A stretch of DNA of 40,330 nucleotides, taken from the NCBI GenBank assembly GCA_025459285.1, contig JALOQY010000003.1:1-40330 (forward strand). The letters run 5' to 3'. Below the pieces are notes generated by a model. The model did no database searches. It was not told the origin of the DNA and saw only the letters and a program-made list of their open reading frames with translations. Below are positions 1 through 40,330 of the stretch, one piece after another (the stretch's first letter is position 1; each line of letters starts with the position of its first letter). Origin of the DNA: Planctomycetota bacterium. Lineage in GTDB: Bacteria > Planctomycetota > JAJSAM01. The position numbers were made by a program, and so were the translations under genes.

Positions 1-131
1 GCGGGCTCCGGGGGAGCCCGCGATCGTCGCACGAGGAGGTGACCTTGATCCGGTCGCCGACGAGGAACGACGCCGGCATGGACGACGAGATCCGCTCAGG
101 ACCGCGCGATCCGGTGAGAAATGCGGGCTAG
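1..131 (+). CDS. C-terminal fragment of a possible + strand gene ending in TAG at 129-131
   Basis: Open frame (...HEEVTLIRSPTRNDAGMDDEIRSGPRDPVRNAG*) with G/C-rich third positions; truncated by window edge. The antisense frame shares the same third positions, so the call is weak. Confidence 0.3.
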   Translation, partial: GLRGSPRSSHEEVTLIRSPTRNDAGMDDEIRSGPRDPVRNAG

Positions 132-190
132 CAGCCTGCCAGGGGAAAGGGTCGCAGCGCCAAGATCGTCCTTGGCCCGACTGGCTGCTA
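129..190 (-). repeat. R1 palindromic 3'-end element, copy 1
   Basis: Arms TAGCAGCC (190-183) and GGCTGCTA (136-129) on the minus strand; core CCAAGGACGATCTTGGCGCTGCGACCCTTTCCCC matches copies at 3160-3226, 7550-7612 and 13734-13792. Confidence 0.75.
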
Positions 191-508
191 ACGGAAACCG
201 TGCATCGGCTCGCAGAGCCGGCAGGGAGCGTAGCCGGCGTCCAGCGCCTCCCAGGGCCAGGCCCAGAACTGCCTCTTCGCGGGGTCGACCGACGCGGCCC
301 GCGGGCAGTCGACACGGTGGAAGAACCGATCCGTGGGGTCCCCGAGGAAGCCGCTGGGGGGTTCCCGGACGACGTGCTCCGGAGGCGGTTCCGGGTCGGG
401 GAACACCGGCGGCAGGTCGCCGGTGGTGGATCCGCAGGAGCCGGCGAAAAGCAGGGCGAGGGCGAAGAGCGGGATTCCATGAACCGGACGCACCCCCGGA
501 GCGTACAT
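188..508 (-). CDS. Small secreted lipoprotein with Ada-type zinc-binding motif
   Basis: Signal/lipobox-like MYAPGVRPVHGIPLFALALLFAGSC; FHRVDCPRAASVDPAKRQFWAWPWEALDAGYAPCRLC resembles the FHxxxC...ALxxGYxPCxxC Ada metal-binding motif. Confidence 0.7.
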   Translation of the reverse strand: MYAPGVRPVHGIPLFALALLFAGSCGSTTGDLPPVFPDPEPPPEHVVREPPSGFLGDPTDRFFHRVDCPRAASVDPAKRQFWAWPWEALDAGYAPCRLCEPMHGFR

Positions 509-553
509 CAGGAGGAGGCCGCCAGCCAGAACGGACCCGGCGAGGTTCGGACC

Positions 554-1282
554 GTGCAACTCTTCTATTACGGCACGCAGGACGTACCCGTACCGCCCCG
601 GCGGACGCGGCCGCCGCCGTCCGCCTCGCGGTCCTTCCTCTGCGAATCGTGCCGGTCGGCCGTGACCGGGGAGGAAATCGAGCGGGGAGCGGCCTCCGAG
701 GTCTTCGGACTCGTCCTGTGCGGGCCCTGCCGGGAGCGCTTCCACGGCGAAGACCGGGTCGAGTTGTATTTCTGCGGAGAGTGCGGGGTCTCGGTGCCGC
801 TGTTCCGGGTCGAGACCGGGGAGGCGGTCGAAGGGGACGGGCGGATCCTGTGCCTCGAGTGCCGGGCAGCGCGCCGCCGGCCGAAGGTCCGAAGGATCTC
901 GATCCTGGTTGCGGCGCTGTTCCTCGTCCTCGCGTGGTTCCTCCGGCCGGCCGCCCCCGGTCCCCCGGTCGGCCCCGGCTCCGCGCGTCTCATCGGGGAA
1001 CTGCTTCCCGCGCAGCCGCCCGATGCCATCCCCCGCGAACGTCTGGAGGTCATCGACAGCCGGATCCTCGCGATCGCCTCGCGAAGGCCCCTGCTGGAGG
1101 AAGTCCGGGATCTCGCGCTCGCGGCGATCGAGGAGGCCAACACCGGGCTGCTCCTCGGGCAGGAGGAGTTCCGCCGCAGGATCGAGGCACTCGAGGAGTT
1201 GCGTCGGGAATTGGCCCGGAGGCTCGACGAACTGGAGCCGGAGGCGAAACGACTCAACCCTGACGCGGGTGATTACCGATAG
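554..1282 (+). CDS. Membrane protein with two Cys4 zinc-ribbon/knuckle motifs, one TM helix and coiled coil
   Basis: CESCRSAV...CGPC and CGECGVSV...CLEC, then ISILVAALFLVLAWFL and a Glu/Arg-rich helix; GTG start in frame of ORF 200..1282. Confidence 0.7.
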   Translation: MQLFYYGTQDVPVPPRRTRPPPSASRSFLCESCRSAVTGEEIERGAASEVFGLVLCGPCRERFHGEDRVELYFCGECGVSVPLFRVETGEAVEGDGRILCLECRAARRRPKVRRISILVAALFLVLAWFLRPAAPGPPVGPGSARLIGELLPAQPPDAIPRERLEVIDSRILAIASRRPLLEEVRDLALAAIEEANTGLLLGQEEFRRRIEALEELRRELARRLDELEPEAKRLNPDAGDYR

Positions 1283-1334
1283 ATGGCCGGGTTCGGTACG
1301 CCCGGATCGGCCGAGATCGGCCGCGGAGAGGAGC

Positions 1335-1970
1335 ATGGCCAAAGAACGGTTTCGCCGGCGCAAGATCATCGTCGATCGCCGGTTCCAGTTCGGGATCTCG
1401 CTGCGGGTAGTCCTCTTTCTCGCGGGCTACCTGCTGCTGTTCTACCTGATGGCGGTGTTCGCCCCCTTCATCCTCATGGTCCTCTCCGGCGGGACGGAAG
1501 AGGCCATGATCACCGCCACCCGTCAGGTGACGCTCTTCGTGGAGCAGTTGCTGCTGCCCCTCGGTCTTACCTTCGCCTGCCTCGGCCTTCACTGCATTCT
1601 GCTCACACACCGCATCGCGGGCCCGGTGTACCGTCTGCGGCGGACCATGGACAGCGCCGCGGCCGGGGACTGGTCCACGGACGTTCGCCTGCGGGACGGG
1701 GACTATCTGAAGGCCCTCGCGGATGGCTGGAACCTCATGGTGACACCGCTTCGTCGAGACCTCGAAGCGGTGCGCGGCGATCTGCGCGAAACGCTCGCGG
1801 AGGTGCTGGCCGAAGGGTCGGGCGTCACCGATCGCCGTCGACTGGCCGGGAAGCTGGAACGGGCCCTCGGAGTGCTCGATGCCTACCGGACCAGGCCCGA
1901 GAGCGAGGACGACGCCGTGATGGGGGACGGGGAAGCTCGCGTGGAGGAGCGCGCCGCCCTGGAAGTCTGA
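1335..1970 (+). CDS. HAMP-like two-TM membrane protein
   Basis: Two hydrophobic helices, then HRIAGPVYRLRRTMDSAAAGDWSTDVRLRDGDYLKALADGWNLM, typical HAMP-type spacing. Confidence 0.75.
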   Translation: MAKERFRRRKIIVDRRFQFGISLRVVLFLAGYLLLFYLMAVFAPFILMVLSGGTEEAMITATRQVTLFVEQLLLPLGLTFACLGLHCILLTHRIAGPVYRLRRTMDSAAAGDWSTDVRLRDGDYLKALADGWNLMVTPLRRDLEAVRGDLRETLAEVLAEGSGVTDRRRLAGKLERALGVLDAYRTRPESEDDAVMGDGEARVEERAALEV

Positions 1971-2049
1971 ATCGTCGGCGATTCAGGAACGTTCGGGTCG
2001 CCGCGGCCCCGGGACGAGGGGCCGGGCGGATGTGGAGGCTGGCCGCCGG

Positions 2050-3138
2050 ATGCTCCTCAGGAATCTCAAGGCCGTGAACTTCCTCTGCCTGCGCGAAGTC
2101 GATGTGCGGAACATCCCGCGGCGCGGAGTGGTGGGGATCGAAGTTCCGAAACATGGGGACCGGTCCGACTTCCGGGCTCTTCTCTCCTACGCCTTGTTTG
2201 GCGCGACCAGCGTTCCGGGTCCCGTGGTCCGGCCCGGGTCATCGTTCGCCTACGTCGAGATCGAACTGCTGCACGCTGCGGCCGGGGCGGTGTCGATCTT
2301 CCGGGGGACGGACCGGAACGGCGCCGAGCAGGTTTCGCTGCGGGAGTCGAACCAGGGCACGATCCTCCGTCAGCCCGGATCGGTGGAGGAGCGCGTCCGC
2401 GGCCTGCTCCCGTTGTCTCCTTACCGGTTTTCGACCGAGTACCTTGGTGCGGCGATCGAAGGTCGCCAGCCGGATGAAATCCACCGACCGCCGGAGGAGA
2501 GCGACCAGGGGCTGGCGGGGCCGGAAGAGGGGTACGAGAGACCCCGAGAGGTGGAGCCCGCCGCCCAGGCTGTGCCCACCCCCGACCGGACCTCCGGGAC
2601 CCTGATCCTCGCCATCGTATTCTCCGGTCTGGCCCTCCTGCTCTTCGCCTTGCTGTTCGCCGCCCGTTGGACCATGGGCACCGGCACACCCTTCGTGGCG
2701 GTGGCCCAGGTGCTGGTAGGCATTCTGGTCGTGTTCAACGCCTGGATGGCGGTGCGGGAATGGCGCCGTCCGGAGCCCGTCGCTGCTCGGGGTTCCGGGG
2801 AGGAGTCGGCCTTTCCGCAGGAGCCCGGGAGTCCATCCTCTTCCGAGTCTCCCGCCGCGCCACCCGAGGCTCCCGCGGTGGCGATTCCGGCGGAAGATGG
2901 ACTGGCCCCCGATGTCGTCCGGGATCTCGGGAGTCTTGGCAACCCCGAGGACACGCGGTTCCTCGTTCTCTCCGGCCGCTGGTCCGGGGACGCGGCGGAA
3001 CTCCTGCGCTGTGCCGGGCCGTCCGTATCCCAGGTGATCCTGCTCACGTCGGCGGGCGGAACGCCCCCCGGGAGCGACATGCGACTGTCGGTGGAGGAAG
3101 CGACCGGCGGCGGATGGCGCCTGACCCTCGCGCACTGA
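2050..3138 (+). CDS. SbcC/Rad50-like N-terminal domain lacking Walker A, fused to two TM helices
   Basis: MLLRNLKAVNFLCLREVDVRNIPRRGVVGIEVPKHGDRSDFRALLSYALFG resembles the SbcC N-terminus; TM hairpin LILAIVFSGLALLLFALLFAA...VAVAQVLVGILVVFNAWMAV. Confidence 0.6.
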   Translation: MLLRNLKAVNFLCLREVDVRNIPRRGVVGIEVPKHGDRSDFRALLSYALFGATSVPGPVVRPGSSFAYVEIELLHAAAGAVSIFRGTDRNGAEQVSLRESNQGTILRQPGSVEERVRGLLPLSPYRFSTEYLGAAIEGRQPDEIHRPPEESDQGLAGPEEGYERPREVEPAAQAVPTPDRTSGTLILAIVFSGLALLLFALLFAARWTMGTGTPFVAVAQVLVGILVVFNAWMAVREWRRPEPVAARGSGEESAFPQEPGSPSSSESPAAPPEAPAVAIPAEDGLAPDVVRDLGSLGNPEDTRFLVLSGRWSGDAAELLRCAGPSVSQVILLTSAGGTPPGSDMRLSVEEATGGGWRLTLAH

Positions 3139-3159
3139 TCGCCGATCCGGAGCACGTCC

Positions 3160-3226
3160 GTTATCAGCGGCCCGTCGGGGCCGAGGACGATCTCTGCGGT
3201 GCGACCCTCTTTCTCCTTCAGGTTGC
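3160..3226 (+). repeat. R1 palindromic 3'-end element, copy 2 (decayed arms)
   Basis: CCGTTATCAGCGGCCCGTCGGGGCCGAGGACGATCTCTGCGGTGCGACCCTCTTTCTCCTTCAGGTTGCC aligns to the other copies; approximate ends. Confidence 0.65.
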
Positions 3227-3243
3227 CGGGCCGAAGGTCCGCG

Positions 3244-4950
3244 TCAGGCCGGGTCCGGGTCTGCCCGGAGGGCGGTGGCCGCCGCCTGGCGGACCATGGG
3301 CGACGGGTCGGACATCGCCCGGTGGATCTCCTCGAGACCTTTGGCGCTCCTCCGAATGGCGAGCGCGGTCACCGCGCAGGCTCGGATCTCCGCGGATGCC
3401 TGCCTCCGCAATATCGTCCGCCGTCGCACCGCTCGAAGGAGGAAGTCCTCGCTCGTACGGTCCTTCGCCCGGCCCAGGGCCAGGAGGATCCCGCGCTTCT
3501 CGAAGTAGTCGCGGGACGGGAAGTCCGCAGCCTCGACGATCCGGAGCAGGGCGTCGCGGTATGACGCGGGTGGCAGTCCCTCCAGCGTGCCGATCGCGAG
3601 GAGCCGGGTGTCCTGGTCCGCCGATAGGAGTGCCTCGCGGATGAAGGGGAAAGTGTCCTCGGTGCCCACACGGCGAAGGAGCCGGAAGGCCTCCCTGCGT
3701 ACATCCATCTCCGGATGGCGTATGAGCACCCGGAGCGCGGACAGCAGTTCCGGTCCCGGGTGGCTCCCGAGTGAGGGCAGGATCCGAAGGAGGATATCGG
3801 TGGGGATTCCCGGGTCGCAGAGCCGAGCGAGCAGCACCGGCGTGGAGCCGCCCCCCCCTCGCCTGAGCAGTTCGAAACCGGCAATCCGCGTGGCCGGGTC
3901 CTGAAGGAGGGTCTCGACCGCCTCCGCGGACCGCGGGCCGAGCATGGCGATCACCTCCGCCAGACGGTCGAGGTCCTCGGGACGGACCCGTCCGAGGTAG
4001 GGGTTGACCGTCGCGATCAACTGGCCCGGATCGATCGTCGCCAGGGCTTCCGCGACGGCCGTCCGGGTCCCGGCCGAGCAGCACTGCGCGAGGAATCCGG
4101 CAATCTCCCGCGCGAGGCCGGCAGCGGCGCGGAAGCCCCCTTCGGAGAGGAGTGCCATGACCGACCGGGTGAGGATTCCGAGGATCTCCGCGGCCTCGGG
4201 CCCCGGACTGTGCTCCGCAAGGGGGAGAGCGAGCCCGGCGAGTTCGCGGAAGAGATCACGGTTCTTCTCCTCCAGGACGAGGTCGTCGACGCGCCGGCGC
4301 TCGGACTCCGACACGTGGAAGAGGGTCGCGAACCGACCATCGGCGCTCGCGGCCTGGGCCATGAGCCGGTCGAGCATCGGCTTGACGGTGGACCGCAGGG
4401 AGGTCGCGGGTTCCTCGCTGGTCCGCCCCTCCGTCAGGAACCGATCGAACTCCGAGCGGTCCGCATCCTCGAGGAAGTCCTCCAGGACGATGAAGTTGAT
4501 GGAGGTGAAGTCCTTCTCCCAGAGAAGGCTCAGGAGGTCGTCCACCGGGGTGCGGGTTCGGAGTGTGCGGTGCAGCACGAGGCAGAGATCGAAGACCTCC
4601 GTGGCCGGCACGCCTCGGCAGAAGGCGATTTCGCGCACGCCGTGGATGAAGAGCCGGAAGGCGAATCCCTCGTCGCGGTCCAGGCTCTCGTACACCGTGG
4701 TGCCGCGGAACGTGATCCGTCCCTGGGCCACCCGAAAGACCAGTTCGGTCTCCGTCTCGAGGATGCGCCCGAGTTCGCGGTGGAACTCGGCAACGGCGGA
4801 CCGGAGGGTCGGGTGGTCTTCGGTATAGAGCCGGAATGCCTTCAGTGTCCGCTGGAAGGCGACAATGAGCGCCGCCACCCGCGCCATCTGCGGTGCGCTG
4901 GTCTCGTCGTCACTGACGGCCGGGGGGATCGCCATGGGAGGCTGGCTCAT
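3244..4950 (-). CDS. HEAT-repeat protein
   Basis: 568 aa; C-terminal repeats such as LLSALRVLIRHPEMDVRREAFRLLRRVGTEDTFPFIREALLSADQDTRLLAIGTLEGL. Confidence 0.8.
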   Translation of the reverse strand: MSQPPMAIPPAVSDDETSAPQMARVAALIVAFQRTLKAFRLYTEDHPTLRSAVAEFHRELGRILETETELVFRVAQGRITFRGTTVYESLDRDEGFAFRLFIHGVREIAFCRGVPATEVFDLCLVLHRTLRTRTPVDDLLSLLWEKDFTSINFIVLEDFLEDADRSEFDRFLTEGRTSEEPATSLRSTVKPMLDRLMAQAASADGRFATLFHVSESERRRVDDLVLEEKNRDLFRELAGLALPLAEHSPGPEAAEILGILTRSVMALLSEGGFRAAAGLAREIAGFLAQCCSAGTRTAVAEALATIDPGQLIATVNPYLGRVRPEDLDRLAEVIAMLGPRSAEAVETLLQDPATRIAGFELLRRGGGGSTPVLLARLCDPGIPTDILLRILPSLGSHPGPELLSALRVLIRHPEMDVRREAFRLLRRVGTEDTFPFIREALLSADQDTRLLAIGTLEGLPPASYRDALLRIVEAADFPSRDYFEKRGILLALGRAKDRTSEDFLLRAVRRRTILRRQASAEIRACAVTALAIRRSAKGLEEIHRAMSDPSPMVRQAAATALRADPDPA

Positions 4951-5211
4951 GGTTCCTCTCTCAGTGGAGATCGGGAGGGCGCCGCCGGTCGCATTAGCAC
5001 ATTCGCCCCGGAGGTTCGTCGGACGCGGGCTTTCCGCCCGCCCGCCGGTCGGCATGCCGGGGCGTGATGCAGCCGTGACGGAGACGACCGAAACTGGCCG
5101 ACCGGAGGCCGGGTGGCATCCCGGCCACCTTGGGTCCGCGTCGCGCGCGGTCGCCGTGCCGCTACCGGCGCGGCCGGTGGCGCGCCTGGAAGGACTCTCC
5201 CGAGGACCTTC

Positions 5212-6552
5212 ATGTACAAACTGTTCCTGAGCCTGCGGTACTTCCGATCGCGGCTCATCCATTTCGTCCCGGTCGTCTGCATGACGCTCGGCGTCATGGC
5301 GCTCATCGTCATCCTCGCGGTGATGGACGGGTTCCAGGCGCAGTTGCGCGCCACGCTTCGGGGTACCCTGTCCGACCTCATCATCCGGGTCAACTACGAG
5401 AGCGACTTCGAGAAGTGGAAGGAGATCCTCTACTCGGTCGAGGGTGTGCGGGCGGTCTCGCCGCATCTCCAGAGCTTCTGCCTCGTCGCCCAGGTTCCCC
5501 CGCCGTCCCGCCCGGGCGAGTTCGAGCGCTCGGCGCTGATGGACGGGGCGATGGTGCTCGGGATCGACTCCCGGCTCGAGTCCCAGGTATCCTTGTTCCG
5601 GAGTTACCTGAAATGGCGCGAGAAGAACCGGGAACGGGAGGAGTGGGGCTCGTCGACCCCCGACATCGAAGCGCCGTTTCGGGTCTTCGACCGCCGCTAT
5701 GATGATCGCGCGGGCGTGATCCTCGGGCGACAGCTCGCGGAGCGCCTCGGAGTCATGAGGCCGCGGGTGGAGCGGGATCCCGAGGGCCGCCTCCTCCGCG
5801 CCGACTACGACCGGGTCTACCTGACGACCATGGTCCGGACGGAGGGCCAGGAGCGGTACCGGGCGGAACAGCAGGACTTCTGTGTCACCGGCATCTACGA
5901 ATCCGGGAACCAGGAGATCGACCAGCACATCGCGTATCTCGACCGCGGGGACGCCAGGAAGTTCTTCCAGTTCTCCCTCGATCCGTCGGAGATCAGGGTC
6001 CAGCTTGCGGACTACGAGAGCCAGAAGGACCGGGTGAAGAAGCAACTCAACGACCGCCGGCAGGAAGTTTTCGCGCGGACCGTCGTGGAGGGGACCGCTT
6101 GGCCCGCCTACCTGCTGCCCTACACCGTCTACACGTGGGAGGACCAGCGGCGCAACTTCCTGAATGCGATCAGCAACGAGAAGGGCCTCATCGCGATCAT
6201 CGCCGGGATGGCGTTCATCGTCACGGGCTTCATGATCTTCTCGATCCTCTCCATGATCGTGACGATGAAGACCCGCGACATCGGCATCCTGAAGGCACTG
6301 GGTGGGACCACGGGCGGCGTTCTCCGGATCTTCCTCGTCAACGGGCTCCTCGTCGGACTGGTGGGGGGGGCTCTCGGACTGCTCTTCGGGTTGCTCTTCG
6401 TCCACCACATCAACGAGATCAAGGAACTGCTGAATCGCCTGTTCGGCTGGGAGCCGTTCCCCCAGAACATCTACCTCTTCTCCGAGATCCCCACGCGGGT
6501 GGTCCCGGGGGAAGTGGCCATCGTGACCGGGATGGGAGTCACTGCGCTATGA
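5212..6552 (+). CDS. Lipoprotein-releasing ABC transporter permease, LolC/LolE family
   Basis: MYKLFLSLRYFRSRLIHFVPVVCMTLGVMALIVILAVMDGFQ N-terminus; C-terminal FtsX-like TMs (MKTRDIGILKALGGTTGGVLRIFLVNGLLVGLVG). Confidence 0.88.
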   Translation: MYKLFLSLRYFRSRLIHFVPVVCMTLGVMALIVILAVMDGFQAQLRATLRGTLSDLIIRVNYESDFEKWKEILYSVEGVRAVSPHLQSFCLVAQVPPPSRPGEFERSALMDGAMVLGIDSRLESQVSLFRSYLKWREKNREREEWGSSTPDIEAPFRVFDRRYDDRAGVILGRQLAERLGVMRPRVERDPEGRLLRADYDRVYLTTMVRTEGQERYRAEQQDFCVTGIYESGNQEIDQHIAYLDRGDARKFFQFSLDPSEIRVQLADYESQKDRVKKQLNDRRQEVFARTVVEGTAWPAYLLPYTVYTWEDQRRNFLNAISNEKGLIAIIAGMAFIVTGFMIFSILSMIVTMKTRDIGILKALGGTTGGVLRIFLVNGLLVGLVGGALGLLFGLLFVHHINEIKELLNRLFGWEPFPQNIYLFSEIPTRVVPGEVAIVTGMGVTAL

Positions 6553-7283
6553 GTGAAAGCGTGAGCTCCGATCCGATCCTGGTCGCGTCCGGGATCCACA
6601 AGAAGTACCGGATGGGGTCGGAGGAGATCCTGATCCTGCAGGGCCTCTCCATGACCCTTGCGGAGGGGGAGATCCTGGCGGTGGTAGGGGCCTCCGGGGT
6701 GGGGAAGTCGACACTCCTCCACATCCTCGGACTCCTCGACACACCGGACCAGGGCACCGTGACCTTCCGCGGCGAGGATCTCTTCGCCCTGCCTCCGAAG
6801 CAGCGGGCGGAGCGAAGGAACCGGGTGTTCGGCTTCATCTTCCAGTTTTACCACCTGATTCCGGAGTTGACCGCGCTGGAGAACGTGCTCCTGCCGAGCA
6901 TGATCGGCCCCGGCTTCCTCGCCTGGCGCCGGGTGCGCCGGGAGCGGCGCGAGAAGGCCCTCGGCATCCTCGGGGATCTCGGCCTCTCGCACCGGCTGAA
7001 GCACCGGCCGGCCCAGCTTTCGGGGGGGGAGCGCCAGCGGGTGGCGATCGGCCGGGCGCTCATGAACGACCCCGCCGTGCTGCTCTGCGACGAGCCGACG
7101 GGCAACCTGGACCCGGTGACGCGGGTCGGTGTGCAGGAGGCCCTCTGGGGACTGAACCGCCGCCGGGGCCAGACGATCCTCGTCGTGACGCATGACGAGC
7201 GGATGGCCGCCGAGGCCCATCGGGTGGCGAGGATGGACCACGGGGCGCTCGTGGAAGAGAGCACTGGCGGTGCGTCGGCGTGA
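6549..7283 (+). CDS. lolD: Lipoprotein-releasing ABC transporter ATPase, LolD family
   Basis: Walker A GASGVGKST, signature LSGGERQRVAIGRAL, Walker B VLLCDEPTGNLD; 4-bp ATGA overlap with the permease. Confidence 0.9.
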   Translation: MSESVSSDPILVASGIHKKYRMGSEEILILQGLSMTLAEGEILAVVGASGVGKSTLLHILGLLDTPDQGTVTFRGEDLFALPPKQRAERRNRVFGFIFQFYHLIPELTALENVLLPSMIGPGFLAWRRVRRERREKALGILGDLGLSHRLKHRPAQLSGGERQRVAIGRALMNDPAVLLCDEPTGNLDPVTRVGVQEALWGLNRRRGQTILVVTHDERMAAEAHRVARMDHGALVEESTGGASA

Positions 7284-7300
7284 AGCGGTAGAATGACCAC

Positions 7301-7552
7301 ATGCGACGCTTCTGCATCGCCCTGGCCGGCGCTCTCTTCCTCGCGGGCTGCATGAGTGCGCCCACGCCCCTGACGGAGAACATGTTCGAGGACGATGGTC
7401 TGCCCGAGCGGCCCGATCAGTTCCTCGGGAACATCCGGCACGCGTTCTCGGACCACGTGGATGACTGCGTGGTGGGCCTCTCGTTCACCTCGCGATCCAT
7501 CTCCCGCGGCATCGCCGCGGACTGGGAGCGCTTCTCGCGGACGCTGGATTAG
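7301..7552 (+). CDS. Small putative lipoprotein
   Basis: MRRFCIALAGALFLAGC lipobox; 83 aa; TAG stop lies in the R1 element arm. Confidence 0.65.
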   Translation: MRRFCIALAGALFLAGCMSAPTPLTENMFEDDGLPERPDQFLGNIRHAFSDHVDDCVVGLSFTSRSISRGIAADWERFSRTLD

Positions 7553-7612
7553 CCGCCTGTCGGGGCCAGGGACGATCTCTGCGGTGCGACCCTTTACCCC
7601 GACGGGCTGCTA
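7550..7612 (+). repeat. R1 palindromic 3'-end element, copy 3 (best preserved)
   Basis: TAGC-C-GCCTGTCGGGG ... CCCCGACGGGC-T-GCTA, near-perfect 16-bp arms around core CCAGGGACGATCTCTGCGGTGCGACCCTTTA. Confidence 0.85.
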
Positions 7613-8098
7613 CCCGGGCTGCTCGGGCCGTCGCTCCGAGACCGGCGGCCCCAGGATCTCCGCGAAGAGGATGGCCCGGCGCAGCTCGGCTCCGGAGAAG
7701 GACGGACCGGTTCCCATCCTGGGGTGAGACTTGGGGAGGGCCAGTTCCGGGCGCATCGCCGGTTCCTCGACGGGCGTCTTCGCGGGGAGTGGCGGCGGGG
7801 GGGGCGGCGCGACCGCCGCCCGGCCGGGCGCGGCACCGGCCGGGCGGGGCGGAGCAGGAGGCGAGGGGCGAGGCGGCTCCACGGGCCGGCCGAACGGCCG
7901 CACCGGGAAGGGGCCGCCCTGCTCCTGTCCCTCGCCCATGTAGCGGCGAAGCTGCTCCCGCACCGCCTCCCGGAGGTCCACCTTCTTCCCCTCGTCCTTC
8001 GACGCCGCCTTCTCGAAGACCTTCTTGACGAGAGTCGAGATGGCGACGATCGCCAGGATGACCACGTAGAGCAGGAAATTGGGGTCGAGGAAGTCCAC
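7610..8098 (-). CDS. Small membrane-anchored Pro-rich protein downstream of floA
   Basis: N-terminal TM MDFLDPNFLLYVVILAIVAISTL, Pro-rich linker, C-terminal LRRAILFAEILGPPVSERR; 3 bp from the floA stop. Confidence 0.7.
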   Translation of the reverse strand: MDFLDPNFLLYVVILAIVAISTLVKKVFEKAASKDEGKKVDLREAVREQLRRYMGEGQEQGGPFPVRPFGRPVEPPRPSPPAPPRPAGAAPGRAAVAPPPPPPLPAKTPVEEPAMRPELALPKSHPRMGTGPSFSGAELRRAILFAEILGPPVSERRPEQPG

Positions 8099-8101
8099 CG
8101 G

Positions 8102-9160
8102 CTAGTGGCCTTCCTTCGGCGGGGCGGGAGACCGGGGAAGCCCCTCGCCGGCGACCGAACGCCTCATGTCGGTATCGGCCTGGATGTTGCGCAGGCGGTA
8201 GTAGTCCATGATCCCGAGGTTGCCCGAGCGGAACGACTCGGCGATCGCCAGGGGGATCTCGGCTTCCGCCAGCACCACCTTCGCCCGGTTCGACTGAACC
8301 TCGGCCACCATCTCCTGTTCCAGCGCCACGGCCATCGCGCGGCGTTCCTCGGCCTTCGCCTGGGCGACGCGCTTGTCGGCGTCGGCCTGGTCCGCCTGGA
8401 GGCGGGCTCCGATGTTCTCGCCGACGTCCACGTCCGCGACGTCGATGGAGACGATCTCGAAGGAGGTGCCGGAATCGAGCCCCTTGCTCAACACCGCCTT
8501 GGAGATGCGATCGGGGTTCTCGAGGACTTCCTTGTGAGTGGAGGAGGAGCCGATGGCGGAGACGATGCCCTCGCCGACGCGGGCGATGATCGTCTCCTCC
8601 GTCGCGCCTCCGATCAGGCGGGCCAGGTGGGTCTTGACGGTCACGCGGGCCTTGCTCCGGAGCTGGATGCCGTCCTTGGCCACCGCGTCGAGCGTGTCGC
8701 GACCCTTCCGCGGGTCAGGACAGTCGATCACCTTGGGATTGACACAGGTCTGGACCGCCTCCAGCACGTTCCGGCCGGCGAGGTCGATGCCCGTGGCGAC
8801 CCGGAAGTCGAGCCCCAGTCCGGCCCGGTCGGCGGCGATGAGCGCCCGGATGACGTTCGGCACGTTGCCTCCGGCCAGGTAGTGCGCTTCGAGGGCCTTC
8901 GTCTCCACCGGGACGTCGGCCTGGACCGAGGTGATCTTCGCCTGGACGATCACCGCCGGGCTGACGCGCCGGAGGCTCATGGCGATGATCTGGAAGAACG
9001 AGATCTTCGCACCGGCCAGGTAGGCCTGCAGCCACAGGCCGAAGAAGCGGATCACGAAGAGGCCGGCCATGAGGATGATCAGCCCGACGACGACGATGAC
9101 GAGCCAGGGCCAGACCTCGCTGACCTGCGTCTTCAGGAGCATTGCGGGTACCGCGGTCAC
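8102..9160 (-). CDS. floA: Flotillin-like protein FloA
   Basis: [82 protein letters not shown] and Ala/Glu-rich C-terminal coil. Confidence 0.92.
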
Positions 9161-9648
9161 TGCTCACCTCCCTGTTGATCGTCCGCGAGGCGGACGAGGA
9201 TTCGATTTCCGGAACAGTCGATCACGACGATTCGGACGCCGGCTTCGGCGATCTCCCCCCGCGTCACGACGTCCACGCGCTTCCCGTCGATTTCCGCCAC
9301 TCCGCTGGGGCGGAGCAGGGAGAGCGCGACGCCCTCCTTTCCGAGGAAACCGGCGAGCGGGTCGACGCGGGGCCCGGCGGCGGGCGGCCCGGCCAGGATC
9401 ATGCTGCGGCCGAGCCCGGTCTTCGGGAAGACCCGGAAGCCCACCCAGAGCAGGAGGGGGATGCCGACCAGGGCGGCCCCCACCAGGACGAAGCCGAAGG
9501 TCGTGCTCGTGCGGAACCCGAAGACGAGCGAGCCAGCGAGACTGGCCAGCGAGGCGATGGTGAGGAGTCCCATGGAGGGGATGAATGCCTCCAGCAGCAC
9601 GAGCCCCATGGAGACGACCAGCAGGACGAGGGCGAGGGTCTGTTCCAT
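9157..9648 (-). CDS. NfeD-family membrane protein (short form)
   Basis: TM helices followed by OB-fold-like [50 protein letters not shown]; 4-bp overlap with floA. Confidence 0.85.
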
Positions 9649-9649
9649 G

Positions 9650-11158
9650 TCAGGCTTTCTTCACCACGATGGAGTTGCCCTCCGCTCGCACGACCCGGAT
9701 GGCCTGGCCGCGCTCGATGAAGTCTCCTTCGCTCACGGCGTCGAGGGGTTCCCCGTCCACCTCGATCCGCCCCGCGGGTCGCAACGTGGTCAAGGCGACG
9801 CCGGCGCGTCCCACGAGCGTGGCGGCGTGCGCCGAGGCGGGGGCCGCGCTCGCCGTGAGCGACGCCGCGCCACCGCCCGCCGGCGAAAGGATCAGGCGCC
9901 GGCCGATCGGGGTCCGCGGGAGGAACCGCGCGATGACGGCGGCGAGGATGATCGCTCCGATGAAGGCCGCCCCGAACTCCATCGCGAAGTCGCGGGGCCC
10001 GCGCAGGTCGAAGGGCCGGTCGCCGCGGGGGAACGCGTACTTCACGGACCCCATGTAGAGGCTCGCGACGATGAGCCCGAGGCCCGAAACCCCGGCGATC
10101 CCGAAGCCCGGTATCACGAAGAACTCGAGGATCAACAGGACCACCCCGAGGAGGAACAGCACGATCTCCAGTTCGGTGGCGATCCCGGCGATGGCCGAGG
10201 CCGAGAAGAAGAGGGCGAAGCAGATGATCGAGATGGCCCCGGGGACGCCGAAGCCCGGAGCCTTCAGCTCCATCCACAGAGCCACGATGCCGCCGAGGAA
10301 GAGGAGCGCCTTGATGGAGAGAAGGAACCGCGAGACACCCTCCGCCCAGGACTCCTCCAGCGTGGTCACGCGGCCTTCGGAAAGTCCCCAGCGCTCGAAG
10401 GCCTCGGCGCGGTTCTTCACGAGGGGCCCGGTGAAGCCGTACTCGAGGGCCTCGCGCGCGTGCAGGGTGAGGAGTTCGCCGGCCTTCACCACGACCCGCG
10501 AGCTCGCCGGTTCGCCGCGCGTCCGGGTGACGTCTTCGACTTCCGCGGGTTCGAGGTACTCGACGGTCCCGTCGGGGAACGAGACCCTCCGGACCTCCAT
10601 CTGCTCGGTGACCATCGCCTCGGCGAGCCGGCGCGGGTAGCCGTTGCGGTCGGCGTACTTGCGGAAGAGCGCGCGGAGGGGGGACTGGATCTTCTCGCCC
10701 ACGATCTCGATGCCCTGGGGGCCGACGAGGATGGGCTGGCAGTCCCCGAGGATCGCGCCGTCGCCCATGACGATGTCGCCGGCGGCGAGCGAGACGAGCG
10801 CCGCGCCGGAGTAGGCGCCCTTCAGGATCAGCGCGACACTGGGGATCTCGAGACCGTAGATGAGGTCGCCGAGATCGATGGAGGCGGAGACCGCTCCGCC
10901 CGGGGAGTCGACCTCGAAGATGATGAGGTCGGCCCCGGCGGCCTTCGCCGCCTCGATCCGGCGCTCCGCGGAGGCGAACAGCGTGTCGTCGATCTCGCGG
11001 TCGATGGGGATGAGGTACGGCCGGGCGTAGGGGCCGGTGTGGCGCGGTGTCCGCTCCGCGGCGGACAGGGCCACCGAAAGGCCGGTCAGGGCGACAAGCG
11101 AAACCAGGAGGATCCGGAAGGGACTCACACTCCGGATTGTAAGCGCGACAAGCCGCAA
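9650..11158 (-). CDS. NfeD-family membrane-bound ClpP-class serine protease (long form)
   Basis: FEVDSPGGAVSASIDLGDLIY...AYSGAALVSLAAGDIVMGDGAILGDCQPI protease domain, TMs, C-terminal GRAGVALTTLRPAGRIEVDGEPLDAVSEGDFIERGQAIRVVRAEGNSIVVKK. Confidence 0.88.
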   Translation of the reverse strand: MRLVALTIRSVSPFRILLVSLVALTGLSVALSAAERTPRHTGPYARPYLIPIDREIDDTLFASAERRIEAAKAAGADLIIFEVDSPGGAVSASIDLGDLIYGLEIPSVALILKGAYSGAALVSLAAGDIVMGDGAILGDCQPILVGPQGIEIVGEKIQSPLRALFRKYADRNGYPRRLAEAMVTEQMEVRRVSFPDGTVEYLEPAEVEDVTRTRGEPASSRVVVKAGELLTLHAREALEYGFTGPLVKNRAEAFERWGLSEGRVTTLEESWAEGVSRFLLSIKALLFLGGIVALWMELKAPGFGVPGAISIICFALFFSASAIAGIATELEIVLFLLGVVLLILEFFVIPGFGIAGVSGLGLIVASLYMGSVKYAFPRGDRPFDLRGPRDFAMEFGAAFIGAIILAAVIARFLPRTPIGRRLILSPAGGGAASLTASAAPASAHAATLVGRAGVALTTLRPAGRIEVDGEPLDAVSEGDFIERGQAIRVVRAEGNSIVVKKA

Positions 11159-11182
11159 ACCGGAAGCGGCACGGCCGGGGAA

Positions 11183-12685
11183 TCAGCGAACGAGCCGGTC
11201 CGCCCGGAAATCCTCTCCGGTCATCGACCCCCGGAAGTGCCGGATGCACTGGGTGGCTTTCCAGTAGTCCATGAGGCTTTCGGCGGTCCAGGTGAAGCGC
11301 CGCTTGAAGGGATACTCGACGGATCCCGGACCCGCTTCGGGGAGATCGTGGCCGATCACGATGACCACCGGTCGCCCGCTCCCGGCGCGGACCCGGCGGG
11401 CCGCGGCCAGCAGATCGGCGAGGTCGAGGTCCGCGCGGGAGCCGGTCTCGAAACGGACCCGGCGGCCGAAGCGGTCCTCCCGGACGATGTAGATGTCGTT
11501 TCGCGCGTGGTAGGGCAGGGCCTCGATCAGGAAGTCCGGCTCGGCGAGGATCACGGCGTCTTCGAGATCCGGATCGGAGGCGAGGACCTCGGCGAGGGCT
11601 CTCGTCATGCTGTGGGGGCCGGTCAGGTCCGCGACCACCGGGCGGACCGCCGCGACGGCCTGCACGCCGAGGAGGACGGGGATCGCCCCGAGTACGGCGG
11701 CACGGTGGAGCGCGCGGGCGAAGGGTCGTCCGCGCGCCGCCCCGGCGAGGACCGTGGCGTGGAGGAAGAGGAGGAACAGGTAGAGCATGCCCTGGTGGCG
11801 CGCGGAGGCCGTGTAGAACTCCGTGGAGGCGGCGAACGCCACGATGCCGAGCAGGGCCGCGACCGCCGCGGCGGGGCGCACCAGGAGCCCGGCGGCGACA
11901 AGGAGGAGCGGGATCAGGCGCAGCGCGGGCGGCAGGCCGGGCAGGAGGCCGTCGAGGGTGGACGGGAGGTTCGCGGTGCCGCGGGCCGCTAGCGCCACGA
12001 GATCGAGGAGGCCGGTTGGGGCGGCCCTCAGGACCAGAGTGTCCCCGGCGGGCCGGATCACCGCCGCGGCGCCGAGCAGAGCGCCGGCGAAGAGGAGCAT
12101 CGCCGCGAGGGTCGCGCGGGGGCGGCGGAGGGGGAAGGCGTCGGTGAGCCAGTAGAGGGCGAGCAGAGCGGCGAAAAGGGCGGCGTGGGCGTTGACGTTC
12201 GCGAGCGCGGCGAGGGCGAGGCCGGGGAGGAGCGGCTGCTCGTGCCGCCGCGGCCAGAGGACGGCGAGGACGGCGAAGAGGAGGAAGCCGAGCGAGTAGT
12301 TCTGGGAGACGACGGGGTACTCGTGGAGGGTCAGCGCGCCGAAGACGAACAGCGCCCGGAGCCAGCGGTTCCCCGGGCCCCGGAGGAGGATCAGGAGGAC
12401 CGCCGCCGCGGAGCAGGCGAGGCTCAGGACCTTGATCGAGGCCGGTCCGAAGGCGGGCGCCGCCGCGCGGATCAGGGCGTACCAGAGCCCCGGGTGGCCC
12501 TCGTTCCGGAGGACCCGGGGCAGGTCGAAGAGCGAGTCGGCCTCCATCGCGGTCGTGTAGGCCCGCACCTCGTCCCGCCACGGTTCGTGCGCCACCGCGA
12601 GGGGGATCGTCAGCGCGAGCCACGCCGCGAAGACCGCGAACGGGAAGGTCCGCCGGAAGAAGGGAGCCTCGGGCCGCGCGCGCAT
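11183..12685 (-). CDS. Polytopic membrane protein, possible GT-C-fold glycosyltransferase-like
   Basis: Many TM helices; N-terminal EPWRDEVRAYTTAMEADSLFDLPRVLRNEGHPGLWYALI resembles GT39/GT83-type loop 1 with Asp-Glu. Confidence 0.6.
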   Translation of the reverse strand: MRARPEAPFFRRTFPFAVFAAWLALTIPLAVAHEPWRDEVRAYTTAMEADSLFDLPRVLRNEGHPGLWYALIRAAAPAFGPASIKVLSLACSAAAVLLILLRGPGNRWLRALFVFGALTLHEYPVVSQNYSLGFLLFAVLAVLWPRRHEQPLLPGLALAALANVNAHAALFAALLALYWLTDAFPLRRPRATLAAMLLFAGALLGAAAVIRPAGDTLVLRAAPTGLLDLVALAARGTANLPSTLDGLLPGLPPALRLIPLLLVAAGLLVRPAAAVAALLGIVAFAASTEFYTASARHQGMLYLFLLFLHATVLAGAARGRPFARALHRAAVLGAIPVLLGVQAVAAVRPVVADLTGPHSMTRALAEVLASDPDLEDAVILAEPDFLIEALPYHARNDIYIVREDRFGRRVRFETGSRADLDLADLLAAARRVRAGSGRPVVIVIGHDLPEAGPGSVEYPFKRRFTWTAESLMDYWKATQCIRHFRGSMTGEDFRADRLVR

Positions 12686-12799
12686 GGTCCGGCGAGGGTA
12701 CGCGGTGCGGGCCGCCCGCCGCAACGCCAAAGAGCGGGACGCTCCTCTGTTCCGTCCCGGCGGAACGCTATCCTGCGGCGTCCCGTGCGGGAGAAGACC

Positions 12800-13717
12800 A
12801 TGTCCGAAACCAGATACCCCGCCCCCCCGACGCCCCTCGTTCCATTGCGCCTCGAGGCCGACGGCCCGGTCATCTGGTGCAAGCTCGAGTACTTGAACGC
12901 GAGCGGATCCACGAAGGACCGAATCGCCTCCTACATCCTCGGCAAGGCGCTCACGCGGGGGGAGGTCGCGCCCGGAGGCTGGGTGGTGGAGGCGTCGAGC
13001 GGCTCCACCAGCATCGCCATGGCCCTGTGCTGCGCCCGGATGGGGCTCCGGTTCACCGCCGTGATGCCCGAGGGGGTGAGCGGGGAGCGGGTCCTGATGA
13101 TCCGGGCCTACGGGGCGGAGGTCGTCCTGTCTCCGCGCGCGGACGGCATCCACGGAGCGCTTCGCGAGGCGCAGCGGATCGCCGGGGAGACGGGGGCCTT
13201 CCTGCCGCGCCAGTTCAGCAACCGGGACAACGCCGAGGCCCATCGTCGCGGCACCGCGGAGGAGATCCTCGGGCAACTCCCAGGGGGACGGGTGGACGCC
13301 GTCGTGAGCGGGGTGGGCACGGGCGGCACGCTGGTGGGGCTCTTCCGCGGCTTCACCGACCACGGCTGTGCCGTTCGGCCGTTCTGCGCCCGTCCCGTCA
13401 CCGGGGATGTGGTCTCCGACGTCGAGTGCTGCTGCTTCAGCGCGCGGATCCCCGGGGTGATGGAGGGGCTCTCCACGCTCTACCAGCCCTCCCGGCTGAA
13501 GGGCCTCGTCGAGATCGAGGTGGAGGACGAGGAGGCGCTCGACGTCGCCCGGCGGCTGATCCGGCTGGGCTACCCCGTGGGGCCCAGTTCCGGCCTCAAC
13601 CACCGGGCCGCGCAACTGGCGGCCCGGCAGCTCCCGCCCGACTCCGTGATCGTCACCGTCTTTCCGGACCGGATGGAGCGCTATTTCTCCACGGAGCTTT
13701 TCGCGCCCTACCGGTGA
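12800..13717 (+). CDS. PLP-dependent CysK/Cds1-like enzyme
   Basis: KLEYLNASGSTKDRIASYIL (PLP lysine), VVEASSGSTSIAMALCCARMG, VSGVGTGGTLVG, GYPVGPSSGLN. Confidence 0.82.
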   Translation: MSETRYPAPPTPLVPLRLEADGPVIWCKLEYLNASGSTKDRIASYILGKALTRGEVAPGGWVVEASSGSTSIAMALCCARMGLRFTAVMPEGVSGERVLMIRAYGAEVVLSPRADGIHGALREAQRIAGETGAFLPRQFSNRDNAEAHRRGTAEEILGQLPGGRVDAVVSGVGTGGTLVGLFRGFTDHGCAVRPFCARPVTGDVVSDVECCCFSARIPGVMEGLSTLYQPSRLKGLVEIEVEDEEALDVARRLIRLGYPVGPSSGLNHRAAQLAARQLPPDSVIVTVFPDRMERYFSTELFAPYR

Positions 13718-13733
13718 TCCGGATCCCCCCCCC

Positions 13734-13792
13734 GCTTGTCGGGGTGATGGGTCGCCGCAGAGTGATCAACCGTGGCCCCCACAGGCTGCCCG
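13734..13792 (-). repeat. R1 palindromic element, copy 4 (antisense, diverged)
   Basis: Minus strand GCAGCCTGTGGGGGCCACGGTTGATCACTCTGCGGCGACCCATCACCCCGACAAGC aligns to copy 3. Confidence 0.65.
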
Positions 13793-13920
13793 CCGCCATC
13801 GCGGCCCGTTTCCCCGGCGCCGTGGTCCGCCGGGGACCTGTTCGCACCGCGAGTGCCGTGAGCCGTTAGAATCAGGGTCCGGCATCCCGCGCGGCGGACC
13901 GCTCGGGAGAGGAGGTCGTG

Positions 13921-15921
13921 ATGAGGTTCCCCCTGGCGATGCTCATCCTGCTGTCGATCACGGCGGTCGCCGTGGCGGCCGGTGACTCCCCCCTCGATGA
14001 AGCGGACCGCGCGGCCTTCGCGTGGTTCGACGGGATCGGGCTTCCCTCCTGCGCGGGCCTCCCGTTCGTCCGCGTGGACATGGTCTTCCAGGCCCGGGAA
14101 GGAAAGTCGCAGATCCTGACGGATGGAGGTTTCCTCCTCTCGGAGGACGACAGTGGGTGGACCCTGCTCGGCGCGAATCTCTGGTCGCGCACGATCCCGA
14201 AGCGGCAGGAGGGAGTGTCGGCCACCCTCGAGCGCCTCGACCTGAAGATGGTCGCCGCCTCCGAGATCGCGCGGATCCGGAGCCAGATCGAGGGCACGTC
14301 CGGGGAAGAGCTCGGGGGCCGGCTCGGCTGGGTCATGCGCGAGGGCATCGGCGAGCACGCGTCCATCCTCGGATTCGCCCGGCATTGCGCCGAGAACGGG
14401 CTCGAGGCCGAGGCGCACGACCTGCTGGCCCTCGCGCGCCGGCTTCCGCACCTGCGGGACGGCTCGCCGATCACGGGCCCCATCGAGAAGGTGGCGGCGG
14501 AGCAACTCGGGGAGTCCGTGCTCTGGGGCATCACGCTCCAGTTCGAGGACCTGACCGTGACGAGGGAGAAACTGCTCGAGAGACTGCGCGCGCACCTGCG
14601 GAGCTTCCCCGAGAGCACGCATCGGCCAATGGTCGAGGAGGCGGTGCGGATCCTCGCCGCGATGGTCGCGGAGGACGCCGCCCACCGTGGCCTCTCCGCC
14701 GAGGAACTCGCCGCTCTTCCCGTCGCCGGGAGAGTCCGCGAACTGGTCTTCCGCCTCCGTGACCAGCACGGGGGCCAGTTCATGCAGCCGGGTTCGCCGA
14801 GCATCTACTGCTTCGACGACGCGGAGGACGCCCGCTCGCCGGCCCGCGCGCTCGAGACACTCGGGTTCGACGCCGTCCCCGCCCTCATCGAGGCGCTCGA
14901 CGACGAGCGGTTCACCCGCACCGTCGGCTTCTGGCGGAACTTCTGCTTCTCGCACTACGTCGTGCGCGTCGGGGACGCGGCGAGGGAGATCCTCGAGGAC
15001 GTCACCGGCCAGCGCTTCTGGCACACCAAGTACACGGCGGGTTCGATGATCAAGGACGGGGAGGGGAAGGCGACGAAGGAGAAGTACCGCGCGTGGTGGC
15101 GGGAGTGCACGGAGTTCCGCGAACCCCTGCGGGCTCTCGCCGCGGAGCGCGATCCGGCCCGCCGGGTCGAGCTCGCCCGCGCGATCCCCGACCGCGGCCC
15201 CGGTCTGATCCCCGGGGGACCGGAGGACGCGCTCTGGGGGACGGGTCGCTTCGCCGCGGCGCTGCCGGGCGTCGAACCCGACGCCGCGAAGGAACTCCTC
15301 CGGGTCCTCATGGCCGAGTCGCCCCACCCGAGGACGCGGGCGCTGGCGGCATGGGGGCTCCTCGACCTCGGCGACCGGGGCGGGGTGCCCGCGATGGCGG
15401 CGCTCTGGAAGTCGCTCGACGCCGGGGCGCGCATCGACCCGCTCCGGGGCGGGGCGGTGGCCTCCTTCCTCGCCTCCTGCGGAGCCCCCGAGGCTCTTGC
15501 CGCTCTCGCCGGGGGCCTCGACTCCGAGCCGGCCGGCGTGCGCGAGATCGTGCTCCTCGCCTTCGCCGATGGCGGCTTGGGGGCGGTCCGAGGCTTCGCG
15601 GGCGGCCCCGAGGGCGGCCTCCGGGAGCGGTGGTCGCTCGCGGGCGAGGCGGAGCGGACGGCCGAGCGCATCGTGGGCGGAAGGCTGCGCGACCTCGAGG
15701 AGGACCCCCTCGACCGGATCCCGCACCAGCTCATCGCGGAGCTCGACAGGAGCTTCGACGTCGGCCGCCGCATCGCCGACGCGGCCATCCGCATCCTCGG
15801 CCGGCGCTGGCCGAAGATCTTCCCGTACAACGACTCGCCCGGCATCTCCGCCGAGGAGTGGGAGCGGCTGCGGACGACCTTCCTCGCGACCTTCGAGTCG
15901 AGGCTCCTGAAGTCGCGTTGA
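13921..15921 (+). CDS. Secreted HEAT-like/alpha-helical hypothetical protein
   Basis: Signal peptide MRFPLAMLILLSITAVAVAAG; long Ala/Leu-rich ORF with uniformly G/C third positions. Confidence 0.7.
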   Translation: MRFPLAMLILLSITAVAVAAGDSPLDEADRAAFAWFDGIGLPSCAGLPFVRVDMVFQAREGKSQILTDGGFLLSEDDSGWTLLGANLWSRTIPKRQEGVSATLERLDLKMVAASEIARIRSQIEGTSGEELGGRLGWVMREGIGEHASILGFARHCAENGLEAEAHDLLALARRLPHLRDGSPITGPIEKVAAEQLGESVLWGITLQFEDLTVTREKLLERLRAHLRSFPESTHRPMVEEAVRILAAMVAEDAAHRGLSAEELAALPVAGRVRELVFRLRDQHGGQFMQPGSPSIYCFDDAEDARSPARALETLGFDAVPALIEALDDERFTRTVGFWRNFCFSHYVVRVGDAAREILEDVTGQRFWHTKYTAGSMIKDGEGKATKEKYRAWWRECTEFREPLRALAAERDPARRVELARAIPDRGPGLIPGGPEDALWGTGRFAAALPGVEPDAAKELLRVLMAESPHPRTRALAAWGLLDLGDRGGVPAMAALWKSLDAGARIDPLRGGAVASFLASCGAPEALAALAGGLDSEPAGVREIVLLAFADGGLGAVRGFAGGPEGGLRERWSLAGEAERTAERIVGGRLRDLEEDPLDRIPHQLIAELDRSFDVGRRIADAAIRILGRRWPKIFPYNDSPGISAEEWERLRTTFLATFESRLLKSR

Positions 15922-16009
15922 CGGCCCGGGGCGGCGCGCGGTCACGCTCGAAGTCGAGAGCCGCTGGCCTGGACCCTCGATGGAAGTCCGAGACGAAGCC
16001 GCGAAGGAG

Positions 16010-16174
16010 TCAAGAAGACGTCGAGTCCGACCGCGGCGAGACTGGAGCGGTTCCGCGACCATGTCCAGGCACTCCAGAAGCGGCATCGGCAGGAGAGATG
16101 ACCTTGGAGAGGGCGGATCCAACGAGGATGAGTCCAATGACGCGCCGGGTCGTTGCTGGCTGAGACTTCCCCAT
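16010..16174 (-). pseudogene. Possible truncated DoxX/MauE-like membrane protein N-terminus
   Basis: MGKSQPATTRRVIGLILVGSALSKVISPADA resembles a MauE/DoxX first helix; start overlaps the upstream stop (TAATG); the frame then loses a protein-like character. Confidence 0.35.
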
Positions 16175-17004
16175 TATCTGCCCATGTTGCGCCGGAAGCA
16201 CTCCATCCATTCCGACTTCCGCCTCGTCACTTCCTCACGCATCTCCGCCAGCTCGGCGAGCCTCGGATCATCCGACTCCTCGATCAGGATCAGGTGCCCA
16301 CCCAGCCGATAGTACGCCAATGCTGCCGGCTTCGCCCTGCTCAGGAGCTTCTGCTGCGCAACCTCAAACCCGACCTGCAGGATACGTTTCTCGTTGAGAG
16401 TGAGTTCTTCTTCGAACTCCCACAGCTTGCTCTCCAGCGCCTCCCGATCCTGAGAAGTGAGGGAGAACTCACTCGCCAGGAGCTGCGCCCATCCCGACGA
16501 ATCAACCAGACGACCCGGTTGGGTTCCCCGCATCTCGCCCAGGTGCGAGGGGCGAACCAGGCCCATGCTGGAGATCTGGCTGGGTGGAACCACCTCTCCA
16601 ACCTTCTCCCAGATACCGACTTTCCTGATAGCCGCGGCCTTTATGTGCGGTGGAAGATCGTTGTCCGCCGCCAAGCCCGCCAGGAGTGACTTCCAGTCCC
16701 GAGGAGCGCCGGAGAGCCCGAGAGCAGCCTGTTGCCAGTCAAGACCCGACAGCACCCTCGCCGCGGGAAGCGGCGGGTCGCCTCCTTCTCCAGGCGCATC
16801 CGTCGAGAGAATCCGGTCTCCCGCTCTTCCGACTTCCTGATCGGCGAGCGCCTCCTCCTGTGGCTCTCCCGATCCGGACTCCGACGGACGGCAGGGGGGA
16901 GGGGCAGGCGCTGGACTCCGGAGCCCTTCTCCGACGAACAGCCCGGCAAGGAAGGCGACCGTCCCGAAAACCAGTAGAGGCAGCGCGTTTCTCGACGAAG
17001 ACAT
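16174..17004 (-). CDS. Membrane-anchored hypothetical protein
   Basis: MSSSRNALPLLVFGTVAFLAGLFVGEG TM anchor; helical C-terminus; relaxed codon usage relative to neighbours. Confidence 0.65.
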   Translation of the reverse strand: MSSSRNALPLLVFGTVAFLAGLFVGEGLRSPAPAPPPCRPSESGSGEPQEEALADQEVGRAGDRILSTDAPGEGGDPPLPAARVLSGLDWQQAALGLSGAPRDWKSLLAGLAADNDLPPHIKAAAIRKVGIWEKVGEVVPPSQISSMGLVRPSHLGEMRGTQPGRLVDSSGWAQLLASEFSLTSQDREALESKLWEFEEELTLNEKRILQVGFEVAQQKLLSRAKPAALAYYRLGGHLILIEESDDPRLAELAEMREEVTRRKSEWMECFRRNMGR

Positions 17005-17074
17005 GGATTCCTCTCCCCAGGTGAAAGCGATTCTCCGGTCACTGACTTCCAGAGGCTCACGGCTGCCCTGAATT

Positions 17075-19271
17075 CTAGTCTCGATTTCCACAGGAAGCCA
17101 ATCGCTAACGCCCGGTCCCGGGTGGCATGCCTGCCGTCCGCCGCACATTCGTCCCACTGCGGCCTGACCGCCGCTGCCCACGCGCATCTCGGGGGGTCAC
17201 CGCATTCCAGCGACGGTTTTGACCACGCGGTTCGTTGCCTCCAGCGTTGCCATAATACGGTACTGATGCTGTAGAGTGAAGGGGTCAGATGCTTCCTGGC
17301 TCGCGCCTCATCTTGCCGCTATCGCTGGGCTTGGCCCTGCGGAGGGCGCGTGGACATAGCACAAGGTGATGGGGTTCGTCCGATTTTCTCCACAACCGGC
17401 TTGACTTTCCTTCTATATGTGGCATTATGTGGGTGTGGCATACAGTCATGGAAAGCAGATAACAAACGCCTCCCCCGAAGCTCGGTTCTTCCTCTCTCCC
17501 GACAAAGCCCTCCACCGCCAGTACGAAGCGCTCCGCGCCTACTTCGTCGAGGACCTTTCCTCTCCCGATGTCGCCCGGCGCTTCGGCTACTCCCCGGGCG
17601 CCTTCCGGGTCCTTTGCACCCGCTTCCGCCAGGAACCCGAGAAGTCCGACCGGTTCTTTCGGGCCGTGCAGCGCGGACCGCAGTCCTCCCCCCTCCGGGA
17701 CAAGCTCCGAGAGACGATCATCGCCCTCCGGAAGAAGAACCTCTCCGTCTACGACATCCAGAGGGAACTGGGGGAGGCCGGCAAGGAAGTCAGCATCAAC
17801 TTCCTTGCCATCCTCCTGCGGGAAGAGGGCTTCGCCCGCTTGCCCCGCCGGCGAGACGACGAACGGCCGGAGATCGTCAGGCCGGCGAGGGCCGCCGTCG
17901 CCGACGTGAGGGAGCTGGATCCGTCTCCCCGGTCTTTCCATACCTCCTTCGCCGGGCTGTTCCTCTTCGCCCACCTCCTCGAGGGGTTCGACCTCGGGGC
18001 CCTCGCTACCGGAGCGGACCTGCCGGGATCCTCGATGATCCCCGGAGAGCAGGCACTCCGCTGCGCTCTGGCCTTGAAGCTCGTGGGTACCGAGAGGAAG
18101 AGCCACATCATGAGCCACGTCCTCGACCAGGGGCTCGCCCTCTTCGCCGGGCTCAATGCCATCCCGAAGCGCTCCTGGTTCGCCACCTACAGCTCGCGTC
18201 TCGGAAGCCTGAAACTCAAGAAGCTCATGGATCTCTGGTTCGACCAGGCTCAGGCTGCCGGAGTCAGGCGAAGCGGGTCGTTCGACCTCGACTTCCACTC
18301 CGTCCCGGCCCACACCGAGAAGGAGCCCCTCGACACGAGCTACGTCTCGCAGCGGAGCCGCAGGGAGAAGTCCGTCCTCGTCTTCCTCGCCCGTGATGCA
18401 GAGGAGCGGATCCTCTGCTACTCCAACGCCGCGATCCCGAAGTCCCGGCGGGCCGGCGAGATCATCGAGTTCGCGGAGTTCTACAAGAAGCGCACCGGCA
18501 GCTACCCGCGGGAACTCGTTTTCGACTCACAGCTCACCACGTACCCCTCGCTCGACTGGCTGAACAAGAACGGGATCACCTTCCTGACCCTCCGCCGCCG
18601 CACCAGGAAGATGCTCAGCTGGCTCTACTCGCTTCCTCCGTCGATGTGGAAGAAGGTGACCCTCGAAGCCCTGACGAGGAAGTACCGTACGCCGAAGGTT
18701 CTCGAGGAAATGGTGGGCCTCAAGGGCTACGAGGGGGAGGTCCGCCAACTCTCCATCGTGGATCTCGGACACGAGGAGCCCACGGTCCTTCTCACGAACA
18801 ACCGCAAGGAAGGGCCGCCGGCGCTCATCACTCGCTACGCGCATCGGATGCTCATAGAGAACGGGATCGCCGAGGCCATCCACTTCTTCCATTTGGATGC
18901 CCTGAGCTCGATGGTGGAACTGAAGGTCGACTTCGACCTGCAGATCACCCTCATGGGAAGCACGCTCTACCGGATGCTGGCCTGCCGGTTGCCGGAGAAC
19001 TACCAGCGGGCCCACGCCAAAACGATCTTCGAGAACCTCCTCGCAGTGGGAGGCAAGGTGGACGTCGGCGAGCAGCGCGTCGTGGTGACGCTCGACCACA
19101 AGGCGCACAACCCGATCCTCGCCGAGACCGGACTTCTCGACCGCCCGACCCGGATGCCCTGGTTCTACGGACGGGAACTCGTGCTCCGGCTCAAGTAGGT
19201 AACCCCACCATCCGGCTCATCCACCGCGCTCAATCGTTAGCGCAATCCGGTAGCGTGGAAATCGAGGCTAG
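17075..19271 (+). mobile_element. Insertion sequence with imperfect TIRs and CTAG flanks
   Basis: Left TAGTCTCGATTTCCAC (17076-17091) plus CGCTAACG (17103-17110); right reverse complement TAGCCTCGATTTCCAC (19270-19255) plus CGCTAACG (19242-19235); CTAG at 17075-17078 and 19268-19271. Confidence 0.65.
17417..19198 (+). CDS. DDE-type transposase with N-terminal HTH region
   Basis: SSPDVARRFGYSPGAFRVLCTRFR HTH-like; GSFDLDFHSVPAH, ELVFDSQLTTY and RMLIENGIAEAIHFFHLDALSSM consistent with D, D, E positions. True start may be downstream of 17417. Confidence 0.85.
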   Translation: MWHYVGVAYSHGKQITNASPEARFFLSPDKALHRQYEALRAYFVEDLSSPDVARRFGYSPGAFRVLCTRFRQEPEKSDRFFRAVQRGPQSSPLRDKLRETIIALRKKNLSVYDIQRELGEAGKEVSINFLAILLREEGFARLPRRRDDERPEIVRPARAAVADVRELDPSPRSFHTSFAGLFLFAHLLEGFDLGALATGADLPGSSMIPGEQALRCALALKLVGTERKSHIMSHVLDQGLALFAGLNAIPKRSWFATYSSRLGSLKLKKLMDLWFDQAQAAGVRRSGSFDLDFHSVPAHTEKEPLDTSYVSQRSRREKSVLVFLARDAEERILCYSNAAIPKSRRAGEIIEFAEFYKKRTGSYPRELVFDSQLTTYPSLDWLNKNGITFLTLRRRTRKMLSWLYSLPPSMWKKVTLEALTRKYRTPKVLEEMVGLKGYEGEVRQLSIVDLGHEEPTVLLTNNRKEGPPALITRYAHRMLIENGIAEAIHFFHLDALSSMVELKVDFDLQITLMGSTLYRMLACRLPENYQRAHAKTIFENLLAVGGKVDVGEQRVVVTLDHKAHNPILAETGLLDRPTRMPWFYGRELVLRLK

Positions 19272-19282
19272 CCCGTCTCTCA

Positions 19283-19470
19283 CCGGGCTTGTACTACACA
19301 CCCTCCAAGTCCCCGCGCCGCTCGCAGAATTCGCGTGAGCGAGCGCCGCAGGCGCCCGCCGTCGCAGGCCGCGAGGAGGGGGAGGCCGCGTGCAGCGCGG
19401 CCGACGTGGAGGAGGATCTGCCTTCCCCGCCATCAAGACAGTGCGGGCGCGGCCGTCGCAAACCGGGTTG
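19283..19470 (-). repeat. R2 structured intergenic repeat, copy A
   Basis: Minus strand CAACCCGGTTTGCGACGG...GGCAGATCCTCC...GGCGGGCGCCTGCGGCGCTCGCTCACGCGAATTCTGCGAGCGGC...TAGTACAAGCCCGG aligns end to end with 29766-29950. Confidence 0.8.
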
Positions 19471-19534
19471 CGGGTTGGAAGTGACCTCCCGACCGAACGA
19501 GCCGGAGAGAGCGACGGCGGCGATGATCACGCTC

Positions 19535-22500
19535 TCAGTCCGACGAGCCGGAGACTAGGTCGGGAAGCGAGAATGCGTAGCCTTTGGGCTGCTTCAGTTT
19601 CACCGTCACGACGACGCTTCCGGAGGTGCCTTCCCGACCCTCCACGACGACCCGATGGTCCCCGCCCGCCAGAGGCGACGAGCGCTTGAGGGTCGCCGAT
19701 CCACCCTTCACCGTGACGGCCCCCGGATCGAGGAGTTCGGTGCCATCGGGTCCGAACAGGTGCGCGATGGACGGAAGGGCCGAGCTGCCCTTCGCGGCCT
19801 TGACGGAGATGGAGGCGACGGCCCCCGGCAGCGCGGCGAACCTCAGGTCGAGGGGGATCTGGCCGGTGGTCCCCGTGGCGCGGGGCGCGGCGATCTTGAG
19901 GGCCACCGACGCGCGGCCGAGGAATTCGGCGTTCGGGGTGACCGTGAGGAAGTAGCGGCCCGTCGCGGGGATGGGGATGGCCTTCGCGGAGATCTTCGCG
20001 CCCTTCGCCGTCAGGAAAGGGCCGAGGTCCACGGGAGAGCCGTCTCCCGCGAGGAGCTCGACGCTGGCGCCGGGCGTCCCGAAGCCGGTGAGGGAGACGC
20101 TCAGGGAGAGGACCGATCCCCCGAGGAGTTCGAGGTATCGGGCGAGCGGCGCCCCGACGGCCATGTCGCCGTCGAAGCCGCTCTTTCCGGAGGCCAGGAG
20201 GGCATCGTCCGCCACGGTGAGAGTCCACTGCGCCGACGCGACCGCCCCGCAGGAGTCCCGGCACCGGACGTCGAGCGGGAACGAACCGGAAGCCGAGGGT
20301 GTCCCCGAGACGGTACCGGCGATCTCGTCGAGGACGAGCCCCGCCGGCAACACCCCGGCGGCCAGCGAGAACGCGAAGGGCGGCGTCCCGCCGGCCCCCT
20401 CGATCCTCGTTAGGTACGGACGGTCGCGACCGGCCGGCGGGAGCCGTAGCGTGAGGATCGACGGATACGGATTCACCGTGACGGAGAGCGGTCCGGTGGC
20501 GGTGGCGCCGGAGGCGTCCGTGACCCGGTAGGTCCCGGAATAGATCCCGGCGGCTCGGCAGACTCCGGTGAAGGCGCCGGTGGGATCGACTCCTCTCAGG
20601 GTCGGCGCGGTCCCCGACTCGAGCGACCACGCGAACGGGGCGGTGCCCCCCGTAACCGGGAGGATCGTGGGGTAGGGGCGGGATTCCGTGCAGGCGGGAA
20701 GCGGCTCGCCCGGGATCGCCGGCCACGCGTTGACGCGCAGGCTCAGCGCCCGGGCCGGCGTCTCCGCCCCGACTCCGTCGCGGAGCATGACACTCAGCCC
20801 GTAGTCGCCGATGGCATCGGACGATCCCTCGAACTCACCCTCCTCGGACAGGGTGATCCCGGTGGGCGGGGAGCCCGCGGTGCGGATCCAGGTGAACGGC
20901 GCCGTTCCTCCGGCATGGGCCAGCGCCTCTGTGTACGGCCGGCCGGCCGTCACTCCCGGAAGGGCGACGGTGCTGATCGCGGGGAAGGGGTTCACGGTCC
21001 ACGAGAAGTCCGTGGAACCCGTCATGCCGAAGCCGTCCTCGACCTCGACCGTGAACGCGAACACCCCGGCCGAGTGCGGCGTCCCGGTGAGCGTGCCGGA
21101 GGCGCTCAACTCGACGCCGGACGGCAGCTCCCCTCCGGCGAGCGACCAGGTATAGGGCGCCAGGCCCCCCGCATGTTCGAAGTCGAGTTCGAACGGGATC
21201 TCCGCGGTCCACTCCGGGACGATGGCGGAGAGCATCTCGACGGGCTCCTCCGGCAGGTCGTCCGAGAACGCGAAGACGTACAGGTCGCGGACCCCCGCCA
21301 GGGCGGTCTGGACCGCACCGTCGCTGGTCGGGCAGTCGGTGGACGTAGTCATCACGATGCCGCACCCGCTCCCGTCACCGCCGACCGCGACGTCGCAACC
21401 GTCTTCCAGGTCCGAACCCCCGATGTAGGTGGCGAAGGCGAGGTCTCCGTTGTGGTCGAACTGCGCCATGAGGGCGTCCGCGCTTCCCGCCCTCGTCTCC
21501 TGCCAGGCGCCGTCGGTCGCGAGATCATCCGATGAGGACGTGCCCAGGATCCAGGCGGTGCCGCTGAAGTGGACCGCGAGTCCCCGGCAGTCTTCCAGGC
21601 CGGTACCTCCGAAGAGGGTCGAATAGCGGAGGGACGTCCCGTCCGCGGAGAGCCGCGCGAGGTACATGTCTCTGCCCCCCCCGTGGGTCGACTGGTACGC
21701 ATCCGTCGAGACCGGGAAGTCCGTCGAGTAGGTGTGCCCGACGATTAAGACGTCTCCGGCGGCGTCGATGCCGACGCCATAGGCGTGGTCCAGGTCCTGG
21801 CCGCCGAGGTAGGTCGCGAAGACCAGGCCGCCGGAGGAGTCGTACTTCAGGACGAATCCGTCCCACTGGCCGCCCCGGGAGCGCTGGAATGCCTCGGCCG
21901 TCGTCTTCAGGGTCGCGCTGTACGTCGCGCCGCAGGCGACCACCTCGCCCTCCGGCCCGATCGCGAGGCCGTAGAATGTGAGCGGCTGGTCGCCGGACTG
22001 GTCCAGGTAGGTCGACCACTCGAGGCCGCTGCCGTCTTCCTTCAGGCGCAGCAGGTACATGCGGCAGTAAGTGCTCGTGCCCGTCTCGTAAGCGAGTGCC
22101 ACGTGCGCCCGTCCCTCCGCGTCCACCGCGACGGTGTCCGCGATCCCGAGGCCGACGTACGTCGACCAGACGAGATCCGATCCGTCCGAGGAGAGCTTCG
22201 TGACGAAGCCCCGGCCATAGTCCCGGGACCAGGCGCCCGAGGTCGTCGGGAAGTCCGTGGAGCCCGTATACCCCGAGACGTACGCGCATCCGTCCTCGTC
22301 CACGTCGAGGTCCCGGATCTCGTCGCTCTTCGTGCCGCCGATGTACGTGGCGTAAACGAGTGACGTGCCGTCGAGGTCGATCTTCGCGACGCACACGTCA
22401 TCCACCACGCCCTCGCGCTCCTGGCCGTACGCGTCCGGCGTGACCGGGAAGTCCGAGGACTGCGTGGAGGCGGCCGCATAGGCGTAACCCGAGGAGTGCA

Positions 22501-23257
22501 TCTTCACCTTGGGGCGGTAGTCCTCCGCCGCTGAGCCGCCCAGATAGGTGGCCCAGGTGAAGGTGGGGTCGATCACCAGGGGGGCCGCCGGATCCGCGCC
22601 GGGAGCCAGGATGGCGACCCGGTTCCCGGCGCGGAGTTCGAAGTGCGCCGCGACGGCCCGGCATCCCGCGCCGGAGTCCTGCCACGCCAGGGGGGCCGAC
22701 AGACGCCCGCGTCCGTAACGCCCCTCGATGAGGAGGTCCCCTTCCGCTGAGACTTCGAGCGCCGATGCCCCCTCGACCGAGAGCACGACGCGATCCGGAC
22801 GGGTCTGCGGCCAGAGGAGGAAGTCGAAGGCCAGCCGGTTCCCGCGGACCACGAAGCGCGCGTCCACGCCGGGCCAGACGGAGCGGAGGAAGACGCTCCC
22901 GTAGCGGGGCACGTCGCGGAGCCACTTCGACGGGTGCGGGCCGCGCAGGAAGTGTGAGACCCCCGGACGACGGCCGACCGGCGCCGCCTCCGTCGCCTGC
23001 CCGCCGGCGAAAGTCACGCGCAGCCTCTCTCTCCCCGAGGCGAAGAGGAAGCCGGAGCGGTCGAGGAGCGCGACGCCGTCGGGGCTCCGCGCGACGAACT
23101 CACAGGGGGCGCGGGCCTGGCCCCGGTTCGGCTCGAAGGCGACGGGCAGGGCGGAGAAACCACGGGGTGCCCGCACCGGGAGAGGCGTGGGGGGGCCGCG
23201 CTCGCCGGTTCCCCCCGCTACGATGGCGGCCGCAAGGAGCAGAAGAGCCTGACGCAT
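19535..23257 (-). CDS. Secreted SBBP beta-propeller / putative Ig-domain protein
   Basis: SBBP-like repeats (YATYIGGTKSDEIRDLDVDEDGCAYVSGYTGSTDFPTT) and He_PIG-like repeats (GGLAPYTWSLAGGELPSGVELSASGTLTGTPHSAGVFAFTVEVEDG). Confidence 0.85.
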   Translation of the reverse strand: MRQALLLLAAAIVAGGTGERGPPTPLPVRAPRGFSALPVAFEPNRGQARAPCEFVARSPDGVALLDRSGFLFASGRERLRVTFAGGQATEAAPVGRRPGVSHFLRGPHPSKWLRDVPRYGSVFLRSVWPGVDARFVVRGNRLAFDFLLWPQTRPDRVVLSVEGASALEVSAEGDLLIEGRYGRGRLSAPLAWQDSGAGCRAVAAHFELRAGNRVAILAPGADPAAPLVIDPTFTWATYLGGSAAEDYRPKVKMHSSGYAYAAASTQSSDFPVTPDAYGQEREGVVDDVCVAKIDLDGTSLVYATYIGGTKSDEIRDLDVDEDGCAYVSGYTGSTDFPTTSGAWSRDYGRGFVTKLSSDGSDLVWSTYVGLGIADTVAVDAEGRAHVALAYETGTSTYCRMYLLRLKEDGSGLEWSTYLDQSGDQPLTFYGLAIGPEGEVVACGATYSATLKTTAEAFQRSRGGQWDGFVLKYDSSGGLVFATYLGGQDLDHAYGVGIDAAGDVLIVGHTYSTDFPVSTDAYQSTHGGGRDMYLARLSADGTSLRYSTLFGGTGLEDCRGLAVHFSGTAWILGTSSSDDLATDGAWQETRAGSADALMAQFDHNGDLAFATYIGGSDLEDGCDVAVGGDGSGCGIVMTTSTDCPTSDGAVQTALAGVRDLYVFAFSDDLPEEPVEMLSAIVPEWTAEIPFELDFEHAGGLAPYTWSLAGGELPSGVELSASGTLTGTPHSAGVFAFTVEVEDGFGMTGSTDFSWTVNPFPAISTVALPGVTAGRPYTEALAHAGGTAPFTWIRTAGSPPTGITLSEEGEFEGSSDAIGDYGLSVMLRDGVGAETPARALSLRVNAWPAIPGEPLPACTESRPYPTILPVTGGTAPFAWSLESGTAPTLRGVDPTGAFTGVCRAAGIYSGTYRVTDASGATATGPLSVTVNPYPSILTLRLPPAGRDRPYLTRIEGAGGTPPFAFSLAAGVLPAGLVLDEIAGTVSGTPSASGSFPLDVRCRDSCGAVASAQWTLTVADDALLASGKSGFDGDMAVGAPLARYLELLGGSVLSLSVSLTGFGTPGASVELLAGDGSPVDLGPFLTAKGAKISAKAIPIPATGRYFLTVTPNAEFLGRASVALKIAAPRATGTTGQIPLDLRFAALPGAVASISVKAAKGSSALPSIAHLFGPDGTELLDPGAVTVKGGSATLKRSSPLAGGDHRVVVEGREGTSGSVVVTVKLKQPKGYAFSLPDLVSGSSD

Positions 23258-23300
23258 GGGAAACTCCCTGGGTAAAGGGTACTCCCTCCGGCACGGTGGA

Positions 23301-23768
23301 TCAAGCCGCTAAGTCCGCCCGGGACGCGGAGTGGGTCTCCGACGGGCCGGCCCCGACCGGTGCTCCGCGGGTTCCCCTCCGGGGCGAGGCCCTGCGGCGT
23401 GGAACGCGGGCGGCGGCGGGTGACCGGGCGGCGACGCGGCACGCCGGGGATGAGTTGGCCGCCCTCGGTCGGGCCATCGGGTGCAGGACCAGTCCCGGCC
23501 GGCGCATCTGGTCGACCGACATGAGGTGGTGGTAATCCGCGTCCCCCGCGAAGTACACGAGGACCAGTTTCCGGGTCCGCGCCACGGGGTCCCGGCAGGC
23601 CTCAAGCACGGGGCGCAGGACCCGAAAGGGCGCCGATCGGTCGGCCGCGACCTCGAGCCAGGCTCCGGGCGCCGCGCCCGCCGTGGGTCTCGTTGCCCGG
23701 GCGAACCGCTTCGCCGTGACCGTCCGCCCTTCCGTGCGGGGGCCGGTGGCCATCGACCGGATCTCCAT
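23301..23768 (-). pseudogene. Possible ExbD/TolR-like C-terminal fragment
   Basis: AWLEVAADRSAPFRVLRPVLEACRDPVARTRKLVLVYFAGD resembles the ExbD periplasmic domain; no N-terminal TM recognisable; tail becomes non-protein-like. Confidence 0.35.
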
Positions 23769-23908
23769 CACCCCGGACGGCAGTCCTTCTCTCGCGGCCC
23801 GTGTCGTGACCCCACAGATCTTGCTGCCCTTCGGGCCTGAAAAAGCGCAAGGGGTTCGCATGGTGGACGCCCCCTGACGGCCGGCTCCGGCCGGTCCCGG
23901 AGGCATCC

Positions 23909-24688
23909 ATGTCCGAAGGTGCAGTCCCCGCGTCCACGCCGTCCCCCGACGGCCATCCCCCCTTTCCGGCGTTCGAGCGCAAACCCGGCGCACCGTTCTC
24001 GCCCGAGGTTCGCGAGTACGCCCTCCTCCTCGCCGGGTCCGGCGTCAAGCGCCGCGCGATCGCCCGTGTCATCGGCGCCACCACCGAAGCCGTCCGCACC
24101 TGGGTCAAGAAGGCGCGGAAGGCCGGCACCATGCCGAAGCCGCCCGTGGCGCATCTTCGACGGGCCTCTGTTCCCCGAGCTGCCGGAGAACGTAGAGGGC
24201 GCCCCAAGGGCCATCGGGGCGACACGCTGCGGGAGAGCGTCCGGATGGCCCTGGAGAAAGGCGAACGCGAGGCCGTCCTGGCCCCGCACCCCCTCGACCA
24301 CCACGACCAGCATGACCGGGTCTGCCCGGCGGGGTTCTTCCTCCCAAAGCGAGTGGCCTCGTACGTTCTCGACGCGAAGAGCGCGGCAACGGCGTTCGCC
24401 AGTCCCGTGGGCGTCCGGAACCCCATCTTCCGCGAGATCGACCAGGTGCGATGGCCTTACCGCTCGGTGGAGGTCCGCAGCTACGAGCCGCAGGTTTTCT
24501 CCAACCTGGCCCTCCTCGACAACGAGGGCCCGTACTTCAGGCTTCCGCTCCTCATCATCGGCGACCGGCGCACGCGGCCTGCGTGGTGCTGCGGGACGGC
24601 GAAGCTGGTGCGGTTTGGGTGCTGCGGGGCAGATCGCCCGAAACCTGAACTGAGGTTGGGCGGATCGCAAGTGATTGTGTGTGAATGA
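23909..24688 (+). pseudogene. Probable degraded HTH/transposase-like coding remnant
   Basis: FSPEVREYALLLAGSGVKRRAIARVIGATTEAVRTWVKKARKAG is HTH-like; a better coding frame switches to IFDGPLFPELPENVEGAPRA, then back, suggesting frameshifts. Confidence 0.4.
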
Positions 24689-24695
24689 GTTGAGG

Positions 24696-24771
24696 TGGTG
24701 GAGCTGAGGGGAGTTGAACCCCTGACCTCCTGAATGCCATTCAGGCGCTCTCCCAACTGAGCTACAGCCCC
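24696..24771 (-). tRNA. tRNA-Ala(GGC)
   Basis: GGGGCTGTAGCTCAGTTGGGAGAGCGCCTGAATGGCATTCAGGAGGTCAGGGGTTCAACTCCCCTCAGCTCCACCA; anticodon loop ATGGCAT; CCA encoded. Confidence 0.97.
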
Positions 24772-24985
24772 ACCGATGGAAAGAACGAACTCCCCGCGAG
24801 GGGAAGCGGAGACTGTAACCGGCGGGGCGGGGGCGGGCAAGAATCGAACCGCCCGCGGGCGGTGGCGGTTTCCCGTCGCAGGGAGCGCGCGGAGGTTGAA
24901 AGTCCTTTGCCGGCCCCGGCGGGCTCCCTAGGATGCCGGTTTCGTTCCGATTCCGCGCGGTCCCGCGCTTACCGAAGGATCCCCC

Positions 24986-27487
24986 ATGGCGGCCGAACGC
25001 TACGACTTCAAAGAGGTCGAGGCCCGCTGGCAGAAGTTCTGGGACGAGACGAGGCTTTTCCGGGCCCCGGAGAAGCCGGTCCGGAAGGACTACGTCCTCG
25101 AGATGTTCGCCTACCCCTCGGGCGACATCCACATGGGCCACTTCCGGAACTACTCCGTCGGCGACGCCGTCGCCCGCCACCGGATGATGCTCGGCCACGA
25201 CGTGCTCCATCCCTTCGGCTGGGACGCCTTCGGCCTGCCCGCGGAGAACGCCGCGATCAAGCGGGGCATCCACCCGCGCGACTGGACCCTCGGGAACATC
25301 GAGACGGGCCGGAACACCCTCAAGGCCCTCGGGATCAGCTACGACTGGGACCGGGAGGTCGTCACCTGCCTGCCGGAGTACTATCGCTGGTCACAGTGGC
25401 TCTTCCTGCTGCTCCACCGCCGCGGCCTCGCCTATCGGGGCACCTCCTTCGTGAACTGGTGCGACTCCTGCAAGACCGTGCTCGCGAACGAGCAGGTCCG
25501 GGATGGCGCGTGTGAGCGCTGCAAGGAGACGGTGGGGAAGCGCGAACTGGAGCAGTGGTTCTTCCGCATCACCGACTACGCGCAGCGCCTGCTCGACGGT
25601 CTCGACGGTCTGCCCGGGTGGCCGGAGAGCGTCAAGGCGATGCAGCGGAACTGGATCGGCCGGTCCGAGGGCTGCCGCGTCCTGTTCCCGATCGCGGGCG
25701 AGAGCGAACCGCTCGAGGTCTTCACGACCCGGCCGGACACGCTCTACGGAGTGACCATGATGGCGGTGGCCCCGGAGAGCCCGTGGGCGAGGCGCCTGGT
25801 GCGAGGGCGGCCGGCCGAGGCGGACGTGGAGGCCTACATCACGAGGGCCATGGCCCGCACGGAGATCGATCGCGTCGCCGAGGGGCGGGAGAAGGACGGC
25901 GTCGACACCGGCCGCGTCTGCGTCAACCCGCTGTCGGGGGAGACCGTCCGAATCTTCGTCGCCGACTACGTGCTCGCCGGCTACGGCACCGGCATCGTCA
26001 TGGGCGTGCCGGCCCATGACCAGCGCGACTTCGAGTTCGCGAGGAAGTACGGCCTCCCGGTGAAGGTCGTCATCCGCCCGCCGGACCGGGACCTCGATCC
26101 GGGAACCATGACCGCGGCGTACGTGGAACCGGGGGTCATGGTGAACTCGGGGGTCTTCGACGGTGTTCCCTCGACGGAGGGGATCTCGAAGGTCGCCGCG
26201 CACCTCGAGGCGATGGGCGCCGGCGGATCGACCACGGTCTACCGCCTGCGGGACTGGCTCATCTCCCGCCAGCGGTACTGGGGCACGCCGATCCCCATGG
26301 TCCACTGCGCGGTCTGCGGTGTCGTCCCGGTGCCGGAGCAGGACCTGCCGGTGCTCCTGCCGCCGGACGTGAAGGACTTCCTGCCGAAAGGGCGCTCGCC
26401 GCTGGCCGACGTCCCGTCCTTCATGGACGTTCCCTGCCCGCAGTGCCAGGCGCCGGCGAAGCGGGACGCGGACACGATGGACACCTTCATGTGCTCCTCG
26501 TGGTACATGCTGCGCTACGCCGACGCGCGAAACGACCGGGAGATCTTCTCCCGGGAGGCGGCGAAGGCGTGGCTGCCGATCGACCTCTACATCGGCGGGG
26601 TGGAGCACGCCACCGGCCACCTCATCTACTTCCGGTTCCTCACGAAGGTGCTCCGGGACGCGGGGCTCGTCGACTTCGACGAGCCGGCATGCACGCTGGT
26701 GAACCACGGGATGGTCCGCGACGCCGAGAACCGCGTCATGTCGAAGAGCCTCGGCAACGTGGTCTCGCCGATCCACCTGATGGGGGAGCATGGCGTCGAC
26801 ACGCTCCGGCTGGCGATGTTCTTCTTCGCCCCCACCCGCGACGACATCCTCTGGAACGAGGAGGCGGTCTTCGGGGCGAAGCGATTCCTGGGGCGGCTCT
26901 TCGACACCGCGGCCGGCCTCGTCCCTCGCGTGGCGGGGGTGACGACTCCCGCCGGCGCGGGACCGCTCTCCGCGGCGGGGAAGGAAGTCCGGCGGAAGTG
27001 CCACCTGGCCATCCGCAGGGTGACCGAGGGCTTCGACGGCGACATGAAGCTGAACACCGGAATCGCCGCGGTGATGGAACTGGTGAACCAGCTCCGCTCC
27101 GTGGAGCCCGCGGACGTCCCGGAGGCCGACCTGCCGGCATACGCCGAGGCGGTGCGGGCGCTCGCCCGGATCGTCGCGCCGATCACGCCGCATCTCGCCG
27201 AGGAGTTCCACCGGATGCTCGGGGGGACGGGGACCGTCTTCCGCGAGGCATGGCCGGTCCACGACCCCGCGGCGGCGCAGTCGGACGAGGTGGAGGTGCC
27301 GGTGCAGGTGAACGGGAAGCTCCGGGGCCGGATCACGGTGGGCCGTGGGGCGACGGAGGCGGAGATCGTCGCGGCCGCGCAGCGCGACGAGAACGTCTCC
27401 CGGCACCTGGTGGACCATTCGGTGTCGAAGGTGATCCACGTGCCGGGGCGGCTGGTGAACATCGTGGCGAAACCGAGGAAGGCATGA
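24986..27487 (+). CDS. leuS: Leucyl-tRNA synthetase
   Basis: YPSGDIHMGHFRNYSVGDA (HIGH motif), editing-domain TTRPDTLYGVTMMAV, NRVMSKSLGNVV (KMSKS variant). Confidence 0.97.
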   Translation: MAAERYDFKEVEARWQKFWDETRLFRAPEKPVRKDYVLEMFAYPSGDIHMGHFRNYSVGDAVARHRMMLGHDVLHPFGWDAFGLPAENAAIKRGIHPRDWTLGNIETGRNTLKALGISYDWDREVVTCLPEYYRWSQWLFLLLHRRGLAYRGTSFVNWCDSCKTVLANEQVRDGACERCKETVGKRELEQWFFRITDYAQRLLDGLDGLPGWPESVKAMQRNWIGRSEGCRVLFPIAGESEPLEVFTTRPDTLYGVTMMAVAPESPWARRLVRGRPAEADVEAYITRAMARTEIDRVAEGREKDGVDTGRVCVNPLSGETVRIFVADYVLAGYGTGIVMGVPAHDQRDFEFARKYGLPVKVVIRPPDRDLDPGTMTAAYVEPGVMVNSGVFDGVPSTEGISKVAAHLEAMGAGGSTTVYRLRDWLISRQRYWGTPIPMVHCAVCGVVPVPEQDLPVLLPPDVKDFLPKGRSPLADVPSFMDVPCPQCQAPAKRDADTMDTFMCSSWYMLRYADARNDREIFSREAAKAWLPIDLYIGGVEHATGHLIYFRFLTKVLRDAGLVDFDEPACTLVNHGMVRDAENRVMSKSLGNVVSPIHLMGEHGVDTLRLAMFFFAPTRDDILWNEEAVFGAKRFLGRLFDTAAGLVPRVAGVTTPAGAGPLSAAGKEVRRKCHLAIRRVTEGFDGDMKLNTGIAAVMELVNQLRSVEPADVPEADLPAYAEAVRALARIVAPITPHLAEEFHRMLGGTGTVFREAWPVHDPAAAQSDEVEVPVQVNGKLRGRITVGRGATEAEIVAAAQRDENVSRHLVDHSVSKVIHVPGRLVNIVAKPRKA

Positions 27488-28926
27488 CCGCACAGACGAT
27501 CGCGAAACGCACCGAGGACTACTCCCGCTGGTACACCGACGTCATCCGGGAGGCGGAACTCGCGGACTACGCCCCGGTGAAGGGGTGCATGATCATCCGG
27601 CCGTGGGGCTTCGCGATCTGGGAGCGGATCCGCGATGCCCTCGACGCCATGATCAAGGAAACCGGACATCAGAACGCCTATTTTCCCCTGCTCATCCCGG
27701 AGTCGCTTCTCACGAAGGAGGCGGAGCACGTCGAGGGATTCTCGCCGGAGTGCGCCGTCGTCACCCACGGGGGCGGGAAGGTCCTCGAGGAACCGCTCTA
27801 CATCCGGCCGACGTCGGAGGCGATCATCTGCTCCACCTACGCGAAGTGGATGAGTTCCTGGCGGGACCTTCCCATCCTCATCAACCAGTGGGCGAACGTC
27901 GTCCGCTGGGAGATGCGGACGCGGCTCTTCCTCCGCACCACGGAGTTCCTCTGGCAGGAGGGCCACACGGCCCACGAGACCGAGGCCGAGGCGCGGGAGG
28001 AGGTCGCGCGGATGCTCGAGGTCTACCGCCGACTCGCCGAGGACGTGCTGGCGATGCCGGTGGTGCCGGGGATCAAGTCGCGCTCCGAGACGTTCGCCGG
28101 CGCGGTGGAGACCTACGCCATCGAGGCTATGATGCAGGACCGGCGGGCGCTCCAGGCCGGGACCTCGCACTTCCTCGGGCAGAACTTCGCGAAGGCCTAC
28201 GGCATGCAGTTCCAGGGGCGCGGCGGGGCGCTCGAACTCGCGTGGTCCACCTCCTGGGGCGTCTCCACCCGGCTCATCGGCGGTCTCATCATGTGCCACT
28301 CGGACGACGCCGGCCTCGTGCTGCCGCCGTCGGTGGCGCCGGTCGAGGTGGTCATCGTCCCCATCTACCACTCCGACGACGACCGCTCCGCGCTCGTGGA
28401 CGCGGCCCGGAAGGTCGGCGAGGCGCTCAAAGGCGCCGGCCTCCGCGCGAAGGTGGACGACCGCGACCACCTGAAGCCCGGCGCCAAGTTCTTCGAGTGG
28501 GAGAAGAAGGGCGTGCCGGTGCGCCTCGAGATCGGCCCACGCGACCTGGCCGCGAAGTCCGCGGTGGCGGTCCGGCGCGATCTCGGCAAGGCCGGCAAGC
28601 GGGCGATCCCCTTCGACGGTCTGCCCGGGGAAGTCGCCGCGATGCTCGCCGCCATGCAGCAGGCGCTCTTCGCCGCGGCCCGCGACCGGCGGGAGAAGTA
28701 CACCTTCGACGTGCCGGAGTACGGGCCCTTCAAGGACCTCCTGAATGGCGACCTCGGCTTCGTTCGCGCCGGATGGTGCGGGAACGCCGCCTGCGAGGCG
28801 AAGGTGAAGGAGGAGACCACCGCCACGATCCGCGTGATCCCCGCCGACGGCCGGAACGCGCCGGGGAAGTGCGTGGTCTGCGGCACGCCCTCGACACTCC
28901 GCCCGATCTTCGCCCGCTCCTACTGA
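27484..28926 (+). CDS. proS: Prolyl-tRNA synthetase, short archaeal/eukaryote-like type
   Basis: YSRWYTDVIREAELADYAPVKGCMIIRPWGFAIWE, YIRPTSEAIICSTYAKWMSSWRDLPILINQWANVVRWE, C-terminal Cys motif; 4-bp overlap with leuS. Confidence 0.95.
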   Translation: MTAQTIAKRTEDYSRWYTDVIREAELADYAPVKGCMIIRPWGFAIWERIRDALDAMIKETGHQNAYFPLLIPESLLTKEAEHVEGFSPECAVVTHGGGKVLEEPLYIRPTSEAIICSTYAKWMSSWRDLPILINQWANVVRWEMRTRLFLRTTEFLWQEGHTAHETEAEAREEVARMLEVYRRLAEDVLAMPVVPGIKSRSETFAGAVETYAIEAMMQDRRALQAGTSHFLGQNFAKAYGMQFQGRGGALELAWSTSWGVSTRLIGGLIMCHSDDAGLVLPPSVAPVEVVIVPIYHSDDDRSALVDAARKVGEALKGAGLRAKVDDRDHLKPGAKFFEWEKKGVPVRLEIGPRDLAAKSAVAVRRDLGKAGKRAIPFDGLPGEVAAMLAAMQQALFAAARDRREKYTFDVPEYGPFKDLLNGDLGFVRAGWCGNAACEAKVKEETTATIRVIPADGRNAPGKCVVCGTPSTLRPIFARSY

Positions 28927-28954
28927 CCGCCGGCCGGCAGGAAGCGCGGCGCCC

Positions 28955-28985
28955 CGGCCCGGGACCGATGTGCGGTCCTGGGCCG
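28955..28985 (+). terminator. Strong hairpin downstream of proS
   Basis: CGGCCCGGGACCG-ATGTG-CGGTCCTGGGCCG: 13-bp stem with one G-U pair, 5-nt loop; no obvious U tract. Confidence 0.6.
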
Positions 28986-28992
28986 ATGGCAC

Positions 28993-29031
28993 GAAACAAT
29001 GACATGAAACAGTGACATGGAAAGCGTCATG
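28993..29031 (+). promoter_or_regulatory. Tandem 13-bp repeats upstream of the RHH/MazF pair
   Basis: GAAACAATGACAT GAAACAGTGACAT GGAAAGCGTCATG. Confidence 0.5.
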
Positions 29032-29097
29032 AGCGCGTGGTATAGTCGGGGCACGATGTGATGGCGGGGGAGGTGTGAGGACAAGCAGGTGAGGAAC

Positions 29098-29382
29098 ATG
29101 GCCCTTCGACGAAACCTGCACGTGCTGCTCGATGACGACCTCCACCGTCGACTCCACGGTGTGGCGGAGCGGAAGGGGGAGCCCGCGACGGTGCTGGCCC
29201 GGGAAGCGATCCGCCGCTGGGTGGAGGACGCGGAGCGCGCCGCCCTCCGGGAGGAGATCTCGGCCTATGCCGCCGCCGTGGCGGGCACGGAAATGGACCT
29301 CGACGCGGATCTGGAGACGGCGGCGACGGAGTCCCTGCATGATGAGACGGAAAGCCCGCCCGCACGCCGGAGGAGGCAGTGA
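29098..29382 (+). CDS. Ribbon-helix-helix antitoxin-like protein
   Basis: RRNLHVLLDDDLHRRLHGVAERKGEPATVLAREAIRRWVEDAE; overlaps the MazF-like start (GTGA). Confidence 0.8.
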   Translation: MALRRNLHVLLDDDLHRRLHGVAERKGEPATVLAREAIRRWVEDAERAALREEISAYAAAVAGTEMDLDADLETAATESLHDETESPPARRRRQ

Positions 29383-29723
29383 GAAGGGGGGATGTCTGGT
29401 GGGCGGCGCTCGTCCCGCGCTCGGGATCCGAACAGCGTGGGGAGCGGCCGGTCATCGTGGTCTCCCACGACGGATTCAACGAGACGCCCGGGTGGCGGTC
29501 CGTCGTGGTGGTTCCCCTCACGACCTCCGCGCGCCGGGCCCGGGGCCGGACGGCGGTGGCTCTTCCGGCGGGGGCGGGGGGACTGCCGGCCGACAGCACG
29601 GCGCTCTGCCACCAGGTCACCACGCTCGACCGGACGAAGCTGACGCGGTGTCTGGGGAGCCTCGACGGGGAGTGGATGGCCGGTATCGGTCGCGGGCTGC
29701 GGGCGGCGCTCGACCTGGGGTGA
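29379..29723 (+). CDS. MazF/PemK-family toxin
   Basis: MRRGDVWWAALVPRSGSEQRGERPVIVVSHDGFN...VVVVPLTTS...ADSTALCHQVTTLDRTKL. Confidence 0.9.
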   Translation: MRRGDVWWAALVPRSGSEQRGERPVIVVSHDGFNETPGWRSVVVVPLTTSARRARGRTAVALPAGAGGLPADSTALCHQVTTLDRTKLTRCLGSLDGEWMAGIGRGLRAALDLG

Positions 29724-29765
29724 ACGACGCGGATCTCCGGCCCGTTCACGGCGCGGGCACGCCCT

Positions 29766-29950
29766 CAACCCGGTGGCGACGGGCGGCGCCCGCGATGTCC
29801 ATGATGCGGGGGAGGCAGATCCTCCCCCGCGTCGGGGGCCAGCGGCCCCCTCGCCCTCCTCGCCGCCTGCGGCGGCGGGCGCCTTCGGCGCTCGCTCTCG
29901 CGAAATCCGCGAGCGGCTCGAAGATTCCGAAGGTCTGCAGTACATCCCGG
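29766..29950 (+). repeat. R2 structured intergenic repeat, copy B
   Basis: CAACCCGGTGGCGACGG...GGGGGAGGCAGATCCTCCCCC...GGGGGCCAGCGGCCCCC...GGCGCCTTCGGCGCTCGCTCTCGCGAAATCCGCGAGCGGC...CAGTACATCCCGG. Confidence 0.8.
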
Positions 29951-30136
29951 ACGCGGCCGGCACCGCGTGCTCCGGTGCCCCACCGGTGGGGGGAGAACGA
30001 AGTTTTTCCCCAAGATTTCCTCCTTTTGGGCTTGAAGTGGCCTCCGGAGACCGGTAGACTCGTTGCGGGTTCGCCCCGTGGTCACGCCCGCGGGTCGCGC
30101 GGCGGGACGGGGCCCTGTGGCATCGAGGAGGGAACG

Positions 30137-31036
30137 ATGACGGCGAGGTCTTTCCTCAAGCGGGTTCTCAACCTTGGTCGGACCGAGGATGGAAGCTCCG
30201 AACCCTCGACGGCGGAAAGCGTCACCGGCGCCGGGGCGGTCGAGGCCGCGGTCTCCGGGGAGGCGGCGCTCCGGCCGTCCATCGCCGACATGCTCTTCAA
30301 GCGGCAGGGCGTCGAGGTCGAGCCGCCTCCGCCTCCACCTCCCGCGCCGCTCGTCGCCGAGGCGACGGACATCGAGGTGAGCCTTGCCCCCGAACGGGTG
30401 ACGGAACGACGCGTCTCGAAGAAGGAGGAGACGGCCCAGAAGCTCTCGGAGGGGATCGAGAGCATGTCGGTGCTCCTCAAGTCGATCAACGAGCAGCTCG
30501 AGGCGGGCAACGACCGTGGCCGGGTCCTCTCCGACTCCCTCGCGGAACTGCCGGAGGTCCTGCGGTCCATCCCGGAGACGAACCGGGCGACGGTGGAGAT
30601 CCTCGGGATCATCTCGAAGCAGTTCGACCTCCAGGCGACCCGCAGCGCGGAGATGGCGGAACGCTTCGCGGACGTGCCGGAGGTTCTGCGCTCCATCCCG
30701 GCGGCGCAGGCCGCCCAGACGAAGGAGCTCCGGGAGATCGCGGAGCGGCTGTCCACGAACTCGACCGCCCAGATCGAGAACCTGGAGGGCATGCAGAAGA
30801 GCCAGCACGCGACGCTGACCGCGTTCCAGACGACGCAGAACCGCTCGCTGAACCTGTTCCACAAGGCCCAGCAGCAGAGCCTCGCGGCCTTCAAGAGCGC
30901 GCAGACGAGCCAGGACGAGCGGATGAAGGAGTTCATCGAGGGCACGCAGCGGACGATGAACCGGACGCTGATCGCCTGCGCGGCGATCGCCGGGTCGGCC
31001 GTCGTGGCCGCCGCGGCGCTCATCCTGTTCCGCTGA
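30137..31036 (+). CDS. Tail-anchored coiled-coil protein
   Basis: Gln/Glu/Ala-rich central region with repeated PEVLRSIP; single C-terminal TM LIACAAIAGSAVVAAAALILF. Confidence 0.75.
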   Translation: MTARSFLKRVLNLGRTEDGSSEPSTAESVTGAGAVEAAVSGEAALRPSIADMLFKRQGVEVEPPPPPPPAPLVAEATDIEVSLAPERVTERRVSKKEETAQKLSEGIESMSVLLKSINEQLEAGNDRGRVLSDSLAELPEVLRSIPETNRATVEILGIISKQFDLQATRSAEMAERFADVPEVLRSIPAAQAAQTKELREIAERLSTNSTAQIENLEGMQKSQHATLTAFQTTQNRSLNLFHKAQQQSLAAFKSAQTSQDERMKEFIEGTQRTMNRTLIACAAIAGSAVVAAAALILFR

Positions 31037-31087
31037 TCGTTGATCCCCGCGCCCTCCCGGAGGAGAATGACCCCGGGAGGACGTTCC

Positions 31088-33532
31088 ATGAAACGGTCGA
31101 TCGTCGCGCTCGTCGTGACTCTGCTCGCCGGAACTGCGCTGCCGCAGGCCGGCGGTGTGCCCTACCTGAACTGCGCATGGGTGGAGGCGCTCCCGGACGG
31201 GGACCTCCTCTACCACTGCCGCATCCACGTCGGGGAGGTGACCGCGGACCGCCTCGACCTCGCCGTGCAGTTCCGCTTCGCGACGGAGGGGAATCCGAAC
31301 ATCCTCGCGAAGGGGAGCGACCGGGCGCTGCTCCTCTGGCCGGACCGGTGGGAGCGGGCGGCGGGGCCTGCGCCCGTCTGGCATCCGGCCCCGGTCCGGC
31401 TTTCCGGGCGCTTCTTCGCCGAGCGGGGGGAGATCCCGCCGGGACGGCACGTCGTCGAAGCGCTCTTCGATGTCTACGATCCGGCGGCGGAGCGCTACGT
31501 CGAGTCGGGCTTCTTCCTCCGGGCCACGTTCACGCTGACACTGCCCCTGGACGGGATGGCGACCATCGACGCGGTCCCGGCGGGCGGCGACTTCCCGTTC
31601 CGTGACCTGGCGACGGACCCGCCGCCGCCCGTCGTCCGGCGTCAGGGTCCGGTTCTCGACCGGGAGCCGGTGCCGGGATCCCTGGCGGGCTGCGGCCTCG
31701 AGCCCGCCTCTGTCCTCGGCTCGCTCCGGCACCGGGCCGGGCGGGCCGAGGCGCTCCGGTTCGCCTCGGGGACGGACGGCGTCTTCGTCGAGGGAGAGTC
31801 GGGCCGGCACTTTGTCTTCGATGCCCGCGGGGTCTTCCTGCGCGCGGTCGAAGGAGCGCCGGTCACGGATGCGGGGGGCGCCTGCCTCCTCCTCTCCGGG
31901 GGAAAGCTGCTCCACCCGGTCACGGGGGAGGAAGCGGCGGTCCTCGCGAGCCCGCCGGCCAGCGTCCTTTCGGCGCGGCTCCCGGCGGGATCCGGGCGGC
32001 TCCTGGTCCTCGCCGGCCGCGAGATCGGGGTCTGGAACACGCGGACCGGCGAGGCGGTATCGTCCACCGGGTTCGCCGTCCACCAGGACGAGTACCTGCC
32101 GGACGAGTGGCGCGGCGGCGTGATCACGCCCTGCGGCCGGTTCGCCGGCCTTTCATGGATGGACGGCAAGCGGTTCGCCCTCGACGTCCACGACACGGAG
32201 AGCGGGGAGCGCGTACTGCGCGCCACGTCGATCTGGGGCGCCCCGCCCCTCCTCGCCGTCCTCCCTGACGGCGCGACGCTCGTTTCCACGGTCTACGAGT
32301 GGAGCGGGCAAAATGGCGTCGCGCTCTTCGACGCGAAGACCGGGGAGACGAAGCGGCTCCTCCCCGACACCGCCGACGCCTGGACGTTCGCCCTCTCACC
32401 GGACGGGAAACTCCTGGCCACGGGCGGAGGGGAGCAGGCGCAGCTCTTCGATCCGGCCAGCGGCGAGTGCCTCCGCAAGGTGGCGTCCGAGGGCGCCGTG
32501 AAGTGGCTCGCCTTCAGCCCCGACGGGAAGATCCTGCTCGTCCTCGATGCGCGCGGTGTGCGGACCTTCGATCCCGCCACGGGGACACAGTTCGGAGAGC
32601 CGGACCTCGGCGGGCCGAGCGTCTTCTCCCCGGACGGCGCGAAGGTCGCCACTCTGACGCCGGCCGGCGCCGTCGCCCTGTGGGACGCTCGGACCGGCGC
32701 GATCCTGAGTCGGCCGCCGGAGTACGAGGAGTGGGTCATCGCGCGGAACGGTTCCCGCGTGGCCGCCGCGGACCGCCGGGGACGCGTGGACGTGTGGGAG
32801 ACGGCGGGCGGGACGCATGTGCTGACCGTCGAGGCTCCCCGGGGGCCGCTCGCGCTGAGCCCGGACGGGAAGTTCCTCGCCGCCGGCTTCTCGGGCCCCG
32901 CTCCGCTCCTCTTCGATGTGGATCGCGCCGAGGTGCTGTACGCCCCGCGGTTGGCGGAGGGCAGCGGGTACGGCCCCGCCTTCAGCCCCGACGGGCGCAC
33001 GGTGGCCGTCCCGTGGTCGAACCGGACGATCCGGGTCCACGATCTCGAGACGATGGCGCTTCGCATGGTCGGAGCCTTCGAGCACACGGCCTCGCACGTG
33101 GAGTTCTCGGCGGACGGGACGAAGATCGCGGCGGTGGTGGACTACGGAGTGGCCGTGGCCGACGTGGCCGACGGGGGGACGTTCCGGAAGCTGTTCCGGG
33201 CCGAGTGGTCCCACCACCTCGCGATCTCCCCCGACGGGAAGCGGATCGTCTGCGGGGAGAAGCCCGCCGGGATCCACGACGCGGCGACCGGTGAACTCGT
33301 GGTGGCCCTCGAGGGGGAGGAGCTCTACCGCCCGGAGTTCGTCTTCAGCCCCGACGGCAAGCGGGTTCTCGCGATCCCCGAGGATGGCTCGATCCTCGTC
33401 TTCGACGCCGGGACCGGGAAACTCCAGAAGACCGTGAAGGGGGCGCTCCGCTTCGGCCCCGTCGCCTTCGCCTCCGACGGCACCCTCCTCGCGGTCTGCG
33501 AGAAGGGCGCGGTGGTCCTCTTCCGGGAATGA
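31088..33532 (+). CDS. Secreted WD40-like beta-propeller protein
   Basis: Signal peptide MKRSIVALVVTLLAGTALPQA; repeats of the FSPDGK...W/FD..TG type. Confidence 0.85.
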   Translation: MKRSIVALVVTLLAGTALPQAGGVPYLNCAWVEALPDGDLLYHCRIHVGEVTADRLDLAVQFRFATEGNPNILAKGSDRALLLWPDRWERAAGPAPVWHPAPVRLSGRFFAERGEIPPGRHVVEALFDVYDPAAERYVESGFFLRATFTLTLPLDGMATIDAVPAGGDFPFRDLATDPPPPVVRRQGPVLDREPVPGSLAGCGLEPASVLGSLRHRAGRAEALRFASGTDGVFVEGESGRHFVFDARGVFLRAVEGAPVTDAGGACLLLSGGKLLHPVTGEEAAVLASPPASVLSARLPAGSGRLLVLAGREIGVWNTRTGEAVSSTGFAVHQDEYLPDEWRGGVITPCGRFAGLSWMDGKRFALDVHDTESGERVLRATSIWGAPPLLAVLPDGATLVSTVYEWSGQNGVALFDAKTGETKRLLPDTADAWTFALSPDGKLLATGGGEQAQLFDPASGECLRKVASEGAVKWLAFSPDGKILLVLDARGVRTFDPATGTQFGEPDLGGPSVFSPDGAKVATLTPAGAVALWDARTGAILSRPPEYEEWVIARNGSRVAAADRRGRVDVWETAGGTHVLTVEAPRGPLALSPDGKFLAAGFSGPAPLLFDVDRAEVLYAPRLAEGSGYGPAFSPDGRTVAVPWSNRTIRVHDLETMALRMVGAFEHTASHVEFSADGTKIAAVVDYGVAVADVADGGTFRKLFRAEWSHHLAISPDGKRIVCGEKPAGIHDAATGELVVALEGEELYRPEFVFSPDGKRVLAIPEDGSILVFDAGTGKLQKTVKGALRFGPVAFASDGTLLAVCEKGAVVLFRE

Positions 33533-33630
33533 CCATTCGGGTGGGCGGCGGGATCCCCGTACCCGGCCGCGGAGCCCCCGGCACGGTGGGCAGGACCCTG
33601 GGGGCGGCCTCGCTGATTGAAGCAAGGTGG

Positions 33631-33656
33631 ATGAATTCCACCATATGGTGTATCAT
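33631..33656. promoter_or_regulatory. Palindromic operator candidate for vapBC
   Basis: ATGAATTCCACCATATGGTGTATCAT with perfect 12-bp CACCATATGGTG core (33639-33650), just upstream of or overlapping the vapB start. Confidence 0.6.
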
Positions 33657-33672
33657 GCTGTCGGAGGTCGCA

Positions 33673-33945
33673 ATGGCGCTGAACATCAAGAACGCGGAGG
33701 TCGAGCGGCTTGTCGAGGAGGTGGCGCGGCTGGCCGGCGAGACCAAGACGGAGGCCGTTCGCCGGTCCCTGGAGGAGCGGCGTGGCCGGCTTCGCGTCCG
33801 GGTGGCGGCCGATGACCGGGGCCAGCGGCTTCTCCGCTTCCTCGAGGAGGAGGTGTGGCCGACGATCCCGGCGAAGGTCCGGCGGAAGCGGCTCAGCAAG
33901 GCCGAGAAGGAAGCGATCCTCGGATACGGGGAGGACGGGGTGTGA
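33673..33945 (+). CDS. vapB: VapB-type antitoxin (PSK/Rv0623-like)
   Basis: MALNIKNAEVERLVEEVARLAGETKTEAVRRSLEERRGRL; overlaps the vapC start. Upstream in-frame ATG at 33655 also possible. Confidence 0.88.
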   Translation: MALNIKNAEVERLVEEVARLAGETKTEAVRRSLEERRGRLRVRVAADDRGQRLLRFLEEEVWPTIPAKVRRKRLSKAEKEAILGYGEDGV

Positions 33946-34328
33946 TCCTCGACAGTTCAGCGTTGGTCGCCATCCTGCTGGGAGAGCCCGGCAGCCGGAA
34001 ACTCTCGGAGAAAGTCTCCTCCGCCCGCGGCGCCGGGATCGGCGTCCCCACGCTCACGGAGACGGCGATCGTCCTGTCCGCGCGCCTGGGCCACGATGCC
34101 CGGCCTCTCGTGAGCCGGTTCCTGGTCGAATCCGGCGTGGTGACCGTGCCCTTCGGTGACGCCCACTTCGGCGTGGCCGTCGCCGCCTGGCTCCGCTTCG
34201 GCAAAGGGCGTCACCCCGCGGGCCTGAACTTCGGGGACTGCATGGCCTACGCGGTGGCGAAGGTCGCTGGTGAGCCGCTCCTCTGCGTGGGCGAGGACTT
34301 CCCCCGGACGGACCTGCCGCTCGCCTGA
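33942..34328 (+). CDS. vapC: VapC-type PIN-domain toxin
   Basis: MILDSSALVAILLGEPGSRKL...PTLTETAIVLSAR...NFGDCMAYAVAKVAGEPLLCVGEDFPRTDL. Confidence 0.93.
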   Translation: MILDSSALVAILLGEPGSRKLSEKVSSARGAGIGVPTLTETAIVLSARLGHDARPLVSRFLVESGVVTVPFGDAHFGVAVAAWLRFGKGRHPAGLNFGDCMAYAVAKVAGEPLLCVGEDFPRTDLPLA

Positions 34329-34331
34329 TCC

Positions 34332-34389
34332 CGCGCGGTCCCCGTTCCGTACCCTTCGTGACTTCAACGCACCTCCGCGGGACCGCGCG
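34332..34389 (+). repeat. 11-bp inverted repeat with 36-nt loop after vapC
   Basis: CGCGCGGTCCC (34332-34342) / GGGACCGCGCG (34379-34389). Confidence 0.55.
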
Positions 34390-34714
34390 ATTCCATGGGG
34401 CCATGCTCCGCGGCCTCTTGAGCGAGCCGGTGGCCCCTCGCCCGTAGCCCCGGCGCGCGCGGCTCCGATGCACATCCTCGGGATGCCACCTCGGAAGCGA
34501 GTTGCGGTTTGATGTCCGCCTTGCCGATCCGGGGCCTCCCGTGGACCAGCCCCGAAGCGCGTCGAGCCACTCCGGAGCGGAACCGCTCGAGAGGCTGCCG
34601 GCTGTCATGGAGGTCAGCGGTTGTGGCTCGTCTCTCCTGAACTCACTCCGGTGATACTATCGCAGGAATGAAGACTGCGCGGGAACGTCGGTGAGGGGCC
34701 GGAGGCGGAGACGA

Positions 34715-35482
34715 TCAGCGGGGGAGGCGGGCGAGGAGGGCGGGGAGGCTCTCGCCGGAGGGGGCCGCGAGCCAGACGTCGGCGGCGCGGGAGATCTCCG
34801 TCTCCTCGGGGTTCACGTCGATGAGGGCCGCGCCGTGCGCCTGGCCGTCGAGGGCGATGGCCGCCGGGGGCCAGACCATCGCCGAGGTGCCGGCCACGAG
34901 GATCGCGCCGGCGGTGCGGGCGAAGGCGAAGGCCGTCTCCAGCACCCCCTCGTGGTAGCCCTCGCCGAACCAGACGATGTGGGGGCGGAGGAGTCCGCCG
35001 CAGGGCGCGCAGCGCGGCGGCGGGGCGTCCTCGGGCCCCGGATCGGCGGGAAGGTCGGCGACGGTTCCGCACCCCGTGCAGCGCGAGTGGTGGATCGAGC
35101 CGTGCAGCTCGAGCATCCGCCGGCTGCTGGCCCGGCGGTGGAGGCCGTCCACGTTCTGCGTGGCGAGCAGGAACGACGGGAAGCGGTCTTCCAGCCCGGC
35201 GATGGCAAGGTGGCCGGCGTTGGGGGAGGCCTCGAGGCAGATCCGCCGGCGCCAGCGGTACCAGCTCCAGACGAGCCCGGGGTCGCGCGCGAACGCCTCC
35301 GGCGTGGCGAGCTCCTCGGCCCGGAAGTTCCGCCAGAGCCCGCCGGCCCCGCGGAAGGTCGGGATCCCCGACTCCGCGGAGACCCCCGCCCCCGTCAGGA
35401 CGAGGAGGCTCTCCGCCCCCGCGAGGATCTCCGCCGCGCGGTCGAGGTCCGGTCCGTCGAAGGCCATGCCGTCTTGTACCAC
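34715..35482 (-). CDS. cobB: NAD-dependent protein deacylase (sirtuin)
   Basis: LLVLTGAGVSAESGIPTFRGAGGLW, ATQNVDGLHRRAS, ELHGSIHHSRCTGCG...CAPCGGLLRPHIVWFGE. Confidence 0.94.
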   Translation of the reverse strand: MVQDGMAFDGPDLDRAAEILAGAESLLVLTGAGVSAESGIPTFRGAGGLWRNFRAEELATPEAFARDPGLVWSWYRWRRRICLEASPNAGHLAIAGLEDRFPSFLLATQNVDGLHRRASSRRMLELHGSIHHSRCTGCGTVADLPADPGPEDAPPPRCAPCGGLLRPHIVWFGEGYHEGVLETAFAFARTAGAILVAGTSAMVWPPAAIALDGQAHGAALIDVNPEETEISRAADVWLAAPSGESLPALLARLPR

Positions 35483-35557
35483 CGCCCGCTCCGCGCCCCC
35501 CGAAACCGCTTCTCCCTACCGGGCCCCCCGCCCCCGGAGCGACCGGGGAGAATTGCC

Positions 35558-35596
35558 CCGGAAGAATTGCTCAGAGCAGATTTCCCAGCCCTGGGA
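35558..35596 (+). repeat. Direct repeat R3, copy 1
   Basis: CCGGAAGAATTGCTCAGAGCAGATTTCCCAGCCCTGGGA. Confidence 0.75.
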
Positions 35597-35655
35597 TGTG
35601 TTACTTTGGGTCGGTTTCCCGGCGCCGGGGGCGGGATCGCTCCAGGGAGGGTGCG

Positions 35656-37062
35656 ATGCGCAGGAGGACCGTGATCGGCTTCGCCGGGGTCCTGCTCCTG
35701 CTCGTCGCGGTCGCACTGTTCCTGCCCCGGGGGCCCGTGGCCGAACCCCCTCCCGGACCCGGGCCGGAGGGACCGGAGAGAGAGCCTGGGATCCTTCACT
35801 CCGGCGGAACCGCGAGCGGCCCTGTGGAGAATGCCGGGGCGCTCGAGGCAGGCGGGCCGCCGGTTGGCGAGGTGGTCCGCATCGTCGTGCGGGACCTCGC
35901 CGATGGCGAGCCGGTCTCGGGAGTCGTGCTCCTGTCCGGCACCGGATCCGGATTCGCGACCTCCGGGGACGGCGCCGCGGAGGTCCGGGCCGGGGACCTG
36001 GGGTTCCTGATGATCGGCACGGCCGGCTTCAGCGTCCCGAAACAGACCGCCGAGGAGATCCGGGCCTCGGGAGTGCTGTGGTGCCATCGCACGATGCGGG
36101 TGGAAGGTCGGGTCGAGGAAGCCGGCGGACCGACCCGGTTCGAGTCACCCCCGCGGATCGTCGCGGTCTGGTCTCCGGGGACGCCGGGCGACGCGTCCGG
36201 TCCACTCGTCGGGGAACCGCCGTGGTCGATCTTCTGGTTTCGCGAGCACGGTGTCCGGGAGGAGCTCCCGTCCGGACGGAGCGATCCCGACGGCCGGTTC
36301 GACATCGAGGTGCCGAGGATCCGACACCTCTACGTGATGGCGCAGACGGAAGACCGGAAGCGGAGCGGAACGGAGCCCGTCGGCGTCGACTCCCGGACGG
36401 AGCGGTCGTCGGTCCGGATCGTCCTTGGGTCCGTCGCTCGCGTGACGGGTCGGATCCTGGGCCACGATGGCGAGCCGGTCTCCGAGCAGTCCCTCGCGCT
36501 CTACAGCGAGTCACGGATGGCGCTCGAGGACTTCGACCTCCGCGAGGTGCGCGCCCGGGTGCACGGGAGCGCGATCGGCGCCGCCATGGACAGCCGAAGG
36601 AACGAGGTTCTGCTCACGGTGGCGGCCGGTGGCAGGACCGACGCCGACGGCCGGTTCGATCTCAGCCTGAATGACTTCGGCGAGGGGCTTCTCATCGTGT
36701 GGATCCCGGGGCAGCGGCCGGTGAGAGTGCGTATCGGCCGGTTGGCGGGAGAAAGGGAGATCCCCGAGATCCGCCTGCCTCCGCCGGGTCGGTTCGACGG
36801 CGTCCAGTTCCGCTACCGCGGCACGCCGCTTTCGAACTGCGGCGTCGTCGCCGCGGATCTCACGGAGGACATCAGCCAGCTGCCGCTGCCGGTGGGACGG
36901 CTGGACGCGAACGGCGAGATCGACGGCGCGTTGCTCGAGCCGGGAAGGAAGTACTTCTTCCGGTTCTTCGATCCAGACCTCCCCAAGGGCACGATCGGCG
37001 GCTGGATCCTCTACGACGGCGCCTCCGTGGTGGAGGTCTCCACGGACCTCCGCAGGCTGTAG
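35656..37062 (+). CDS. Carboxypeptidase-regulatory/Ig-like-fold secreted or membrane-anchored protein
   Basis: N-terminal TM TVIGFAGVLLLLVAVALFLP; repeats like VRIVLGSVARVTGRILGHDGEPVSEQSLAL. Confidence 0.65.
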   Translation: MRRRTVIGFAGVLLLLVAVALFLPRGPVAEPPPGPGPEGPEREPGILHSGGTASGPVENAGALEAGGPPVGEVVRIVVRDLADGEPVSGVVLLSGTGSGFATSGDGAAEVRAGDLGFLMIGTAGFSVPKQTAEEIRASGVLWCHRTMRVEGRVEEAGGPTRFESPPRIVAVWSPGTPGDASGPLVGEPPWSIFWFREHGVREELPSGRSDPDGRFDIEVPRIRHLYVMAQTEDRKRSGTEPVGVDSRTERSSVRIVLGSVARVTGRILGHDGEPVSEQSLALYSESRMALEDFDLREVRARVHGSAIGAAMDSRRNEVLLTVAAGGRTDADGRFDLSLNDFGEGLLIVWIPGQRPVRVRIGRLAGEREIPEIRLPPPGRFDGVQFRYRGTPLSNCGVVAADLTEDISQLPLPVGRLDANGEIDGALLEPGRKYFFRFFDPDLPKGTIGGWILYDGASVVEVSTDLRRL

Positions 37063-37075
37063 CGGCGCGCCAGGC

Positions 37076-37114
37076 CCGGAAGAATTGCTCTGAGCAGATC
37101 TTCCACCCCTGGGA
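37076..37114 (+). repeat. Direct repeat R3, copy 2
   Basis: CCGGAAGAATTGCTCTGAGCAGATCTTCCACCCCTGGGA. Confidence 0.75.
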
Positions 37115-37204
37115 GCGGCCCTGGGCCTGTTTTCCGGTCGGGGTTCGCTTCGCGGGGGGCGGGGCTTCCGATAGCATTCGCGCGTTCTTTGCTCTCATGG
37201 ACGA

Positions 37205-37366
37205 GGCACGCGGGTCTGCGCGAGCAGATCATAGGGAAGGTGGTGAAAAGCCACCGCGGACCCGCCGCTGTAACCGGGGACGAAAGCCGCAAAGCCCACT
37301 GATCGCGAGATCGGGAAGGGGCGGCGAGTAGGAGGATCCGGGAGCCAGAAGACCTGCCCGCGTGCC
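37205..37366 (+). promoter_or_regulatory. Cobalamin (AdoCbl) riboswitch
   Basis: GGGAAGGTGGTGAAAAGCCACCGCGGACCCGCCGCTGTAACCGGGGACGAAAGCCGCAAAGCCCACTG...GGGAAGG...AGCCAGAAGACCTGCC; outer stem GGCACGCGGG / CCCGCGTGCC. Confidence 0.95.
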
Positions 37367-37435
37367 GCAGCGAAACGGTCCCGGGGAACGGACCAGGCTT
37401 GCACCTCGATTCCCGGGTCCGGTCACGGGGTCTTC

Positions 37436-38296
37436 GTGCAGGCTTCCCCGGTCTCCCCGGCGACGAGGGTCGCGGTTACCCTCGCCTTCCTCGCGGCGCT
37501 TTCCGGCGCCTGCGATCGCTCCGTGCCCGCGCCGTCCGCGCGGGTTTCCCGCATCGTCTCCCTCGTCCCCGCCGCCACCGAGATCCTCTTCGCCCTCGGC
37601 GCCGGCGACCTCGTCGTCGGGCGCTCGAAGTGGTGCGATACGCCCGCCGCGGCGCGCGCCCTCCCCGCCGTCGGCGACGCCCTCTCCGTCGACCTCGAGG
37701 GTCTGCTCGGGCTCGGGCCGGACCTGATCGTCACCGGAGGCGGCGCCCAGCGGGAGGCGCTCGGCCCGCTCGCCGGCCGCGTCCGGATCGTGACGGCCCT
37801 GCCGGAGACCCTCGACGACGTCCGCGCCACGATCACCGGACTCGCGACGCTCGCCGGCCGGGAGGAGGCCGGGCGCGACCTCGTCGCCCGCATCGACGCC
37901 GCCCTCGCCGCGGCCCGGGAGCGGGCCGGGTCGCGCGGCGGCCGGCGGACCCTCTTCGCCGTCCAGCACGAGCCGCTCGTGGTGGCCGGCGCCGGCTCCA
38001 TCGTCGGGGAACTGCTCGACGCCCTCGGCACGAGAAACCTCGCCGGGGACCTCCACCGGCCGTGGCCGCAGATGTCGCTGGAGAGCGTCGTGGCGCGCGA
38101 CCCCGAGGCGATCGTCGACGCCGCGGTGAACGACCCGCGGGAGCCCTCGGAGTTCTGGGGGCGGTTCGGGACGCTCACCGCCGTCCGGGAGGGCCGGGTC
38201 CGGCGGTTTCCTGACCCCTCGCTGCTGCGCCCCGGGCCGCGCGTGCCGGAACTCCTCGCCGCCATCGAGGACGCCGTCTTCGGGGAGGGCCGATGA
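37436..38296 (+). CDS. btuF: Cobalamin ABC transporter substrate-binding protein
   Basis: RIVSLVPAATEILFALGAGDLVVGRSKWCDTP; riboswitch upstream. Confidence 0.92.
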   Translation: MQASPVSPATRVAVTLAFLAALSGACDRSVPAPSARVSRIVSLVPAATEILFALGAGDLVVGRSKWCDTPAAARALPAVGDALSVDLEGLLGLGPDLIVTGGGAQREALGPLAGRVRIVTALPETLDDVRATITGLATLAGREEAGRDLVARIDAALAAARERAGSRGGRRTLFAVQHEPLVVAGAGSIVGELLDALGTRNLAGDLHRPWPQMSLESVVARDPEAIVDAAVNDPREPSEFWGRFGTLTAVREGRVRRFPDPSLLRPGPRVPELLAAIEDAVFGEGR

Positions 38297-39303
38297 ACGC
38301 CCTCACGCCGCGCGGCTGGCTCCTCCGGCTCGGCGCGCTCCTGCTCCTCGCGCTCCTCTGCGCCGTCGCGGCCCTCGGCCTCGGCGCGGAGTGGATCTCG
38401 CCGCGCCGGCTCCTCTCCGGCGATCCGCGGGTGGCCTTCATCCTCCTCGACCTGCGCCTGCCCCGCGTGCTGGCCGGCCTCTTCGTGGGCGGAGCGCTCG
38501 CGGCCTGCGGCGCGGCGTTCCAGGCCCTCCTCCGCAACCCCCTGGCCTCGCCCTTCGTCCTCGGGGTCTCGGGGGGCGGGTCGCTCGGCGCGGTGCTCGC
38601 GATCGTCCTCGGACTCGACGCCGCCACGGCGTGGCTCCCGCTGCCGATCCGGCCCCTCTTCGCCTTCGCCGGCTGCCTCGCGGCGCTGCTCCTCATCTAC
38701 GCCGTGGCGCGGCAGGGCGGGCGCCTGCGGCCCGAGATCCTTCTCCTCGCCGGCGTCGTGGCCAACGCCTTCTTCCTCTCCGTGATGGGCTTCCTCCAGT
38801 ACGTGGCGAGCCCGCACCAGGCGCAGGAGATCCTCCGCTGGATGATGGGGGGGCTCTTCGGGATCACGATGGGGGCGGCGCTCCTCACGGGGGCGATCGT
38901 GCTCGCGGGGACGGTCGTCCTCACGGCGCTGGGCCGCGACCTGAACGTGCTCTCCCTCGGCGAGGAGACCGCCGTCCAGCTCGGCGTCCCGGCCGCCCGG
39001 GTGCGCCGGCGCGTCTTCGTGGTCGCGAGCCTCATGACCGGGGCGGCGGTGGCGGTGGCCGGGCCGGTGGCCTTCGTGGGCCTCTTCGTGCCGCACGCCG
39101 TCCGGCTCACGCTCGGCTCCGACCACCGCCTCGTCGTCCCGGCGAGCTTCCTCGCGGGCGGCGCGGTGCTCGTGCTGGCCGACGCCGCGGCGCGCGTGGC
39201 GGCGAGTCCGGGCGAGATGCCGGTGGGGCTCCTCACCGCGGCGCTCGGTGCGCCCCTCTTCCTCGTGCTCCTGGCCCGGGGCCGGGCGGGGAGGATCCCG
39301 TGA
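38293..39303 (+). CDS. btuC: Cobalamin ABC transporter permease (FecCD family)
   Basis: LRLPRVLAGLFVGGALAACGAAFQALLRNPLASPFVLGVSGGGSLGAV; GPVAFVGLFVPHAVRL. Confidence 0.93.
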   Translation: MNALTPRGWLLRLGALLLLALLCAVAALGLGAEWISPRRLLSGDPRVAFILLDLRLPRVLAGLFVGGALAACGAAFQALLRNPLASPFVLGVSGGGSLGAVLAIVLGLDAATAWLPLPIRPLFAFAGCLAALLLIYAVARQGGRLRPEILLLAGVVANAFFLSVMGFLQYVASPHQAQEILRWMMGGLFGITMGAALLTGAIVLAGTVVLTALGRDLNVLSLGEETAVQLGVPAARVRRRVFVVASLMTGAAVAVAGPVAFVGLFVPHAVRLTLGSDHRLVVPASFLAGGAVLVLADAAARVAASPGEMPVGLLTAALGAPLFLVLLARGRAGRIP

Positions 39304-40079
39304 CCGCCGCCCCCCTCGCCTTCGAGGCGGTGCGGTTCGCCTACGGCGACGCGCCGGTCTTCACCGACCTCTCTTTCGCGATCCATCCCGGGGAGTTCGC
39401 GGCGATCCTCGGACCGAACGGCTCCGGGAAGACCACGCTGCTGCGCCTCGCGACGCGGGTCGTGCGCGCGGCGGGCGGGCGGATCCTGCTCGGCGGCGAG
39501 CCGCTCGACGGCCTCCCCCGGCGCGAGGTGGCGCGGCGGGCGGCGGTCGTGCCGCAGGAGGAGACCCGTCTCTTCAACTACTCGGTGGACGAGATCGTCC
39601 TCATGGGGCGCACCCCGTGGGTCGCGGGCTTCGGCTTCGAGGGCGGGGAGGACCGGCGGATCGCGCGGGCCGCCCTCGAAGCCGTCGAAGCGGAGCACCT
39701 CCGGGGCCGGCCGCTGGGCGAGCTTTCCGGGGGCGAGCGCCAGCGGGTCCTCCTCGCGCGGGCTCTCGCGCAGAAGGCCCCGCTGCTCCTCCTCGACGAG
39801 CCGACCGCCCACCTCGACCTGCGCCACCAGGTCGCGGTGCTGCGGCTCCTCGATGGTCTCCGGGCGCGCGAGGGGCTCACCGTCGTCCTCATCTCCCACG
39901 ACGTGAACCTCGCCGCGCGGTTCGCCGGCCGCCTCCTCTTCCTCGGAGAGGGGCGCGTCGTGGCCGACGGGCCGCCGCGGGAGGTCCTCACCCCCGACGT
40001 GCTGACCCGGGTCTACGGGGCGAAGGTCGCCGCCGTGGACGTGCCCGGCCTGCCCGCGCCGTTCATCTACCCGGAGTGA
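39300..40079 (+). CDS. btuD: Cobalamin ABC transporter ATPase
   Basis: GPNGSGKTTLLRL, LSGGERQRVLLARALAQ, LLLLDEPTAHLDL. Confidence 0.93.
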   Translation: MTAAPLAFEAVRFAYGDAPVFTDLSFAIHPGEFAAILGPNGSGKTTLLRLATRVVRAAGGRILLGGEPLDGLPRREVARRAAVVPQEETRLFNYSVDEIVLMGRTPWVAGFGFEGGEDRRIARAALEAVEAEHLRGRPLGELSGGERQRVLLARALAQKAPLLLLDEPTAHLDLRHQVAVLRLLDGLRAREGLTVVLISHDVNLAARFAGRLLFLGEGRVVADGPPREVLTPDVLTRVYGAKVAAVDVPGLPAPFIYPE

Positions 40080-40086
40080 GGTGGTC

Positions 40087-40330
40087 ATGAGATCTTGTCT
40101 CATCGCGTTCGTCCTCTCGGGTCTGGCCGCCATCGCCGGGGCGGAGGAGCCGTCCGCCGTGGCCGAGGAGATCGAGGTGCTCGGGCGGCGCCTCCCGCGG
40201 TCCATCGAGGCCACGGGTGCCTCCCTCTCCGTCGTCTCAGGAGCCGACCTCGCGGCCCGGCAGACCTCGGCGGCCGGGGAGGCGGCCGCCTCGGTCCCCG
40301 GCGCCTACCTCGCGGGCGGAGCGCCGGGGA
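40087..40330 (+). CDS. TonB-dependent receptor (BtuB-like), N-terminal part, truncated by window end
   Basis: Signal peptide then EEIEVLGRRLPRSIEATGASLSVVSGADLAARQTSAAGEAAASVPGAYLAGGAPG, a plug-domain pattern; follows btuFCD. Confidence 0.8.
   Translation, partial: MRSCLIAFVLSGLAAIAGAEEPSAVAEEIEVLGRRLPRSIEATGASLSVVSGADLAARQTSAAGEAAASVPGAYLAGGAPG

Follow-up and report, generated by a model that had tools for sequence, protein, structure and literature searches.

The window, as we call the whole analysed stretch of 40,330 nucleotides from a Planctomycetota bacterium, contains two hairpins with different letters at what appears to be one and the same place of a repeat, which raises the question of what has kept the stems paired while their sequences changed. 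A first-pass annotation of this DNA had described two perfect 7-bp stems at the same aligned position between conserved neighbouring sequences and had argued for selection on pairing rather than recent duplication. The descriptive part was confirmed. Both stems (H3 in the following) are present (Table 1), whereby the H3 of copy A reads GGCCGCG-TGCAG-CGCGGCC on the + strand, and they occupy the matching place in two mutually inverted intergenic copies, A and B, of one repeat, which are identical at 139 of 184 aligned bases (76%). The flanks of H3, GGCAGATCCTCC on one side and GCGCCT(T/G)CGGCGCTCGCTC on the other, are kept in both. The contrast with duplication did not hold, since A and B are dispersed old copies of a family with about 100 matches in the own genome. 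Two copies alone are weak proof of kept pairing, and therefore further copies and lineages were brought into the analysis.

At a G+C content of about 70%, two unrelated stems could readily arise at one place by coincidence, and perfect stems of at least 6 bp are indeed found in 3.7% of the 30-mers of the window. However, they occur in 45% of 62 related H3 segments and in 3.4% of composition-shuffled ones, and stems of at least 7 bp in 26%, compared to 0.7% after shuffling and 1.1% of the window 30-mers. Furthermore, the covariation described below was reached by none of 500 shuffles. The stem frequency and the shuffle tests thus refute a GC-rich coincidence, which we regard as practically negligible.

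The repeat is a non-coding element of ~195 bp that comprises, from 5' to 3' in the orientation of copy B, the hairpins H1, H2 and H3, a spacer, H4a, H4b, H5 and a 3' end. A core of 91 nt consists of H2, H3, the spacer TCCCCCTCCTCG, H4a and H4b. The element ends were placed where the likeness among ~38 copies stops. The sequence GTAG sits 4 nt from the 3' end and, within the element, does not adjoin a palindrome. Matches to the 3' terminal motif number 13 in the own genome (G000), 18 in G001 and 43 in G002, and the reversed control gave none. An alternative pairing of the left arm of H2 with CCTCCCCC of the spacer was rejected, as it is absent from G001, where the spacer reads GACCCCC. As to the neighbourhood, a PemK/MazF-like toxin gene (positions 29379-29723; PF02452, E 9e-27) ends just upstream of copy B. 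A 593-aa open reading frame at 17417-19198, which has a weak DDE transposase match under the curated cut-off (PF13701, E 8e-5), stops ~90 bp before copy A, and the G+C content is lowered (~63%) around it at 16-19 kb.

Table 1. Positions of the two repeat copies and their parts in the window (CM, covariance model).
Feature	Position	Strand	Sequence or remark
Copy A	19290..19475	-	older; H1 5' arm lost or replaced; CM match 19289-19484, E 1.5e-26
H4b + H4a, copy A	19341..19372	-	
H3, copy A (hairpin in question)	19384..19402	-	GGCCGCG-CTGCA-CGCGGCC, perfect 7-bp stem
H2, copy A	19406..19430	-	decayed, GCGGGGAAGG-CAGAT-CCTCCTCCAC
Copy B	29747..29944	+	full-length, 198 bp, CACGGCGCGGGC ... GCAGTACA; CM match 29746-29945, E 2e-41
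H1 terminal hairpin, copy B	29748..29798	+	
H2, copy B	29806..29830	+	GCGGGGGAGG-CAGAT-CCTCCCCCGC
H3, copy B (hairpin in question)	29834..29850	+	GGGGGCC-AGC-GGCCCCC, perfect 7-bp stem
H4a, copy B	29862..29876	+	GCCGCC-TGC-GGCGGC; C-G/G-C and C-G/T-A swaps between lineages
H4b, copy B	29877..29893	+	GGGCGCC-TTC-GGCGCTC
H5, copy B	29894..29914	+	
3' terminal motif, copy B	29918..29944	+	consensus GCGAAGATTnnGAAnGTCAGTAGTACA; common to three genera

The element is dispersed, sharply bounded and modular. In the own genome, a 5.0-Mb draft of 534 contigs with the window as contig C7, it was located at ~40 places by BLAST, and the covariance model of the full element yielded 105 matches, some of which are partial or represent the opposite strand of a palindrome. 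The likeness among ~38 full copies breaks off at one common base on each side, beyond which their flanks are unrelated. Immediately before the left end there is a mild preference for T (19 of 37 copies of this frame, f1). No target duplication of 2-5 bp was detected in 37 f1 copies at offsets up to 3, and the aligned f1 ends CACAGC..GTAGTACA show no clear inverted repeats. Most copies are intergenic, and in the own genome the four possible arrangements to neighbouring genes occur 13, 9, 9 and 9 times according to a rough home-made gene caller, which argues against a role that is tied to one gene orientation. H1 is also present on its own in the genome as a sharply bounded palindrome of ~48 bp. 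About twelve copies carry an extra hairpin block of ~60 nt between H2 and H3, and one (L040) a tandem duplication in the same interval. Insertions, duplications and deletions also affect H3 itself (L030, L040), and in a relative (G135) it can be cleanly lost between two CCTCCCCC stretches (L246, L259). H3 thus occupies the site at which the element varies most. A look-alike of the extra block (GTGCGACGATCGCGGGCTCCCCCGGAGCCCGCTCC) was seen in another repeat context at two further loci of the own genome (L178, L179).

A search of the phylum, which covered 294 and then 392 genomes, revealed a rare and patchy occurrence of the element or its core, the latter being present in 5 of the 392 genomes from four families. 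The sister genus G001 gave 67 matches to the full-element covariance model. A third genus of the same family (G002) harbors dozens of elements of ~114 bp with the same two ends and other internal hairpins, and one copy (L321) is shrunk to the two ends (42 nt). In G135, G313 and G328, which belong to three other families, the 91-nt core is located within frames of other ends, and therefore the core is a cargo common to several mobile frames. The frame of G313 carries inverted repeats of 11 bp (GGCGTGGTTCA), and three copies are flanked by target duplications of 8 bp (0, 1 and 1 mismatches), which identifies this frame as a transposon, so that at least one frame has transposed. G135 has two frames with TATA-type terminal inverted repeats, whereby alpha copies adjoin beta ends, and the G328 frame contains an H1 hairpin that resembles the one of the own genome, with one A-T/T-A pair swapped. 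True copies were also found in the planctomycete MAG GMC4.metabat2.66; the rest of this exact-pattern contig scan gave mostly chance matches. Matches of single-sequence queries in G003, G009 and similar genomes were rejected, as the inspected ones are GC-rich, mostly coding-looking and not the element. No match to the element was obtained in plasmids or phages, and the H3 motif had no exact counterpart in viral contigs. In G001 (contig C22, L303), two elements seem to be joined in tandem (GTCAGTAGTACAGCGCGGGC), with CA/ACA shared by the end and the start.

Whether pairing is kept was assessed in three alignments, in each of which two-sided, pair-keeping changes were counted against shuffles that ignore the relatedness of the sequences. 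Within the own lineage (alignment A1, with 37 copies of two sister genera), 8 such cells were counted in H3, compared to 1.3 +/- 1.0 (0/500 shuffles). A MAFFT alignment across lineages (A2; 54 sequences; H3, H4a and H4b) gave 37 cells (9.2 +/- 2.2 in shuffles) and 5 pairs (3.3 +/- 0.7 in shuffles). In an alignment fitted by covariance model (A3; 85 sequences from five genomes), which is structure-biased by construction, 12 of the 27 core pairs have two-sided changes, compared to 6.0 +/- 1.1 in shuffles (0/500). The number of such cells is 101, where shuffles gave 25.3 +/- 3.6 and slid controls no more than 24; A2 agrees with A3 in direction, more weakly. The changes are well illustrated by H4a, which occurs as GCCGCC-TGC-GGCGGC, GGCGCC-TGATG-GGCGCC and GGCGCT-CGATA-AGCGCC, and in G328 as GCCGCT-TGATG-AGCGGC. 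These data support that base pairing is kept between lineages while the letters change, and for H3 the annotation was right in this respect, within the own lineage as well as across lineages.

A different picture was obtained for the individual copies. On trees that were built without the helix being counted, and for which support is weak on ~195 bp, H3 underwent 7 two-sided and 4 one-sided changes that keep pairing and 9 that break it, compared to 2, 40 and 94, respectively, in the other helices together. Hence, unlike H3, most stems are decaying within the copies. The proposed selection on pairing at the A and B loci is not supported, as changes in the other helices break pairing about twice as often as they keep it (94 against 42). 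The annotation itself had named changes that break pairing as often as they keep it as the outcome that would speak against its reading; this is what the other helices show, and H3, with 9 broken against 11 kept, comes out near even.

One rival reading would be that transcripts of neighbouring sequence include the repeat and that a folded RNA, acting for example in message stabilisation or attenuation, is selected, so that compensatory changes keep RNA stems. The cross-lineage covariation is strong, although by itself it does not tell RNA from DNA, and none of 200 shuffles folds as well as copy B (z -2.95). Copy A, however, folds no better than its shuffles (z -0.42), the element is oriented at random to genes, most helices are decaying in the own genome, and no Rfam family matches the element; at the gathering threshold only a tRNA was detected between positions 18800 and 30600. 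Selection on an RNA strand should favor G-U over A-C among one-sided changes. A mild excess of this kind is seen for the full element in A1 (56 vs 35, p = 0.035), but not for the core (22 G-U vs 30 A-C, p = 0.33), and RNA-level selection is thus unsupported. We consider an RNA function unlikely. Hairpins kept as DNA in active lineages, arm-templated correction or an exchange of hairpins between copies fit better than RNA selection at each locus. The latter two could also act without any selection on pairing, if copying of one arm onto the other by template switching, or recombinational exchange of hairpins, made the two-sided changes. In line with this, the two-sided changes of H3 appear without intermediates, the GACC/GGTC type arises four times on the tree built without H3, the core has 99 two-sided cells vs 52 one-sided transitions, and H3 is subject to the insertions, duplications and deletions mentioned above. 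Arm correction should, however, also hit the equally short H2, H4a and H4b, which lack covariation within the genome, and support for the trees is weak at ~195 bp. Such a purely mutational origin remains a serious minority candidate.

The element could also be of the REP/BIME type and depend on a RAYT (Y1 HUH) transposase for its movement. This would agree with the palindromes, the GTAG within the 3' end, the missing target duplication, the single Y1_Tnp gene of the own genome (C321) and the GTAG repeats that have been reported from Planctomycetes (PMC3733652). Against this, GTAG lies away from the foot of any palindrome, C321 as the sole Y1_Tnp contig is absent among the element matches listed, and Y1_Tnp occurs in relatives that do not have the element. 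Moreover, the search for Y1_Tnp was negative in G135 (96% complete) and in G313, both of which have many core copies, and RAYT was rejected as a general mobiliser on account of these two element-rich genomes. We regard this origin as improbable. The gene on C321 (L165, 1330-2520) encodes a 396-aa Y1/HUH transposase-like protein, and open reading frame translations on both sides of it share a GDVRTFSPF-like stretch, perhaps end repeats of its own.

The explanation that we favor, and hold to be probable, is that A and B are old insertions of a non-autonomous, modular, MITE/BOX-like mobile repeat, whose active lineages keep DNA hairpins and whose landed copies decay. The frame, consisting of the H1 terminal hairpin and the conserved 27-nt 3' end, would probably be recognised by a transposase or recombinase supplied in trans, and CACAGCGCGG and GTCAGTAGTACA would be the expected flanks of the gene for the mobilising enzyme. 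No autonomous partner was found at the inspected loci with located 3' ends in G000, G001 and G002, which are draft assemblies. The tight hairpins of the interior would be a cargo, which may be lost or enlarged and which unrelated frames can carry. Active lineages would keep these hairpins as structures, probably since folding as single-stranded DNA is required of the element, or else since one arm is copied onto the other; in either case two-sided changes would build up between lineages and subfamilies, and a copy that has landed would decay like neutral sequence. Modularity, dispersal with sharp ends, the covariation between lineages and the transposition of one frame (that of G313) are observed here, and transposition of the f1 frame in the own genome, the enzyme and a constraint acting on DNA are deduced. 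More tentatively, and with somewhat less than even chances in our estimation, the core may be a transferable multi-hairpin DNA cassette that passes among unrelated-ended transposable elements of distant planctomycete families, whereby both arms are replaced concertedly and the carrier gains a spreading advantage. The family offers a clear testable case of a hairpin cargo common to unrelated mobile-element frames, and a case of pairing kept by element lineages while single copies decay. It also cautions that compensatory changes between two repeat copies of the same genome do not prove RNA-level selection there.

Among known systems, REP/BIME sequences of the GTAG superfamily resemble the element as many-copy intergenic palindromes, and H1 occurs alone. 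REP subfamilies with alternative complementary stem residues have been described (PMC3733652), and compensatory stems in dispersed repeats are thus not new in kind. However, REPs measure 20-40 bp and have GTAG beside the stem, whereas the element comprises six hairpins over ~195 bp, and neither the matches listed nor G135 and G313 revealed a link between it and a RAYT gene. The nearest precedent is BOX of streptococci (boxA-boxB-boxC, in S. suis also boxE/boxF), whose modular, dispersed, tightly folded intergenic repeats have fixed end modules and a variable interior. To our knowledge, the BOX sequence is unrelated to that of the element. The hosts differ as well, and the core of the element crosses bacterial families in frames of differing end types. 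The same internal module in different end frames is found in the element, too; in S. suis, the same boxB module has been reported in two end frames, and covariation, unlike here, is not described in the consulted part of that paper (PMC3049150). The MITEs of bacterial insertion sequences are likewise small, geneless, hairpin-rich and present in many copies, and the G313 frame matches them in its inverted repeats and target duplications. Terminal inverted repeats are present in the G313 and G135 frames but not in the f1 frame of the window, which also lacks a target duplication. As far as we searched the open-access literature, this family and its core are new, and so is the presence of one core in differently ended frames across distant planctomycete families.

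Besides the element, a separate and unrelated dispersed repeat family with CCGTCGGGGCC..GACGATCTC / CCGACAGGCTG motifs is present in the window at 3163-3208 and 7548-7593 as well as at L179, L339 and L335. Finally, a 40-nt direct repeat (CCCGGAAGAATTGCTC..) with 90% identity occurs at positions 35557-35596 and 37075-37114 of the window.

Follow-up and report, generated by a model that had tools for sequence, protein, structure and literature searches.

Results

Two copies of a multi-hairpin repeat in the window

The window, a stretch of 40,330 nucleotides at the start of contig JALOQY010000003.1 (assembly GCA_025459285.1, Planctomycetota), contains two copies of a repeat, here named R2, which face in opposite directions (Table 1). 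As the first-pass annotation had claimed, copies A and B can be aligned over the stretch that it gave, and they share 80% identity in a genome search with copy A; its extent of about 187 bp was too short, since the family measures ~196 bp. The perfect stems that it had assigned to copy B belong to copy A, and several of them are imperfect in copy B, which is also degenerate over its 5' ~14 nt. Each copy lies 3' of a same-strand gene, the neighbours being a mazF-like gene and an SBBP/Ig protein gene.

Table 1. Coordinates of R2 and of other features in the window
Feature	Position	Strand	Description
R2 copy A	29747..29944	+	Full length, about 198 bp; ends placed by aligning about 40 genomic copies, the flanks of which are unrelated; covariance-model match 29748-29944, 187.5 bits
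5' hairpin	29747..29799	+	ACAGCGCGGGC/GCCCGCGCTGT type, some mismatches in copy A; from alignment and consensus fold
Hairpin 2	29806..29830	+	GCGGGGGAGG-CAGAT-CCTCCCCCGC; shared core begins
Hairpin 3	29834..29850	+	GGGGGCC-AGC-GGCCCCC; sequence variable among copies, pairing retained
Pyrimidine linker	29851..29860	+	TCGCCCTCCT in copy A; usually TCCCCCTCCTCG
Hairpin 4	29861..29877	+	CGCCGCC-TGC-GGCGGCG; one pair doubly changed from C-G to G-C, U-A at a second pair
Hairpin 5	29879..29891	+	GCGCC-TTC-GGCGC; shared core ends
Hairpin 6	29897..29913	+	CTCGCG-AAATC-CGCGAG
3' tail	29914..29944	+	Ends GCAGTACA; consensus AGTAGTACA
R2 copy B	about 19290-19475	-	HMM match, HMM positions 15-197; reaches 19493 under the covariance model, 122 bits
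RelB-like antitoxin gene	29122-29382	+	Weak NCBIfam match
MazF/PemK-like toxin gene	29379-29723	+	Weak NCBIfam match, strong Pfam PemK match
IS1380-like transposase gene	17429-19198	+	Large gene, weak match; its end and copy B's 3' end are 91 bp apart
GCAGCCCGTCGGGGCCGAGGACGATCTCTGCGGTGCGACCC-type repeat	3163-3208, 7548-7593	+	83-89% identity among copies
GCAGCCCGTCGGGGCCGAGGACGATCTCTGCGGTGCGACCC-type repeat	126-178	inverted	As above
40-bp repeat, CCCGGAAGAATTGCTCWGAGCAGAT...	35557-35596, 37075-37114		90% identical; internal palindrome
Cobalamin riboswitch	37195-37375	+	Rfam RF00174, 115.6 bits

Copy A is directly preceded by the toxin-antitoxin pair listed in Table 1. The IS1380-like transposase gene beside copy B, for which terminal inverted repeats are not obvious, is probably a chance neighbour. 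Two further short repeats and a cobalamin riboswitch also lie in the window; a sequence similar to the GCAGCCCGTCGGGGCCGAGGACGATCTCTGCGGTGCGACCC-type repeat is found in the 3' flank of an R2 copy elsewhere (L032).

R2 is a high-copy intergenic repeat with sharp ends

With copy A as the query, about 40 further places were found in the window's own genome (G000, a draft of 5.0 Mb in 534 contigs), with E-values down to 1e-64 for the other copies. A covariance model built from 32 R2 copies, the E-values of which are rough owing to a short calibration, gave 38 matches in the same genome at a cutoff of 100 bits, and 67 when the cutoff was lowered to 41 bits. The first-pass annotation had called for such a search of the genome and its relatives, and had named a lack of further copies, or homology with a protein gene in decay, as speaking against its reading; neither was found, and the repeat also occurs in other Planctomycetota.

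The copies are intergenic and contain no open reading frame. Together with their flanks they can be aligned over ~196 bp, after which similarity stops abruptly on both sides and the flanks are unrelated. The ends are sharp (CACAGCGCGGGC...AGTAGTACA, with CACAGCGCGGGCACGCCCGC at the 5' end and AGTAGTACA as the 3' consensus), and only a weak base preference extends beyond them. NCA is present at both ends; when the aligned G000 copies were examined for target duplication, non-consensus ends matched in only two of them (L019 and L070), and no certain duplication was found. R2 also has no terminal inverted repeat, as CACAGCGC... at one end and ...AGTAGTACA at the other do not match as reverse complements. 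GTAG occurs near the 3' end. Some copies are truncated: four have lost the 5' part and kept the 3' end (L017, L036, L039 and L040), and two have lost the 3' part (L024 and L027). Copies that end in TTCA instead of TACA (L019 and L026 in G000, L072 in G001) overlap a stop codon. The genes that flank R2 copies are ordinary, with no excess of transposases.

A ~90-nt core is shared by repeats with different ends

The part of R2 from hairpin 2 to hairpin 5, a core of ~90 nt, consists of a purine hairpin with a conserved GA loop, a variable hairpin, the linker CCCTCCTCG and two further hairpins. A scan of 85,462 species genomes with the core pattern GGGGAGGNNGAYCCTCCCCN{18,44}CCTCCTCG returned 45 stretches, 44 of which lie in five Planctomycetota MAGs (JAOZQC GMC4, SXIK F1-120, SIAI Baikal-deep-G170, JACRLW NC_groundwater_1891 and JAFGKN Zod_340). 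The remaining, archaeal match (L177, Bathyarchaeota) was dismissed as chance, the rest of the core being absent. The carriers are therefore six drafts: G000, G001 (GMC4), G135 (F1-120), Baikal, NC_groundwater and Zod. With a model of the core, matches were obtained in five of the 392 genomes sampled from the phylum and not in G002, which belongs to a different genus of the window's family. The pattern had no match in viral contigs, and plasmid, phage and viral collections likewise gave no match. The distribution of the core is patchy.

G001, which represents another genus of the window's family, has the whole R2 element, ~76% identical to the G000 copies and at different places. In at least four other genomes (G135, Baikal, NC_groundwater and Zod) the core lies inside repeats with different ends. 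The 5' hairpin is still recognisable in the Baikal element, the 3' end of which is CTAGTAGCTCAG; G135 has two core families, with the terminal inverted repeats TATACC/GGTATA and TATACTCC/GGAGTATA; the Zod element has the terminal inverted repeats GGCGTGGTTCA/TGAACCACGCC; and the NC_groundwater element contains TTGGAAACACCG modules. Among several of these end-different families the core is almost letter-for-letter equal. It is a module of several end-different families that has probably moved from genome to genome and combined with different ends, although its near identity could instead reflect strong function.

The core fold is conserved between lineages, and standing copies drift

R2 folds into six hairpins, the first of which contains an inner GCCCG/CGGGC. 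The pyrimidine linker of the family is CTCCCCCTCCTCG; its segment CCCTCCTCG is invariant in 22 core sequences from the six genomes, and 12 of 13 linker positions show a conservation of 0.92-1.0 in G000. In that genome, stems have a mean conservation of 0.95 and other unpaired positions 0.81, with the linker and the hairpin-2 loop highest. Six copies (L031, L032, L034, L038, L041 and L042) have an extra hairpin-forming insert of ~60 bp inside hairpin 3. A GC-rich multi-hairpin insert of ~110 bp occupies the same position in three G135 core copies (L142, L143 and L147).

Hairpin 2 and the linker are also compatible with a triplex, in which the linker CCCCCTCC would lie along the purine arm GGGGGAGG as a third, parallel strand. 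The run lengths of the two are associated (Fisher P 0.004), largely within one subfamily, with L023 and L001 as exceptions to the pattern; the linker as a third strand on hairpin 2 therefore stays a suggestion.

The stem cells of the G000 copies comprise 8 compensatory against 109 mismatched ones (24 G-T, 21 A-C and 64 other), so individual standing copies drift with few compensations. As G-T mismatches are about as frequent as A-C mismatches, standing copies give no sign of selection for RNA of one strand. Between genomes, in contrast, both sides changed at 7 of 29 pairs of the 22 core sequences, and 93.5% of core cells can pair, where shuffling leaves 89.4% and sliding the structure no more than 63%; the structure was derived from these same sequences, and related rows are not independent. 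In this comparison the predicted core fold is kept between lineages by compensatory changes, and a role for the folded strand, as RNA or as single-stranded DNA, may thus exist in the active element.

These observations bear on whether R2 copies are structured-RNA genes or parts of 3' untranslated regions, each acting as RNA in stability, termination or regulation. Such a role would agree with the compensatory changes in the core, with its invariant loop and linker, with the strong folding of copy A (z about -3 to -4 relative to shuffles) and with the position of both window copies 3' of same-strand genes. However, that position, which the first-pass annotation had pointed out, does not extend to the family: gene orientation around the 29 scorable copies is random (9 -/-, 7 -/+, 7 +/- and 6 +/+, with genes called by a custom codon-based finder). 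The fold of copy B is no deeper than that of shuffled sequences (z -1.6 and -0.1), Rfam gave nothing relevant to R2 at the gathering score or, for copy A, at E-values up to 5, and a simple consensus scan of copy A revealed no promoter- or terminator-like site. Together with the mismatch counts, these results make it improbable that standing copies act as RNA, and the structured noncoding RNA that the first-pass annotation had offered as one candidate finds no backing in them.

Differing sites in related genomes suggest mobility

The searched relatives yielded no exact empty site; their intergenic DNA is too diverged, and comparison was therefore limited to presence or absence near orthologous genes. 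At the aroB locus both G000 and G001 have an R2 copy, in opposite orientation: it is 80 bp away and inverted in one genome and 5 bp away in the other. A copy upstream of the branched-chain aminotransferase gene in G000 is absent there in G001 and G002. Of the 12 Baikal elements, 9 terminate precisely at the TGA with which a convergent gene stops; random cutting of genes would place about one third of them there (P 0.004). CTCAG is found at both ends of the Baikal elements and could represent a duplicated target or a recombination core. At three Baikal loci (L255, L256 and L257) the core element contains, close to its 3' end, a second, nested MITE-like element with the terminal inverted repeat TGTGATTCACGC; an apparent 4-bp CTAG duplication can be seen at L257.

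Candidate mobilising enzymes

Neither an autonomous partner nor a mobilising enzyme was found in the carriers, although their draft state weakens each absence, and none of the loci inspected held a parent autonomous transposon with R2 ends. Y1_Tnp, RVT_1 and IS110 were each rejected as a common mobiliser, as each was absent from several carriers and the inspected loci were without copies, apart from one contig. On that contig, an RVT_1 gene (L202) lies several hundred bp from the 3'-only copy L039. IS110 (DEDD_Tnp_IS110) was not found in three of the six carriers, and the IS110 loci inspected lack the core motif; the adjacent DEDD_Tnp_IS110 gene of an IS110/IS1111 bridge-RNA element is thus not seen beside R2 in these loci. 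The single Y1 transposase gene of G000 (L081, C321) is flanked by a short repeat of its own, at about 2890-3060 and 4310-4380, the translated ends of which share GEKVRTSP and which is distinct from R2.

R2 could in principle consist of REP-like sequences moved by a Y1 transposase of the RAYT type, or of retroelement-like repeats (SINE-like, or derived from a retron or group II intron) spread by reverse transcription. Intergenic, high-copy palindromes, GTAG near the 3' end and the single Y1_Tnp gene that G000 and G001 each possess are in keeping with the former. But no inspected Y1 gene is flanked by R2, half of the carriers (G135, which is 96% complete, NC_groundwater and Zod) gave no Y1_Tnp match, and the GTAG of R2 differs from that of GTAG-tagged REPs (PMC3733652) in not forming the 5' base of a short hairpin; a Y1-driven origin is accordingly very doubtful. 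Reverse transcription is harder still to credit. Copies that have lost the 5' part and kept the 3' end would suit it, as would a core that stays the same while heads and tails differ, but other copies lack the 3' part, and RVT_1, the reverse transcriptase that a retron or group II intron derivative would lead one to look for, was present in only one of the six carrier drafts (G000).

Discussion

R2 is likely to be a mobile palindromic DNA element of ~196 bp and high copy number, which is non-autonomous and is moved by an enzyme acting in trans. The mobile palindrome, the other candidate of the first-pass annotation, is favoured by the number of copies, by their sharp ends between unrelated flanks, by insertions that arose independently in two genera and by the patchy distribution; the interpretation given in that annotation is therefore partly supported. 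The enzyme would copy or move R2 into intergenic sites, and would probably recognise the hairpins as a single strand together with short end sequences, such as the NCA at both ends. We found no description of the repeat in the open-access literature; R2 is real, mobile-looking and, as far as we found, undescribed.

Prokaryotic MITEs such as Chunjie, QMITE2 and ERIC (reviewed in PMC10969869) are among the closest known kinds of element. Like these, R2 is shorter than 500 bp, free of open reading frames, intergenic and present in tens of copies, with stem-loops, truncated copies and nesting, and with ~196 bp and 38-67 dispersed copies it lies within the usual MITE limits (50-500 bp, no open reading frame, multi-copy, dispersed). 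Unlike MITEs, R2 is GC-rich, has no identified parent transposon and shares its core with end-different families; terminal inverted repeats are lacking in R2 and present only in the related G135 and Zod core families. REPs, defined as single hairpins of 20-40 bp with a GTAG or CGTC tag at one end, are known with their BIME arrangements and RAYTs from Planctomycetes as well (PMC3733652). R2 resembles REP/BIME sequences in being a dispersed, intergenic palindrome with several families per phylum, but it is about five times longer and has six hairpins. By analogy, R2 may work like a MITE or a REP-like non-autonomous element, although it has neither the inverted repeats of formal MITEs nor the REP/RAYT features that were tested.

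The relation between core and ends has a parallel in architecture, with no homology claimed. The CORE-SINE families of eukaryotes have a conserved central domain, and their heads and tails differ by lineage. R2-related families likewise keep the core and differ in their ends; unlike CORE-SINEs, R2 is bacterial and gives no sign of reverse transcription. We tentatively propose, as a possibility that we hold with clearly less confidence than the mobility of R2 itself, that the core may be an independent folded-strand module, a putative recognition site for a trans-acting enzyme or host factor, which moved between Planctomycetota lineages and was joined to mobile elements that differ in their ends; this would be a bacterial equivalent of the modularity of CORE-SINEs, with precise placement at stop codons in at least one lineage.

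If this is true, Planctomycetota would have a mobile repeat system made of a shared folded core and interchangeable ends. The search target for the mobilising enzyme would then be a gene present in all six carriers and absent from non-carriers, and insertion at stop codons would allow the repeat to multiply with little burden on its host.
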